Below, piece by piece: positions 1 to 64,000 of a stretch of 64,000 nt of DNA. Within the stretch, counting starts at the first letter, position 1; the number at the start of each line of letters is the position of its first letter. The notes beneath the pieces are model-generated. The model was given only the letters and a program-made list of their open reading frames with translations. It did no database searches and was not told the origin of the DNA. Source of the DNA: Pseudomonadota bacterium. Its GTDB lineage: Bacteria > Pseudomonadota > Alphaproteobacteria > Rhodospirillales > Magnetospirillaceae. The translations under genes were made by a program, and so were the position numbers. The stretch covers positions 1 through 64,000 of the forward strand of contig JAJXUO010000003.1 of NCBI GenBank assembly GCA_021782815.1. The letters are read 5' to 3'.

Positions 1-100
1 CACCAAGGAAACACCGACCTCTGGGCCGACGACGCCTATGCACGATACATCAGACTCCCACCCGTTTCATGCATCGCGGGTCGGCAACGCCGGTGGGGGG

Positions 101-193
101 CTAACCGGCGTCGCGATAAGTCAAACTCATCGCGACTTGGTATAAGACCAAATCCCGGTGATCGGAACCGATTATCGAGCCCTCAGGCGCCGG
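101..193. repeat. Composite palindromic intergenic repeat, copy A (two element ends back to back)
   Basis: Positions 101-145 match 55464-55508 at 38 of 45 bases (shared start CTAACCGGCGTCGCGAT, shared end CGCGACTTGGTAT). They form a hairpin with TCGCGAT and ATCGCGA arms. Directly after it, 147-193 begins with ACCAAATCCCGGTGATCGG, which matches the left end of the 55355-55508 element, and 157-193 matches 3729-3765 at 31 of 37 bases. Here the right end of the element precedes its left end, the reverse of the order at 55355-55508. Bases 1-100 upstream hold no convincing gene. One frame stays open from the window edge, but it runs on into the antisense of the next gene and looks like a GC artefact. 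Confidence 0.7.
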
Positions 194-225
194 ACCGGAA
201 ACGGGCCAAGCAAGTCTCGCCGCGG

Positions 226-1947
226 TTACCGCGTCGAGACCTGGCGCAAGGCCGCCGCCATCTTGCGCGCCACATCCTCCCAGCTTTCCCCCGCCTGCTG
301 ACGGAACAGGCTCATGACGCCGGGATACCAGGGCGTGGCCGCATGGCCGCGCAGCCAGCGCCAGTCGGCACCGCGCGCCGGCAGCATCACCCAGCAGGGT
401 TTACCCAGCGCCCCGGCCAGATGGGCGATGGCGGTATCGACGGTGATCACCAGATCGAGCCCGGCGATCAGCGCCGCCATATCGGCGAAATCCGCCGCCG
501 TCTGCCCCAGGGCCAGCAACGGCTGATCGGCGGGCGGGGTCAGGGCCTGATCCTCGCCCGCCCCCTTCTGCAGGCTGACGAAGGCCAGCCCCGGCACCGA
601 CCACAACGGCCGCAACGGCATCAGATCGGGCAGGGAACGGAAACGGTCGTTGCCGTAAAGCGGGCTGCCCTTCCAGGCCAGCCCCACCTTGCGCGCGCCG
701 GGCGGCAAAGCCGCCAGCCGGACCGCCCAGTGCGCCCTCCGCTGCGAATCGGCGGTCAGATAGGGCAGCCGCTCCGGCAGGGTGCCGGTCAGGCCGGGCA
801 GGCTCAGGGGCAGGGTCCAATAATCGTGGGCCGGCAGATCCTGGCGGCCCTCGCGCTGTTCATAAAGCCCGTCCAGCCCCTCCAGGCCGCGCAGCAGCGC
901 CGCCAGCGGCGGCGCGCAGCACAGGCTGATCCGCGCCGCCCCTTGCGCCTTCAGCCAGGGAATGTAGCGGCAAAACTGGATCATGTCGCCGTGCCCCTGT
1001 TCCGGCCAGATCAGCAGGGATTTCCCCGCCAGCGGCTCGCCGCGCCAGGGCGGACAGGGAAAGGCCGGCAGGGGCGGCGCTCCGGCCAGACGGGTGCGGG
1101 CCTCCGTCAGCGCCCAGCCCTCGGCCCACTGCCCCATGGACAGCAGCAATTGCCCGAGATTGCAGGAAAAAAGCGGATTATGCGGCTGCAGGCGCAAGGC
1201 TTCGCGCAGCAGCGGTTCGGCCTCAGCCGGGCGGCCGCGTTCGGCGAACACCAGCCCCAGGGCGGTCAGGGCCTCGGCATGAAGGGGCGCCTCGCCCAGC
1301 ACCAGCCGCAGCACCGGCTCGGCCTCCACCAGCCGGTCGGCCTGCACCAGCAGGCGGCCCAGGGCATAAAGGGCGTCGGGCCAGCGCGGCCGTTCGCCCA
1401 GCACCGCGCGCAAAACCGGCTCGGCCTCGGCGGTGCGCCCCAACTCGGCCAGGGCCCGGCCCAACCCCAGCCGCGCCTCCAGCAGCGCGGGCTCCAACGC
1501 CAGGGCGTGGGCAAAGACCGGTTCGGCCTCGGCGGCGGCATGGCGTTCCAGCAGCACCGTGCCCAGATTGTTGAGGGCCGAGGGAAAATCGGGCCGCAGC
1601 CGCAGCGCCGTGCGCAGATGCGCCTCGGCCTCGGCCAGGCGGCCCAGCCGCATCAGGGACGGCACGATGTTGTTGTAAGGCTCGGGCCGTTCCGGCGCCA
1701 GGGCGATGGCCCGGCCGATCAAGGCCGCCGCCAGGGGAAAAGCCCCCTGCTGCGCTTTCAGTACGCCGAAAAGATGCAGGGCTTCGCCATGATCGGGGGC
1801 GCGCCCCAGCACGGCCTGATAAAGCCGCTCCGCCTCGGCCAGGGCACCAGCCTCGTGACGGGCGCGGGCCTCTTGCAACAGGGCGTCGACAGGATCGACA
1901 ACCAGCGGAAAATCGGGCAGACGGGGGCCGGAAGAAAAAGCGCTCAT
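226..1947 (-). CDS. TPR protein with C-terminal glycosyltransferase-like (GT9/GT41-type) domain
   Basis: A 573-residue protein. Residues ~15-265 hold about seven tetratricopeptide repeats with the Ala/Leu/Gly spacing of the family (repeated forms of LGRxAEAEPxLRxAL). Residues ~290-573 look like a GT-B fold: a PEQGHGDMIQF segment, then VGLAWKGSP and the nucleotide-sugar-site-like VDTAIAHLAGALGKPCWVML. Such TPR-glycosyltransferase proteins are common in Rhodospirillales and are usually assigned to surface polysaccharide or protein glycosylation; the substrate cannot be read from sequence. The ATG at 1947 (MSAFSSGP) is chosen because the 50 residues upstream have no family character. No strong ribosome site precedes it. 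It diverges from the histidine kinase at 2170 across 222 bp with no clear promoter. Family fold fairly sure, function inferred. Confidence 0.8.
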   Translation of the reverse strand: MSAFSSGPRLPDFPLVVDPVDALLQEARARHEAGALAEAERLYQAVLGRAPDHGEALHLFGVLKAQQGAFPLAAALIGRAIALAPERPEPYNNIVPSLMRLGRLAEAEAHLRTALRLRPDFPSALNNLGTVLLERHAAAEAEPVFAHALALEPALLEARLGLGRALAELGRTAEAEPVLRAVLGERPRWPDALYALGRLLVQADRLVEAEPVLRLVLGEAPLHAEALTALGLVFAERGRPAEAEPLLREALRLQPHNPLFSCNLGQLLLSMGQWAEGWALTEARTRLAGAPPLPAFPCPPWRGEPLAGKSLLIWPEQGHGDMIQFCRYIPWLKAQGAARISLCCAPPLAALLRGLEGLDGLYEQREGRQDLPAHDYWTLPLSLPGLTGTLPERLPYLTADSQRRAHWAVRLAALPPGARKVGLAWKGSPLYGNDRFRSLPDLMPLRPLWSVPGLAFVSLQKGAGEDQALTPPADQPLLALGQTAADFADMAALIAGLDLVITVDTAIAHLAGALGKPCWVMLPARGADWRWLRGHAATPWYPGVMSLFRQQAGESWEDVARKMAAALRQVSTR

Positions 1948-2169
1948 GCCGCGCAGCTTATCGCAGTTCCCCGTGGCTTTCCCCTGAAATCCGCCCGTGC
2001 CGTCCACGCCGTCATATCGAGTTTTGTGATATTCCGTCTTCCTGGCGCACTTTGAAGAGGGTGAATATTCCGACATTCCAGGCAAAAACGCCCGCATCTT
2101 TGCGGAGCGAGCTTCCTGGTGTTATTCTTTTCTTGGTGGTCCAGGCAACAGTCCTGGGAGGTGGGGGGA

Positions 2170-3717
2170 ATGCTCTCCTTCGGCGGGCTCGCAAAACGTT
2201 CCTTCGGCGTGCGCGGTAAACTGGCGCTGGCCGGCGGTATCGGCCTGATCGGCATTCTGCTGATCGGGATGCTGGCTCTGCACGCCATGCGGGCGCAGAT
2301 GGTGGCCGACCGCATCACCAAGATCCACGACCTCACCACCATCGCCCTCGGCATCGTGCAGGAGCAGTACGACCGCGCCCGGCGCGGCGAGATCAGCACG
2401 CAAGAAGCCCAACGCACCGCCATCGCCCTGATCCGTCCGCTGCGCTACAGCGACGGCGGCTACATCTTCATCGACGATTGGGACTGCCGCTCGGTGCTGC
2501 TGCCCATCCGCCCCGATTACGAGGGCCGGGATTTCAGCCAGGTGCCCGACGCCGACGGCTCCTATTTCGTGCGGCGGCAGCGCGATCGCGCCGTGGCCGG
2601 CGGCGGCACGGTCTATTACAGCTTTTTAAAGCCCGATGGCCATAGCGTGGGCCGCAAGGTGGCCTATGTGCTGCCCTTCGCCCCCTGGCGCTGGTTTGTC
2701 GCCACCGGCGTCTATTTCGACGATATCGACCGTCAGATCGCCGCCACCCTGCGGCATCTTCTGATATTTCTCGGGCCCATCGTGCTGCTGATGAGCCTGG
2801 CTTACCTGCTGCTGTCGCGCAGCATCACCGAACCGCTGCACCGCCTGACCGGGGTGATCGAGCATCTGGCCCATCACGATTTCGAGGTGGAGGTGCCCGG
2901 TCTGACCCGCCGCGACGAGATCGGCGACATCGCCCGCGCCGTGCTGATCTTCCAGGAGAACGGCCGCGCCTTCGACGAACTGCAGGGCGAGTTGCGCCGT
3001 TCCAACGAGGATCTGGAACGCTTCGCCTATGTGGCCTCGCACGATCTGCGCGAACCCTTGCGCACCATCAGCAGCTATATCTCGCTGCTGGAGCGGGAAT
3101 ACGGCAAGACCGACGGCGCGCCGCCGCGCATCCAGCGGGAATATTTCGCCTTCGTGCGCGCCGCCGCCAAGCGCATGAACCAGCTGATTCTCGATCTTTT
3201 GGACCTGTCGCGGGTGGGGCGCGGCAGCGGCATGGCGCCCGCAGTGGATCTGCGCGCCAGCCTGGAGGCCGCCCTGGCCAATCTGCATGTGGCCATCAGC
3301 GAGGCCGGCGCCGACCTGCAGCTTCCCGCCGAGAGTCCCCGGGTTTACGGCAATGCCGTGGAATTGTCGCGGCTGTTCCAGAATCTCATCGCCAACGCCA
3401 TCAAATACGCCGATCCGGGCCGCCCGCCCCTGATCATCGTCAGCTTCAGCCCCCATCCCGGCGGCTGGCGCGTGGCGGTCACCGACAACGGCATCGGGAT
3501 TCCCACCGAATATGCCGACCGCATCTTCGAAATCTTCCAGCGCCTGCATGGACGCGACGATTTCGGCGGCGGCACCGGCATCGGTCTGGCCGTGTGCAAG
3601 AAGATCGTGGAACAGCACGGCGGCCGCATCTGGGTGGAGCGGCCGGACAGCGGCATCGGCAGCCGCTTCTGCTTCACCTTGCGCGGCGAAGCCAAGCCCC
3701 GCGCCGTCCCCTCGTAA
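2170..3717 (+). CDS. Membrane sensor histidine kinase (single Cache, HAMP, HisKA, HATPase)
   Basis: A 515-residue membrane kinase. Order: a hydrophobic helix at ~17-37, a periplasmic Cache_2-like sensor (~40-190, with the typical YSDGGYIFI and WRWFVATGVYFDDID segments), a second helix at ~197-219, HAMP, then a HisKA helix FAYVASHDLREPLRTISSY with phospho-acceptor His291, and an ATPase domain with NAIKY (N box), DNGIGI (G1) and GTGIGLAVCKKI (G2). The ATG at 2170 is preceded by GGAGG at 2157-2161, better than the upstream in-frame ATG at 2119. No response regulator lies nearby, so it is an orphan kinase. Cache_2 domains often bind small carboxylic acids; the ligand here is unknown. Confidence 0.9.
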   Translation: MLSFGGLAKRSFGVRGKLALAGGIGLIGILLIGMLALHAMRAQMVADRITKIHDLTTIALGIVQEQYDRARRGEISTQEAQRTAIALIRPLRYSDGGYIFIDDWDCRSVLLPIRPDYEGRDFSQVPDADGSYFVRRQRDRAVAGGGTVYYSFLKPDGHSVGRKVAYVLPFAPWRWFVATGVYFDDIDRQIAATLRHLLIFLGPIVLLMSLAYLLLSRSITEPLHRLTGVIEHLAHHDFEVEVPGLTRRDEIGDIARAVLIFQENGRAFDELQGELRRSNEDLERFAYVASHDLREPLRTISSYISLLEREYGKTDGAPPRIQREYFAFVRAAAKRMNQLILDLLDLSRVGRGSGMAPAVDLRASLEAALANLHVAISEAGADLQLPAESPRVYGNAVELSRLFQNLIANAIKYADPGRPPLIIVSFSPHPGGWRVAVTDNGIGIPTEYADRIFEIFQRLHGRDDFGGGTGIGLAVCKKIVEQHGGRIWVERPDSGIGSRFCFTLRGEAKPRAVPS

Positions 3718-3720
3718 ACC

Positions 3721-3765
3721 CGAATTGCGGTGATCGGAGCCGATCAGCGCACCCTCATGCGCCGG
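3721..3765. repeat. Palindromic intergenic repeat, copy C, overlapping the 3' end of the oxoprolinase gene
   Basis: Bases 3729-3765 match 157-193 at 31 of 37 positions and are also related to 55369-55408. The copy contains a perfect palindrome TGATCGG-AG-CCGATCA and a hairpin GCGCA-ccctca-TGCGC. It fills the 37-bp gap between two convergent genes and supplies the stop codon (3755-3757) and last codons of the minus-strand gene. It may act as a bidirectional transcript end structure; no T-run is present. Confidence 0.6.
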
Positions 3766-6700
3766 ACAGCGCGCCGAAACCGCCGCCGCCCGGGGTTTCG
3801 ATCACCAGAACATCGCCCGCCGCCATCTCCAGCCGCGCCGTGCCGGGCAGGATTTCCACCCGGCCGTCGGCCCGCTCCACGCGGTTTTCGCCGCAGCGCC
3901 CCGGCCCGCCGCCCTTGAGGCCGTGCGGGGCGACGCGGCGGCGGTTGGAGAGAATCCCCGCCGTCAGCGCCGCGCGGAAATAGAGGCGGCGCACCACGCC
4001 GTCGCCGCCGCGCCAACGCCCGGCTCCGCCCGAGCCGGGGCGTAAGGAGAAGGACTGCACCAGTACCGGGAAACGGCTTTCCAGCACTTCCGGATCGGTG
4101 AGGCGCGAATTGGTCATGTGGGTCTGCACGGCGGAGGCGCCGTCGAATCCCGGCCCGGCCCCGGCCCCGCCGCAGATGGTTTCGTAATATTGCCGGGCGT
4201 CGTCGCCGAAGGTGAGGTTGTTCATGGTCCCCTGCGACGCCGCCAGCAGCCCCAGGGCGCCGTAGAGGCAATCCACCACCGCCTGCGAGGTTTCCACATT
4301 GCCGGCCACCACGGCGGCGGGCCAGCGGGGGTTGAGCAGCGAGCCTTCGGGCACCACCAGGGTCAGCGGCCGCATCGCCCCCTCGTTCAGGGGAATGGGC
4401 TCGTCCACCAGGGTGCGGAACACGTAAAGCACCGCCGCCTTGCACACCGCCAGCGGCGCGTTGGCGTTGCCGGGGCGCTGCGGCGAACTGCCGGTGAAAT
4501 CGATGCTGGCCGTTCCCGCCGCCGGATCAACGCCGAGACGGACGCGGATCACCGCCCCATCATCCATTTCGACCTCGAAACAACCATCGGCAAGGGCGCT
4601 GATGGCCCGCCGCACACAGGCCTCGGCATGGTTTTTCACATGGTCCTGATAGGCCAGAACCGTTTCTAATCCGTAACGGTCCAGGATCCGCGCCAGTTCC
4701 GCGCTCCCCTTTTCCACGGCGGCTAACTGCGCTTGCAGATCGGCGATGGTCTGATCGGGGTTGCGGGCCGGCCAGGGGCCGGCGGCCAGGGCGGCGCGCA
4801 GGGCGCTTTCGTGGAAGTGTCCGCCCTCCACCAGAGGCAGGCAATCCAGCAGCACGCCCTCCTCCTCGATACTGCGGCTGTCGGGCGGCATGGAGCCCGG
4901 GGTGATGCCGCCGATATCGGCGTGATGGCCGCGCACCCCCAGCAGGAACACCAGGCGGCCCTGATGGAACAGCGGCGCCACCACGGTAACGTCGGGCAGA
5001 TGGGTGCCGCCATGATAGGGATCGTTGAGCACGAAAGCCTGGCCGGGCGCCAGACGGGCGCCCTGGCGGGCCAGCACGGCGCGCACGGCATCGCCCATAC
5101 TGCCGAGATGCACCGGCACATGCGGGGCGTTGGCCAGCAGATCGCCCCCGGCATCGAACAGGGCGCAGGAGAAATCCAGCCGCTCCTTGATGTTGACGGA
5201 ATGGGCGGTCTTGGCCAGCACCGCCCCCATCTGTTCCGCCACCGACATGAAAAGGTTGCCGAAAATCTCCAACTGCACCGGATCCACCGCCGTGCCCACC
5301 TGGGCCCGCTCCGGCCGGGGCTGGACGCGGCGCAGCAGCAGCGCGCCCTGGGCGGTGCGCTCGGCCCGCCAGCCCGGTTCCACCACCACCGTGCCCGCCG
5401 GTTCGGCCAGGATGACCGGGCCGTCCAGGCTTTCCCCGGGATCGAGATCGTCGCGGGCATAAACCGGGGTGCGGTAAGACGCACCGCCGCTGGTCATCAG
5501 CGCCTCGGCCAACGGCCGCAGCGGCCCGTGGCGCCGGACCGGGAGCGGCGTGTCGTCCACCGCCGGGGCGGCGCCGATCACCTCCACCTCCACCGCCGCC
5601 ATCACCAGCGCCCCGCCGTCGGGCTCGAAACCGAACCGGCGGCGGTGCGCCTCGGCGAAGGCCGTCTCCACCGTGCGCCGGTCGGCCAGATCCACCGCCA
5701 GGGCGCTGTCGGAACCCTGGCGGCGCAGATGCAGGCGGGCCTCGGCGCCGCAGGAAAACACCGGCACGCCCTGGCGGAACAGATCCTCGCGCCCCTGGGC
5801 GGTCAGGGTGTCGGCCACCTCCAGCGCCTGCTCCAGGGTGGCGTCGCTCAGCGGCAGCTCCAGCGCCTGCTGACGCAATACCCGCTGCTCGGCCAGCCCC
5901 ATGCCGTAGGCCGACAGCACCCCGGCCAGGGGATGCAGGAACACCAGATCCATGCCCAGGGCATCGGCCACCAGGCAGGCATGCTGGCCGCCGGCGCCGC
6001 CGAAACAGTTCAAGGCGTAGTCGGCCAGATCATAGCCGCGCTGCACCGAGATACGGCGGATGGCCTGGGCCATATTGTCGACGGCGATGGCCAGGAAGCC
6101 CTCGGCCACCGCCTCCGGCCCGCGCCCGTCGCCGATGGCGGCGGCCAGGGCGGCGAATCTCTCCCGCACGATGTCCGCATCCAGCGGCTGATCGCCGCCG
6201 GGGCCGAACAGGGCGGGAAAAAAGGCCGGCTGGATCTTGCCCAGCATGACGTTGCAATCGGTCACCGTCAGCGGTCCGCCCCGGCGGTAACAGGCCGGGC
6301 CGGGCGTGGCCCCGGCGCTGTCGGGCCCGACGCGGAAGCGCTGGCCGTCATACTGCACGATCGAACCGCCGCCCGCCGCCACGGTGTGGATATGCATCAT
6401 CGGCGTCTGCACCCGCACCCCGGCCACCTGGCTGTCGAACACCCGCTCATAGGCGCCGTCGTAATGGCAGACGTCGGTGGAGGTGCCGCCCATGTCGAAA
6501 CCGATGATCCTGTCCAGCCCGGCCCGGGCGGCGGTGCGCGCCGCCCCCACCACGCCCCCGGCCGGTCCCGACAGCAGGGCGTCCTTGCCCTGAAAGGCGG
6601 CGGCATCGGTCAGGCCGCCGTTGGATTGCATGAACAAAAGCCGGGTGCCGCCGCCGAGACGCCGCGCCACCCGATCGACATAACGGCGCAATACCGGCGA

Positions 6701-7351
6701 GGTATAGGCGTCCACCACCGTGGTATCGCCGCGCGGCACCAGCTTCATCAGCGGCGACACCTGATGGCTGACGGAAATCTGGGTGAAGCCCACCTCGGCG
6801 GCCAGCCGCGCCAGGGCCTCTTCATGCGCCGGATGGTGCCAGCCGTGCAGGAGCGCGATGGCCACGGCGCGCAAACCGGCGGCATGCGCGGCGGTGAAGG
6901 CGGCCCGCGCCGCCGTCAGATCGAGGGGGATCAAAACCCGGCCCTCGGCATCCAGGCGCTCCTCCATCTCGGCCACGGCGGCATAGAGCATGTCGGGCAG
7001 GCGGATATGGCGGGCGAAGAGATCGGGGCGGGCCTGGCTGCCGATGCGCAGACAATCGGCGAAGCCCCGGGTCACCGCCAGCAGCACCGGCTCGCCCGAC
7101 CGTTCCAGCAGGGCGTTGGTGGCCACCGTGGTGCCCATCTTCACCGCCTCCACCAGCCCGTCGGGCAAGGCCTGGCCCGGAGCCAGTCCCAGAAAGCGGC
7201 GCACGCCCTCCACCGCCGCGTCCTCGTACTGTTCGGGCGCCTCGGAGAGCAGCTTGGCGGTGAGAAGACGCCCATCGGGAGACCGGGCCACCAGATCGGT
7301 GAAGGTGCCGCCCCGGTCGATCCAGAATTGCCATTGCCGCGCGATCGTCAT
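3755..7351 (-). CDS. Fused hydantoinase A/B-type enzyme, probable ATP-dependent 5-oxoprolinase
   Basis: A 1198-residue protein joining a HyuA-type and a HyuB-type half in one chain, the arrangement of eukaryotic and many bacterial 5-oxoprolinases (5-oxoproline + ATP to glutamate). The HyuA half opens with the nucleotide-binding motif DRGGTFTD and contains [16 protein letters not shown] and GPAGGVVGA. The HyuB half, after about residue 690, contains [16 protein letters not shown] and [17 protein letters not shown]. The ATG at 7349-7351 gives the usual short lead before DRGGTFTD; upstream codons look like non-coding extension. Hydantoinase is the alternative reading, but the fused layout and full length favour oxoprolinase. 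It is probably transcribed alone. The repeat at 3721-3765 overlaps its stop codon. Confidence 0.85.
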
Positions 7352-7458
7352 GAAATGCTCGTTTCCCTGCCGCAGTATCTTCAGTGTAGCATTTAAACGG
7401 CGTGCGGACGTCCCAACATTCCTGAAAGGGGATGAAACGAAAGGACGGGGAGGATGGC

Positions 7459-8298
7459 ATGATCCGGGCCAGGATGCCCCTGCCGATGCTGCTGCTGGCG
7501 GCCTGTCTTCTGGTAACCCCGGCCTCGGCCAAGGGTCGCGGCCGGCCGCCGGATGCGGTTTCGGCCGCACCGCCGGTGGTGCGCCTCACCTCGCTGGACT
7601 GGCCGCCCTTCACCATCGATCCAAAACGGCATCCGGGCAGCCGCCCCGGCCTGGACGAGGTCATCGCCCGCGCCGCCTTCGCCGCCGTGGGCTATCGCCT
7701 GGAAACCGATTTCTATCCCTGGCAGCGGGCCATGGCCTTGAGCCGCACAGATCCCCGCTATCTCGGCTATTATCCCCGCTACTCGCCCTATGACGGCAAG
7801 GACTGCCTGATGTCGGACAGTCTGGGGGAAAGCCCGCTGGGGCTGGCGGAACGCGCCGACGCCCACCTGCAGGGCAAGAGTTTCGACCAGTTGAGCGATA
7901 CCGTCATCGGCGTGGTGGCGGGCTATCTCAATACCCCGGCCTTCGATACCCGCGTGCGCCAGGGCCGGCTGAAAACCGAAGCGGTCACCGACGACGTCAC
8001 CAACCTGCGCAAACTGATTTACCATCGCCTGACGGCGGCGGTCATCGACCGCAACGTCATGACCTATCTCCTGGACACCACCCCCGACCTGGCCGCCCAC
8101 CGCGACGAACTGGTGTTCGATCCCCACGATTTCCCACCCAAGGCGCTGCACATCTGCTTTCAGCCCACGGAACGGGGGGCGGCCATGATGAGCCTGTTCA
8201 ATCGCGGTCTGCGCCGCATCGACATCAACGCCCTGGAAGCCGCTTATTTTCGCGCCGGACACCCGGATAAAGAGAACAAATCAACGAATTCGCAATAA
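7459..8298 (+). CDS. Orphan periplasmic solute-binding protein (SBP_bac_3-like)
   Basis: A 279-residue exported protein. The N-terminus has basic residues, a hydrophobic core and a possible signal peptidase I site (PASA-KG near residue 24); an LAAC at 13-16 could instead be a lipobox. The mature part starts with [14 protein letters not shown], typical of family 3 amino-acid-type binding proteins, and contains PWQRAMAL and a DCLMSDS segment also seen in that family. The ATG at 7459 is chosen over 7432 because GGGGAGG lies at 7447-7453. No ABC permease or ATPase genes are adjacent, so it may serve a distant transporter or a sensory role. The oxoprolinase gene diverges from it across 107 bp, but a functional link is only inference. 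Confidence 0.75.
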
Positions 8299-8619
8299 AT
8301 ATAAGAACAAAAACAACCAGAAGCGAAACCCATAGGACATCATCCCCAACTGGCGCAGACCTCACCACCGCTTCCCTTCTCCCGACAGACAAATCGCAAT
8401 GATCGCCAGACGAAGGGAATATCCCGCCAAGACCTATCTTCACGGGAAAGGGGAACCGCCATTTAAAGATCACTCATAAAAATACCCACATTTTTGACGA
8501 TACATATCTTTTGGTATAAGCAAAAACCTGCTAGCGTTTCCCTCCTTCACGCTTGTGAAAATGATTTCATGGCGCATTGCGGTGCGACATCGGCCCGGCG
8601 GGCGGCGCGAGAGGGAAAG
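8299..8619. other. Intergenic stretch upstream of the hemerythrin chemoreceptor
   Basis: About 320 bp without a credible gene, AT-richer toward its right end than the genes around it. The only structure seen is a promoter-like pair at 8494-8520. No terminator hairpin was found after the binding-protein gene. Confidence 0.5.
8494..8520 (+). promoter_or_regulatory. Candidate sigma-70-type promoter for the chemoreceptor gene
   Basis: TTGACG at 8494-8499 and TATAAG at 8515-8520, 15 bp apart (short of the usual 17), in a locally AT-rich stretch 100 bp before the chemoreceptor start codon. The spacing makes it only moderately likely. Confidence 0.35.
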
Positions 8620-10728
8620 ATGAAAAATCTGAAGATCATTTACAAAATCATGGCCGTGGTCGCCGTCATGGCCCTGACCACCGGCATCGTCGGCTATATG
8701 GGCGTGACCAATATCGAGGCCCTGGGGCTGTCCGGCCGGGCCATCGACACCGCCGACGGCTACAGCCTGGCCGCCGCCCGCATGAACCAGGCCGTGCTGG
8801 CGCTGAACCGGGTGGAATACCGCGTCGGCCTGGATCCCTCGCCCACGGTCACCGCCGAAACCCTGAAGGTGGTGGAGGCGAAGAAAGCCGAGTTCGAGCA
8901 GTCCCTCGCCGCCCTCAAGGACGCCGCCGAAACCGAGGCGGAGCGGCAATTGCTGCGCGACAACGAGCAAACCTATCAGGCCTATCTCGGCGAGTTGGAC
9001 GACACCTACCGCCAGGTGCGCGCGCACGGCGCCGCCGTGCATATGGAGCCTGATCGCAAGGCCATCGTCGATTCGGTGGAAAGCAGCCGGATTTCGGCCG
9101 ATAAACTGCAGGAAAGCGTGCAGAAAACCGAACGCTATTTCGATGAAAAGGGCACGCAAACCTCCCATATCGGAGTGGCCAGCGCGCAAAGCGCCAAAAC
9201 CGTCATGATCCTGGCCGCCGTGCTGGGCGTTATCGTCGGCATCGCCTTGGGCGGTCTCCTGGGGCATTTCGGCATTTCCACTCCCATTGCCGGCACGGTG
9301 GCCTGTTTGCGGGCCCTGTCGGAAGGCAATGCCACCATCGATATTTTCGGCGTGGGACGGCACGACGAGATCGGCCTGATCGCCGGCACCATGCAGGTGT
9401 TCAAGGAAAACCTGCTGCACCTGGAGCAGATACGCGCCGAGCAGGAGGCGCAGAAGCGCCGGGCCGAGGCCGACCGCCGCGCCGCCCTGCATCAGATGGC
9501 CGACACCTTCGAAAGCCAGGTGGGCGGCGTGGTCGAGGCCGTCACCTCGGCGGCGGTGCAATTGCAGGCCTCCTCGCGGCAGATGGCCGCCACCGCCCAT
9601 GAAACCAGCCAGCAGGCCACCGCGGTTTCCGCCGCCGCCGAGCAGGCCTCGGGCAATGTGCAGACCGTGGCCTCGGCCACCGAGGAGCTGTCGGCCTCCA
9701 TCAACGAGATCGCCACCCAGGTCAGCCGCTCGCGCGAGGTCAGCGACCGCGCCACCCAGGAGGCGCACAACGCCCAGGATCTCATCCGCCGCCTGGCGGA
9801 CAACGTCTCCAGCATCGGCGAGATCGTGGCCCTGATCAACGATATCTCCAGCCAGACCAACCTTCTGGCCCTGAACGCCACCATCGAGGCGGCACGGGCC
9901 GGCGAGGCCGGCAAGGGGTTCGCCGTGGTGGCCTCGGAAGTGAAGAATCTGGCCAACCAGACCGGGCGGGCCACCGACGAGATCGCCGCCAAGATCACCG
10001 CCGTGGAAGAGGGCACCCACGGCGCCGTGGAGGCGGTGCGGGCCATCGGCCATGTCATCACCGAGATCGGCGAGATCAGCGCCGGCGTGGCCTCGGCGGT
10101 GCAGGAGCAGACCGCCGCCACCGGCGAGATCGCCCGCAACGTCGATCAGGCGGCGCTGGGCACCCAGGAGGTGTCCAGCAATATCGGCCAGGTGGAACTG
10201 GCGGCGCGGGAAACCGGCCAGGCCGCCAGCCAGATCAACGACTCCTCCGGCGAGCTGTCGCGCCAGGCCGACCGCCTGAAAAACGAAGTGCATAAATTCC
10301 TGGAACAGGTGCGCGGCGACAAGGCCGAGATCAGCCTGTTCACCTGGGATAAAGCCCTCGAAACCGGCATCGAGGCGGTGGATAGCCATCATCGCCGCGA
10401 ATTCGAGGCGTTGAACCACTATTTCAACGACCTGATGCAGGGCAACGGCCGCGAGGCGGCACAGGCGGCCATCCGCCTGATCGATCTCGACATGCCGGAA
10501 CACTTCCAGAAAGAGGAAGAGGCCATGCGCCGCGGCGGCTATGCCGATCTGCCGCGCCACCGCGACGCCCACCAGGCCTTCTTCCGCCGCTACGAAACCT
10601 TGAAACGTCAGGTGGAGCAGGGCGAGCCCGAGGCCGCGGCGGCGCTGTTCGAATTCGTCGCCCAGTGGCTGAAGGAGCACATCGTCAAGGAGGACAAGGC
10701 CTTCGCCCAGCTCTCGCGTCACGGCTGA
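8620..10728 (+). CDS. Methyl-accepting chemotaxis protein with C-terminal bacteriohemerythrin domain
   Basis: A 702-residue receptor. A first membrane helix (~6-28) is followed by a mainly helical periplasmic segment (~30-185), a second helix (~192-214), HAMP, and the MCP signalling hairpin with the conserved tip around [20 protein letters not shown]. After ~residue 575 comes a hemerythrin domain with a full diiron ligand set: His590/His591, His628 with Glu632 (HxxxE), His647 with His651 (HxxxH) and His687 with Asp692 (HxxxxD). The start at 8620 has GAGGGAAAG just upstream. By analogy with DcrH of Desulfovibrio, the domain probably binds O2 or senses redox state for aerotaxis. That is family inference; no che genes are in the window. 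Confidence 0.92.
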
Positions 10729-10789
10729 AAACCGCGAACCGCGGGCCCTGGCCCTTGCGCCGGACCGGCGTACGGTGTAGGCATCGGCC

Positions 10790-11539
10790 ATGGCGATATG
10801 GGGCAAGATCTTCGGCGCGATGGTGGGCTTCGGCCTGGGGCACAGCCTGATGGGCGTCGTGCTGGGCGTGGCCGTGGGTCATTGGATCGACCGCAGCTTC
10901 GCCCGGCCCACCGCCCGTCCCCTGTTTGGCGGCACGGCGGCGGCCCTGCGCGAGGCCGCCCGCCGTCAGCAGATCTTCACCGAGTCGGTGGTCACCCTGG
11001 CCGCCAAGCTGGCCAAGGCCGACGGTCCGGTGACCCGCGTCGAGGTGGATGCCTTCAAGGCCCTGTTCGTGCTGCCGCCCGGACAGATGGGGGCCATCGC
11101 CGACCTGTGGGACCGGGCGCGGGAAACCCCGGACGGTTTCGAGGCCGCCGCCCGCCAGTTGGCCGAGTGCTTCGCCTTCGCCCCGCCGCTGCTGGCCGAA
11201 GTGCTGAACGCCCTTAACCGCGTCGCCCTGGCCGACGGCCCGCTGCATCCGGCGGAAGAGGCCTTCCTGGCCCGGGTGGCCGAGATTTTCGGCCTGGCCG
11301 GGCGGCGTTTTCACCACGACGAGCGCGACGCCGCCGATCCTTACGCCCTGCTGGGGGTGGCGCGCGGCGCCGACATGGCCGAGATCAAGGCGGCGTGGCG
11401 GCGCCTGTCGCGGGAAAATCATCCCGACGCCCTGGCGGCCAAGGGCATGCCGCAGGATTATATCGCCATCGCCACCAAGAAGATGGCCGAGATCAACGCG
11501 GCCTACGACCGCATCCGCACCGAACGGGGAGAACATTAG
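10790..11539 (+). CDS. djlA: DjlA-like co-chaperone (membrane anchor, TerB, DnaJ domain)
   Basis: A 249-residue protein. A glycine-rich hydrophobic N-terminal stretch (~6-28) could span the membrane as DjlA does. A TerB-like helical domain (~60-165) begins at VTLAAKLAKADGPVTR. The C-terminal J domain starts at DPYALLGV and contains the HPD tripeptide in RENHPDAL, needed to stimulate the ATPase of DnaK. The domain order matches DjlA. It lies 61 bp after the chemoreceptor and 3 bp before the ABC-F gene, so it is probably co-transcribed with the latter. Confidence 0.8.
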   Translation: MAIWGKIFGAMVGFGLGHSLMGVVLGVAVGHWIDRSFARPTARPLFGGTAAALREAARRQQIFTESVVTLAAKLAKADGPVTRVEVDAFKALFVLPPGQMGAIADLWDRARETPDGFEAAARQLAECFAFAPPLLAEVLNALNRVALADGPLHPAEEAFLARVAEIFGLAGRRFHHDERDAADPYALLGVARGADMAEIKAAWRRLSRENHPDALAAKGMPQDYIAIATKKMAEINAAYDRIRTERGEH

Positions 11540-11542
11540 ACC

Positions 11543-13363
11543 ATGGCGCCTCCGCCTCTTCTGGCCCTGCGCGACGCATTCGTCACCTTCGGCGGCCGTC
11601 CGCTGTTCACCGGCGCCACCCTGCAGGTGGGACGGGGCGAGAAATGCTGCCTTGTGGGCCGCAACGGCTCGGGCAAATCCACCCTGCTCAAGGTCATCGC
11701 CGGACAGCAGGCCCTGGATTCCGGCGAACGTTTCGTGCAGCCCGGCCTGCGGCTGGCCTATCTGGCCCAGGACCCTTCGATCGAAGGCGACACCATCGCC
11801 GACTGGGTGGCCACCGGCCTGCCCGAGGACGAGCGCGACCAGCGCTACCGGGTGGACACGGTGCTGGAAGCCCTGAAAGTGGACGGACGGCGCAGCCCCG
11901 CCCATCTGTCGGGCGGCGAGGGCCGCCGCGCCGCCCTGGCCCGCGCCCTGGTGGGCGAGCCCGACGCCCTGCTGCTGGACGAACCCACCAACCATCTCGA
12001 CCTGCCCTCGATCCTGTGGCTGGAGCAGGAACTGGCCGCCTACAAGGGCGCCCTGGTGATCATCAGCCACGACCGCGCCTTCCTCACCGGCGTCTCGCGC
12101 CAGACCCTGTGGCTCGACCGCGGCATCGTGCGCCGCTCGGAACAGGGCTTCGCCGATTTCGAGCGCTGGCAGGACGAGGTCTATGCCGCCGAGGAGGCCG
12201 AGCAGGCCCGCATGGACAAACGGCTGGAGGCGGAAACCCACTGGCTGCATCGCGGCGTCACCGCCCGGCGCAAGCGCAATATGGGCCGCCTGCACGCCCT
12301 GATGGACCTGCGCCGGACCCGGGCCGAACAGATCAAGGTGCAGGGCTCGGTGAAGATGGGCCTCGACTCCGGCGAGATGTCGGGCAAGCTGGTGATCGAG
12401 GCCAAGGGCATCGGCAAAAGCTTTACCGACGCCCAGGGGCACAACCGGGTCATCGCCCGCGACTTCTCCTGCCTGATCAGCCGGGGCGACCGTGTCGGGC
12501 TGCTGGGCCCCAACGGCGCCGGCAAGACCACCCTTTTGAAGATGCTCACCGGCCAGCTGCCCCCCGATAGCGGCACGGTGCGCCTGGGCACCAACCTGGC
12601 CATCGCCACCTTCGACCAGCACCGCAGCCAGCTCGATCCCGAAGCCACGGTGTGGCAGACCCTGACCGACGGCGCCGGCGATTCCATCCATGTGCGCGGC
12701 CAGCAGCGCCATGTCATGGGCTATCTGCGCGAGTTCCTCTTCGAGGACCGCCAGGCCCATTCGCCGGTGCGCTCGCTGTCGGGCGGCGAGCGCAACCGCC
12801 TGCTGCTGGCCAAGCTTCTGGCCAAGCCCTCCAACCTGCTGATCCTGGACGAGCCCACCAACGATCTCGACATGGATACCCTGGACCTGCTGGAGGACAT
12901 GCTGGCGGACTACGAGGGCACCCTGCTGCTGGTAAGCCACGACCGCGACTTCCTCGACCGTCTGGTCACCAGCGTCATCGCCGTGGAGGGCGACGGCCGC
13001 CTGCAGGAATATGCCGGCGGCTATTCCGACTTCCTGCGCCAGCGCGCCCCCGAGATCGAACGCCAGGCGGCGGCCCGCCCCGCCGCCAAACCCGCCGACC
13101 GGACCGCGCCCAAGGCCGCCTCCAAGCTCTCTTACAAGGAGCAGCGCGAGTTGGACGAACTGCCCAAGGCCATCGAGAAACACCATGCCGCGGTGGAGCG
13201 GCTGGAAGCCGCCCTGGCCGATCCCGGCCTCTATGGCCGCGATCCCGGACGCTTCGCCGAGGTCACCCAGCAGCTGGAGGCCGCCCGCGCCGGTCTGGCC
13301 GGCGCCGAGGAGCGCTGGCTGGAGCTGGAAATGAAGCGGGAAGAGCTGACGGCGGGCCGATGA
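11543..13363 (+). CDS. uup: ABC-F family ATPase, Uup-like
   Basis: A 606-residue soluble protein with two ABC ATPase cassettes and no membrane part. Cassette 1 has Walker A GRNGSGKST, signature LSGGEGRRAALARAL and Walker B LLLDEPTNHLD. Cassette 2 has GPNGAGKTT, LSGGERNRLLLAKLL and LILDEPTNDLD. The linker contains the ABC-F region around RKRNMGRLHAL. A charged coiled-coil C-terminus (~530-600) fits Uup, whose C-terminal domain binds branched DNA; related ABC-F proteins act on ribosomes. The stop overlaps the next start (ATGA at 13360-13363). Confidence 0.88.
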   Translation: MAPPPLLALRDAFVTFGGRPLFTGATLQVGRGEKCCLVGRNGSGKSTLLKVIAGQQALDSGERFVQPGLRLAYLAQDPSIEGDTIADWVATGLPEDERDQRYRVDTVLEALKVDGRRSPAHLSGGEGRRAALARALVGEPDALLLDEPTNHLDLPSILWLEQELAAYKGALVIISHDRAFLTGVSRQTLWLDRGIVRRSEQGFADFERWQDEVYAAEEAEQARMDKRLEAETHWLHRGVTARRKRNMGRLHALMDLRRTRAEQIKVQGSVKMGLDSGEMSGKLVIEAKGIGKSFTDAQGHNRVIARDFSCLISRGDRVGLLGPNGAGKTTLLKMLTGQLPPDSGTVRLGTNLAIATFDQHRSQLDPEATVWQTLTDGAGDSIHVRGQQRHVMGYLREFLFEDRQAHSPVRSLSGGERNRLLLAKLLAKPSNLLILDEPTNDLDMDTLDLLEDMLADYEGTLLLVSHDRDFLDRLVTSVIAVEGDGRLQEYAGGYSDFLRQRAPEIERQAAARPAAKPADRTAPKAASKLSYKEQRELDELPKAIEKHHAAVERLEAALADPGLYGRDPGRFAEVTQQLEAARAGLAGAEERWLELEMKREELTAGR

Positions 13364-14037
13364 TCCCGGCGCCCTCGCCCAATTTCGGCCCCCGCCCCCC
13401 CGGCCAGCCCATCGACATGCTGGTGCTGCACTATACCGGCATGGAGAGCGGCGCCGCCGCCCTGGAGCGGCTGCGCGATCCCGCTGCCCAGGTCTCCGCG
13501 CATTACCTTATCGAGGAGGACGGCCGCGTTTTCGCCCTGGTGGCGGAAGAGGCGCGGGCCTGGCATGCCGGGGTGGCCCGCTGGCGCGGCCATGCCGACA
13601 TCAATTCCCGCTCCATCGGCATCGAGCTGGTCAATCCCGGCCACGCCTTCGGCTATCGCCCCTTTCCGGCGGCGCAGCGGGCGGCCTTGGCCTCCCTGGC
13701 CGGCGATATCCTGGCCCGCCATCCCATTCCGCCGCGCAACGTGGTGGGCCATGCCGACGTCGCCCCCTGCCGCAAGCAGGATCCCGGCGAACTGTTCGAT
13801 TGGGCCGGGCTGGCCCGGACCGGGGTGGGCCTGTGGCCCGACACCGCCGCCGCCGCCCCGCTGCCGGCGGATTTCACCGCCGCCCTGGCCGCCTACGGCT
13901 ATGACGATACCGATCCGGAGGCCGCCGTCCTCGCCTTCCAGCGCCATTTCCGCCCGACCCGTCTCGACGGCGTGGCCGACGACGAATGTCGCGCCCTGCT
14001 GGCCCGGCTTCTGCGGCTGGCGGAAGAGAAAAATTAA
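13360..14037 (+). CDS. N-acetylmuramoyl-L-alanine amidase, AmpD/Amidase_2 type
   Basis: A 225-residue protein with an Amidase_2 domain: first zinc-ligand region MLVLHYTGM, the SAHYLIEEDGRV segment, WHAGVARW, and the C-terminal ligand region VVGHADVAPCRKQDPG. A short peptidoglycan-binding-like helical tail follows (~175-225, VLAFQRHFRPTRLDG). No signal peptide is visible, so a cytoplasmic, AmpD-like role in recycling anhydro-muropeptides is likely; AmiD-like export cannot be excluded. The start is set by the 4-bp overlap with uup, which has no in-frame alternative nearby. Confidence 0.85.
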   Translation: MIPAPSPNFGPRPPGQPIDMLVLHYTGMESGAAALERLRDPAAQVSAHYLIEEDGRVFALVAEEARAWHAGVARWRGHADINSRSIGIELVNPGHAFGYRPFPAAQRAALASLAGDILARHPIPPRNVVGHADVAPCRKQDPGELFDWAGLARTGVGLWPDTAAAAPLPADFTAALAAYGYDDTDPEAAVLAFQRHFRPTRLDGVADDECRALLARLLRLAEEKN

Positions 14038-14126
14038 ATCCGATAATATGTGACAGCCATCACAGACGATGGCGGAAGTAATTCCGGCGCCGATTATTTT
14101 CATAACCCGGCGCCCCATCACGGCGC

Positions 14127-14155
14127 TTGCGCTTTGCCCGGCAACCGCTTAGGCT
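14127..14155 (+). promoter_or_regulatory. Promoter of the RNase P RNA gene
   Basis: TTGCGC (14127-14132) and TAGGCT (14150-14155) are separated by exactly 17 bp. The -10 box lies 7-9 bp before the 5' end expected from the RNase P P1 helix. This is the kind of stable-RNA promoter expected in GC-rich alphaproteobacteria. Confidence 0.6.
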
Positions 14156-14161
14156 CCGCCC

Positions 14162-14590
<429 letters not shown>

Positions 14591-14796
14591 CCCCGCCCCA
14601 TCCCCCTTCGCGGCCCGCCCCATGCCGGCCCATGCGGCGCCCTTTGGGAACAAACCGGAACCAATCCTTTACCCCCGCTTTCACAACAGCCCGTAACCCA
14701 TGACAGCGGCTGCATTTTTGCCATGGGAGAATTGTTTATCCGCGTCGAGAAAGACCTTGTAGAAACAAGCGTTTCCCCATGGTTTTACTATGAGTT

Positions 14797-14850
14797 TCCA
14801 TTGACGCCCATATTTTCCCATGTTATCCCATCAAGACCCAATCCCCTCCA
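14797..14850. promoter_or_regulatory. MraZ operator: CCCA/TGGG boxes every 10 bp upstream of mraZ
   Basis: CCCA occurs at 14807, 14817, 14827 and 14837, with degenerate CCA-ending copies at 14797 and 14847. Read on the minus strand this is TGGG repeated with an exact 10-bp period, the pattern known for the autorepressor MraZ (TGGGN boxes with 5-bp spacers). TTGACG at 14801-14806 could be the -35 of a promoter inside the array (TATCCC 17 bp downstream). The stretch 14591-14934 holds nothing else recognised apart from a small CTTGT/ACAAG inverted repeat at 14756-14768. Confidence 0.75.
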
Positions 14851-14934
14851 CACCACGCGTGTTCCGGCGGTCAGCGTCGGAAGGGGGGGGCTTCAGGGTG
14901 CGGCGTAACAGGGGGCGATGAGGACGAGCGAGCC

Positions 14935-15402
14935 ATGGCGCTGTTCGTTTCCACTTTCATCAATAAGGTCGATCGCAAGGGACGGGTCTCCGTCCCGGCG
15001 TCGTTCCGTGCCGCCTTGTCCGCGCAAAGCTTCCAGGGCATCGTGCTCTATCCCTCCTTCACCACCGCCGCCGCCGAGGGCTGCGGCACCGACTTCCTGG
15101 AAGAGCTGGCCGCCGCCTCGTCGCAGAACTTCGATCTGTTCTCGCCCGAGCAGGACGACATCAACACCCTGATCTTCGCCTCCTCGCACCAGCTGGCCTG
15201 GGATCCGGAAGGCCGCGTGGTGCTGCCGGAAGAGATCCTGACCCACGCCGCCATCACCGAGCAGGCCGCCTTCGTCGGCAAGGGCCGCACGTTCCAGATC
15301 TGGGAGCCCGAAGCCCTGAAGATTCATCAGGCCGAGGCCCGCGCCCGCGCCATGGCCAGCCGCCCGCAGCTCAAGCTGCGCCGCCCGGACGGCGCGTCAT
15401 GA
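14935..15402 (+). CDS. mraZ: Transcriptional regulator MraZ
   Basis: A 155-residue protein with two AbrB-like (SpoVT/MraZ) swapped-hairpin domains. The first contains [18 protein letters not shown], the second [16 protein letters not shown]; both carry the family D-x(2)-G-R core. MraZ binds as a ring to tandem TGGG boxes upstream of its own gene and represses the dcw operon, and such boxes are present at 14797-14850. It is the first gene of the cluster, and rsmH starts within its stop codon (ATGA at 15399). Confidence 0.95.
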
Positions 15403-16361
15403 CCGCCGCCCCCCACATCTCGGTTTTGCTGGCCGAAGTGACCCGGGCCCTGGCCCTGACCGACGGCGCCCTGGTGGTGGACGGCACCTTCGGCGCCGGC
15501 GGCTATTCCCGCCGTTTCCTCGACGAGGCCCGCTGCCGCGTCTTCGCCATCGACCGCGACCCCACGGTCCTGGCGCGCGGCGCCGAGATGGCCAAAAACT
15601 ACGATGGTCGGCTGACCCTGCTGTCCGGGCGCTTCGGCGACATGGACCGGCTGCTGGCCGAGGCCGGCATCGCCCGGGTGAACGCCGTCGCCCTCGATCT
15701 CGGCGTGTCCTCCATGCAGCTCGATCAGGCCGAGCGCGGCTTTTCCTTCCAGAAGGACGGGCCCTTGGACATGCGCATGGAAAAGGCCGGCCCCAGCGCC
15801 GCCGATCTGGTCAATACCCTGCCCGAGGCCGCGTTGGCCGACATTCTCTGGCGCTACGGCGAGGAACGTCATTCCCGCCGCCTGGCCCGCGCCATCGCCC
15901 TCGACCGCAAGAGCGAGCCCTTCACCACCACCTTGCAGCTGGCCGGGATGATCCGCCGCGTGCTGCCCCGCGCCAACGACGGCATCGATCCCGCCACCCG
16001 CACCTTCCAGGCCCTGCGCATCGCCGTCAACGACGAGCTGGGCGAGGTGGAGCGCGGCCTGGCCGCCGCCGAGCGCCTGCTGGCCCCCGGCGGCCGCCTG
16101 GCGGTGGTGTCGTTCCATTCGCTGGAGGACCGCGCCGTCAAGGAGTTCCTCAAAGTACGCTCCGGCAACGCCCCCCAGCCCAGCCGGCACGCCCCGCAGG
16201 CGGCGCCCGCCGCCGCCCCCAGTTTCCGTCTTCTGTCCAGAAAACCGCTGCTGCCCACGCCCGAGGAGAGCGCCGCCAATCCGCGCGCCCGCTCGGCCCG
16301 TCTGCGCATCGCCGAACGCACCGACGCCCCGGTCTGGACCAGCCAGGGAGGCCAGCCATGA
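15399..16361 (+). CDS. rsmH: 16S rRNA (cytosine1402-N4)-methyltransferase RsmH (MraW)
   Basis: A 320-residue SAM-dependent methyltransferase acting on C1402 of 16S rRNA in the ribosomal P site. Visible are HISVLLAEV at the N-terminus, the SAM loop [15 protein letters not shown], the family motif [18 protein letters not shown] with DGPLDMRM, the [24 protein letters not shown] block and the C-terminal [14 protein letters not shown]. Length is as usual. It overlaps mraZ by 4 bp, and ftsL overlaps its stop by 4 bp. Confidence 0.97.
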
Positions 16362-17182
16362 GGCATGGCGCCACCATTCTTTGGGCCATGTTGGCCACCG
16401 TTGCCGCCACCGGCCTGTTCCTGCTGAAATATCAGGTGCAGGCCGAGGAACAGCGCCTGCACCATCTGCAAAAGGAAATCGTGCAGACCAAGGGCGAGAT
16501 CCACATCCTTCAGGCCGAGTGGAGCTATCTCAACGAGCCCACCCGCCTGCGCGACCTGGCGGAACGGGATCTAGGCCTGAAGCCCGTCCAGCCCACCCAG
16601 ATCGCCACCATCGACAGCTTCCCCCTGGTGGGCCCCCATACCGACGCCCCCGGCCTGCCCGACGGCCATGCCCTGGCCTCGGCGCAAAGCCCGCAGCCGC
16701 CCGCCGCCCCCGTGGCCCTGCGCCAGCCGGCGCCCGCCACCGCTCCGCAGGACCACGCCGCCCCGGCGCCCCGGCCGGTGCGGGCCTTCGACGTCAAGGC
16801 CGAGCGCGCCGCCCCCGCCTCCCATGGCCCGGTCTTGCGCGTGGCCATGACCGTGCCGGCGCGCAAGCCGCCGCCGCCCCGCCACGCGGCCCGGCACGAG
16901 ACCGGCCTGGAACACGCGTCGCACGCCGTCCGTCCCGCCGTGACCCGCACCGCCGCCCTGGCGCGGCCCCGCCATGACGACGGCGCCGCCCGTCGCGCCA
17001 CCGAACTGGCCATGCGCACCGCGCGCGGCCATCGTCACGCCCCGGTCAGCGAGCCCACCGTGGCCCCCACCTACGCCGATTACCCCTCTTATCGCGGCGC
17101 CGCCCCGGTGGCCCAGCCCGCCAGCGGGCCCGGCAATGTCATGGTCATCACCTCCCCCGCCCTGTCCGGAGGAGGCCGATGA
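16358..17182 (+). CDS. ftsL: Cell division protein FtsL with long periplasmic tail
   Basis: A 274-residue bitopic protein. A short cytoplasmic start, a membrane helix (~6-23) and a coiled coil (~27-55, [19 protein letters not shown]) are followed by [20 protein letters not shown], the recognisable FtsL region. FtsL joins FtsB and FtsQ and activates FtsWI. Residues ~95-274 form a Pro, Ala, His and Arg-rich low-complexity tail that usual FtsL proteins (about 100-150 residues) lack. Position between rsmH and ftsI, with 4-bp overlaps on both sides, supports the call. Confidence 0.88.
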
Positions 17183-18954
17183 TCCGACGCTTCCTCAAGC
17201 CGCGCGTGGTTCAGGACAGCGGCGCCGCCTTGGGCGCCGACACCCCTGACAACGGCCATGTGCGGCTGGAGGATGATCATACCCGCGCCCTGGAGGTGGG
17301 CCGCGCCCGTCTCATCGTCACCAGCGCCATGTTCAGCCTGGCCTTCGCCGTCATCGCCGGGCGCATGGTGGACGTCTCCTTGTTCAAGCATGTGGCCCCG
17401 CGGCCGCAGGCCCGCCATCAGACCGAACTGACCTTCGAACGCGCCGACATCGTCGACCGCAACGGCGTGCTGCTGGCCACCAGCCTGCCCACCCAGTCGC
17501 TTTACGCCCGCCCGCACGAAATCCGCGATCCCGCCGATGCCGCCCGCCGCGTCGCCCAGGTGCTGCCCGAACTCAACCCCACCGAATTGAAGGCCAAGCT
17601 CGCCTCCGACCGCAGCTTCATCTATCTGCGCCGCAATCTGACGCCCGAGCAGGTCTACGACATCAACGCCCTGGGCATTCCCGGCCTTTATTTCGAACAG
17701 GGCGAAAAGCGCATCTATCCGCAGGGCGACGTTACCGCCCATGTGGTGGGCCTGACCGATCTCGACGACAAGGGCATCGCCGGCGCCGAGAAATCCTTCG
17801 AAAACGAGCTGCGCAACCGCCACGATCCCTTGCAGCTGTCCATCGACGTGCGGGTGCAGACCATTTTGCACACCGAGCTGGAACAGACCATCGCCGACTT
17901 CCACGCCATCGGCGGCACCGCCCTGGTGATGGACGTGCGGACCGGCGAACTGATGGGCATGGTGTCGCTGCCCGATTTCAATCCCAACAATCTGTCGACG
18001 GCCACCCCGGTAGCCATGTTCAACCGCGCCACCCTCGGCGTCTACGAGATGGGCTCCACCTTCAAGCTGTTCAACACCGCCGCCGCCCTCGACTACGGCA
18101 CCGCCACCATCAACACCCTTTATGACGTCAGCCACCCCCTCAAGATCGCCCGCTTCACCATTCACGATTACGAGCCCGAGCATCACCCCATCTCGGTGGC
18201 CGACATTTTGCGCGTCTCCTCCAATATCGGCTCGGCGCGCATGGCCATCGATATGGGCGTCGACCGCCAGAAAGCCTTCCTGGGCCGCTTCGGCATGATG
18301 AAGCCCACCACCGTGGAACTGCCGGAACTGGGCTGGCCGCTTTATCCGAAGGATTGGCGCGAGGTCAATCTGATGACCATCGCCTTCGGCCACGGCATGG
18401 CGGTAACGCCGCTGCATGTGGTCACCGGCGTTTCCGCCCTGGTCAACGGCGGCACCTTCCACCCCGCCACCATCCTGAAGCGCAATCCCGGCGATCCCAT
18501 CCCCGGCGAACAGGTGATCAAGCCGGAAACCTCGGAGCTGATGCGCCAACTGATGCGCCTGGTGGTGACCGACGGCACCGGCGGCAAGGCCGACGTGCCC
18601 GGCTATCTGGTGGGCGGCAAGACCGGCACCGCCGAAAAGAACGGCGCCGGCGGCTATCATCACAAGCAGCTGCTGTCCTCCTTCATCGCCGCCTTCCCCA
18701 TCACCGATCCCCGCTATGTGGTGCTGGTGATGGTGGATCAGCCCCAGGGCAACAAGGAAAGCTTCGGCTTCGCCACCGGCGGCTGGACGGCGGCGCCCTG
18801 CGCCGGGCGCATCATCAGCCGCATGGCGCCCCTGCTGGACATCGAGCCCCGGGGCTCCATGGAGCCTTTGAAGGTTTTAAAGGCCCGCGCCGCCCGCGAG
18901 GCCAAGGCCAACGGCACCCTGAACGGCGAGGAGACTCTCAATGGTGTTGAGTGA
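17179..18954 (+). CDS. ftsI: Peptidoglycan transpeptidase FtsI (PBP3)
   Basis: A 591-residue septal class B penicillin-binding protein, partner of FtsW. A cytoplasmic N-terminus (~1-45) leads to a membrane helix (~47-70), then the dimerisation domain starting near RADIVDRNGVLLATSL. The transpeptidase domain has catalytic Ser293 in STFK (293-296), the second motif SSN in VSSNIGSARM and K481-TG in GGKTGTAEK. It overlaps ftsL by 4 bp and murE by 14 bp. Confidence 0.96.
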   Translation: MIRRFLKPRVVQDSGAALGADTPDNGHVRLEDDHTRALEVGRARLIVTSAMFSLAFAVIAGRMVDVSLFKHVAPRPQARHQTELTFERADIVDRNGVLLATSLPTQSLYARPHEIRDPADAARRVAQVLPELNPTELKAKLASDRSFIYLRRNLTPEQVYDINALGIPGLYFEQGEKRIYPQGDVTAHVVGLTDLDDKGIAGAEKSFENELRNRHDPLQLSIDVRVQTILHTELEQTIADFHAIGGTALVMDVRTGELMGMVSLPDFNPNNLSTATPVAMFNRATLGVYEMGSTFKLFNTAAALDYGTATINTLYDVSHPLKIARFTIHDYEPEHHPISVADILRVSSNIGSARMAIDMGVDRQKAFLGRFGMMKPTTVELPELGWPLYPKDWREVNLMTIAFGHGMAVTPLHVVTGVSALVNGGTFHPATILKRNPGDPIPGEQVIKPETSELMRQLMRLVVTDGTGGKADVPGYLVGGKTGTAEKNGAGGYHHKQLLSSFIAAFPITDPRYVVLVMVDQPQGNKESFGFATGGWTAAPCAGRIISRMAPLLDIEPRGSMEPLKVLKARAAREAKANGTLNGEETLNGVE

Positions 18955-20383
18955 TCTCCTGCCCGGCGTCGCCGCCGCCATCGCCGCCACCCCCGTCGCC
19001 TCCCTGGCCCTGGACAGCCGGGCCGTGCGTCCCGGCGCCCTGTTCGCCGCCCTGCCCGGCCGCAAGGCCGACGGCCGCGCCTTCATTCCCGCCGCCATCG
19101 CCGCCGGGGCCTCGGTGATCCTGGCCCCCAGCGGCACCCGTCTCGACGCGCCCGGCGTGGCCCTGGTCACCGACGACGAGCCGCGCCGCCTGCTGGCCCA
19201 GATCGCCGCCCGCTTCTACGGCCGCCAGCCCGCCACCACCGTGGCGGTGACCGGCACCAACGGCAAAACCTCGGTAGCCCATTTCACCCGGCAGATCTGG
19301 ACGGCCCTGGGGCTGGCCGCCGCCAGCCTGGGCACCCTGGGCCTCGCCGCCCCCGGCCGCGCGGAAAAGGGCGCTCTGACCACCCCCGACCCCCTCAGCC
19401 TGCACCGCCTGCTGGCCGAACTGGCGGCGGACGGGGTCGAGCATCTGGCCTTCGAGGCCTCCAGCGACGGCCTGGACCAGTTCCGCGTCGACGGCGTGCG
19501 TCTGGCCGCCGCCGCCTTCACCAACCTCACCCGCGATCATCTGGACACCCACGGCAGCATGGAGGCCTACCGCGCCGCCAAGCGCCGCCTGTTCGCCGAA
19601 CTGCTGCCCGCCGGCGCTCCGGCGGTGCTCAACGCCGACAGCCCGGACTTTGCCGCTCTGGCCGCCCTCTGCCGGACGCGCGGCTGCCCGGTGCTGGATT
19701 ACGGCCGCGCCGGCCGGGCGCTCACCCTGCTGTCGGCGCGCCCCACCGCGCAGGGCCAGGATCTGGATCTGGCGGTGCGCGGCGCCCGCCACAGCCTGCA
19801 TCTGCCGCTGGCCGGCACCTTCCAGGCCGCCAACGCCCTGGCCGCCCTGGGCCTGGTTCTGGCCACCGGCGGCGATGCCGACGCCGCCATCGCCGCCCTG
19901 CAAACGCTGGAGGGCGTGCCGGGCCGCCTGCAAAAGGTGGCGACGCGGGCCAACGGCGCCGCCGTCTATGTGGATTACGCCCATACCCCCGACGCCCTGG
20001 AAACCGTGCTGACGGCGCTGCGCCCCCATGCGACGGGCCGCCTGGTGGCGCTGTTCGGCTGCGGCGGCGACCGCGACCCCGGCAAACGCCCGGAGATGGG
20101 CGCCATCGCCCAGCGCCTGGCCGATCGCGTCATCGTCACCGACGACAATCCCCGCAGCGAGGCCGCCGCCCCCATCCGCGCCGCCATCCTGGCCGCCTGC
20201 CCCAAGGGCGAGGAGATCGCCGACCGCCGCGCCGCCATCCGCGCCGCCGTGGCAGCCCTGGCGGCGGGCGATCTGCTGGTGCTGGCCGGCAAAGGCCATG
20301 AAAGCGGCCAGATCGTCGGCACCGAGATCCTTCCCTTCAACGATGCCGACGAGGCCCGCGCCGCCGTGGAGACCACCCCATGA
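18941..20383 (+). CDS. murE: UDP-MurNAc-L-Ala-D-Glu:meso-diaminopimelate ligase MurE
   Basis: A 480-residue cytoplasmic Mur ligase that adds the third stem residue. Visible are the ATP loop VTGTNGKTSVAHF, the central FEASSDGLDQFRVDG region, VYVDYAHTPDALE, and VTDDNPRSE, whose DNPR motif marks meso-diaminopimelate specificity over lysine. The start is inside the end of ftsI (14-bp overlap) with GAGGAG 7 bp upstream, so translation is probably coupled. MurF follows with a 4-bp overlap. Confidence 0.97.
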   Translation: MVLSDLLPGVAAAIAATPVASLALDSRAVRPGALFAALPGRKADGRAFIPAAIAAGASVILAPSGTRLDAPGVALVTDDEPRRLLAQIAARFYGRQPATTVAVTGTNGKTSVAHFTRQIWTALGLAAASLGTLGLAAPGRAEKGALTTPDPLSLHRLLAELAADGVEHLAFEASSDGLDQFRVDGVRLAAAAFTNLTRDHLDTHGSMEAYRAAKRRLFAELLPAGAPAVLNADSPDFAALAALCRTRGCPVLDYGRAGRALTLLSARPTAQGQDLDLAVRGARHSLHLPLAGTFQAANALAALGLVLATGGDADAAIAALQTLEGVPGRLQKVATRANGAAVYVDYAHTPDALETVLTALRPHATGRLVALFGCGGDRDPGKRPEMGAIAQRLADRVIVTDDNPRSEAAAPIRAAILAACPKGEEIADRRAAIRAAVAALAAGDLLVLAGKGHESGQIVGTEILPFNDADEARAAVETTP

Positions 20384-21810
20384 TCGCCCCCCTGTGGACC
20401 AGCGCCGAAGCGAAAGACGCCACGCAAGGCCGCCTGTCCGGCCCGGACTGGCAGGCCACGGGCGTCTCCATCGACAGCCGCGCCGTGGCGCCGGGCGATC
20501 TCTTCGTCGCCCTGGCGGGCCCCAACCACGACGGTCACGATTATGTGGCCCAGGCCCTGGCCGACGGCGCCGCCGCCGCCCTGGTGCACAAGATCCCCGC
20601 CGGTCTGGCCGCCGACGCGCCGCTGCTGCTGGTGGCGGACACCCTGGAAGGCCTGACCGCCCTGGCCGCCGCCGCCCGCGCCCGCAGCACCGCCAAGGTG
20701 GTGGCCGTCACCGGCAGCGTCGGCAAGACCAGCACCAAGGAGATGCTGAAACTGGCCCTGGAGGCCGGCGGCCCCACCCATGCCAGCGTCGGCAGCCTCA
20801 ACAATCACTGGGGGGTGCCGCTGTCACTGGCCCGCCTGCCGCGCGAGGCCCGCACCGCCGTGTTCGAGCTGGGCATGAACCATGCCGGCGAACTGACGCC
20901 CCTCTCCCGCCTGGTGCGCCCGCATGTGGCGGTGATCACCACGGTGGAAGCCGTGCATATGGAATTTTTCGCCTCCACCGCCGCCATCGCCGAGGCCAAG
21001 GCGGAAATTCTGGCCGGGGTGGAGCCGGGCGGCACCGCCATCCTGCCGCGCGACAATCCCCATTTCGCCCTGCTGCGCCAGGCCGCCCGCCAGCACGGCA
21101 TCCGCCATATCGAAAGCTTCGGCACCCATATCGAAAGCTCGGCCCGGCTGCTGGACTGCGCCGTCGATCCCGAGGCCACCCTGGTGTTCGCCATGGTGGG
21201 GGAAACCGCGCTCTCCTACCGCATCGGCGTGCCCGGACGGCAATGGGCCATGAACAGCCTGCCGGTGCTGCTGGCCGCCGCCGCCGCCGGCGTGCCCATG
21301 GCCGCCGCCGCCGCCGCCCTGGCCGCCATGACCGCCCCCAAGGGCCGCGGCCGCCGCCAGCGCCTGCCCTGGGGCGAGGGCCGTATCGAACTGATCGACG
21401 AAAGCTACAACGCCAGCCCGGTTTCGGTGCGGGCCGCCCTGGCCACCCTGGCCGCCGTCAAGACCGCCCGGCGCCGGGTGGCTGTGCTGGGCGACATGCT
21501 GGAGCTGGGCGAAACCGCGCCGGCGCTGCATGCCGGCCTTGCCGAAGCGGCGGTGGACCTCGGCATCGACATCCTGTTCACTGCCGGCCCGCTGATGCGC
21601 AACCTGCATGACGCCCTGCCCGCCGACCGGCGCGGGGGCCATGCCGCCGAGTCCGCGTCAGCGGCATCCCAGGTCATCGCCGCTTTGCGGGCCGGAGACG
21701 TCGTCGTGGTCAAGGGCTCGGCGGGCAGCCGCATGGGCCTGGTGGTCAAAGCCCTCGAGGAGGCGGCCGCCGCCCACCAGCCGGCGCACAGCGGTCAGGA
21801 GGTTTCGTAA
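20380..21810 (+). CDS. murF: UDP-MurNAc-tripeptide:D-Ala-D-Ala ligase MurF
   Basis: A 476-residue Mur ligase that adds the D-Ala-D-Ala dipeptide, completing the UDP-MurNAc-pentapeptide. It has the ATP loop [14 protein letters not shown], the MurF-type [23 protein letters not shown], and the C-terminal [16 protein letters not shown] and LGDMLELG. Three alanine-rich runs near residues 300-330 are low complexity but in frame. It overlaps murE by 4 bp; mraY begins 5 bp after the stop. Confidence 0.97.
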
Positions 21811-21815
21811 ATCCC

Positions 21816-22904
21816 ATGCTCTATAACCTGCTCTACCCCTTCGCCGAACAGGTCCCGCTGTGCAACCTGTTCAAATATCTGACCTTCCGCACCGGCGGCG
21901 CGGTGCTGACGGCGCTTATCATCTCGTTCCTGGCCGGGCCCTCGGTGATCCGCTGGCTGCGTTCGCGCCAGGGGCACGGCCAGCCCATCCGCACCGACGG
22001 ACCGGAAAGCCATCTTCTGACCAAGAAGGGAACCCCCACCATGGGCGGGTTCCTCATCCTGCTGGCCTTGAGCCTGTCCACCCTGCTGTGGGCCGATCTC
22101 ACCGATCCCTACGTGTGGATCGTGCTGGGGGTGACGCTCTCTTACGGTCTGATCGGCTTCGCCGACGATTACCTCAAGGTCAGCAAGCGCAACACCAAGG
22201 GCCTGCCCGGCAAACTGAAGCTGGCCGGCCAGGTGCTGGTGGCGGTGGTGGCCGCGGTGCTGGTGATGGCCCTGAGCCCGGAGCCGCTGGCCCAGGCCCT
22301 GGCGGTGCCCTTCTTCAAGACCGTGCTGCTGCAGTTGGGCTGGGGCTATATCCCCATGGCCGCCTTCGTCATGGTGGGCGCCTCCAACGCCGTCAATCTC
22401 ACCGACGGTCTCGACGGTCTGGCCACGGTGCCGGTGATGATCGCCGCCGGGGTGTTCGCCCTGATCTCCTATCTGGTGGGTCATGCCGTGTTCGCCAACT
22501 ATCTGCAGCTGCACCACATTCCCGGCTCGGGCGAGCTGGCGGTGTTCTGCGGCGCCCTGGTGGGGGCCGGGCTGGGCTTTCTGTGGTTCAACGCCCCGCC
22601 CGCCCTGGTGTTCATGGGCGATACCGGCTCGCTGGCCATGGGCGGCGCCTTGGGGACCATGAGCGTGATCACCAAGCATGAATTCGTGCTGGCCATCGTC
22701 GGCGGGCTGTTCGTGCTGGAAACCGTGTCGGTGATCGTGCAGGTGGCCAGCTTCAAGCTCACCGGCAAGCGGGTGTTCCGCATGGCGCCCCTGCATCATC
22801 ACTTCGAAAAAAAGGGCTGGGCCGAACCCACCGTGGTGATCCGTTTCTGGATCATCGCCGGCATTCTCGGCCTGATCGGCCTGTCCACTCTGAAACTGCG
22901 CTAG
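21816..22904 (+). CDS. mraY: Phospho-MurNAc-pentapeptide transferase MraY
   Basis: A 362-residue polytopic membrane enzyme making lipid I from UDP-MurNAc-pentapeptide and undecaprenyl phosphate. Family motifs are present: KKGTPTMGG, the aspartate pair in [18 protein letters not shown], and the last cytoplasmic loop [12 protein letters not shown]. About ten hydrophobic helices are seen. AGGAGG lies upstream, inside the end of murF. Confidence 0.97.
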
Positions 22905-22914
22905 GGAGAGCGGC

Positions 22915-24285
22915 ATGCCCGGGCTGGCGGCGATGAACGGCAAACAGGTGGCGGTGATGGGGCTGGGCAAATCCGGCGCCTCGGCCGCGCGCGCCCTTAA
23001 GGCCGGCGGCGCCCGCGTCGTGGTGTGGGACGACAACGCCGAGGCCCGCCGCCAGGCCGAGGCCCTGGGCCTTGTGGTGGCCGATCTGGCCGATGCCGCC
23101 TTCGATTTCGCCGCCCTCGACCTCCTGCTGTGGAGCCCCGGCATCCCCCATACCCATCCCCGTCCCCATCCGGTGGCGGAGCGCGCCCGCGCCCTGGGCG
23201 TGCCGCTGGTGTGCGACGTGGAGCTGCTGGCCCGGGCCTGTCCCCAGGCCCGCTATGTGGGCATCACCGGCACCAACGGCAAATCCACCACCACCACCCT
23301 CATCGCCCATCTGCTGCAAAGCGCCGGGATGACCGTGGCGGTGGGCGGCAATCTGGGCATTCCCGCCCTCGACCTGCCCGCCCTGGGGGCCGACGGCGTC
23401 TATGTGCTGGAACTGTCGTCCTACCAGCTGGAACTGCTTGACCAGGCCCGTTTCGACGTGGCGCTGCTGCTCAACGTCACCCCGGATCATCTGGCCCGCC
23501 ATGGCGGCATCGAAGGCTATTTCGCCGCCAAGGCCAGCCTGTTCGACCGCCTGAAAACCCCGGCCGGGGCCCTGGTGGGAGCCGACGACGCCTATGGCCG
23601 CCGCTTGCTGGCCCGCCTGCCCGGCGCCACCGCCTTTTCGGTGCAAGAGGCGCTGCCCGGCGCCATTCATGCCGAAAACGGCCTGCTGGTGGATGAGCGC
23701 TTCGGCGAAACCGTGGCCGATCTCACCGGCCTGCCCACCCTGCCCGGCCGCCACAACTGGCAAAACGCCTGCGCCGCCTACGGCGCCGCCCGCGCCCTGG
23801 GTGTCGCGCCCGAGACCATCCGCGCCGGTCTGGCCAGCTATCCCGGCCTGGCGCACCGCCAGGAACTGGTGGCCGAGAGCCAGGGCGTGCGCTATGTCAA
23901 CGACAGCAAGGCCACCAACGCCGACGCCGCGGAAAAGGCCATGCGCTGCTACCGCCACATCTACTGGATCGCCGGCGGCCAGGCCAAGGAGGGCGGCATC
24001 GCCAGCCTGGAGCCTTTGTTCCCCAATGTGGTCCGCGCCTTCCTTATCGGCGAGGCCGCCACGGACTTCGCCCGCACCCTGGAGGGCAAGGCCGCTTATG
24101 AGCAGTGCGGCACCCTGGAGGTGGCGGTGGCCCGCGCCCGCGCCTCTGCCCTGGCCGACGGCCATGCCGACGCCGTGGTGCTGCTGTCGCCGGCCTGCGC
24201 CTCGTGGGACCAGTTCAAAAGCTTCGAACATCGCGGCGAGGTGTTCCGCGACCGGGTGCGCGCCCTGACGGGAGGCGCCGCATGA
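22915..24285 (+). CDS. murD: UDP-MurNAc-L-alanine:D-glutamate ligase MurD
   Basis: A 456-residue Mur ligase adding D-Glu as second stem residue. The N-terminal Rossmann-like domain has VMGLGKSGASAARAL, the ATP loop is ITGTNGKSTTTTLI, followed by VGGNLGIPALD, VLELSSYQLELL, NVTPDHLARHGG, YVNDSKATNADA and the C-terminal SPACASWDQFKSFEHRG. It begins 10 bp after mraY with GGGAGAG upstream, and ftsW starts inside its stop codon. Confidence 0.97.
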   Translation: MPGLAAMNGKQVAVMGLGKSGASAARALKAGGARVVVWDDNAEARRQAEALGLVVADLADAAFDFAALDLLLWSPGIPHTHPRPHPVAERARALGVPLVCDVELLARACPQARYVGITGTNGKSTTTTLIAHLLQSAGMTVAVGGNLGIPALDLPALGADGVYVLELSSYQLELLDQARFDVALLLNVTPDHLARHGGIEGYFAAKASLFDRLKTPAGALVGADDAYGRRLLARLPGATAFSVQEALPGAIHAENGLLVDERFGETVADLTGLPTLPGRHNWQNACAAYGAARALGVAPETIRAGLASYPGLAHRQELVAESQGVRYVNDSKATNADAAEKAMRCYRHIYWIAGGQAKEGGIASLEPLFPNVVRAFLIGEAATDFARTLEGKAAYEQCGTLEVAVARARASALADGHADAVVLLSPACASWDQFKSFEHRGEVFRDRVRALTGGAA

Positions 24286-25406
24286 TCAATCTCGGCCGCA
24301 CCGATACCTCCGTCATCGGCCGCTGGTGGTGGACCGTGGACCGCTGGACCATGGCCGCCGTGGCGGTGATCATCGCCATCGGCATGATCCTGATCCTGGC
24401 CGCCAGCCCGGCGGTGGCCCAGCGCATCGGCGCCGATCACTTCCATTTCGTGCGCCGCCAGTTCATGTTCGTGCCGCCCACCGTGCTGGTGATCTTCTCC
24501 GTCTCGCTGCTGCCGCCCCTGTGGGTGCGCCGCCTGGCCAGCCTGGGTTTCGTCTGCTCGATGGTGCTGATGGCGGTGGTGCTGGTCACCGGCCAGGAGA
24601 TCAAGGGCGCCACCCGCTGGATCGATATCGCCGGCATGACCATCCAGCCCTCGGAATTCGCCAAGCCCTGCTTCGCCGTGGTGGCCGGCTGGATGTTCGC
24701 CGAACAGCGGGAGGGCGACCGTTTCCCCGGCAACGCCGTGTCCTTCGGGCTTTACCTGATGGTGGCGGTGCTGCTGCTGCTGCAGCCCGACGTCGGCATG
24801 ACCATCGTGGTGTCGGCGGTGTGGTTCGTGGAGTTCTTCCTGGCCGGCCTGCCCATCCTCTGGGTGCTGGTGTTCGCCATGGTGGGCCTGAGCGGCCTCG
24901 TTGGGGCCTATTTCACCTTCAGCCACGTGCAGGCCCGCGTCGACCGCTTCCTCGATCCCTCCGACGGCGCCGGCTATCAGGTCACCACCGCCCTGCAGGC
25001 CTTCCATTACGGCGGCCTGTTCGGGCGCGGCCCCGGCGAGGGCCGGGTCAAGGAGGTGCTGCCCGACGCCCATACCGACTTCATCATGGCGGTGGCCGGC
25101 GAGGAATTCGGCCTCATTCTCTGCCTGGTGGTGGTGGGGCTGTTCGCCTTCGTGGTGCTGCGCGGCTTCGCCCGCATGCTGAACGAGGACAATCTCTTCG
25201 TGCTGCTGGCCACCTCGGGGCTTCTGGTGCAGTTCGGCCTGCAGGCCCTGGTCAATCTGGCCTCCACCCTGCACCTGATGCCCACCAAGGGCATGACCCT
25301 GCCCTTCATCTCCTATGGCGGCTCCTCCATGCTGGCTTTGGCCCTCGGCATGGGCATGGTGCTGGCCCTGACCCGAAAACGATACGGCGCGGAGGGCTGG
25401 CACTGA
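24282..25406 (+). CDS. ftsW: Septal peptidoglycan glycosyltransferase FtsW
   Basis: A 374-residue SEDS-family membrane protein polymerising lipid II at the septum with FtsI. Motifs seen: GATRWIDIAGMTIQPSEFAK, LLLQPDVGMTIV, and the C-terminal PFISYGGSSMLALALGMGM; about ten membrane helices. The ATG at 24282 is chosen from the 4-bp overlap with murD and GGAGG at 24271; the longer open frame upstream lies inside murD. Stop and murG start share one base (TGATG at 25404-25408). Confidence 0.95.
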   Translation: MINLGRTDTSVIGRWWWTVDRWTMAAVAVIIAIGMILILAASPAVAQRIGADHFHFVRRQFMFVPPTVLVIFSVSLLPPLWVRRLASLGFVCSMVLMAVVLVTGQEIKGATRWIDIAGMTIQPSEFAKPCFAVVAGWMFAEQREGDRFPGNAVSFGLYLMVAVLLLLQPDVGMTIVVSAVWFVEFFLAGLPILWVLVFAMVGLSGLVGAYFTFSHVQARVDRFLDPSDGAGYQVTTALQAFHYGGLFGRGPGEGRVKEVLPDAHTDFIMAVAGEEFGLILCLVVVGLFAFVVLRGFARMLNEDNLFVLLATSGLLVQFGLQALVNLASTLHLMPTKGMTLPFISYGGSSMLALALGMGMVLALTRKRYGAEGWH

Positions 25407-26514
25407 TGTCGAAACTGATCGCGCTCACCGCCGGCGGCACCGGCGGCCACGTCTTCCCCGCCGAGGCCCTGGCCTCGGAGCTTCAGGCGCGCGGCTATGA
25501 CCTGGCCCTGATCACCGACCGCCGCGGCCAGGCCTTCGGCGGCACCCTGGGCCGCATCGCCACCCATCGCATCCATGCCGGCGGCCTGGCCGGACGCGGC
25601 GCCCTGGCCCGTCTGCGCGCCCTGACCGAGTTGGGCGCCGGCTGGCTGCAGGCCCGCGCCCTGCTGAAAAGCCTGAAGCCCGCCGCCGTCATCGGTTTCG
25701 GCGGCTATGCCTCGGTGCCCGCCATGCTGGCCGCCACCAGCGCCGGCATTCCCACCGCCCTGCACGAACAGAACGCCGTGCTGGGCCGCGCCAACCGCCT
25801 GCTGGCGCCGCGCGTCACCCGCATCGCCACCTGTTATGCCCAGGTCAGCCATCTCGCCGCCGGCTTGCGCGGCAAGGTGGCGCAAACCGGCATGCCGGTG
25901 CGCCCGCAGATCATCGCCCGGCGCGATCAGCCCTATCCCGCCCTGGAGGCCGGCGGCCCGGTGCGCATCCTGGTGCTGGGCGGCTCGCAGGGAGCGCGCA
26001 TCCTCTCCGACGTTCTGCCCGCCGCCCTGGCCCGCCTGCCCGAGCCCCTGCGCGCCCGCATCGACCTCAGCCAGCAGTGCCGCCCCGAGGATCTGGACGC
26101 CGTGCGCGCCGCCTATGCCGGCAGCGGCGTCAAGGCCACCCTGGAGAGCTTCTTTCAGGATGTGCCGGAGCGCATGGCCGCCGCCCATCTGGTCATCGCC
26201 CGCGCCGGCGCCTCCACGGTGGGCGAGCTCACCGCCCTGGGCCGCCCGGCCATCCTGGTGCCCTACCCCTACGCCATCGACGACCACCAGACCGCCAACG
26301 CCCACGCCGTCGACGAGGCCGGCGGCGGCTGGATGATCCCCCAGCCCGCCTTTACCCCGGAAAGCCTGGCCGGGCGGCTGGACTCCCTGTTTTCCCTTCC
26401 CGGCAGCCTGACCCGCGCCGCCGCCTGCGCCCGCGCCGCCGGAGTTCCCGACGCCGCCCAGCGCCTGGCCGATCTGGCGGAACGACTGATAACCGACAAA
26501 CCCGAGGTCGCATC

Positions 26515-26518
<4 letters not shown>
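25406..26518 (+). CDS. murG: Lipid II-forming N-acetylglucosaminyltransferase MurG
   Basis: A 370-residue GT-B enzyme that adds GlcNAc to lipid I on the inner face of the membrane. It has the glycine loop [30 protein letters not shown], the acceptor region [27 protein letters not shown], and the donor-site block [21 protein letters not shown] with DDHQTANA. The ATG at 25406 shares its A with the ftsW stop. The stop overlaps the murC start by 4 bp. Confidence 0.97.
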
Positions 26519-27932
<1,414 letters not shown>

Positions 27933-27936
<4 letters not shown>

Positions 27937-28856
27937 CGACCCGCCCCCGCCCGTCCCTGCTGGACCGTCTGCCGCCGGTGCGCGGCCGGCTGCAGGCCCA
28001 TGCCGGGCTAGCCAATCTCACCTGGTTCCGCGTCGGCGGTCCGGCGGAGGTGCTGTTCAAGCCCGCCGATGCCGAGGATCTGGCCGCCTTCCTGGCCGCC
28101 AGACCCGCCGACGTGCCGGTGACCCTGGTGGGGGTGGGCTCCAATCTTTTGATCCGCGACGGCGGCGTGCCGGGCGTGGTGGTGCGGCTGGGCGCCGAAT
28201 TCGCCCGCATCGAGCCCCAGGACGGCCAGCGCCTGCGCGTCGGCGCCGGAGCCCTGGATCTCACCGTGGCCGCCAGCGCCTGCGAGCTGGGTCTGGGCGG
28301 GCTCGAGTTCCTCTCCGGCGTGCCGGGCACCATCGGCGGCGCCCTGCGCATGAATGCCGGGGCCTATGGCGGCGAGATGAAGGACGTGGTGGTGGAGGGG
28401 CGCATCCTGGACGCCGACGGCCGCCTTGGCACCCTTGCGCTGGCGGATTACGGCTTCTCCTACCGCCGCTGCGCCCTGGACGAGGGCACGGTGTTCCTCG
28501 ACGTGCTGCTGCAAGGCCGCGCCGACAGCCCGCAAGCCGTGGCCGAACGCATGGCCGAGATCAAGAGCAAGCGCGAACTGAGCCAGCCTTTGCGCACCCG
28601 CACCGGCGGCTCCACCTTCGCCAATCCGCCCGGCCACAAGGCCTGGGAACTGATCGATGCCGCCGGGTGCCGGGGACTGACCCGGGGCGGGGCGCAGGTT
28701 TCGGAAAAACATTGCAATTTCCTCATCAATACCGGTTCGGCCAGCGCCGCCGATATCGAGGATCTGGGAGAGGAAGTGCGCCGCCGCGTATTCGACCACA
28801 GCGGCATCGAACTTCACTGGGAAATCCGCCGTATCGGCGTTCGCAACGGGAATTGA
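27933..28856 (+). CDS. murB: UDP-N-acetylenolpyruvoylglucosamine reductase MurB
   Basis: A 307-residue FAD enzyme reducing UDP-GlcNAc-enolpyruvate to UDP-MurNAc. FAD-binding motifs [12 protein letters not shown] and [13 protein letters not shown] are followed by [21 protein letters not shown] and the active-site region [18 protein letters not shown] of type I MurB, then [13 protein letters not shown]. The start is read as GTG at 27933, overlapping the murC stop by 4 bp with GGGAGG just upstream; the ATG-initiated longer frame would lie 81 bp inside murC. Confidence 0.95.
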
Positions 28857-28859
28857 GCC

Positions 28860-29777
28860 ATGAGCAAGCGTGTCGTCGTCCTGATGGGTGGTTTTTCGGC
28901 CGAACGCGACGTGTCGCTGAAAAGCGGCGCCGCCGCCGCCGCCGCCCTGGAAAAAGCCGGTTATGCCGTGGCCACCATCGATGTGCGCCGCGATCTGCGC
29001 ACCCTGGTGGCCGGTCTCGACGCCGCCAAGCCCTGGGTGGTGTTCAACGCCCTGCACGGCCGCCACGGCGAGGACGGCGCCGTTCAGGGCCTTTTGGACA
29101 TCATGAAGATTCCCTACACCCATTCCGGCATGCTGGCCTCGGCCATGGCCATGGACAAGCCCACCGCCAAGAAGATCTTCGCCGCCGCCGGCATTCCGGT
29201 GGCCGAGGGCCGGGTGGTGCGCAAGGCCGAGGTGTTCGCCGGTGACGTTTTGCCCCGCCCCTACGTGCTGAAGCCGCTGAACGAGGGCTCCAGCGTCGGC
29301 GTGCACATCATCAAGGACGACGCCCCGCGTCCCACCTCCGACGCCGACTGGCCGTTCGGCGAATGGGTGCTGGCCGAAACCTTCATCCCCGGCCGCGAGA
29401 TCACCGTGGCGGTGATGGGCGACAAGGCCCTGGGCGTGACCGAGATCACCTCGGACCGCGGCTTCTACGACTACACCGCCAAATACGCCCCCGGCGGCTC
29501 GCGCCACATCGTGCCGGCGCCCCTGCCCGAGGAGGCCTTCGCCGAGGCCCAGCGCCTGGCGGTGGCGGCGCATCAGGCCCTGGGCTGCCGCGGCGTGTCG
29601 CGCACCGATCTGCGCTACGACGACAGCAGCGGCGAGGGCCGGTTCTATGTGCTGGAGATCAACACCCAGCCCGGCATGACCGATACCTCTCTGGTGCCGG
29701 AACAGGCCGCCCATGCCGGCATCACCTTCCCCGAACTGGTGACCTGGATGGTGGAGAACGCCACATGCGACGCTTAA
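28860..29777 (+). CDS. ddl: D-alanine--D-alanine ligase
   Basis: A 305-residue ATP-grasp enzyme supplying the dipeptide for MurF. Visible are VLMGGFSAERDVSLKSG, ALHGRHGEDGAVQGLLD, HSGMLASAMAMDKPTAK, LKPLNEGSSVGVHI, SRTDLRYDD and LEINTQPGMTDTSLVPEQA, whose Asn and Glu bind Mg2+. It starts 3 bp after murB and ends with a 13-bp overlap with ftsQ. Confidence 0.97.
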   Translation: MSKRVVVLMGGFSAERDVSLKSGAAAAAALEKAGYAVATIDVRRDLRTLVAGLDAAKPWVVFNALHGRHGEDGAVQGLLDIMKIPYTHSGMLASAMAMDKPTAKKIFAAAGIPVAEGRVVRKAEVFAGDVLPRPYVLKPLNEGSSVGVHIIKDDAPRPTSDADWPFGEWVLAETFIPGREITVAVMGDKALGVTEITSDRGFYDYTAKYAPGGSRHIVPAPLPEEAFAEAQRLAVAAHQALGCRGVSRTDLRYDDSSGEGRFYVLEINTQPGMTDTSLVPEQAAHAGITFPELVTWMVENATCDA

Positions 29778-30718
29778 GCGACATCACCATCCAGGTGGAC
29801 GACCGCTTCGGCAGCCCGGCGCCGCGCCAGGGCGGCGGCCGCGCCCGGCCGCTGCCGCCGCGCGGCCAGGCCCAGCAGATGCGCCGCCGCGTCTCGCCGT
29901 TCTGGCTGAAGCGGGCCCGCCGCACCGCCGCCGGGGCCACCCTGGCCCTGTTGCTGGCCGGCACGCCCCTGTGGCTTTTGGAAAGCGCCGCCGGCCAGGC
30001 CCTGACCGAACGGGCCCATGCCCAGGTCGTCGCCTGGTCGGGCCGCGCCGGGTTCCGCGTCGAGCAGATCTATGTGGAGGGACGGCACCGCACCCCCACC
30101 GACGAGCTGGTGGCGGCGCTGAACGTCAAGCGCGGCGATCCCGTCTTCGGCATCGATCTGGCCGCCGCCCGCCAGCGCCTGGAGGAAATCTCCTGGGTGA
30201 AGACCGCCACCCTGGAGCGCCGCCTGCCGGGCGAGGTGCATATCCTGCTCACCGAGCGCGATCCCGTGGCCATCTGGCAGAACGAGGGCCATTACTATCT
30301 GGTGGACCCGCAGGGCCTGGTGGTGAGCGACGATGTGCGCGACTTCCCCAACCTGCCGCTGATCGTCGGCGAGGGCGCCCCCGATCATGCCGCCGCCCTG
30401 CTCGCCATGCTGGCCACCGAGCCCGATCTGGCCAAACGCGTCAAGGCGGCGCAATGGGTGTCGGGACGGCGCTGGAACCTCACCTTCGACAGCACCGACA
30501 ACGGCATCGACGTGCGCCTGCCCGATGAGGATCCCGCCGCCGCCTGGCACGATCTGGCCCGCTACGAAAAGAACCAGCAGATCCTGGAACGCAAGATCGC
30601 CCTGATCGACATGCGTATCCCCGATCGTCTGGTCCTGCGCGCCGTGGGCGGCGCCGAGGAAAACGCCCGGGCCGCCATGGAAGCCCGGCACAAGTCCCAC
30701 CCCGGCAAGGATGCCTGA
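29765..30718 (+). CDS. ftsQ: Cell division protein FtsQ
   Basis: A 317-residue bitopic division protein bridging cytoplasmic and periplasmic components. A basic, Pro/Gln-rich cytoplasmic region (~1-50) leads to one membrane helix (~57-73), then a POTRA domain starting near FRVEQIYVEGRHRTPTDEL (~95-165) and the beta domain with FPNLPLIVGEGA. The ATG at 29765 overlaps ddl by 13 bp; a later ATG at 29879 (MRRRVSPF) is possible and would remove most of the cytoplasmic tail. Position before ftsA agrees. Confidence 0.92.
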   Translation: MRRLSDITIQVDDRFGSPAPRQGGGRARPLPPRGQAQQMRRRVSPFWLKRARRTAAGATLALLLAGTPLWLLESAAGQALTERAHAQVVAWSGRAGFRVEQIYVEGRHRTPTDELVAALNVKRGDPVFGIDLAAARQRLEEISWVKTATLERRLPGEVHILLTERDPVAIWQNEGHYYLVDPQGLVVSDDVRDFPNLPLIVGEGAPDHAAALLAMLATEPDLAKRVKAAQWVSGRRWNLTFDSTDNGIDVRLPDEDPAAAWHDLARYEKNQQILERKIALIDMRIPDRLVLRAVGGAEENARAAMEARHKSHPGKDA

Positions 30719-30728
30719 AGGAGAGCGC

Positions 30729-31982
30729 ATGTCGAAAGCCAAGCCACGCCACGGACTGATCGCCGCCCTTGATGTGGGCACCACCAAGGTCTGCTGCTTC
30801 ATCGCGCGCGAGACCGAGGATGGCGTGCGCGTGCTCGGCATCGGTCATCAGGTGTCGCTGGGCATGCGCAACGGCGCCGTGGTGGACATGGAGGCGGCGG
30901 AAACCGCCATCCGCGCCGCCGTCGACGCCGCCGAGCAGATGGCCGAGGACCGTATCCGCGAGGTGGTGGTCAATGTCTCGGGCGGGCATCCCGTCTCGTC
31001 CAACGTCACCGTGGAAGTGGGCATCAACGGCCACGAGGTCAGCGATCAGGATATCCGGCGCATGCTGGAACATGCCCGCCACCACGCCCAGCAGGGCGAC
31101 CGCGACCTCATTCACTCCATTCCGGTGGGCTTCACCGTGGACGGCAACGACGGCATCCGCGATCCGCGCGGCATGTTCGGCGATACCCTGGCGGTGACCG
31201 TGCATCTGGTCAGCGCCGGCCAGGGCCCGGTGCGCAATCTCTCCACCGTGGTGCATCGCTGCCATCTGGACATCGAGGCCCGCGTCGCCTCGGCCTACGC
31301 CTCGGGCCTGGCCTGCCTGGTCGACGACGAGAAGGAACTGGGGGTCACCTGCATCGATCTGGGCGGCGGCACCACCACCCTGGCGGTGTTCCAGGGCGGC
31401 CATCTGGTGCATACCGACACCATTCCCGGCGGCCGCGCCCATGTCACCAACGACATCGCCCGCGGCCTCTCCACCCCGCTGATCCACGCCGAGCGCATGA
31501 AGACGCTCTACGGCAGCGCCCTGCCCTCGCCGTCCGACGACCGCGAGGTGTTGAAGGTGCCGCTGGTGGGCGAGGAGGAGGACGGCGGCGCCACCAATCA
31601 GGTGCCGCGCTCCATGCTGGTGCAGATCATCCAGCCCCGGCTGGAGGAAACCTTCGAACTGGTGCGCAGCCATCTTGAGGCGGGCGGCTTCGACAAGCTG
31701 GCCGGGCGGCGCGTGGTTCTGACCGGCGGCGGCGCCAACATGCAGGGCGTGCGCGATCTGGCCGCCATGGTTTTGGACAAACAGGTTCGCATCGGCCGTC
31801 CGGTGGGCTTTCAAGGCCTGCCGGAAGCCACGGCGGGCCCGGCATTCTCCACCTGTGCCGGGTTGCTCCGGTATGCGGTTTTGCATCAGGTGGAAGCATC
31901 GGCAAAGAAAACAAGAACGACAGATTCCGCCGGTGAAGGCCCCTTTGGACGTTTCGGGGCCTGGTTACGAAAAAACTTCTAG
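30729..31982 (+). CDS. ftsA: Cell division protein FtsA
   Basis: A 417-residue actin-like ATPase that tethers FtsZ to the membrane. Phosphate-1 motif ALDVGTTKVCCF, the 1C subdomain region, phosphate-2 CIDLGGGTTTLAVF, adenosine motif VLTGGGANMQGV, and the C-terminal amphipathic membrane helix FGRFGAWLRKNF are all present. The start at 30729 has GGAG at 30719-30722, so the upstream in-frame ATG at 30711 is less likely. FtsZ starts 57 bp downstream. Confidence 0.97.
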   Translation: MSKAKPRHGLIAALDVGTTKVCCFIARETEDGVRVLGIGHQVSLGMRNGAVVDMEAAETAIRAAVDAAEQMAEDRIREVVVNVSGGHPVSSNVTVEVGINGHEVSDQDIRRMLEHARHHAQQGDRDLIHSIPVGFTVDGNDGIRDPRGMFGDTLAVTVHLVSAGQGPVRNLSTVVHRCHLDIEARVASAYASGLACLVDDEKELGVTCIDLGGGTTTLAVFQGGHLVHTDTIPGGRAHVTNDIARGLSTPLIHAERMKTLYGSALPSPSDDREVLKVPLVGEEEDGGATNQVPRSMLVQIIQPRLEETFELVRSHLEAGGFDKLAGRRVVLTGGGANMQGVRDLAAMVLDKQVRIGRPVGFQGLPEATAGPAFSTCAGLLRYAVLHQVEASAKKTRTTDSAGEGPFGRFGAWLRKNF

Positions 31983-32039
31983 TGTCGAGACTCGGTTTGT
32001 GATTCAACGATTCAAATTGTGCGCGGAGGGCTTTACCCC

Positions 32040-33815
32040 ATGATTAATTTTCATCCCGGCTCCAATGACGAGCTGAAGCCTCGCATCTCCGTTATCGGTG
32101 TGGGCGGCGCCGGCGGCAACGCCGTCAACAACATGATTCAGTCCCATCTGGAAGGCGTCGAGTTCATCGTCGCCAATACCGACGCCCAGGCGCTGTCGCA
32201 GTCCCGGACCGACCGCCGCATCCAGTTGGGCGCCACCCTGACGCAAGGCCTGGGCGCCGGCGCCCGTCCGGATATCGGCCGCGCCGCCGCCGAGGAAAGC
32301 CTCGACGACCTGATGAGCCAGCTGGCCGGTTCCAACATGGTGTTCATCACCGCCGGCATGGGCGGCGGCACCGGCACCGGCGCCGCCCCGGTCATCGCCC
32401 GCGCCGCGCGCGAGCACGGCATCCTTACCGTCGGCGTCGTCACCAAGCCCTTCAGCTTCGAGGGGCAGCACCGCATGCGCCTGGCCGAACAGGGCATCGA
32501 CGAGCTGTCGCAGTATGTCGATACCCTGATCATCATCCCCAACCAGAACCTGTTCCGCATCGCCACCGAGCGCACCACCTTCGCCGAAGCCTTCAAGCTG
32601 GCCGACGATGTGCTCTATTCCGGCGTGCGCGGCGTGACCGACCTCATGATCATGCCCGGCCTGATCAATCTCGATTTCGCCGACATCCGCACGGTGATGG
32701 GGGAAATGGGCAAGGCGGTGATGGGCACCGGCGAGGCCGAGGGCGACAAGCGCGCCCTGGACGCCGCCGAGGCCGCCATCAACAACCCGCTGCTGGAAGA
32801 CCTCTCCATGAAGGGGGCGCGCGGGGTGCTCATCAACATCACCGGCGGCCTCGACATGACCCTGTTCGAAGCCGACGAGGCCGCCAACCGCATCCGCGAC
32901 GAAGTGGACCCCGAAGCCAACATCATCTTCGGCTCCACCTTCGACGAACGCATGAACGGCCGCATCCGCGTGTCGGTGGTGGCCACCGGCATCGACGCCG
33001 CCATCGCCCAGCAGCCCAAGCCCACCCTGATCTCGCTGGTGGACCAGAAGCCGCAGGCCCAGCCCCAGGCCGCCCGCCCGGCCGCCAGCAACGTGCAGAC
33101 CTTCGCCAAGCCCGCCGCCCAGCCGGTGGCGCAAAGCGCGCCGCAGGCCGCTCCGGCCATGGCCCAGGGTCTGGCCTCCCAGCCCACCACCATGAATGTG
33201 GGCAACACCCTGGCCGACCGCGTCGCCGGTCCCGCCTTCAACGGTTCGGCGGCCCTGAATCACCAGCAGGCCCACGAACCGGCCCTGGCCCAGACCATCG
33301 CCATGGAAGACGAGATGGACGCCCGGCAGATGGAACAGATGCTGCAGGTGCGCGATCCGGCCCCTCGCCAGGCCCATACGGAAAGCCTGCAGGAGAAGGC
33401 CCTGCAGGGCACCCTGCGCATGGAAACCCGTCAGGAACCGCGCATGGAACACCGCGCCGAGCCGCGCATGGAGCATCGCGCCGAACCCCGGCTCGACGCC
33501 GGCCGCGCCGTGCCGGCTCCCCATGCCGACCCGGCCGACCACGCCGAGGCGCATCGCCGCCCCAGCAACTTCCTCAACCGCCTGATGAACAAGCCGGTTC
33601 CGGCCGCGCATCACGCCCAGACGGCCCACACCGCCCCGGCCGCGCCCTCGGCCCGTCCGGCCCAGCCCGCCAGCCAGCGTCCGGCCCAGCCGACCCAGCA
33701 GATGGAGGCCATGGCCCCCACCCGCGTCAGCCCCGGCGACCGTCTGCCCACCTCGCGCTCGGCCGACGAGGACATGCTGGACATTCCGGCCTTCCTGCGC
33801 CGCCAGGCCAACTGA
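32040..33815 (+). CDS. ftsZ: Cell division GTPase FtsZ, long-linker form
   Basis: A 591-residue tubulin homologue forming the Z ring. The GTPase core (~12-325) has [14 protein letters not shown], the tubulin signature [13 protein letters not shown], the PNQNLFR switch and [23 protein letters not shown] disordered linker of about 240 residues, rich in Pro, Ala, Gln and His, includes tandem copies of RMEHRAEP near 467-485. The C-terminal peptide DIPAFLRRQ is the conserved site for FtsA and other partners. The ATG at 32040 has GGAGGG at 32025-32030; the ATG at 32019 lacks a comparable site. Long linkers are common in alphaproteobacteria. Confidence 0.97.
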
Positions 33816-33853
33816 TCCGGCGCGATCGCAAATCACTTCGCGCGCAAGCACGG

Positions 33854-33886
33854 ACGGCGGGTGTGCCCTCACCCGCCGTTTTTTTT
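33854..33886 (+). terminator. Rho-independent terminator after ftsZ
   Basis: Perfect 10-bp stem ACGGCGGGTG / CACCCGCCGT (33854-33863 with 33870-33879), six-base loop, then eight T residues (33879-33886). It lies 38 bp after the ftsZ stop and closes the dcw transcript. Confidence 0.93.
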
Positions 33887-34020
33887 CGCGCCATCGCGGA
33901 TGGACGGAACCGCCGCGCCCGCCCCCGGAATGAATAAAGATCGTTCCGAATCAAATTATTAGCACTGTCTCCGGACCGTAATAATTCGTAACATTCATTG
34001 ATTTGTGCTGTTGCGGCATG

Positions 34021-34038
34021 GCTGCTAGATCTAGCAGC
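34021..34038. promoter_or_regulatory. Perfect 18-bp palindrome in the lpxC leader
   Basis: GCTGCTAGATCTAGCAGC is fully self-complementary and lies 36 bp before the lpxC start. A weak promoter (TTGTGC at 34003, TAGATC at 34026, 17-bp spacing) would have its -10 inside it, so it could be an operator. The 33887-34073 gap also holds an AT-rich inverted repeat, AATTATTA (33954-33961) and TAATAATT (33979-33986). Confidence 0.5.
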
Positions 34039-34073
34039 GTGAAATTTCGGGTTCAGCCAAAGGCTTTCCAATC

Positions 34074-35015
34074 ATGTCCCAGTCCGCCGTCCTGCACCAG
34101 CGCACCCTGAAGAGCTCGATCGCCTGTGTCGGCGTCGGTCTTCACTCGGGCAGCAAGGTGACCATGGTCCTGCACCCGGCCGAAGCCGACAGCGGCATCC
34201 GTTTCCACCGCACCGACATCGCCGGCAACGGCGCCGTCATCCCCGCCCGCTGGGACTGCGTGAGCGACACCCGTCTGAACACCTGCGTCGCCGATGAAAA
34301 CGGCGTCGGCGTGCGCACCATCGAACATCTGATGTCGGCTCTGAACGGCATGGGGATCGACAACGCCCTGATCGACATCAGCGGCCCGGAAGTGCCGGTG
34401 ATGGACGGCTCGGCCGCCCCCTTCCTGTTCCTGGTGGAGTGCGCCGGCGTGGTCGAGCAGGACGCGCCCCGCCGCGCCATCAAGGTTTTGAAGACAGTCA
34501 GCGTCCAGGACGGCGACAAGCTGGCCAGCCTCTCGCCCGACGACGCCTTCTCGGTGCGCATGGAAATCGATTTCCCGGTAGCGGCCATCCGCCGCCAGGA
34601 ATGCCTGCTCGATCTCAGCGAGGGCCGCTTCAAGTCCGAGATCAGCCGCGCCCGCACCTTCGGCTTCGAACAGGAAGTGGCCGCCATGCGCGCCGCCGGC
34701 CTGGGCCGGGGTGGTTCGTTGGAGAACGCCGTGGTGATCGCCAGCGACGGCGAGGGCGTGCTGAACGACGAAGGCCTGCGCTACGACGACGAATTCGTCC
34801 GCCACAAGGCCCTGGACGCGGTGGGCGATCTTTATCTGGCCGGCGCCCCGCTGCTGGCCGCCTTCCACGGCGTGCGCACCGGCCATGCCCTCAACAACCG
34901 CCTGCTGCGCGCCCTGTTCGCCGACGACAGCGCCTGGACCCTGGTGCCCATGACCGCCGCCCCGGCCCGCCCGGCCCCGCTGCGCGCCCTGCCCCGCCCC
35001 GCCGCCGTGGCCTGA
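34074..35015 (+). CDS. lpxC: UDP-3-O-acyl-N-acetylglucosamine deacetylase LpxC
   Basis: A 313-residue zinc enzyme, the committed step of lipid A synthesis. Seen are the N-terminal [17 protein letters not shown], zinc-ligand region [44 protein letters not shown], and the second zinc region [22 protein letters not shown] with the Asp-His pair. It follows the ftsZ terminator and so has its own transcription start. The C-terminus ends in a short Ala/Pro-rich tail. Confidence 0.97.
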
Positions 35016-35046
35016 CCGCCAACCGCTCCGTCGGACCTCGTAAATC

Positions 35047-35089
35047 GCGCCCCCGCGCCCGTTGACCCGGGCCGGGGGCGCCGTCTTTT
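35047..35089 (+). terminator. Probable Rho-independent terminator after lpxC
   Basis: A 9-bp stem GCGCCCCCG / CGGGGGCGC (35047-35055 with 35073-35081) with a 17-base GC-rich loop, followed by CGTCTTTT ending at 35089. It lies 31 bp after the lpxC stop. The loop is long and the T-run short, so it is less certain than the ftsZ terminator. Confidence 0.6.
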
Positions 35090-35131
35090 CGCTCCCGCCC
35101 GCGATTTTCCGTGGCCCGTCCGCCGCTTCTG

Positions 35132-35162
35132 TTGTGGAGCCGCCGGACAGCCGTGATATAGT
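35132..35162 (+). promoter_or_regulatory. Candidate bamD promoter
   Basis: TATAGT at 35157-35162 with TTGTGG at 35132-35137 (19-bp spacing; GTGGAG at 35134-35139 gives 17 bp), 35 bp before the bamD start and downstream of the lpxC terminator. Confidence 0.35.
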
Positions 35163-35196
35163 CGGCCCGGCTTACACCGATTTTCAGAGCAGGTTA

Positions 35197-36009
35197 ATGT
35201 CTATCAGCTCCCGTTCCCGCGTCCTGATCCTGGCCCTGGCCCTGGCTTCGCCCCTGTTCCTGTCGGCCTGCGCCGGCGATCCCAAGGACACCTATGTGGA
35301 GCGGCCGGTCGATCAGCTCTACAACGAGGGCATGGACGACCTCAACGCCGGCAACTACGAAGCCGCGGCCAAGGCCTTCGACGAGGTGGACCGTCAGCAT
35401 CCCTACTCGGTGTGGGCCACCAAGGCGCAGCTGATGACGGCCTATGCCCAGTACCAGCGCAACAAGTTCGACGAGGCCATCGTTTCGCTCGATCGCTTCA
35501 TCCAGCTGCATCCCAGCCACAAGGACGTGGCCTACGCCTATTACCTCAAGGCGCTCTGCTACTACGAACAGATCGCCGACGTGCAGCGCGATCAGAAGGT
35601 GACGCAGGAGGCCATGAAAGGCCTGGAGGACGTGGTCACCCGCTTCCCCAACAGCAAATATGCCCGCGACGCCAAGCTGAAGGCCGATCTGGCCCGCGAC
35701 CATCTGGCCGGCAAGGAAATGTCGGTGGGGCGCTATTACGAGCAGCAGAAGATGTATCTGGCGGCCATCAACCGCTTCCGCTACGTGGTGGACAATTACC
35801 AGACCACCAGCCATGTGCCCGAGGCCCTCTACCGTCTGGTGGAATGCTATGAGATCCTGGGCATGAACGGCGAAGCCAAGAAGACCGCCGCCGTGCTGGG
35901 CTACAACTATCCCGGCAGCCATTGGTACGGCGACGCCTACGGTCTGGCCGAGGGCAAGCATCGCCCCGACATGAAGCGGCTGGGCGACGGCTGGTTCGAC
36001 TGGCTTTAA
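35197..36009 (+). CDS. bamD: Outer membrane assembly lipoprotein BamD (ComL)
   Basis: A 270-residue outer-membrane lipoprotein of the BAM complex that inserts beta-barrel proteins. The signal peptide ends in lipobox LSAC with Cys25. Five TPR-like helical pairs follow, with the BamD hallmarks YNEGMDDLNAGNYEAAAKAF, FDEVDRQHPYSVWA, YAYYLKALCYYEQI and RYYEQQKMYLAAINRF. The ATG at 35197 is chosen because it places the signal peptide correctly; the longer open frame starts in the terminator region. RecN begins 19 bp downstream. Confidence 0.95.
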   Translation: MSISSRSRVLILALALASPLFLSACAGDPKDTYVERPVDQLYNEGMDDLNAGNYEAAAKAFDEVDRQHPYSVWATKAQLMTAYAQYQRNKFDEAIVSLDRFIQLHPSHKDVAYAYYLKALCYYEQIADVQRDQKVTQEAMKGLEDVVTRFPNSKYARDAKLKADLARDHLAGKEMSVGRYYEQQKMYLAAINRFRYVVDNYQTTSHVPEALYRLVECYEILGMNGEAKKTAAVLGYNYPGSHWYGDAYGLAEGKHRPDMKRLGDGWFDWL

Positions 36010-36028
36010 CCTTTAAGAGTGTCCGCCC

Positions 36029-37687
36029 ATGCTGCTCGGTCTGTCGATCCGCGATGTGGTTCTGATCGATCGTCTGGAGATCGCCTTCGCCCCCGGCCTG
36101 GCGGTTCTGACCGGTGAAACCGGGGCGGGCAAATCCATTCTGCTGGATTCCCTCGGCCTGGCCCTGGGGGCCCGCGCCGACAGCGGTCTGGTGCGCCCCG
36201 GCGCGCCGCAGCTTTCGGTGGGCGCCGAGTTTTCCCTGCCCGCCGGCCATCCCGCCTTCGCCCTGCTGGCCGAACAGGATCTTCCCGCCGAGGACAGCCT
36301 GGTGCTGCGCCGCATCGTGGCCGCCGACGGCCGTTCGCGCGCTTTCGTCAACGATCAGGCGGTCAGCGTCGGTCTGTTGCGCCGCCTGGGCGAAACCCTG
36401 GTGGAAATCCACGGCCAGTTCGAAAGCCACGGTCTTTTGGATCCGGCCCGCCACGGCGCCGTGCTCGATGCCTTCGGCGCCCTCGACGTGGCCGCCGTGC
36501 GCACCGCCCATGCCGCCTGGAAGGCGGCGCGGCGGGCCCGACAGGAGGCCGAGGAGGCCCTGGCCCGGGCCCGGAGCGAAGAGGATTTCCTGCGTCACGC
36601 GGTGAACGAACTGAACGCCCTGGCGCCGGAGCCCGGCGAGGAGGAAAGCCTGGCCGCCAAACGCGCCGTGATGATGCATGGCGAGAAACTGGTGGAAGGC
36701 ATGAACGCCGCGCTGCAGGCCCTTTCGGGCAAAGGCGAGGTGGAAGCTTCGTTGCGCACCGCCCAGCGCGCCCTGGAACGGGTGGCCGACAAGGCCGAGG
36801 GCCGCCTCGATCCGGTGATCGCCGCCCTGGACCGCGCCGCCGAGGAAACCGCCGAGGCCCGCAATCTGCTGGACCGGGTGTCCTCCACCATCGACCTTGA
36901 TCCCCGCGCCCAGGAAAAGGTGGAGGAGCGGCTGTTCGCCCTGCGCGCCGCCGCCCGCAAGCATGGGGTGACGGTGGACGGCCTGGCCGCCCTGCGCCAG
37001 CGCCTGACCGAGGACTTGCAGTCCCTGGATGCCGGCGGCGAAGGCCTGACCCGCCTGGGCGCCGCCGAAACCGCGGCCCGCGCCGCCTATGCCGAGGCGG
37101 CCAAGGCGCTGTCGCGCCAGCGGCTGGCCGCCGCCGAGCGGCTGGACCGCGCCGTGGCCCTCGAACTGCCGCCCCTGAAGCTGGACAAGGCCCGCTTCCA
37201 GACCCGGGTTGAAACCCTGCCGGAAGCCGAGTGGGGCGAAAACGGCCTCGACCGCGTGGCCTTCGAAGTGGCCACCAATCCCGGCAGCGCGCCGGGGCCG
37301 CTGGGGCGCATCGCCTCGGGCGGCGAATTGTCGCGCTTCATGCTGGCCCTGAAAGTGGTGCTGGCCCGCACCAGCCCGGTGCCCAGCATCGTTTTCGACG
37401 AGGTGGACAGCGGCATCGGCGGCGCCGTGGCCGCCGCCGTGGGCGAGCGCCTGGCCCGCCTGGCCCGCGATCTGCAAATCCTGGTGGTCACCCACTCGCC
37501 CCAGGTGGCGGCGCGCGGCGACCAGCATTGGCATGTGGCCAAGGGCGAGGACGGCCAGGGCGGCACCCTTACCCGCGTCAGCCCGCTGGGGCCGGAGGAC
37601 CGGCGGGAGGAAATCGCCCGCATGCTGGCCGGAGCCAGCGTCACCGCCGAGGCCCGCGCCGCCGCCGCCAGCCTATTGGGCGCCTGA
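36029..37687 (+). CDS. recN: DNA repair protein RecN
   Basis: A 552-residue SMC-like ATPase for double-strand break repair. Walker A is GETGAGKSILLDSLGLALG; the coiled-coil arms occupy ~160-380; the C-terminal head has the signature IASGGELSRFMLALK and Walker B IVFDEVDSGIGG, then VVTHSPQVAARGDQHW. Its last 15 bp overlap tail-to-tail with the histidine kinase on the other strand. It is the second gene after bamD, the order known from Rhodospirillales. Confidence 0.96.
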   Translation: MLLGLSIRDVVLIDRLEIAFAPGLAVLTGETGAGKSILLDSLGLALGARADSGLVRPGAPQLSVGAEFSLPAGHPAFALLAEQDLPAEDSLVLRRIVAADGRSRAFVNDQAVSVGLLRRLGETLVEIHGQFESHGLLDPARHGAVLDAFGALDVAAVRTAHAAWKAARRARQEAEEALARARSEEDFLRHAVNELNALAPEPGEEESLAAKRAVMMHGEKLVEGMNAALQALSGKGEVEASLRTAQRALERVADKAEGRLDPVIAALDRAAEETAEARNLLDRVSSTIDLDPRAQEKVEERLFALRAAARKHGVTVDGLAALRQRLTEDLQSLDAGGEGLTRLGAAETAARAAYAEAAKALSRQRLAAAERLDRAVALELPPLKLDKARFQTRVETLPEAEWGENGLDRVAFEVATNPGSAPGPLGRIASGGELSRFMLALKVVLARTSPVPSIVFDEVDSGIGGAVAAAVGERLARLARDLQILVVTHSPQVAARGDQHWHVAKGEDGQGGTLTRVSPLGPEDRREEIARMLAGASVTAEARAAAASLLGA

Positions 37688-40600
37688 TCCCGCCGCCCTG
37701 GGCAGCGACACCAGGAAGCGGCTGCCGACGCCGGGGGTGGAGTCCAGCCAGATCCGGCCGCCGTGATGCTCGGCGATCTTCTTGCAGATGGCCAAGCCCA
37801 GACCATAGCCCTCGCAGGCGCTTTGCGGCACCAGCCGCTGGAAGATCTGGAACACCCGGCCGTGATTCTCGGGATCGATGCCGGTGCCGTTGTCGTCCAC
37901 CCACACCGCCACCCGCCCCCCTTCGTCGCGCCAGCCCACCTGGAGCAGCAACGGCCGCTCGGGATCACGGTATTTCACGGCGTTGCCCAGCAGATTCTGG
38001 AACAGCCGCATCAATTCGGCGCGATCACCGCTCACCACCGGCAGATCGGGCGCCACCGTCACCACCGCGCCGACCTCCTCCAGGGCCTCGGCCAGGGTGA
38101 GCAGGCAATCCTGCAGCGTTTGCCCCAGGTCCACCGGCGCGAAATCGCCGCTGCGGCGTCCGGTGCGGGAATAATCCAGCAGCCCCAGGATCAGGGCGTC
38201 CATATGTTTGGCCCCGTTCACGGCATAGCCCAGATATTCCTCCAGCTCCGGGGTCAGATCCTTGCCCAGCCGTCGCTCGATCAGGGAGAGATAGCTTGAA
38301 ACCATCCGCAGCGGCTGACGCAGATCGTGCGAGGCCACATAGGCGAACTGTTCCAGTTCCTGATTGATGTCCCGCAGTTTTTGCGCCTGTTCGTCCAGGC
38401 GCCGGGTGGTTTCCGCCAATTGCAGTTCGGCCTGCTTGCGGTCGTTGATATCCTCGACCACCGTGATGAGGTGGCGGGCCTGGCCATCGGCATCGCGCGA
38501 CACCGCGCAGTGCAGCTTGACCCAGGTCAGGCTGCCGTCCTTGCGATAATACCGCTTCTCGAAGGCCCGCGACTGGATCCGGCCCAGGCGCAGATCCTCC
38601 GTCACCTCGCGGCTTAAGGCGCGGTCCTCCTCATAGGTCAGACCCAGAAAATTGAGTTGAGCCATGTCTTCCGGCGCATAGCCGAGGATTTGGCGGAAAC
38701 GATCGTTCCAGCGCAGCAGCGTGCCGTCGAAGTCGGCGTGGACGATGCCGGTCCCGGCCTGCTCGAACGAGGCGCGGTAACGCTCCTCGCTCTGGCGCAG
38801 CCGCTCCTCGCCGCGCTTGCGGCTGGTGATATCCACCGCCACCCCCAGCGACCCCACCATGCGGCGTCGGTCGTCCCAGATGGGGGTGACCACCAGCGAC
38901 ACCGTCAGGGTACCGCCATCTTTGCGGCGGTAGGTCCATTCCCCCACATCGCGGCCGTCGCGCTCGGCCTTGCCGACGAAGGTGGCGAAGCCCGCCACCG
39001 GACGGCCCATTTCCCGCGTCAGCCGGGCGGCGCGCGCCGCCACTTCCTCGGGCAGATGGAACAGCAGCGGCGTGGCCCGGCCCACCACCTCGTCCTGGCT
39101 GTAGCCCAGCATGCGCTCGGCGCCGCGATTGAACAGGGTGATGCCGCCCTCGGCGTCGCAGGCGATGATGGCCACCTCCGAGGCGGCGTCCAGCACGTTC
39201 TGCAGCCGTTGGCTCAAGGCGCGGATGGACTCCTCGGCCTCGCGCCGCTCGGTGATGTTCTCCTTCACCCCGAGATAATGGGTAATCCGCCCCTGGTGAT
39301 CGAGGATGGGGGCGATCTGCGCCTGTTCCCAGTAAAGGGTGCCGTCCTTGCGGCGGTTCTGGAAAATACCCTGCCAGGGCTGGCCCGACGACAGCCGCCG
39401 CCACATCTCGGCATAGGTTTCCGGCGTGGTGGCCCCCGACTTCAGAATGGCCGGGTTTTGACCGATGGCCTCGTCGGGCCAATAGCCGGTCACGCGGCAG
39501 AAGGCGGCGTTGACATATTCGATGGTGCCGGCGGCGTTGGTGATAACGATGGAGGCCGGGCTCTGATCCACCGCCATGGCCAGCTTGCGCAGTTCCTCCT
39601 CCAAACGGCGTCGTTCGGTGACGTCGTGGAGAATGGCGTAACAGAGGCGGCCGCCGCCGCCCGGCAAGGGCCCCATATGCGCCTCGACGGTGCGCACCTC
39701 GCCCGAGGCCAGGCGATGGCGGATATAGTGCTCGGAGCGGCTGTCCACCGGCGTTTCCCGCATGGGGTCGAGGCTGATGTCGCCGATGCGCATGCGCCGC
39801 ATCTGCGCCGCCGGATAACCGTAATAGCTGGCGGCGGCCTCGTTGGCATCGACGATCAGCCCCTCCTCCTGATCCAACAGCAGCATGGCGGCGCGGGCAT
39901 TGGTGAACAGCGAGCGGTAGCGGTCCTCGCTGACGGCCAGGGCCGCGGCCATGCGGCGGCGGTGCCGCCCGTACAGCCACAGCAGGCAGAGACAGGCGAT
40001 GAACAACCCGGCCAGCCCCCAGCTGCTCCAGGTCAGCGGGCCGGGGGGGCCGGCATACGCCCGCCAGCCGGACCGGGGCGCCCCGGCCAGCTGCCAGCTG
40101 CCCGCCGGCAGCTGCAGGGTGAAGGTGACCGGACGGCGGCCCATGACGCCCTCGTCGCCCCAGATCAGACCGCCCCGCGCCCCCAGGCCGTCGCGGCCCA
40201 GCAGCACCAGATCCAGGCCGTTGTCGCGGCCGAGCCGCGCCAGGTCGGCCATGTAGGGGGCGATATCGATGACCACGCTGACCAGGCCGAAGAAATGCCG
40301 ACCGCCGCCGCTGGCGTTGGGCAGATACACCGGCACCCGCCCCACCACCGACTGACCGCCCTGCACCAGCTTGATGGGCCCTTGCAGCACGGCGCGATGC
40401 TGGGTGATGGCCTGCTCCACCAGGGGCCATTGGTCGGGCAGATTGCGGTAATCGAGGCCCATGAGGATTTCGTTGCCGGCCATGGGATAAACCCGGTCGA
40501 TCACCGTGCCGTGGGTCAGCACGAAATGATGCGCGCCCTCGTGATCTTGCAGCAGCGCCTCGGCGATGTGATCGAAATCGCTTTTGCTCACATCGCCATG

Positions 40601-40843
40601 CGCCTTGATTTCCGCCACCATGCCGCGCGCCTGCAGCAGGGGCGCACTCATGGTGCGCTCCAGCCGCAGCCCCGCCACCTGCAATAGATCGGCGACATGA
40701 TGGCGGGCCGCCTCCCGGCGCCGGGTCTGCTCCGACAGCGACACCAGCGTGGCGAACAAAACGGCCAGGGCGCACAAAAACAGCAGGCCCAGTGCCGGAG
40801 CCGCCGCCTTCAGCCTTTCTCCTGTTCGTCCCCCCGCCATCAC
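37673..40843 (-). CDS. Large hybrid-sensor-type histidine kinase: CHASE, four PAS domains, HisKA, HATPase
   Basis: A 1056-residue membrane kinase. A first membrane helix (~13-35), an extracytoplasmic CHASE-like domain (~60-225, containing DRVYPMAGNEILMGLDYRN), a second helix (~270-292) and then four PAS/PAC units (~300-420, 425-540, 550-670, 680-800; several end in the DITERR/NITERREAEESI type linker) precede a short coiled coil. HisKA follows with FAYVASHDLRQPLRMVSSYL (His839), and the ATPase has NAVKYRD, DDNGTGIDPE and GYGLGLAICKKIAEHHGG. There is no receiver domain and no nearby response regulator. The kinase core closely resembles that of the 2170-3717 kinase. It diverges from ligA. Confidence 0.9.
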   Translation of the reverse strand: MMAGGRTGERLKAAAPALGLLFLCALAVLFATLVSLSEQTRRREAARHHVADLLQVAGLRLERTMSAPLLQARGMVAEIKAHGDVSKSDFDHIAEALLQDHEGAHHFVLTHGTVIDRVYPMAGNEILMGLDYRNLPDQWPLVEQAITQHRAVLQGPIKLVQGGQSVVGRVPVYLPNASGGGRHFFGLVSVVIDIAPYMADLARLGRDNGLDLVLLGRDGLGARGGLIWGDEGVMGRRPVTFTLQLPAGSWQLAGAPRSGWRAYAGPPGPLTWSSWGLAGLFIACLCLLWLYGRHRRRMAAALAVSEDRYRSLFTNARAAMLLLDQEEGLIVDANEAAASYYGYPAAQMRRMRIGDISLDPMRETPVDSRSEHYIRHRLASGEVRTVEAHMGPLPGGGGRLCYAILHDVTERRRLEEELRKLAMAVDQSPASIVITNAAGTIEYVNAAFCRVTGYWPDEAIGQNPAILKSGATTPETYAEMWRRLSSGQPWQGIFQNRRKDGTLYWEQAQIAPILDHQGRITHYLGVKENITERREAEESIRALSQRLQNVLDAASEVAIIACDAEGGITLFNRGAERMLGYSQDEVVGRATPLLFHLPEEVAARAARLTREMGRPVAGFATFVGKAERDGRDVGEWTYRRKDGGTLTVSLVVTPIWDDRRRMVGSLGVAVDITSRKRGEERLRQSEERYRASFEQAGTGIVHADFDGTLLRWNDRFRQILGYAPEDMAQLNFLGLTYEEDRALSREVTEDLRLGRIQSRAFEKRYYRKDGSLTWVKLHCAVSRDADGQARHLITVVEDINDRKQAELQLAETTRRLDEQAQKLRDINQELEQFAYVASHDLRQPLRMVSSYLSLIERRLGKDLTPELEEYLGYAVNGAKHMDALILGLLDYSRTGRRSGDFAPVDLGQTLQDCLLTLAEALEEVGAVVTVAPDLPVVSGDRAELMRLFQNLLGNAVKYRDPERPLLLQVGWRDEGGRVAVWVDDNGTGIDPENHGRVFQIFQRLVPQSACEGYGLGLAICKKIAEHHGGRIWLDSTPGVGSRFLVSLPRAAGSGAQ

Positions 40844-40885
40844 GCCCCCGCTTTGTCCCGTGCCTCACGATAAAACATCTCCCTC

Positions 40886-43110
<2,225 letters not shown>

Positions 43111-43137
43111 TATCCCCATTTTTTATAGCGTTGAATC

Positions 43138-43181
43138 GCCGGCGGGCCCTTCCCTTATGCAAGGGGAAGGGCCAAAGCCGG
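43138..43181. other. Hairpin in the ligA to CBS-protein gap
   Basis: GGCCCTTCCCTT (43145-43156) pairs with AAGGGGAAGGGCC (43161-43173) with a single-base bulge, and the outer CCGGC (43138-43142) pairs with GCCGG (43177-43181). No T-run follows, so it could be a Rho-dependent end, an RNA-stabilising leader of the CBS gene, or a repeat. Confidence 0.45.
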
Positions 43182-43227
43182 AAAGAGCTTGCCCCCGGAG
43201 CGCAACAGACCCTGGGAGAGTAAGATC

Positions 43228-43665
43228 ATGATCGTCCGCACCGTTCTGCGCAGCAAGACCAGTACTCTGGTCTGCACCATTTCCCCCGATCAGACCATTG
43301 CCGACGCCGCCCGCGAGCTGCATCTGCACCGCATCGGCGCCCTGGTGGTGATGGATGATAATGGCGGCCTGGCCGGGATCCTGTCGGAACGCGACATCGC
43401 CCGCGGCCTGGCCCTTTATGGCGATGGCCTGGGCATCCTGCCGGTGCGCGAGTTGATGACCCGCGCCGTGCTGTTCTGCACCCCCGACGATTCCCTGCAA
43501 TCCTTGATGCAGACCATGACCAACTGCCGCGTGCGCCATCTGCCGGTAATGGAAAACGGCACCCTGGTGGGCATCATGACCATCGGCGACGTGGTGAAGA
43601 ACTGCCTGGAAGAGGCCGCCATGGAAGTGCATGAAATGCGCGGCTACGTCATGGCCGGGCGCTGA
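43228..43665 (+). CDS. Two-CBS-domain protein
   Basis: A 145-residue cytoplasmic protein made of a pair of CBS domains: the first ~8-65 (VCTISPDQTIADAARELH, IGALVVMDDNGGLAGILSERDI), the second ~75-130 (VREL MTRAVLFC, RVRHLPVMENGTLVGIMTIGDV). CBS pairs bind adenine nucleotides. Stand-alone forms of this size are widespread, and no partner can be named. The start at 43228 has GGGAGAG at 43214-43220; the ORF upstream of it is hairpin sequence. Confidence 0.9.
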   Translation: MIVRTVLRSKTSTLVCTISPDQTIADAARELHLHRIGALVVMDDNGGLAGILSERDIARGLALYGDGLGILPVRELMTRAVLFCTPDDSLQSLMQTMTNCRVRHLPVMENGTLVGIMTIGDVVKNCLEEAAMEVHEMRGYVMAGR

Positions 43666-43677
43666 CGCCGCCCGCCC

Positions 43678-44598
43678 TTACCCGGTGAGGGGCGCGGCGA
43701 AAGCCCGGCACACCCCGGCCACGGTCTCCCGCAGCCAGCGATGTGCCGGATCCGCGTCCATGCGCGGATGCCATTGCGCCGAGATCCGGAGCTCCGGCGT
43801 CGCCACCGGAAGGGCGAAACCGGCCAGACCGGTGGTGTCCGCCTGCGAGGCGGCCAGGCAGGACCGCGGCGCCAGGGCCACCAGATCGGAGCGGGCGGCG
43901 ATCCTTAACGCATCGGGGAAACCGGGCACCACCGCCACGATCTCCCGTCGCAGGCCAAGCGCCGCCAGGGCGTCATCCACTGGCCCGAGGAACGCCTCCC
44001 CGCGCGACACGACGACATGCCGGCACGCCGCGTAGCGTTCCGGCGTGACCGGGGCCGCCAGCAACGCATGCCCGAGGCGGGCCGCCCCGATAAATCTGTC
44101 GCGGAACAGCAAACGGGTGCGCAGTTCCGGCCCGCCCTCGCCCGGCACGCCGATTTCGAGGTCGATCCGGCCCTCGCGGAGCGGAGCCGCGTCCTTGACG
44201 GGCTTGGGAACGAAGCGCAGCTGAACGCGCGGCGCCGCCTGCATCACCGCGGTCAATAAGGCGGCCGAGAACAGCGCGGTAAATCCCTCATTGGCGCGAA
44301 TGATGAAGGCGCGCTCCAGCGTGCCCAGTTCCAGGGGCTGCGGGCTTGGACCGAGAACGGCCAGAACCTCGGCGGTCAGGCCGCCTACCCGCTCGCGCAA
44401 GGCCGCCGCCCTGGGAGTGGGCACCATCCCCCGCCCGGCGCGCACCAGCAACGGATCGCCGGTGGCGGCGCGAAGGCGGGCCAGAGTCCGGCTCATGGCC
44501 GAGACGCTGAGGCCCAAACGCCGCGCCGCGCCGGTCACGCTGCCTTCGCTCAGCAGGGCTTCGAGCGCCGGCAGCAGGTTGAGGTCCAGTGGGATCAT
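43678..44598 (-). CDS. LysR-family transcriptional regulator (divergent from an SDR gene)
   Basis: A 306-residue regulator. The N-terminal winged helix-turn-helix (~4-62) contains LLPALEALLSEGSVTGAARRLGLSVSAMSRTLARL; the remaining ~220 residues form the type 2 periplasmic-binding-like effector domain. It is divergently arranged with the short-chain dehydrogenase at 44732, and the 12-bp inverted repeat at 44634-44675 between them is the probable binding site, suggesting control of that gene and autoregulation. Effector unknown. Confidence 0.9.
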   Translation of the reverse strand: MIPLDLNLLPALEALLSEGSVTGAARRLGLSVSAMSRTLARLRAATGDPLLVRAGRGMVPTPRAAALRERVGGLTAEVLAVLGPSPQPLELGTLERAFIIRANEGFTALFSAALLTAVMQAAPRVQLRFVPKPVKDAAPLREGRIDLEIGVPGEGGPELRTRLLFRDRFIGAARLGHALLAAPVTPERYAACRHVVVSRGEAFLGPVDDALAALGLRREIVAVVPGFPDALRIAARSDLVALAPRSCLAASQADTTGLAGFALPVATPELRISAQWHPRMDADPAHRWLRETVAGVCRAFAAPLTG

Positions 44599-44633
44599 CC
44601 CGGAATTCTAGCGCATCCCGGCGCCTTGCCATA

Positions 44634-44675
44634 GCGCCAGACGCAATATGACTGTGCATCCGCTGCGTCTGGCGC
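44634..44675. promoter_or_regulatory. Perfect 12-bp inverted repeat, likely LysR operator
   Basis: GCGCCAGACGCA (44634-44645) and TGCGTCTGGCGC (44664-44675) are exact reverse complements separated by 18 bp, with half-site centres 30 bp apart (about three helical turns). It lies between the divergent LysR and SDR genes. It includes the upstream ATG at 44648, which is therefore unlikely to be the SDR start. Confidence 0.65.
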
Positions 44676-44731
44676 AAGAGGTCGCCAGGCCGCAGACTGG
44701 CCGCCAGCCCCACCCTTTCGAAAGCCGCGCC

Positions 44732-45451
44732 ATGCCTCCGTCCGCCCCCTCAGACTCCCCCGGTTCGATCCTGCTCATCGGCGCGTCGCGCGGCCTGGGG
44801 GCCGCCATGGCGGCGGAGCTTCTGCGGCGGGGAGGACATGTCACCGGCACGGTGCGCCCCGGCGGCGCCAGGACGGCGCTGCACGATCTGGCCGATGCGT
44901 ACGGCGCGCGGGTGGAGATCGAAACCCTCGACATCACCGAGCCCGAACAGATCGCCGCGCTGCATGACCGGCTTGCCGGGCGGTGTTTCGATATCCTGTT
45001 CGTGAACGCCGGGACCGCCAATCCCCGCCAGGACGAGACCATCGCCGAAGCCTCGACCGAGGATTTCATCCGGGTGATGGTCACCAATGCCCTGGCGCCG
45101 CTGCGGGTGATCGAGGGGCTGCAAGAGCGTGTCGCGCCTTGCGGCGTGATCGGCGTCATGTCGTCGGGGCAGGGCAGCATCGGCAACAACGTCAACGGCG
45201 GCCATGAGGTCTATCGCGGCAGCAAGGCCGCCCTCAACATGTACATGCGCTGCTATGCCGCCCGTCACGCCGCCGACCAGCGCGCCCTGCTGCTGTTGGC
45301 GCCGGGCTGGATCCGCACCCGCCTGGGCGGCCCCAACGCCCCCCTCTCCCTGGAGGAGACGGTTCCCCGGATCGTGACGACGCTCCTCGCCCAGCGGGGC
45401 ACCCCCGGCTTGCGCTACCTCGACCGCGAAGGGCGGACCGTACCGTGGTGA
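44732..45451 (+). CDS. Short-chain dehydrogenase/reductase (CsgA/C-factor-like)
   Basis: A 239-residue Rossmann enzyme. The NAD(P) motif GASRGLG lies near residue 16 from this start, and the catalytic Tyr-x3-Lys is in YRGSKAAL, with the Ser region VMSSGQGS upstream. The NAG-type motif is FVNAGTANPRQDE. Sequence features resemble the C-factor (CsgA) branch of SDRs; the substrate is unknown. The start at 44732 (MPPSAPS) puts GASRGLG at the family position; the 28-residue longer form would begin inside the operator. Confidence 0.82.
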   Translation: MPPSAPSDSPGSILLIGASRGLGAAMAAELLRRGGHVTGTVRPGGARTALHDLADAYGARVEIETLDITEPEQIAALHDRLAGRCFDILFVNAGTANPRQDETIAEASTEDFIRVMVTNALAPLRVIEGLQERVAPCGVIGVMSSGQGSIGNNVNGGHEVYRGSKAALNMYMRCYAARHAADQRALLLLAPGWIRTRLGGPNAPLSLEETVPRIVTTLLAQRGTPGLRYLDREGRTVPW

Positions 45452-45476
45452 GCCGGGCGGCGCGGCGGCGCGAGCC

Positions 45477-46379
45477 TCACGCGGCCCGCTTGATGAAATC
45501 GATGAAGGCGCGGAGCGGCGCCGGCACCAGGGTGCGCCCGGGATAGTAGAGGAACGGGCCGGGAAAGCGCGGCCACCAGGGCTCCAGGACCGGCTCCAGG
45601 GCGCCGCTGGCGAGGTGGGGGCGCAGCCAGTCCTCGAACAGATAGATCACGCCGACCCCGCCCACGGCGGCATCGACCATCAGCTCGGTGGCCGCGCCGA
45701 TCTGCACCAGCAGCGGCCCGGTGGGCTCGATGCGCACGCTTTCGCCATTGCGCTCGAACTCCCAGGGCGACAGCAGGGCGCCGCTGGAAAAGCGCCCGCG
45801 CAGACAGTCATGGTCCAACAGATCGCGGGGATGCGCCGGGCGGCCCCGCCGCGCCAGATAGGCCGGCGCGGCGGCGGCGGCGAAACGCTGCTGGCGGGGG
45901 CCGATGGGCACGGCGATCATGTCCTGCTCCAACCGTTCATCGTAGCGGATGCCGGCATCGCAGCCCGCCGCCAGCAGATCGACGAAGCTATCCTCCGCCG
46001 TGACCTCGAGGCGGATCTCGGGATAGGCCGCCAGAAATCCCGGAATCAAGGCGGGCAGCACCAGCCGCGCCGCGCTCACCGGCACATTCAGCCGCAGCGT
46101 GCCGGCCGGACGGTCGCGGAAGCCGTTGACCACATCCAGCGCCGCCTCCAGTTCGGCGAAGATGGGGACCAACCGCTCCAGCAGCCGCGCCCCGGCCTCG
46201 GTGGGCACCACGCTGCGGGTGGTGCGGTGCAACAGCCGCAGCCCCAGATCCCCCTCCAGCCGCCGCACCGCCTCGCTCAAGGCCGAGGCGCTGGCGCCGC
46301 CGGCCCGCGCCCCGTCGCGGAAGCCGCCGGCCCGCGCCACGGCGACGAAGGCCTTCAGGTCTTTCAGATCATCACGCAT
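45477..46379 (-). CDS. LysR-family transcriptional regulator (divergent from pdxI)
   Basis: A 300-residue regulator with N-terminal winged helix (~5-63, FVAVARAGGFRDGARAGGASASALSEAVRRL) and LysR substrate domain; VPTEAGARLL marks the end of the DNA-binding domain. It diverges from the aldo-keto reductase across 98 bp. GCACA (46393-46397) and TGTGC (46410-46414) in that gap form a small inverted repeat that may be its site. Control of pdxI is inferred from the arrangement only. Confidence 0.9.
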   Translation of the reverse strand: MRDDLKDLKAFVAVARAGGFRDGARAGGASASALSEAVRRLEGDLGLRLLHRTTRSVVPTEAGARLLERLVPIFAELEAALDVVNGFRDRPAGTLRLNVPVSAARLVLPALIPGFLAAYPEIRLEVTAEDSFVDLLAAGCDAGIRYDERLEQDMIAVPIGPRQQRFAAAAAPAYLARRGRPAHPRDLLDHDCLRGRFSSGALLSPWEFERNGESVRIEPTGPLLVQIGAATELMVDAAVGGVGVIYLFEDWLRPHLASGALEPVLEPWWPRFPGPFLYYPGRTLVPAPLRAFIDFIKRAA

Positions 46380-46477
46380 TGTTCGCCTTTCCGCACAGCC
46401 CTTGCGGATTGTGCCATATTATCGCGGCGATGGTGGGGGCGTATGGTGGCCTCGTTGCCATTTTCAGGAGAGCGACC

Positions 46478-47341
46478 ATGTCCGACCTGTCCCGCGCCGG
46501 CCATTATTCCCTGGGCCACCGTCGCGTCAAACGCCTGGGCTATGGCGCCATGCAACTGGCCGGGCCCGGCGTGTTCGGCCCGCCAAAGGATCGCGGCCAG
46601 GCCATCCGGGTACTGCGCGAGGCGGTGGCCGGCGGCGTCGATCATATCGACACCAGCGATTTCTACGGCCCCCACGTGACCAACCAGTTGATCCGCGAAG
46701 CCCTGCACCCCTATGCCGACGATCTGACCCTGGTCACCAAGATCGGCGCCCGGCGCGGTGCCGACGGCGCCTGGCTGCCGGCCTTTTCCGCGGCGGAGCT
46801 GACCCGGGCGGTGGAGGACAATCTGCGCAATCTGGGGCTGGAGGTGCTGGACGTGGTCAATCTGCGGCTGATGTTCGGCATTCACGCCCCGGCCGAGGGG
46901 TCGCTCGAGGCGCCGCTCACCGCCTTGGCCGAGCTGCAGCGCAAGGGGCTGGTGCGCGCCATCGGCCTCAGCAACGTCACCCCGGCCCAGATCGCCGAGG
47001 GGCGCAAACTCTGCGACATCGTCTGCGTGCAGAACCACTACAACATCGTCAGCCGCGGCGACGACGCCCTGATCGACGCCCTGGCCGCCGACGGTATCGC
47101 TTACGTGCCGTTCTTCCCCCTGGGCGGTTTCACGCCGTTGCAGTCCTCGGCCCTGTCGGACATCGCGGCGGAGCTGGGCAGGAGCCCCATGCAGGTGGCC
47201 CTGGCCTGGCTGCTGCGCCGGTCCACCAACATTCTGCTGATCCCCGGCACCGCGTCTCCGGCGCATCTTCAGGACAATCTGGCGGCGGCCACGCTGGACC
47301 TGCCGCCCGGGGTGATGGCGCGGCTGGCGCGGATCGCCTGA
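46478..47341 (+). CDS. pdxI: Pyridoxal reductase / pyridoxine 4-dehydrogenase (aldo-keto reductase, PdxI/YdbC type)
   Basis: A 287-residue TIM-barrel NADPH enzyme. The N-terminal block LGYGAMQLAGPGVFGPP and the segments DTSDFYGPHVTNQLIREAL, VTKIGARRG, LDVVNLR and GIAYVPFFPLGGFTPLQSS agree almost residue for residue with E. coli YdbC (PdxI) as I remember it; that enzyme interconverts pyridoxal and pyridoxine in vitamin B6 salvage. The catalytic Asp, Tyr and Lys are present; the usual His is Arg (VNLRLM), as in YdbC. AGGAG lies just upstream of the ATG at 46478; the longer open frame runs through the intergenic region. Confidence 0.85.
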   Translation: MSDLSRAGHYSLGHRRVKRLGYGAMQLAGPGVFGPPKDRGQAIRVLREAVAGGVDHIDTSDFYGPHVTNQLIREALHPYADDLTLVTKIGARRGADGAWLPAFSAAELTRAVEDNLRNLGLEVLDVVNLRLMFGIHAPAEGSLEAPLTALAELQRKGLVRAIGLSNVTPAQIAEGRKLCDIVCVQNHYNIVSRGDDALIDALAADGIAYVPFFPLGGFTPLQSSALSDIAAELGRSPMQVALAWLLRRSTNILLIPGTASPAHLQDNLAAATLDLPPGVMARLARIA

Positions 47342-47356
47342 GGCGCCCGCGCCGCC

Positions 47357-48244
47357 CTACAAGGCCTCCAGATCCTTCAGCGCCTTGTGCCGCAGTTCGG
47401 TGGCGTCGACGCGGCCGTAAAGATCGGCGGCGCGCGACAGGTGCCGCCGCGCCCGCTCGCGCTGGCCCTGGCCGAGATCGACATGGGCCAGTTCGCGGTA
47501 AAGATCGGCCTCGCCGCGCAAATCGCCGGCCTTGCCGTAGAGGCGGGCCGCCCCCTCCAGGGCCTTGCCCCCCTCCTCCTGCCGGTTGAGGCGGCGCAGC
47601 AGGCGGCCCAGCCCGGTAAGGGCATTGGCCTCGCTCAGCATGTCGCCGGTCTGCCGGTAGATCTCCAACGCCAGCTCGTAATCGCGGTGCGCCAGATCGG
47701 GCTGGCCCAGAAGATCGTGCAGCGCCGCCAGGGCGCGGCGGGCATGGGCCTCGCCCAGGCTGTCGCCGCCGGCGCGGTAAAGCCCCAGGGCCTTCTGGTA
47801 AAGCTCCAGCGCCACGTCCTGGCGGCCCTCGTCGCGCTCGATATGGCCCAGCCGCTTGGTGACATGCCCCTGGCCCGCGGCGTCGCCCGCCGCCCGGAAC
47901 AGCTCGGCCGCCGACTGATAATAGTCGCGCGCCTCTTTCAGATTGTCGTCGTGGCGGGCCAGATCGCCCAGGCGGCACAATACCGCTCCCTGGCTCTTCT
48001 GATCGCTCCCGCCGCTCAACAGGGCGCGGGCCTCGACGAAGCAGTCGCGCGCCGCCGCCCGGCGGCCCAGACGCAGTTCCAGATCGCCCAGGGCCAGCAG
48101 CACCGCCATCTCGCCGGCGCGGTCGTCGTTCTCGCGCAACACCAGCCGGGCGCGGCGGTAAAGCTCGCGCGCCTGGGGCATCTCCCCCGCCATCCACAGC
48201 CGTTCCGCCTCGTGCAGAAAATCGTCCGCCTTCTTGCTGTCCAT
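47357..48244 (-). CDS. TPR-repeat protein
   Basis: A 295-residue soluble protein built almost wholly of about seven tetratricopeptide units of 40 residues (for example RARLVLRENDDRAGEMAVLL, RLGHIERDEGRQDVALELY, YELALEIYRQTGDMLSEAN). There is no signal peptide and no second domain. Longer-unit TPRs of this kind usually scaffold protein complexes; the partner is unknown. It is convergent with pdxI (15 bp apart) and divergent from uvrD. Confidence 0.85.
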   Translation of the reverse strand: MDSKKADDFLHEAERLWMAGEMPQARELYRRARLVLRENDDRAGEMAVLLALGDLELRLGRRAAARDCFVEARALLSGGSDQKSQGAVLCRLGDLARHDDNLKEARDYYQSAAELFRAAGDAAGQGHVTKRLGHIERDEGRQDVALELYQKALGLYRAGGDSLGEAHARRALAALHDLLGQPDLAHRDYELALEIYRQTGDMLSEANALTGLGRLLRRLNRQEEGGKALEGAARLYGKAGDLRGEADLYRELAHVDLGQGQRERARRHLSRAADLYGRVDATELRHKALKDLEAL

Positions 48245-48352
48245 CGCGGCCGTCCCTTATCCTCGGTTTATCCTTGCCTCAAGGGTAAGCCTGTCGCCCG
48301 TGCAGGTAAATGCCCTTCCCCCGCCCCGACCGGAACATATATAGTACGAACC

Positions 48353-50602
48353 ATGATGTCCGACCCCTTCGCCCTGGACGATGAGCCGTCCGATCCGCCG
48401 CCCGCCGCCGTCTCTCCGTCCGCCGCCTGGCTCGACGGACTCAATCCCGAACAGCGCCAGGCGGTGGAAACCACCGAGGGCCCGGTGCTGGTTCTGTCGG
48501 GAGCCGGCACCGGCAAAACCCGGGTTCTGACCACCCGGCTGGCCCATATCATCGCCTCGGGCAAGGCCCGGCCGTGGAACATCCTGGCCGTGACCTTCAC
48601 CAACAAGGCGGCGCGGGAAATGCGCGAACGGGTGGGCGGCCTGGTGGGCGGCGCCGCCGAACAGATCTGGCTGGGCACCTTCCACGCCCTGGGGGCCAAG
48701 CTGCTGCGCCGCCATGCCGGATTGGTGGGCTTGGACAGCGGCTTCACCATCCTCGACACCGACGATCAGTTGCGCCTGCTGAAGCAGGTGATGGAAGCCG
48801 AGGGGGTGGACGGCAAACGCTGGCCGCCCCAGGCCCTGATGCACACCATCCAGCGCTGGAAGGATCAGGGCAAACCTCCCGCCCGCCTGAAGGAGGACGA
48901 GGGCGGCGACTTCGCCGAAGGTCGGGCCGTCGCCCTTTACCGTCTTTATCAGGAGCGGCTGCGCACCCTGAACGCCTGCGATTTCGGCGATCTGCTGCTG
49001 CATTGCCTGACCATTTTCCAGGATCCCGCCCATCAGGACGTGCTGGCCGATTATCAGCGCCGCTTCAAATATATCCTGGTGGACGAATACCAGGATACCA
49101 ACGTGGCCCAGTATCTGTGGCTGCGCCTGCTGGCCCAGAGCCATCGCAATCTCTGCTGCGTGGGCGACGACGACCAGTCGATCTATTCCTGGCGCGGCGC
49201 CGAGGTGGGCAACATTCTGCGCTTCGAGCGGGATTTTCCCGGCGCCGCCGTGATCCGCCTGGAGTCCAACTACCGGTCCACCCCGGCCATTCTCGCCGCG
49301 GCCTCGGGGCTGATCGGCCATAACGCCGACCGCCTGGGCAAAACCCTGCGGCCCGGCCTGCCCCATGCCGACGACGGCGACAAGCTGGTGGTGCGCGCCC
49401 TGTGGGACGGTGAGGAGGAAGCCCGCTGGGTGGTGGAGGAAGTGGAGGCCCAGCAACGCCGGGGCGTGCCCTTGAGCCAGATGGCCATCCTGGTGCGCGC
49501 CGGCTTCCAGACCCGCGAGTTCGAGGAACGGCTCATCACCACCGGGGTGCCCTATAAGGTGGTGGGGGGCTTACGCTTCTACGAGCGCCAGGACAGCCGC
49601 GACGCCCTGGCCTATTTCCGCGTGGTGGCCCAGCCCGCCGACGATCTGGCCTTCGAACGCATCGTCAATCTGCCCAAGCGCGGCCTGGGCGAGGCCAGCC
49701 TGCAGGCCGTGCATCTGCTGGCCCGCAGCCAGGGCCTGCCCCTGACCCAGGCCGCCCGCCTGCTGGTGGAGACCGACGAGCTGAAACCCAAGGCCCGCGC
49801 CACCCTGGCCGCCCTTCTGGCCGATTTCGAGCGCTGGCGCGGCCTGATGGCCGGAACCGGTCCTGCCGACCTGGCTCAGACGGTGCTGGACGAATCCGGC
49901 TATACCGGCCTATGGCAGAAGGAAAAAAGCCCCGACGCCCAGGGCCGCCTGGAAAACCTGAAGGAGCTGGTGGCGGCGCTGGAGGAGTTCGACACCCTGC
50001 CCGGCTTCCTTGAACATGTGGCCCTGGTGATGGAGAACGACAGCCGCAGCGACGGCGCCTATCTTTCCATCATGACCCTGCACGGCGCCAAGGGCCTGGA
50101 GTTCGACGTGGTGTTCCTGCCCGGCTGGGAGGAGGGCGTTTTCCCCCACCAGCGCGCCCTGGAGGAAACCGGCGCCCGCGGCCTGGAGGAGGAACGCCGC
50201 CTGGCCTATGTGGGCCTGACCCGCGCCCGCCGCCGGGTTTTCCTGTCCCATGCCGGCAACCGCCGCATCTACAACCAGTGGCAAAGCAGCCTGCCGTCCC
50301 GCTTTCTCGATGAACTGCCGGCGGCGGTAGTGGAGAAAAGCGGCGAGACCGGCCTGTTCGGCGGCGGCCAGGGCGGCTGGGGCGGCGGCTGGAACGGCGG
50401 CTCCCGCGCCTGGCGCGCCGAGGAACCCCAGGCCTGGGCCGCCCCCGCCCCGCCCGAGGGCGGCTTCGCCGTGGGCGATAAGGTCTTTCACCAGAAATTC
50501 GGCACCGGCCGCATTCTGAACCGCGACGGCAACAAGCTGGAAATCGCCTTCGACAAGGCCGGGGTCAAGAAAGTGATCGACAGCTTCGTCAGTTTGGCCT
50601 AG
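48353..50602 (+). CDS. uvrD: UvrD/PcrA-family superfamily 1 DNA helicase
   Basis: A 749-residue 3'-5' helicase for repair and fork maintenance. Motifs: LNPEQRQAVETTEGPVLVLS, Walker A GAGTGKT, TFTNKAAREMRERV, LVDEYQDTN, GDDDQSIYSWRGA, LESNYRST, MTLHGAKGLEF and YVGLTRARRRV. The C-terminal Tudor-like domain (VGDKVFHQKFGTGRI) is the RNA-polymerase-binding module of UvrD/PcrA. Two adjacent ATGs (48353, 48356) are possible starts; the long open frame upstream is antisense to the TPR gene. No ribosome site is visible, and a -10-like TATAGT ends only 7 bp before the ATG. Confidence 0.95.
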   Translation: MMSDPFALDDEPSDPPPAAVSPSAAWLDGLNPEQRQAVETTEGPVLVLSGAGTGKTRVLTTRLAHIIASGKARPWNILAVTFTNKAAREMRERVGGLVGGAAEQIWLGTFHALGAKLLRRHAGLVGLDSGFTILDTDDQLRLLKQVMEAEGVDGKRWPPQALMHTIQRWKDQGKPPARLKEDEGGDFAEGRAVALYRLYQERLRTLNACDFGDLLLHCLTIFQDPAHQDVLADYQRRFKYILVDEYQDTNVAQYLWLRLLAQSHRNLCCVGDDDQSIYSWRGAEVGNILRFERDFPGAAVIRLESNYRSTPAILAAASGLIGHNADRLGKTLRPGLPHADDGDKLVVRALWDGEEEARWVVEEVEAQQRRGVPLSQMAILVRAGFQTREFEERLITTGVPYKVVGGLRFYERQDSRDALAYFRVVAQPADDLAFERIVNLPKRGLGEASLQAVHLLARSQGLPLTQAARLLVETDELKPKARATLAALLADFERWRGLMAGTGPADLAQTVLDESGYTGLWQKEKSPDAQGRLENLKELVAALEEFDTLPGFLEHVALVMENDSRSDGAYLSIMTLHGAKGLEFDVVFLPGWEEGVFPHQRALEETGARGLEEERRLAYVGLTRARRRVFLSHAGNRRIYNQWQSSLPSRFLDELPAAVVEKSGETGLFGGGQGGWGGGWNGGSRAWRAEEPQAWAAPAPPEGGFAVGDKVFHQKFGTGRILNRDGNKLEIAFDKAGVKKVIDSFVSLA

Positions 50603-50640
50603 AGCGTGCTGCAGTATCCGCATCACGCTCTCGAATTTTT
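50601..50640 (+). terminator. Possible terminator after uvrD
   Basis: An 8-bp perfect stem AGAGCGTG / CACGCTCT (50601-50608 with 50624-50631), a 15-base loop, then CGAA and five T residues. It begins within the uvrD stop codon. The stem is short and the loop large, so it is only a candidate. Confidence 0.45.
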
Positions 50641-50698
50641 CCCCTCGCCGGGCGCGACCCCCCGGTTTGGCCTGGCCGCCGCCTCAATGACGGCAATC

Positions 50699-50728
50699 GC
50701 ATCGTGCGTCCTCCTTGACGCACGATGC
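50699..50728. promoter_or_regulatory. Perfect 12-bp hairpin in the prmA leader
   Basis: GCATCGTGCGTC (50699-50710), loop CTCCTT, and GACGCACGATGC (50717-50728). It lies 36 bp upstream of the prmA start and has no T-run after it. It could be an operator or an RNA leader structure. Confidence 0.45.
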
Positions 50729-50763
50729 TCACATCCCACGTTTTTCCCGCTAAGAGATCCATC

Positions 50764-51699
50764 ATGCCCCAGCCGCAAGCCCCCAAGAACCATCCCGACG
50801 TCTGGCGCGTCGAAGTGGTGGTGCCCCTGGCCGCCGTGGAACTGTACGAAGGCGTGCTGGAGCGCTTCGCCGACGCCGTCTCGTGGTTCCTGAACGATCC
50901 GGAGGCCGACGAAACCGACGAAAACCTGCTGTGGCGGCTGGAAGGCTATTCCCGCACCCCGGTGGACCGCGCCGCTCTCGACGACGCCCTGGCCCTGACC
51001 GCCGCCGCCAGCGGCACCGCCCAACCCGCCTGCACGGTGGAACAGGTGGCGGGCACCGACTGGGTTTCGGCCAATCTGCAAAGCTTTCCGCCCATCACCG
51101 CCGGGCGTTTCTTCGTGCACGGCTCCCACTACGCCGAGGCCCTGCCGCCCGGCAAGATCGCCCTGACCATCGATGCCGGCACCGCCTTCGGCTCGGGCGA
51201 GCACGCCACCACCTACGGCTGCCTGATGGCGCTGGACCGGCTGCTGCGCCGCCGCCGCTTCCGCCGGCCGCTGGATCTGGGCTGCGGCTCAGGCATTCTC
51301 GGCATCGCCGCCGCCCGGGCCCTGCACCGCACCGTTCTGTTGAGCGATATCGATCCCGTTTCGGTGCGGGTGGCCGAACGCAACGCCCGACGCAACGCCG
51401 CGCGCTTCCTGGTGCGCACCTGCCTGTCCGACGGCTATGCCTCGCGCGGGGTCAAGGCGCGGCGGCCCTATGATCTGATCCTGGCCAATATCCTGGCCCG
51501 GCCGCTGACCGCCATGGCCGCCGACCTGGCCCGCCACCTGGCCCCCGACGGCATCGCCGTGCTCTCGGGCCTTTTGAACCGCCAGGAAGTCCAGGTGCTG
51601 TCGGCGCACCGCCGCCACGGCCTGTCGCTTTTGGGCAAATTCCGCATCAACGGCTGGACCGCCCTGGTCATCGGCCGTACGCCGCGCGCCCGGCTGTAA
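50764..51699 (+). CDS. prmA: Ribosomal protein L11 methyltransferase PrmA
   Basis: A 311-residue SAM methyltransferase that trimethylates ribosomal protein L11. The substrate-recognition domain is at the N-terminus (~15-110), followed by TAFGSGEHATTYGCL, SAM motif DLGCGSGILGIAAARAL, DIDPVSVRVAERNARRN, the catalytic-region LILANILARPLTAMA and SGLLNRQ. The start at 50764 (MPQPQAP) is preferred to 50725, which falls inside the hairpin arm region. Confidence 0.92.
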   Translation: MPQPQAPKNHPDVWRVEVVVPLAAVELYEGVLERFADAVSWFLNDPEADETDENLLWRLEGYSRTPVDRAALDDALALTAAASGTAQPACTVEQVAGTDWVSANLQSFPPITAGRFFVHGSHYAEALPPGKIALTIDAGTAFGSGEHATTYGCLMALDRLLRRRRFRRPLDLGCGSGILGIAAARALHRTVLLSDIDPVSVRVAERNARRNAARFLVRTCLSDGYASRGVKARRPYDLILANILARPLTAMAADLARHLAPDGIAVLSGLLNRQEVQVLSAHRRHGLSLLGKFRINGWTALVIGRTPRARL

Positions 51700-51722
51700 C
51701 CCGCCCCCCGTAGCCAGCTGGA

Positions 51723-51797
51723 GCGCCGAGCGTTACATGTAACGCACGGCGCGACCTGCGGCCATTGAGGCCGCGGCCAAGCAACCCGGAGGGTTGC
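51723..51797. repeat. Cluster of three tandem palindromes downstream of prmA
   Basis: First, 51723-51752: GCGTTACATGTAACGC is perfectly palindromic and is flanked by GCGCCG and CGGCGC, 30 bases in all with one A-A mismatch. Second, 51758-51774: GCGGCC-attga-GGCCGC. Third, 51781-51797: GCAACCC-gga-GGGTTGC. A weaker CCCT-gcg-AGGG follows. It begins 24 bp after the prmA stop. Either a REP/BIME-like repeat or a structured RNA; nothing else is seen in 51700-51852. Confidence 0.6.
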
Positions 51798-51852
51798 GCC
51801 CTGCGAGGGAGATATTAAACTTGAGGGCGTTATACGGATTTAATGCATCACG

Positions 51853-52143
51853 CTAAAGCTGCGGTTCGGTGCGGCGGCGCAGACCGTTATTGTCCGGGCC
51901 CCAATCGAGATCGTGATTGCGCGGCGCCTCGGGCGCCGGGCGGAACGATGCCGCCGGGCGTCCGGCCTGACCCGATGGGCGTCCGCGCTGGGCGGCGCGG
52001 TCGACGGTGCGGGGCGCGGCGGCCCCGGAGGCCGAGCCGGTGAGGGCGCCCACGAAGCCGAGGCGCCGGATATCGGCGGCCCATTGCCGCAGAAATGCGA
52101 AAAGTCCGTTCATGTCTGAAAACGATCCAGTCTTAAGGGACAC
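51853..52143 (-). CDS. Small hypothetical protein
   Basis: Up to 96 residues from a GTG at 52143 (preceded by AGGAAGG, spacing only about 2), or 86 residues from an ATG at 52113. The N-terminal part MNGLFAFLRQWAADIRRL is amphipathic-helical; the rest is Arg, Pro, Ala and Gly-rich and probably disordered, ending in DLDWGPDNNGLRRRTEPQL. I do not recognise a family. It lies between prmA and the aminopeptidase on the opposite strand to both, with a palindrome cluster after it. It may be a real small gene or a chance frame. Confidence 0.4.
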   Translation of the reverse strand: MSLKTGSFSDMNGLFAFLRQWAADIRRLGFVGALTGSASGAAAPRTVDRAAQRGRPSGQAGRPAASFRPAPEAPRNHDLDWGPDNNGLRRRTEPQL

Positions 52144-52334
52144 GCCCTTCCTGTGACGGATATAATCCCCATTGCGTGCACCGCAACAGAATTTTCGCGC
52201 GCAATGCAGATATGTTTTGCAGCGCTAAGCCCGGACCGCCCATTCCGCCGCCGGGAAAAATCCTCTACTCTCCTGGATCGGCCCTCCCCATATCCATTCA
52301 GACCCCCTCGATCCGCCACTCTCAAGGACCGTCG

Positions 52335-54128
52335 ATGACCCAGGCCCCGCCCTCCTCTTCCGCCGCCCGGCGTCTGGCCATGCTGCGTCAGGAACTGGCC
52401 TTGCGCGGCCTCGACGGTTTCCTGGTGCCGCGCGCCGACGAGCATCAGGGCGAGTATGTGCCGCCGCGCGCCATGCGCCTGGCCTGGCTCACCGGCTTCA
52501 CCGGCTCGGCCGGACTGGCGGTAGTGCTGGCCGACAAGGCCGCCCTGTTCGTGGACGGCCGCTATACCCTGCAGGCCGCCGCCGAGGTGGAGGCCGGTCT
52601 TTATCAGCACCGTCATCTGGTGGAGGAGCCGCCCGCCGACTGGCTGCGCCATACCCTGGCCGCCGGGGCCCGCCTGGGCTTCGATCCCTGGCTGCATACG
52701 CCCAAAGGGGTGGAGCAACTGCGCGAGGCCTGCGCCAAGGCCGGGGCCGAGCTGGTGGCCTGCGACAGCAATCCCCTGGACGCGGTCTGGCTGGACCAGC
52801 CCGATCCGCCGCTGGCTCCGGTGGTGCGCCAGGAACCCGAACATGCCGGGCGCGACTCGGCCGGGAAACGGGCGGCCCTGGCCGCCGCCCTGACCGAACA
52901 GGGCCTCGACGCCGCCTTCCTCTCGGCCCCCGATTCCATCAACTGGCTGCTGAACATCCGCGGCGGCGATGTGGATTTCACCCCCTTCGCCCTGGGCTTC
53001 GCCCTGCTGGGGCGGGACGGTACGGTGGATCTCTTCATGGATCCGCGCAAATTCAGCCCGCTGGTCCGCAGCCATCTCGCCGCCGATTTCCGCCTGCAAC
53101 CGCCCGACGCCCTGGGCGAGGCGCTGGATGCCCTGAAGAGCCGCGCCGTGCTCCTCGATCCCGCCGCCGCCCCGGCCTGGGTGGAGCAGCGCTTACGTGC
53201 CGCCGGGGCCGACCTCCGCCCCGGCAGCGATCCCTGCCTGCTGCCCAAGGCCTGCAAAAACCCGGTGGAGCTGGACGGCGCCCGCCAGGCCCATCTGCGC
53301 GACGGCGTGGCCCTGACCCGCTTTCTGGCCTGGCTGCATCACGCGGCGCCCCGGGGCGGCCTGTCGGAAATGGAGGTGGCCGAGCGGCTGGAGGATTTCC
53401 GCAGCCAGAACGCCCTGTACCAGGGCCCGAGTTTTCCCACCATCGCCGGAGCCGGCCCCAACGGCGCCATCGTGCATTACCGCGTCAGCCCGGCCAGCAA
53501 CCGGCGGCTGGAACCGGGGCAGTTGTTCCTGCTGGATTCCGGCGGGCAGTATCTCGACGGCACCACCGATGTCACCCGCACCCTGGCCGTCGGCCCCGTC
53601 GGCGCCGAGGAGCGCCACCGCTTCACCCTGGTGTTGAAAGGCCATATCGCCCTGGCCAGCGCCCGTTTTCCCGCCGGCACCACCGGCAGCCAGCTCGACG
53701 TGCTGGCCCGTCGCGCCCTATGGGCCGAGGGGCTGGATTACGATCACGGCACCGGGCACGGCGTCGGCAGCTATCTTTCGGTGCACGAGGGGCCGCAGCG
53801 CATTTCCAAAAGCCCCAGCCCCCAGGCCCTGCTGCCCGGCATGGTGCTGTCGAACGAGCCCGGCTATTACAAAGCCGGTGCCTACGGCATCCGCATCGAA
53901 AATCTGCTGACGGTGGTGGCCCTGCCCCCCGGCGGCGAACGCGATCTTTTCGGTTTCGAAACCCTGACCCTGGCCCCCATCGACCGCGCCCTGGTGGAGC
54001 CCGCCCTGCTGGAGCGCGCGGAACGGGACTGGCTGAACGGCTATCACGCCCGCGTGCGCGCCACCATCGGCCCGCTGGTGGACGGCGAAACCTCCGACTG
54101 GCTGGACGAGGCCACGGCCGAGATCTGA
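52335..54128 (+). CDS. Xaa-Pro aminopeptidase (aminopeptidase P, long form)
   Basis: A 597-residue M24B metallopeptidase of the three-domain, about 600-residue type (like eukaryotic XPNPEP1). Two creatinase-like N-terminal domains (~15-150 with GFLVPRADEHQGEY, and ~165-320) precede the pita-bread catalytic domain, with the metal ligands in LLDSGGQYLDGTTDVTRT (two Asp), HGTGHGVGSYLSVHEGP (His), and the Glu residues in NEPGYYKAGAYGIRIENL. It removes N-terminal residues before proline. AGGA lies at 52325-52328. A TATAAT at 52161-52166 upstream could be its -10, but no -35 was found. Confidence 0.94.
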   Translation: MTQAPPSSSAARRLAMLRQELALRGLDGFLVPRADEHQGEYVPPRAMRLAWLTGFTGSAGLAVVLADKAALFVDGRYTLQAAAEVEAGLYQHRHLVEEPPADWLRHTLAAGARLGFDPWLHTPKGVEQLREACAKAGAELVACDSNPLDAVWLDQPDPPLAPVVRQEPEHAGRDSAGKRAALAAALTEQGLDAAFLSAPDSINWLLNIRGGDVDFTPFALGFALLGRDGTVDLFMDPRKFSPLVRSHLAADFRLQPPDALGEALDALKSRAVLLDPAAAPAWVEQRLRAAGADLRPGSDPCLLPKACKNPVELDGARQAHLRDGVALTRFLAWLHHAAPRGGLSEMEVAERLEDFRSQNALYQGPSFPTIAGAGPNGAIVHYRVSPASNRRLEPGQLFLLDSGGQYLDGTTDVTRTLAVGPVGAEERHRFTLVLKGHIALASARFPAGTTGSQLDVLARRALWAEGLDYDHGTGHGVGSYLSVHEGPQRISKSPSPQALLPGMVLSNEPGYYKAGAYGIRIENLLTVVALPPGGERDLFGFETLTLAPIDRALVEPALLERAERDWLNGYHARVRATIGPLVDGETSDWLDEATAEI

Positions 54129-54149
54129 CGGCCGCCCGGCCTCACGCCT

Positions 54150-55283
54150 TCAGGCGTCATCCGTCGGCTCGAATAGGCGGATCACCTCGGACGCGCTGAA
54201 AAGGCGGTCTCGGCCGCCGTCATCCCCCCGGGTCACGATACCCAGATCGATCAGACGCTTGATGGCGGTATTCATGGCCTGGAAGGTTACCGCGCCCCCC
54301 GCTTGCGCCAGCGCGTCACGGACGGTGAAGGCCGGTTTGGTGATGATCCAGGGCAGCAGCCGGTGGATGACGCTGTGCGCGCGCACCGCTTTGGTCGCCG
54401 CCTGCCATCGGGCATGCACCTGCCCGAGTTTTTGCAGCCGCTCCAGGTTGGCGGCGGCACTTTGTGCCGCCATGGAACAGAACACCCGCGTCCAGGCCGA
54501 AAACTCGCCTGTGCGACGGGCGTCCTTGAGCGCATCCACATAGAGGGTCTTGTTCATATGCACCGCCTCGCCCAGGAAGGCGCAGGCATGGCGCAACGCG
54601 CCTTTCCGTCGCAGGGCGAGCGGCACCAGCAGGCGGCCGACGCGGCCGTTGCCATCCGGCACGGGATGGATATGCTCGAACCACCAGTGCGACAATGCCT
54701 GGCGCACCCATTCGGGCCGTGCGTCGGCCTCGGCGGTGAAGGCCTCCCAGTCGGCAAGCGCCTGGGCTGTCGACGCCGGGGCGGTGTAGAAGAATGTCGC
54801 CCCCGGCGCCTCGGGATCGTAGGTGCCGTTGGGATAAAGCTTCAGTTTTCCGGCGGTGGCGGCGACCATCGGGTCCTTCGCCCGCTCGAACAGGCGGCGG
54901 TGGATGAGACAGGCCGCCGCGCCGTAAGTCACGGAGTCGCCCCGTTCGGACAATTCGTCGAAGGCCTCGGCGGTCGCCGCCACCTCGCGGGCATCCTCGG
55001 GATCCTTGGCGCGGTTGCGCGCGCTTTGGTACTCCAGCAGATCAGTAAAGGTCGTGGTCGCCCCCTCGGCTCCCGAGGAATGGACCGCGTCGAGACGGGC
55101 GAAGAGTTTGCCGGCCACATCGGGCACCGGAAATGCGGCCAGCGCCCGGTCGAACGCCCCGACCTCCGTCATGGCGCGCTCGAGCGGGCTCCACACCTCG
55201 TCGAGCCTGGGAAAAGACGGAACCGCCGGCAGATAACACAGCCGCCCCCGCGCATCGGGCTCGAAACGGCCGAAACCTTGCAT
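54150..55283 (-). CDS. Fic-domain AMP-transferase-type protein with N-terminal inhibitory motif and C-terminal winged helix
   Basis: A 377-residue protein. The Fic_N region (~1-100) contains S69-x3-E73-G74 in HSSGAEGATTT, the class II inhibitory helix that blocks the active site. The Fic core has the catalytic loop HPVPDGNGR with His206 (common form HPFxxGNGR; here Val replaces Phe), and the C-terminus (~300-377, FTVRDALAQAGGAVTFQAMN) looks like a winged helix. Fic proteins of this class move AMP onto target proteins and can control their own expression. The partner is unknown. An inverted repeat at 55302-55320 just upstream may be its operator. Confidence 0.9.
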   Translation of the reverse strand: MQGFGRFEPDARGRLCYLPAVPSFPRLDEVWSPLERAMTEVGAFDRALAAFPVPDVAGKLFARLDAVHSSGAEGATTTFTDLLEYQSARNRAKDPEDAREVAATAEAFDELSERGDSVTYGAAACLIHRRLFERAKDPMVAATAGKLKLYPNGTYDPEAPGATFFYTAPASTAQALADWEAFTAEADARPEWVRQALSHWWFEHIHPVPDGNGRVGRLLVPLALRRKGALRHACAFLGEAVHMNKTLYVDALKDARRTGEFSAWTRVFCSMAAQSAAANLERLQKLGQVHARWQAATKAVRAHSVIHRLLPWIITKPAFTVRDALAQAGGAVTFQAMNTAIKRLIDLGIVTRGDDGGRDRLFSASEVIRLFEPTDDA

Positions 55284-55301
55284 GACCGGACACCTTATTC
55301 A

Positions 55302-55320
55302 AGTTTTCAAAAAGAAAACT
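55302..55320. promoter_or_regulatory. Inverted repeat upstream of the Fic gene
   Basis: AGTTTTC-aaaaa-GAAAACT, perfect 7-bp arms, 19 bp upstream of the Fic start and in an AT-rich patch. On the minus strand a TATAGT -10-like box overlaps its upstream side, with TTGCAT 15 bp further, so it would suit an autoregulatory operator. Confidence 0.45.
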
Positions 55321-55354
55321 ATAACAATGGTCCACGCCATGCAAGGTTCCCGCG

Positions 55355-55508
55355 TTATACCAAATCCCGTTGATCGGACCCGATCACCGGAGCCCCTCAA
55401 GCGGCGGGCGGGGTCTTCCAGACCCCTTGCCTAACGCGGCATCAGCCGCGCGTCGCCTTGCTCCTAACCGGCGTCGCGATGAGCCCTGCTCACCGCGACT
55501 TGGTATTA
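55355..55508. repeat. MITE-like palindromic element with inverted ends, copy B
   Basis: A 154-bp element. Left end TTATACCAAATCCCGTTGA and right end (minus strand) TAATACCAAGTCGCGGTGA agree at 15 of 19 positions. Inside are hairpins GGGGTCT-tcc-AGACCCC (55410-55426) and GCGGC-atca-GCCGC (55436-55449). 55464-55508 matches 101-145 at 38 of 45 bases, and the left part is related to 157-193 and 3729-3765. There is no coding capacity. Its right end provides the stop codon (55506-55508) of the 128-residue gene. Confidence 0.7.
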
Positions 55509-55892
55509 CGCCTTCCCGGGCATCGGGGGCAGCCCCGCCTCCACGCGCTCGGCACAGCTTCCGGCGGCCTGTTCCGCCATCTGGGCCAAACCGGCCAGGC
55601 CGCCGTCCGGCTTCTGAACGGCGCCCGCCGCAAAGCCGCCGGTGGAGAAGTCCACCTGCTGCCCTTCCTGGCAGGCATAAAGGTATTTCTGATCCTGGCG
55701 CACCACGCAGGCGCCGAAGGCCTTGGTGAAGCCGAAACAGGGATCGCCGCCCATGCTGCCGTTGTTGATGGACACGACGCTGCCGGCCTTCAACAGCGTT
55801 TGCAAAAGCGCGGTCACATCGGCGGCCTGCCCGCCCTGGGCGCTGCCGGCTTTCAGGGCGCCATACACCGCCCACAGCACATAGATATCCAT
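55506..55892 (-). CDS. Small protein of unknown function (DUF3395-like pattern)
   Basis: A 128-residue protein with a good ribosome site (AGGAGAG 4 bp before the ATG). No signal peptide or membrane helix. The core VYGALKAG...ADVTALLQTLL...NNGSMGGDPCFGFTKAFG...YLYACQEGQQVDF recalls, from memory, the Y-G..DVT..L..L..GDP.PG..K.. pattern of DUF3395 domains (C-terminus of DNAJC11 and stand-alone fungal proteins); this was not tested. It follows the cyclic-nucleotide-binding gene on the same strand after 73 bp and is probably co-transcribed. Its last codon and stop lie in the repeat at 55355-55508. Confidence 0.7.
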   Translation of the reverse strand: MDIYVLWAVYGALKAGSAQGGQAADVTALLQTLLKAGSVVSINNGSMGGDPCFGFTKAFGACVVRQDQKYLYACQEGQQVDFSTGGFAAGAVQKPDGGLAGLAQMAEQAAGSCAERVEAGLPPMPGKA

Positions 55893-55965
55893 CGGTCTCT
55901 CCTGATGTCTGGGAAAACGCCCCAGCCATCAGGCTGCCAGACCGGCCGCCCCGCCGGTGCCGGAG

Positions 55966-57816
55966 TTATTCCTGATCGAGCCAGCCCGGCTCCACCGCCT
56001 TCGGCCCCGGTTCCACCACCGCCTTGTCCAGTTTTTGCAGATGGCTGAGATTTTTCACCGCCACCGCCGCCTGACGGGTGGCGCCCAGGGCGCGGTAAAC
56101 CTCCAGCGCCGTGCTGAAGGCTTCGCGCGCCTGCTCGCGGTGCTGGTCGCTGCGCTTGTGCTTGTCCAGCAGAAAGAGGGCGGTGCCCAACGAGTTCTGG
56201 CTGGCGGCGAAGGCCAGGGGGGTGCGGTCGCGGCTGCGGAATTCCAGGGCGGCGCGGCAGGCGTCCACCGCGCGTTCCAGCACGTCGGGGCTTTTCATCT
56301 GGTCGCCGTAAATCTGCAACACCTGGGCCAGATTGTTCATGACGTCGGCCCAGCGCTGCGGCTGTTCCACGCGGTTGAACACCGTCAGCGCCGCCTGCAG
56401 GGCCGCCAGGGATTCCTTCAAAAGCTCGGGCTGGCCGGTAAGCAGGTCCAGCTTATAAAGCGCCAGGCCCAGGCGGTTCTGGGCGCTGGCCCATTCCAGG
56501 GGATAGGTGCCCTTGAACAGGCATTCCACCGCCGCCCGGTATTCATCGACGGCATAGGCGAGATAGTCGGTATTCTGCCGCTTGTCGCCCGCCGCCAGCG
56601 CCGCCGAGGCCAGATGCTTGCGCATGGTGGCCTCGTGCACGCCGTGCGCCATTTCCGCGGGCAGGCGGTTGAGGGCGGCGCGGTAGATCTCGGCGGCGCG
56701 GTCGTAAAGATCGGCATCGCCCTCCCACCCGGCCATGCTGGCGATGGCATGGCCGTAGCACATCAGGCCGGTACGCTGCTGCTCCTGCGTCCACGAGACC
56801 GGCAGATCGTCGGGAAAGGGCGGCAGTCCCTGCAGGGCGCCGGGCAGGCACAGCCGCTGCAGCACGCGCTGGCCCTCAGACAAGGGCTCCAGCGCCGCCA
56901 GCACGGCGGTATGGAACATCTCGGCCACCGGCGGCTCCAGATGGCCGGCCAGTTCCAGCGTGGTGAAGGGGCCGAAGGCGCCGGGACGGTCCTCGTCGGC
57001 GGGACCGGCGGCGTAGAACCACAGGCTGTAGCCGTCCTGATGCACATCGCCCCAGACCACCAGATCCAGGTTTTCCTCGCGCGCCAGCACCTGCCGGGCC
57101 CGCAGCACGGCGGCCGAGGCCGCCGTCTGATCGGCGTTGTAATCGCCGTTCAGGGAATAGGGAAGAATGCGCGCCGAAAGGCCCTGCCGTCCCTCGATCA
57201 GCGCCGCCAGGGCCCGGGTCCAGGCGCCGTCCACGTCGTTGTTGACGGTGCAGATCCCGATCTGGAACGAGGGCACCGGGCCGTCCTGGCCCGAGCCGCC
57301 GTCGCGGCGGCGGCGCAGGAGCGAGATCACCGCGTCCACCAGCCCCAGCCGCTTGGCCTCGGCCTGAGGCTGCGCGGAGGCAAAAGCCTGGGGATTGAGG
57401 CTGACCGAGCCGGTCACCCCGGCCAGGGCCACGCCGCCCAGCCGGGCGATCATCTCGTCGGCGGCGCGCAGGCGGTCCACCAGGGTGGCGATGATGCGCA
57501 AGGCGGCATCGGGATCGCCGGCGATCCAGGCGCGGAACTGCTGCTTGGGGATGATCTTGACCCGGGTTTTCTCCAGGGCGCGGGCGGTGGCGTTGCGCGG
57601 ACTGTCGTCGAACGGCCCCATCTCGCCGAACATTTCCTGCGGCCCCACCAGGGCCAGGGGCACGCGCGACTCGCCGCTCTGCTTGGAAAGCTCCACCCGG
57701 CCGCTCAAGACCACGTAAACGCAGTCCGCCGGATCCCCCTCGTAGAACAGGATGGCGTCCTCGCCGAATGTCTTCTCCCGCGCCTTCACCCCGGTGCGCC
57801 CTTTCCCTAAACCCAT
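55966..57816 (-). CDS. Cyclic-nucleotide-binding domain protein with a middle TolB/FlgO-like region and C-terminal TPRs
   Basis: A 616-residue protein. Residues ~14-125 form a cNMP-binding (Crp-type) domain; the phosphate-binding cassette reads FGEMGPFDDSPRNATARA, with Glu65 and Arg74 in the positions that contact the cyclic phosphate in CRP. There is no helix-turn-helix. Residues ~185-330 (IGICTVNNDVDGAW, LDLVVWGDVHQDGYSLWFY) recall the TolB-N/FlgO-type domain that precedes TPRs in some adenylate-cyclase-like proteins, an unverified resemblance. About six TPR units fill ~370-600. Likely a cytoplasmic effector of a cyclic nucleotide; target unknown. The ATG at 57816 is used; a GTG at 57789 is possible. 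Confidence 0.78.
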   Translation of the reverse strand: MGLGKGRTGVKAREKTFGEDAILFYEGDPADCVYVVLSGRVELSKQSGESRVPLALVGPQEMFGEMGPFDDSPRNATARALEKTRVKIIPKQQFRAWIAGDPDAALRIIATLVDRLRAADEMIARLGGVALAGVTGSVSLNPQAFASAQPQAEAKRLGLVDAVISLLRRRRDGGSGQDGPVPSFQIGICTVNNDVDGAWTRALAALIEGRQGLSARILPYSLNGDYNADQTAASAAVLRARQVLAREENLDLVVWGDVHQDGYSLWFYAAGPADEDRPGAFGPFTTLELAGHLEPPVAEMFHTAVLAALEPLSEGQRVLQRLCLPGALQGLPPFPDDLPVSWTQEQQRTGLMCYGHAIASMAGWEGDADLYDRAAEIYRAALNRLPAEMAHGVHEATMRKHLASAALAAGDKRQNTDYLAYAVDEYRAAVECLFKGTYPLEWASAQNRLGLALYKLDLLTGQPELLKESLAALQAALTVFNRVEQPQRWADVMNNLAQVLQIYGDQMKSPDVLERAVDACRAALEFRSRDRTPLAFAASQNSLGTALFLLDKHKRSDQHREQAREAFSTALEVYRALGATRQAAVAVKNLSHLQKLDKAVVEPGPKAVEPGWLDQE

Positions 57817-57870
57817 GCCCCCGATTTTCGAGGATCAAAGGTACGGCAGCTTGCCACGGCGCGCCAGCGA

Positions 57871-58158
57871 TTACTCCTGCAGGAAAGCCAGGGCGTCGGT
57901 GGTGCTGCTGGCCCGCATCTCGATCACCTCGTAGGCGGCCAGCCCCTGCTGGGCGAAGGGATCCCGGGCCAGACGGGCCTCCAGGGCCTCGCGCGGGCCG
58001 GTGCGGGCCAGGATCACCCCGCCCTGGCGCGGCACCTGCGGCCCGGCCAGCAGGAAGGCGCCTTCGGCATAGCCCTCCGCCAGCCATTGGCGATGTGCCG
58101 TCAGCGCGGCGTCGATACGGTCCAACCCGGCCTTGTAGCGCACGATAATCACGAACAT
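57871..58158 (-). CDS. YCII-related domain protein
   Basis: A 95-residue protein of the YCII superfamily (ferredoxin-like fold): MFVIIVRYKAGLDRIDAALTA start, HRQWLAEGYAEGAFLLAGP with the family His, and DPFAQQGLAAYEVIEM near the end. Members are small putative enzymes of mostly unknown reaction. GAAGGAGGA lies before the ATG. It starts 42 bp after metH on the same strand, so it may be the last gene of the methionine operon. Confidence 0.88.
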   Translation of the reverse strand: MFVIIVRYKAGLDRIDAALTAHRQWLAEGYAEGAFLLAGPQVPRQGGVILARTGPREALEARLARDPFAQQGLAAYEVIEMRASSTTDALAFLQE

Positions 58159-58200
58159 GGGCTTCCTCCTTCTGTTGCGCGCGGCCCGTGCCGGACCCGC

Positions 58201-61200
58201 TTAAACCGAGAAATACTTGGCCTGGGGGTGCAGCAGCACGATGGCCGAGGTGCTCTGCTCCGGCTCCAGCTGCCATTCCTCCGACAGGCTCACCCCCACG
58301 CGCTCGGCCCCCAGCAGGGTCAGCAACTGGGCCTGATCCTCCAGATTTGGGCAGGCCGGGTAGCCGAAGGAATAGCGCGAGCCGCGATAATGCTGTTTCA
58401 GCACGCTTTCCATGTCGCGGCCGTCCTCGGCGCCGAAGCCCAGCTCGCGGCGGATGCGGGCGTGCACATATTCGGCCAGGGCCTCGGTCATCTCCACCCC
58501 CAGGCCGTGCAGATGCAGATAGTCGCGGTAGCGGTTCTCGGCGAACCACTGGCGCGCCACCTCGCTGGCCTGACGCCCCATGGTCACCACCTGCAGACCG
58601 ATGACGTCGCGCTCGCCGCTTCCGATGTCGCGCACGAAATCGGCGATGCACAGCCCGCCCTCGGCGGCCTGGCGCGGCAGGGCGAAGCGGGCGCATTCGC
58701 GCTGGCCGTCCTCTTCGAACAGGACCAGGGCATCGCCGTCGGCGGCGCATTTCCAATAGCCGTAGGCGGCCTTGGGCTGAAGAATGCCCTCTTTCTCACA
58801 CGCCTTCAGCAGATCGACGGCCATGGGCTTCAGCTCCTTGTGCGCCCAGGCCTTCCAGTCTTCCAGGCTGCGGCCCGCCTTCTTGTAGCCCCACTGGAAC
58901 TGATAGAGCATGGTCTCGTTGAGATAGCTCACCAGATTTTGCAGCGGCACCCGATCGATGACCCTGGCCCCCCAGAACGGCGGCACCGGCACATCGTAGG
59001 CCCCGGCCAGTTCGGCGCGGCGCAGGGAGACCTCGGCCCAATCCACCGGCCGGGCCGGCTGGGCGGCCTGGCCCAGGGTGCGGCGCCGGTTGGCCGGACG
59101 CGCCACCCGCCGGGCCCGCGCCTCGTCCAGATAGTCGTCGAAGCGGCCCGAGGCGGCGCGGGCCATCAGATCGAGCCCGTCGAAGGCGTCGCGGGCATAG
59201 GCGACGCGTCCGGCGCCGTAGGCCGCCACGCAATCCTCCTCCACATAGGCCCGGGTCAGGGCGGCGCCGCCCAGCAGCACCGGCAGATCCAGACCCTCGC
59301 GGGTCATTTCCTCCAGGTTTTCGCGCATGACCACGGTGGATTTCACCAAAAGGCCCGACAGGCCGACGGCATCGGGGCGATGTTCGCGCACCGCCGCCAG
59401 AATGGCGCCGATGGGCTGCTTGATGCCGAGATTGACCACCTTGTAGCCGTTGTTGGTAAGGATGATGTCCACCAGATTCTTGCCGATGTCGTGCACGTCG
59501 CCCTTCACCGTGGCCAGAACGATGGTTCCCTTGTGCTGGCCTTCCTGCTTCTCCATGTGGGGTTCCAGCACCGCCACCGCCGCCTTCATGGTTTCGGCCG
59601 ATTGCAGCACGAAGGGCAGTTGCATCTTGCCGGCGCCGAACAGTTCGCCCACCACCTTCATGCCGTCCAGCAGCAGGGTGTTGATGATGTCGAGCGGCGT
59701 CCAGCTCTTCAGGGCCTCGGCCAGATCCTCCTCCAGGCCGGTGCGGTCGCCGTCGACGATGCGCTGCTTCAGGCGCTCCTCCACGGTGGCGGCCCGCACC
59801 TTTTCCTTCGGCCCGGCGCCGCTCTTGCCCTCGAACAGGGCGATGAAGGCCTGCAGCGGATCATAGCCGGGGGCGCGGCGGTCGAAGATCAGGTCCTCGG
59901 CCACCTTGACCTCCTCGGCCGGAATGGTGTGCAGCGGCAGGATCTTGCTGACATGGACGATGGCCCCGGTCATGCCGCGCTTGCAGGCGTGATCGAGGAA
60001 CACCGAATTCAGCACGGTGCGCGCCGCCGCCTTCAGCCCGAACGACACGTTGGACAGGCCGAGGATGATCTGGCAGTCGGGCAGCTCGCGGGCGATGCGC
60101 TCGATGGCGTCCAGGGTATGGACGGCCAGCTTGCGGTCGTCCTCGTTGCCGGTGCAGATGGTGAAGGTCAGGGGATCGAACATCAGATCGGCGGCGGGCA
60201 GGCCGTGCCGCACCACGGCGAACTCGTAAAGGCGCCGGGCCAGGGCCAGCTTGGCGTCGGCGTCCTTGGCCATGCCCTCCTCGTCGATGGTCAGGGCGAT
60301 CACCGCCGCGCCGAATTTGCGCGCCAGGGCCAGACGCGCCGCCGCCGGCTCCTCGCCATTCTCGAAATTGATGGAATTGAGAATGGCCTTGCCGCCATAG
60401 AGCTTCAGGGCCGCCTCCAGCACCGGCAGTTCGGTGCTGTCGATCACCAGCGGCGCCGTCACCGCGCCGCGCAGGCGGCTCACCACCTCGGTCATGTCGC
60501 GGATTTCATCGCGGCCGACGAAGGCGGTGCAGACATCCAGGGTATGGCTGCCTTCCCTGACCTGTTCGCGGGCCATGGCCACGGCGCCGTCCCAATCGCG
60601 GTTTTCCTGGCACTCGCGGAATTTCTTCGAGCCGTTGGCGTTGCAGCGCTCGCCGATGGACAGAAAGGCGTTTTCCTGGCGCAACGGCACCTGGCCGTAG
60701 AGCGAGGCCACCGACGGCATCCAGTGCACGCTGCGCCGGGCCGGAACCGGGCGCGCCCCCTGGCCGCGGCGGCGCAGCATGGCGTCGATGGCGGCGATAT
60801 GCTCCGGCGTGGTGCCGCAGCAGCCGCCCATGAGATTGATCTTGTCCTCGTCGAGGAAGCGCTCCTGCCACAGGGCCAGATCGGCGGGTGCCAGGGGATA
60901 GTGGGTCTGGCCGTCCACCAGTTCGGGCAGACCGGCATTGGGCTGCACCGAGATCAGCCCCGGCCAGTTGGCCGACAACCAGCGCACATGCTCGCTCATC
61001 TCCTGCGGGCCGGTGGCGCAGTTCAGGCCCATCAGCGGCACGTCGAGGGCGTGGATCACCGTGGCGGCGGCGGCGATATCGGCGCCCACCAGCAGGGTGC
61101 CGGTGGTTTCCACCGTCACCTGCACGAACACCGGCACCGCGCGGCGGGCCTCGTCGCGGGCGATCTTGACGGCGTTGACCGCCGCCTTGATCTGCAAGGG

Positions 61201-61683
61201 GTCCTGGCAGGTTTCGATGAGCACGGCGTCGGCGCCGCCGGCCATCAGGCCCCGGGCCTGGGCCAGGAACGAGGCTTCCAGGCGGTCGTAATCCACATGG
61301 CCCAGGCTGGGCAGCTTGGTGCCCGGCCCGATGGAGCCCAGCACGAAACGGGCGCGGCCGTCGGCGCGGAAGGGTTCGGCGGCCTCGCGCGCCAGCTCCA
61401 CCGCCCGCTTGTTGATGTCGAAGGCCAGATCGGCGATGCCGAATTCGCCCAGGGTGAGCAGGCTGGCGCCGAAGGTGTTGGTTTCCACCATGTCGGCCCC
61501 GGCGGCGTAATAGCGGCCGTGGATCTCGCGCACCAGATCGGGGCGCGACAGCACCAGGATGTCGGTGCAGTTCTCATGGCCCTGGAAATCGTCCAGGGTC
61601 AGGCTCATGCCCTGAATCTGCGAGCCGAAGCCGCCGTCGCACAGCAGCACCCGTTGGGACAGATGATCGAGAATGGCACTCAT
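58201..61683 (-). CDS. metH: Cobalamin-dependent methionine synthase MetH
   Basis: A 1160-residue enzyme moving the methyl group of 5-methyltetrahydrofolate to homocysteine. Four modules in order: homocysteine domain (~1-330) with zinc ligands Cys222 (GLNCATGP) and Cys288-Cys289 (MGGCCGTTPEH); folate domain (~350-620; IGERCNANGSKKF); B12 domain (~650-880) with axial His731 in GDVHDIGKN; activation domain (~920-1160; ends in HPQAKYFSV). All modules are present in one chain, slightly shorter than the E. coli enzyme. It begins 15 bp after metF with AAGAAGGACC upstream. Confidence 0.97.
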   Translation of the reverse strand: MSAILDHLSQRVLLCDGGFGSQIQGMSLTLDDFQGHENCTDILVLSRPDLVREIHGRYYAAGADMVETNTFGASLLTLGEFGIADLAFDINKRAVELAREAAEPFRADGRARFVLGSIGPGTKLPSLGHVDYDRLEASFLAQARGLMAGGADAVLIETCQDPLQIKAAVNAVKIARDEARRAVPVFVQVTVETTGTLLVGADIAAAATVIHALDVPLMGLNCATGPQEMSEHVRWLSANWPGLISVQPNAGLPELVDGQTHYPLAPADLALWQERFLDEDKINLMGGCCGTTPEHIAAIDAMLRRRGQGARPVPARRSVHWMPSVASLYGQVPLRQENAFLSIGERCNANGSKKFRECQENRDWDGAVAMAREQVREGSHTLDVCTAFVGRDEIRDMTEVVSRLRGAVTAPLVIDSTELPVLEAALKLYGGKAILNSINFENGEEPAAARLALARKFGAAVIALTIDEEGMAKDADAKLALARRLYEFAVVRHGLPAADLMFDPLTFTICTGNEDDRKLAVHTLDAIERIARELPDCQIILGLSNVSFGLKAAARTVLNSVFLDHACKRGMTGAIVHVSKILPLHTIPAEEVKVAEDLIFDRRAPGYDPLQAFIALFEGKSGAGPKEKVRAATVEERLKQRIVDGDRTGLEEDLAEALKSWTPLDIINTLLLDGMKVVGELFGAGKMQLPFVLQSAETMKAAVAVLEPHMEKQEGQHKGTIVLATVKGDVHDIGKNLVDIILTNNGYKVVNLGIKQPIGAILAAVREHRPDAVGLSGLLVKSTVVMRENLEEMTREGLDLPVLLGGAALTRAYVEEDCVAAYGAGRVAYARDAFDGLDLMARAASGRFDDYLDEARARRVARPANRRRTLGQAAQPARPVDWAEVSLRRAELAGAYDVPVPPFWGARVIDRVPLQNLVSYLNETMLYQFQWGYKKAGRSLEDWKAWAHKELKPMAVDLLKACEKEGILQPKAAYGYWKCAADGDALVLFEEDGQRECARFALPRQAAEGGLCIADFVRDIGSGERDVIGLQVVTMGRQASEVARQWFAENRYRDYLHLHGLGVEMTEALAEYVHARIRRELGFGAEDGRDMESVLKQHYRGSRYSFGYPACPNLEDQAQLLTLLGAERVGVSLSEEWQLEPEQSTSAIVLLHPQAKYFSV

Positions 61684-61698
61684 GCTTTGCGGTCCTTC

Positions 61699-62598
61699 TT
61701 AGGAGGCTTTGCCGCGCACGCCCAGAATATGGCAGATGGCGTAGGAAAGATCGGCGCGGTTCAAGGTATAGAAATGGAACTCCGACACCCCGCCCGCCAC
61801 CAGGGCGCGGCACTGTTCGGCGGCCACGGTGGCCGCCACCAGGCGGCGGGTGTCGGGATCGTCGTCGAGGCCGGCGAAGAGGTCCGCCATCCAGCCCGGC
61901 ACGCCGGTGCCGCAGGCGGCGGAGAATTTCACCACCTGGGCGAAATTGGTCACCGGCAGGATGCCGGGCACGATGGGCACGGCAATGCCGGCGGCAGCGG
62001 CGCGGTCGCGGAAGCGCAGGAACACGTCGACATCGAAAAAGTACTGGCTGATGGCCCGGCTGGCCCCGGCCTCCACCTTGCGTTTCAGATTGTCGAGATC
62101 GGCCTCGGGCGACAGGGCGTCGGGATGGGTCTCGGGATAGGCGGCGACGCTGATCTCGAAATCGGCCACCCGCTTCAACCCGGCCACCAGATCGGCGGCA
62201 TAGGCGTAGCCTTGCGGATGCGGCTGATAGCGGCCGCCTTCGGGCGGATCGCCGCGCAACGCCACGATATGGCGGATGCCCTCGTCCCAATAGCGGCGGG
62301 CGATGTCGTCCACCTCGCCCCTGGAGGCGGCCACGCAGGTCAGATGCGCCGCCGGTTTCAAGCCGGTGTCGCGGGCGATGCGGGTCACGGTGTCGTGGGT
62401 GCGCTCGCGGGTGCCGCCGCCGGCGCCGTAGGTCACCGAGACGAACTGCGGCGCCAGCGGTTCCAGGCGCTTCACGCAGTCCCACAGCGCCTCCTGCATC
62501 TTGTCGGTCTTGGGGGGAAAGAACTCGAACGACACCTTGAGATCGGCGCCGGGCCGGGCCACGGGCAGGATGGGGGCGGGCGAACGGGGATCGTGCAT
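61699..62598 (-). CDS. metF: 5,10-methylenetetrahydrofolate reductase MetF
   Basis: A 299-residue FAD TIM-barrel enzyme making the 5-methyltetrahydrofolate used by MetH. Motifs: SFEFFPPKTDKM at the start, FVSVTYGAGGGTRERTHDTV, AHLTCVAASRGEVDDIA, HIVALRGDPPEGG and SQYFFDVDVFLRF. The ATG at 62598 is chosen because GGAGG precedes it and the longer open frame overlaps the upstream gene in another frame. It lies 4 bp after the ArsR-methyltransferase gene. Confidence 0.96.
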   Translation of the reverse strand: MHDPRSPAPILPVARPGADLKVSFEFFPPKTDKMQEALWDCVKRLEPLAPQFVSVTYGAGGGTRERTHDTVTRIARDTGLKPAAHLTCVAASRGEVDDIARRYWDEGIRHIVALRGDPPEGGRYQPHPQGYAYAADLVAGLKRVADFEISVAAYPETHPDALSPEADLDNLKRKVEAGASRAISQYFFDVDVFLRFRDRAAAAGIAVPIVPGILPVTNFAQVVKFSAACGTGVPGWMADLFAGLDDDPDTRRLVAATVAAEQCRALVAGGVSEFHFYTLNRADLSYAICHILGVRGKAS

Positions 62599-62602
62599 GA
62601 CT

Positions 62603-63547
62603 TTATTTTCCTCCCTGGGCCGGACGGCGCTCGGCCAGCCAGAATACGACGGTGAGCGACGCGCCGGGCAGGCGGCGGACCGAAACCAGCGCCAGGCCCG
62701 CATGCTCGCACCACTGCGCCACCTCGTCATCGGAAAAGCCCAGGCGGCGATGATTGTGCTCGATACGCAGCATTTCCAGATGATGCGGGGCGAAATCCAC
62801 CAGGGCCAAGCGGCCGCCGGGGCGCAGGATACGGGCCGCCTCGGCCACCGCCGCCGCCGGAGCATCGGCGAAATGCAGCACCTGATGCAGCACGGCGACG
62901 TCGAAGGCGGCATCGGCGAAAGGCAGGGCGTACATGTCGCCCTGACGCACCGCGCACTGGTCGAGCCCGGCCTTATCGAGATTGGCCCGGGCCAGGGCCA
63001 GCATCTCGCGCGAGGCGTCGATGCCCTCGGCCCGCTCGGCCAGGGGGCCCAGCACTTCTAAAAGGCGGCCGGTGCCGGTGCCGATATCGAGAAGATCGCC
63101 GATGGGGCGGGCGGTCAGCGCGGCCCGCAGCATGGCCTCCACCTCGGCCTCATCCCCGTGCAGGGCGCGCAGTTCGGCCCAGCGCCCGGCATTGGCGCGG
63201 AAATAAGCGGCGGCGGCGGCGGCGCGCTCCGCCTTCAAGGCCAGCAGCCGCGCATGGTCGCGGGCCAGATCCGGATCATCCGGCGGCAATTGCGCCAGAA
63301 CCTGGCGGGCCAGGGCGCCGCCGGGCCCACGCCGGGCGGCGCGGTAAAGCACCCAGGCGCCTTCGGGGATACGCTCCAGGAGGCCGCCTTCGCACATCAC
63401 CTTCAGATGGCGCGACACCCGGGGCTGGCTTTGCCCCAGAAGCCCCACCAGATCGGAGACCGTGAGTTCGCCCCGGGCGCATAGCGCCAGCAGCCGCAGC
63501 CGCGTCGGCTCGGCCACCGCCCGCAAGGCCGTTAGAAGCTCCTCCAC
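62603..63547 (-). CDS. ArsR-family regulator fused to a SAM-dependent methyltransferase
   Basis: A 314-residue protein. Residues ~1-85 are an ArsR winged helix (AEPTRLRLLALCARGELTVSDLVGLLGQSQPRVSRHLKVM); ~120-310 are a class I methyltransferase with SAM loop DIGTGTGRLLEVLGPLAERAEGID and the FDVAVLHQVLHFADAP segment. Start taken as GTG at 63547 with GGAGGG close upstream; a GTG at 63568 lacks a ribosome site. Such fusions head metF-metH operons in proteobacteria, and ArsR-type SahR regulators of the SAM cycle respond to S-adenosylhomocysteine; the same role is inferred here. The operator-like palindrome at 63574-63595 supports autoregulation. Confidence 0.88.
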   Translation of the reverse strand: MEELLTALRAVAEPTRLRLLALCARGELTVSDLVGLLGQSQPRVSRHLKVMCEGGLLERIPEGAWVLYRAARRGPGGALARQVLAQLPPDDPDLARDHARLLALKAERAAAAAAYFRANAGRWAELRALHGDEAEVEAMLRAALTARPIGDLLDIGTGTGRLLEVLGPLAERAEGIDASREMLALARANLDKAGLDQCAVRQGDMYALPFADAAFDVAVLHQVLHFADAPAAAVAEAARILRPGGRLALVDFAPHHLEMLRIEHNHRRLGFSDDEVAQWCEHAGLALVSVRRLPGASLTVVFWLAERRPAQGGK

Positions 63548-63573
63548 ATCACCCTCCAGCGCAAACACAAAAC

Positions 63574-63595
63574 GATATAAACATATCTTTATATC
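63574..63595. promoter_or_regulatory. Palindromic operator candidate of the methionine operon
   Basis: GATATAAA-catatc-TTTATATC, perfect 8-bp arms in an otherwise GC-rich region, 27 bp before the likely start of the ArsR-methyltransferase gene. ArsR-family sites are AT-rich 12-2-12 or similar palindromes, so this is the probable binding site. Confidence 0.65.
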
Positions 63596-63743
63596 AATTC
63601 AAAGCCTGAAGTGAACATGAAGGCTTTTTCCTCAAGCGCTCTGGTCATTTCACCGCCGCTATGATAACCAGATCGATTGAGGGTTTCGGTCGGCCTTCCT
63701 TGTTGCTGACCGAGGTGGAGCAGCAGTCTTGTTGGACGGGAAC

Positions 63744-64000
63744 ATGCCTTTGACTCTTTTGGGAAAATTTGCTCTGCGGGCCGGTGCGGCCGCAGCCGTT
63801 GCCGTGACTTTGGCCGGTTGCGCCACGCCGCCGCCCGATGACGATCCGGATGCCAAGGCCGAATACGCCCAGATCAACGATCCGCTGGAGCCGACCAACC
63901 GCGCCGTCTTCGCCTTCAACGATCGCGTGTACCGCTATGTGTTCAACCCCATCGACAGCGGTTACCGCGCCGTCGTGCCGCCGTTCGGCCGCGACCGCGT
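63744..64000 (+). CDS. mlaA: MlaA (VacJ) family lipoprotein, 5' part only
   Basis: The first 85 codons of a gene cut by the window end. A signal peptide (hydrophobic ~9-23) ends in lipobox LAGC with Cys26. The following INDPLEPTNRAVFAFND, YRYVFNPIDSGYRAVVP is the signature start of MlaA, the outer-membrane lipoprotein that removes misplaced phospholipids from the outer leaflet with the MlaFEDB transporter. GGACGGG lies before the ATG. TATGAT near 63659 may be its -10. It diverges from the methionine operon. Confidence 0.92.
   Translation, partial: MPLTLLGKFALRAGAAAAVAVTLAGCATPPPDDDPDAKAEYAQINDPLEPTNRAVFAFNDRVYRYVFNPIDSGYRAVVPPFGRDR

Follow-up and report, generated by a model that had tools for sequence, protein, structure and literature searches.

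A short stretch of DNA with inverted ends and internal palindromes, at positions 55355–55508 of the window (the whole 64,000-nucleotide stretch that was analysed), raises the question of what kind of element it is, what might have moved it, and how it came to lie exactly on the stop codon of a gene. The window copy reads TTA-TACCAAATCCCG...CGCGACTTGGTA-TTA. In the first-pass annotation it had been described as a MITE-like element of 154 bp with inverted ends, three internal hairpins and no open reading frame. Indeed, the left end TTATACCAAATCCCGTTGA and the reverse-complemented right end TAATACCAAGTCGCGGTGA share 15 of 19 bases; the boundaries, however, had to be moved inward, because the TTAs at the two extremes form a direct repeat, which lies outside the inverted repeat. 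The element proper spans 55358–55505 on the forward strand and measures 148 bp, the former 154 bp being the element plus its target duplication, with one TTA at 55355–55357 and the other at 55506–55508. Its terminal inverted repeats are TACCAA (55358–55363, forward strand) and TTGGTA (55500–55505, reverse strand), which are found in exactly this form in 42 and 64, respectively, of the 79 full-length copies described below. As had been noted, no ORF belongs to the element itself; where long frames cross it, they are run-throughs of a GC-rich genome.

The element folds far better than shuffled versions of itself (z of −5.8 as RNA and −6.2 as DNA), and four hairpins are predicted instead of three, together with a closing stem that joins end to end. 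All four are given for the forward strand: H1 (CCCGTTGATCGG ACC CGATCACCGG; 55366–55391) and H2 (GGCGGGCGGGGTCTTCCAGACCCCTTGCC; 55403–55433), with compensatory changes at 3 and 7 pairs, respectively; H3 (CGCGGCATCAGCCGCGC; 55437–55453), which is doubled as a 27-nt unit in the subfamilies of 172 and 199 bp; and H4 (55470–55505), which adjoins the right end and in most copies of subfamilies M2 and M3, not in the window copy, has a GANTC at a fixed place. The right-hand TTA is the TAA stop codon of a 128-aa gene on the reverse strand (55506–55892), which matches no Pfam or NCBIfam model; the sister species keeps its start and reading frame, with a protein ~9 aa shorter at its end. The element is also adjoined by a Fic-domain gene (Fic_N + Fic; 54150–55283).

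The dispersed family that had been proposed proved larger than its three pieces suggested. A BLAST search of the genome with the element gave 46 matches, the best of which outside the window had an E value of 7e-73, so the copy number cannot be put down to chance. In ~217 kb fetched around matches in the 3.44-Mb draft, in which contig 41 corresponds to the window, we found 126 family pieces, comprising 47 fragments and 79 full-length copies; the latter number is a lower bound, the genome holding at least 79. These copies have common boundaries, and the idea of only three copies without conserved ends thus fails. They fall into three subfamilies: M1 (148 bp, mean identity 93%), to which the window copy belongs, M2 (145 bp), and M3 (172 bp, mean identity 97%, some copies identical), which is M2 with an extra 27-nt hairpin; forms of 197–199 bp carry one more 27-nt unit beyond M3. 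Many contigs of the draft terminate inside copies, which makes the family one cause of its fragmentation. Minimal forms of 39–42 bp (L076, L318, L320, L322), which consist of a single hairpin with TACCAA/TTGGTA-type ends and TNA flanks, are apparently the smallest unit of the family.

The related pieces reported earlier at 101–193 and 3721–3765 are indeed fragments of the family. The first comprises the right end of an M2/M3-type (145/172-bp) copy (102–143, forward strand), interrupted by an IS110-family element and followed by TAA, and, directly behind it, the left-end fragment of a second copy (147–193, forward strand), the TAA being common to both. The second is a 46-bp left-end fragment (3720–3765, forward strand) with 89% identity to M2 positions 3–48.

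The flanks of the copies point to transposition. A TNA is present on both sides in 72 of the 79 full-length copies and is identical on both sides in 61 (TTA in 34, TAA in 18, TGA in 5 and TCA in 4); among the 18 copies without identical TNA, several are tandem copies with one common TNA. The sister genome G001, from the same genus, has no detectable copy of the family, and we searched it with the flanks of 29 copies, joined via one TNA. Sixteen sites in G001 align through the junction with the element absent, and a stop codon lies at the same place in 13 of these 16 empty sites, as read from the alignments. None of them shows the TNA-TA-TNA expected from a TA duplication, so the duplication is 3 bp long; copies flanked by TGA/TGA and TCA/TCA likewise rule out a TA duplication. 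At the window locus itself, the MITE and the neighbouring Fic gene are both absent from G001, where the genes flanking the Fic position are adjacent; a clean empty site is therefore lacking here, as G001 also has no Fic gene and its 128-aa gene ends ~9 residues earlier.

These data support the identification of the element as a MITE, that is, a non-autonomous DNA transposon: it is short, has no transposase of its own and has terminal inverted repeats, with a target duplication at most copies and empty sites in the sister genome. Of the two proposals made at the outset, the non-autonomous transposable element is borne out by these defined ends, duplications and empty sites, by tandems built on one duplication, and by the IS630 elements with the same ends in relatives (see below), whereas the duplications and empty sites speak against a REP-type element; REP sequences are not known to have target duplications or complete transposon ends. 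A REP/BIME element or dispersed structured RNA with no relation to transposons would also be palindromic, intergenic and present in high copy number with a conserved fold, but it would leave the TNA duplications, the empty sites, the tandems with a common TNA and the matching IS630 ends without explanation, and we give this reading hardly any chance. Similarity to a known structured RNA was not found: no Rfam family matches the element, and the Rfam covariance models gave only two matches, both below the gathering score and neither to the family copy at the window locus. Searches of phage and plasmid collections with the element gave no match; with a Rhizobiales-type element, one Agrobacterium plasmid matches.

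What moves the MITE? A transposase with matching ends was found, in relatives only: Magnetospirillum-type relatives hold IS630-family elements with the ends of the MITE. L248 from Niveispirillum, found by a TIR-pattern scan, has a length of 1165 bp, matching ends and TCA/TCA flanks, and encodes its transposase in two frames that overlap (HTH_33; DDE_3, E value 3.5e-25; NCBIfam IS630, E value 9.8e-45). L366 and L367, of 1164 and 1165 bp and flanked by TAA/TAA, lie in the genome G036, which holds many of the MITEs alongside them. All three have an identical TNA on both sides, and their TIRs agree at 13–15 of 16 positions; TACC ends and TNA duplications are also found in further related IS630 elements, among them L357 (TGA/TGA) and L369 (TAA/TAA). 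IS630 elements are described as duplicating TA, not TNA. Judged by its flanks, the clade with the MITE's ends departs from this textbook rule, with a 3-bp TNA duplication that includes TCA and TGA.

The two ends of the IS630 elements differ (end A, TACCAAGTCCCGGTGATCAGGACC; end B, TACCAAGTCCCGGTGAACCTGACTCACGG). Over the inner 10 positions, the left end of the MITE matches end A at 6.6 and end B at 3.1, while its right end matches end B better (6.1 versus 4.4 for end A). End B and the right end of the MITE also have an imperfect hairpin in common, in which GACTC, a form of GANTC, often occurs. IS and MITE resemble each other over ~25 bp at each end only. From these correspondences, the probable mobiliser is an IS630-family element of ~1165 bp with a DDE_3 domain, the same two ends and TNA duplications, and we infer that this IS630 moved the MITE. 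The MITE's own genome gave no DDE_3 (PF13358) match, which means that the MITE is stranded there, or that its partner has been lost or lies outside the assembly. With the transposase gene missing from the assembly, the family here is probably a stranded, recently amplified population.

Elements of the IS1031 group duplicate TNA, and an IS5-type (IS1031-like) transposase could therefore be considered as the mobiliser, and the bacterial family does have IS5-type elements, with ends of the form GAGTCC... and duplications of TGA or TA. Paired TACCAA ends, however, were found in none of 60 IS5-type loci examined, nor at any of the own genome's four DDE_Tnp_1 loci, making such a mobiliser very unlikely.

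An IS110-family element was rejected for the same role: it lacks ends of this kind and has itself inserted into copies of the M2 type. Its transposase has 410 aa and matches an NCBIfam model named 'RNA-guided' (L093, 1–1500). The element is site-specific and uses the MITE as its target, at one fixed point, CGGTTAG^...TTTCTA^GGAGCAAGG, as seen at several loci (L093, C72, C79, C30, C71 and window positions 1–101, where the end of such an element, inserted in another copy of the MITE family, begins at the contig start). A 76-bp TSD-flanked element (L082, 443–518) consists of a MITE right end, ~28 nt of IS110 end and TTTGGTA, and resembles what a deletion in an IS110-bearing MITE would leave behind.

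The position of the window copy on a stop codon is no isolated case. In the own genome, 53 copies lie outside coding sequence, and in 34 of them the duplicated TNA coincides exactly with the stop of a called gene, compared with 51 of 419 (12%) other non-coding TNA sites at the same loci (p = 9e-16). Genes were called by a simple GC3-based procedure and the exact fractions are approximate, yet a contrast of this size does not hinge on the gene caller. The flanks show a preferred context, C-TTA/TAA-G, and the excess persists when only TAAG/CTTA sites are counted (16 of 27 copies on a stop versus 4 of 35 controls, p = 9e-5). It recurs among family relatives (6 of 10 copies versus 7 of 130 controls, 5%) and, by TIR-pattern scan, in other genera (16 of 30 versus 37 of 1064, 3.5%), the latter including Rhizobium, Ensifer, Shinella, Agrobacterium, Telmatospirillum, Magnetospirillum, Roseomonas and a Kiloniellaceae MAG. 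The proteins of the host genes are whole, with SelR, the SecA C-terminal SEC-C motif, Usp, an ammonium transporter and others reaching the ends of their Pfam profiles. The orientation of the copies at stops is opposite in two subfamilies of the own genome, the right end adjoining the stop in 11 of 12 M1 copies and the left end in 10 of 12 M3 copies (p = 6e-4).

Since TNA fits TAA, TGA and their complements, and the duplication restores the stop, such an insertion leaves the gene unharmed, and survival of harmless insertions could by itself produce an excess at stops. The alternative is true target selection, in which insertions are steered to stops or gene 3′ ends, for instance by the TAAG context together with open or hairpin-forming DNA of the termination zone. 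Insertions per TNA site amount to 0.67 at the stop, 0.16 at 1–10 bp, 0.08 at 11–30 bp and 0.04 at 31–60 bp from it; the rate at the stop is thus 6.8-fold that at 1–30 bp downstream (p = 4e-6), though both positions spare the gene. This, the flanking context with the excess among TAAG/CTTA sites alone, and the recurrence in Rhizobiales and Rhodospirillales favor steering. On the other hand, a reading frame is unreadable for a DNA transposase, the rate declines gradually with distance, as it would under selection too, and not a single one of the five IS630 copies is at a stop, which suggests, for this small number, that the stop-codon address may not come from the transposase. Target selection as the full explanation strikes us as somewhat doubtful, and we lean toward a mixture of insertion preference, for the TAAG context and gene 3′ ends, and survival of harmless insertions.

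The hairpins offer a further possible reason for the position of the copies. Across 35 aligned copies, drawn from several genera, compensatory changes occur at 18 of 42 predicted pairs, indicating that the hairpins are maintained, either because folding of the RNA behind the stop is required or because they are acted on by replication or the machinery of transposition; we infer that they matter in RNA or in single-stranded DNA. In E. coli, a similar 3′-end role has been proposed for REP sequences close to stop codons. Copies behind stops might be retained for an effect of their hairpins on the host transcript, be it stabilisation, termination or dampening, a reading with which this conserved structure agrees, as do the start of the first hairpin ~7 nt past the stop and the location of 30 of 59 own-genome copies between convergent genes. 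Against it, the window copy shows no intrinsic terminator pattern or U-run, the hairpins could persist through the action of transposase or replication, and a conserved need for such a module is lacking, given the absence of the family from the sister species. We regard retention for a 3′-end function as a tentative proposal, with the balance tilted against it.

Of 51 M2/M3 copies, 46 have a GANTC in their final 45 nt, as do 8 of 28 M1 copies. In most M2/M3 copies this CcrM site occupies a fixed place in H4, 25 nt from the right end; IS630 end B has it as GACTC. Its placement may put transposition under cell-cycle methylation control.

Taken together, a MITE moved in trans by a clade of the IS630 family that recognises TACCAARTCYCGRTGA ends and a 3-bp TNA target, stranded in this genome and situated mostly on stop codons, offers a highly probable explanation of the locus, judging by ends, flanks and copy positions. 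The IS630-type transposase would recognise the TACCAA ends, the left end of the MITE resembling one IS end and its right end, with the GATGAG-N5-CTCATC hairpin, the other, and would duplicate TNA. Insertion into a TAA or TGA stop or its complement would re-create the stop on both sides, as is seen at the copies, and the mRNA of the host gene would gain, ~7 nt past the stop, a 3′ untranslated region with several hairpins, often between convergent genes. This region might alter mRNA stability or translation. The excess at stops would arise via insertion preference, survival or both. That an IS630-related transposase with a 3-bp TNA target itself aims MITEs at stop codons, duplicating them harmlessly, across Rhodospirillales and Rhizobiales, we consider rather unlikely.

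The family can be compared with several known repeats. REP sequences, whose palindromic unit is of the GTAG/CGTC type, likewise form hairpins just behind stop codons, but they have neither transposon ends nor target duplications and are linked to RAYT tyrosine transposases; the present element has both ends and duplication. CIR repeats were reportedly described by Chen and Shapiro in 2003. In the account of a review, CIR of Caulobacter and Brucella measure ~110 bp, have a hairpin arm at each of their two TA termini and carry GANTC in the loop of a hairpin (PMC2229807). Similarly alphaproteobacterial, our element has hairpin arms and, in most M2/M3 copies, GANTC apparently in the H4 loop; it differs in that GANTC is missing from most M1 copies and in that the review's account of CIR lists no TIR and gives their target duplication as unknown (PMC2229807), the likeness drawn here being one of description. 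Bru-RS1 of Brucella has a length of 103 bp (PMC3163539), and a Brucella pecoris locus with our ends is exactly 103 bp long and flanked by TTA/TTA, a match by length only. Bru-RS1 and Bru-RS2 are targets of IS711 (PMC3163539, PMC2266754), as M2 copies are of IS110, but no transposase is named for Bru-RS. The RIME and ABC palindromes of Rhizobium and Sinorhizobium, mosaic palindromic intergenic repeats according to the summary of Osteras 1995 in PMC2573895, are similar in this mosaic, intergenic character and in their occurrence in Rhizobiales, again going by description. Our element is probably kin to CIR, Bru-RS and RIME, a lead drawn from description and length only; if true, it would tie widespread alphaproteobacterial palindromic repeats, whose mobility is unexplained, to a transposase clade with an unusual 3-bp TNA target.

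Beyond this class, RUP of Streptococcus pneumoniae, a hairpin MITE of ~100 bp, has ends that match IS630-Spn1 (PMC2229807, PMC3049150). Like the present element, it is intergenic and enriched between convergent genes, and its ends match an IS630-family element; its target, however, is TA, its partner is in the genome and it has no reported stop-codon address, while here the target is the 3-bp TNA and the partner is absent. The text of the review of prokaryotic MITEs mentions neither IS630 nor stop codons. The nearest precedent for the link to stop codons is the BOX repeats of pneumococcus, 36 copies of which supply the stop codon of a gene and which are also enriched between convergent genes (PMC3049150). 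BOX, however, encodes the stop, whereas our element targets and duplicates the stop that the gene already has, a safe-haven arrangement in which the duplication re-makes the stop, the host gene stays whole and its mRNA gains a new structured 3′ end.
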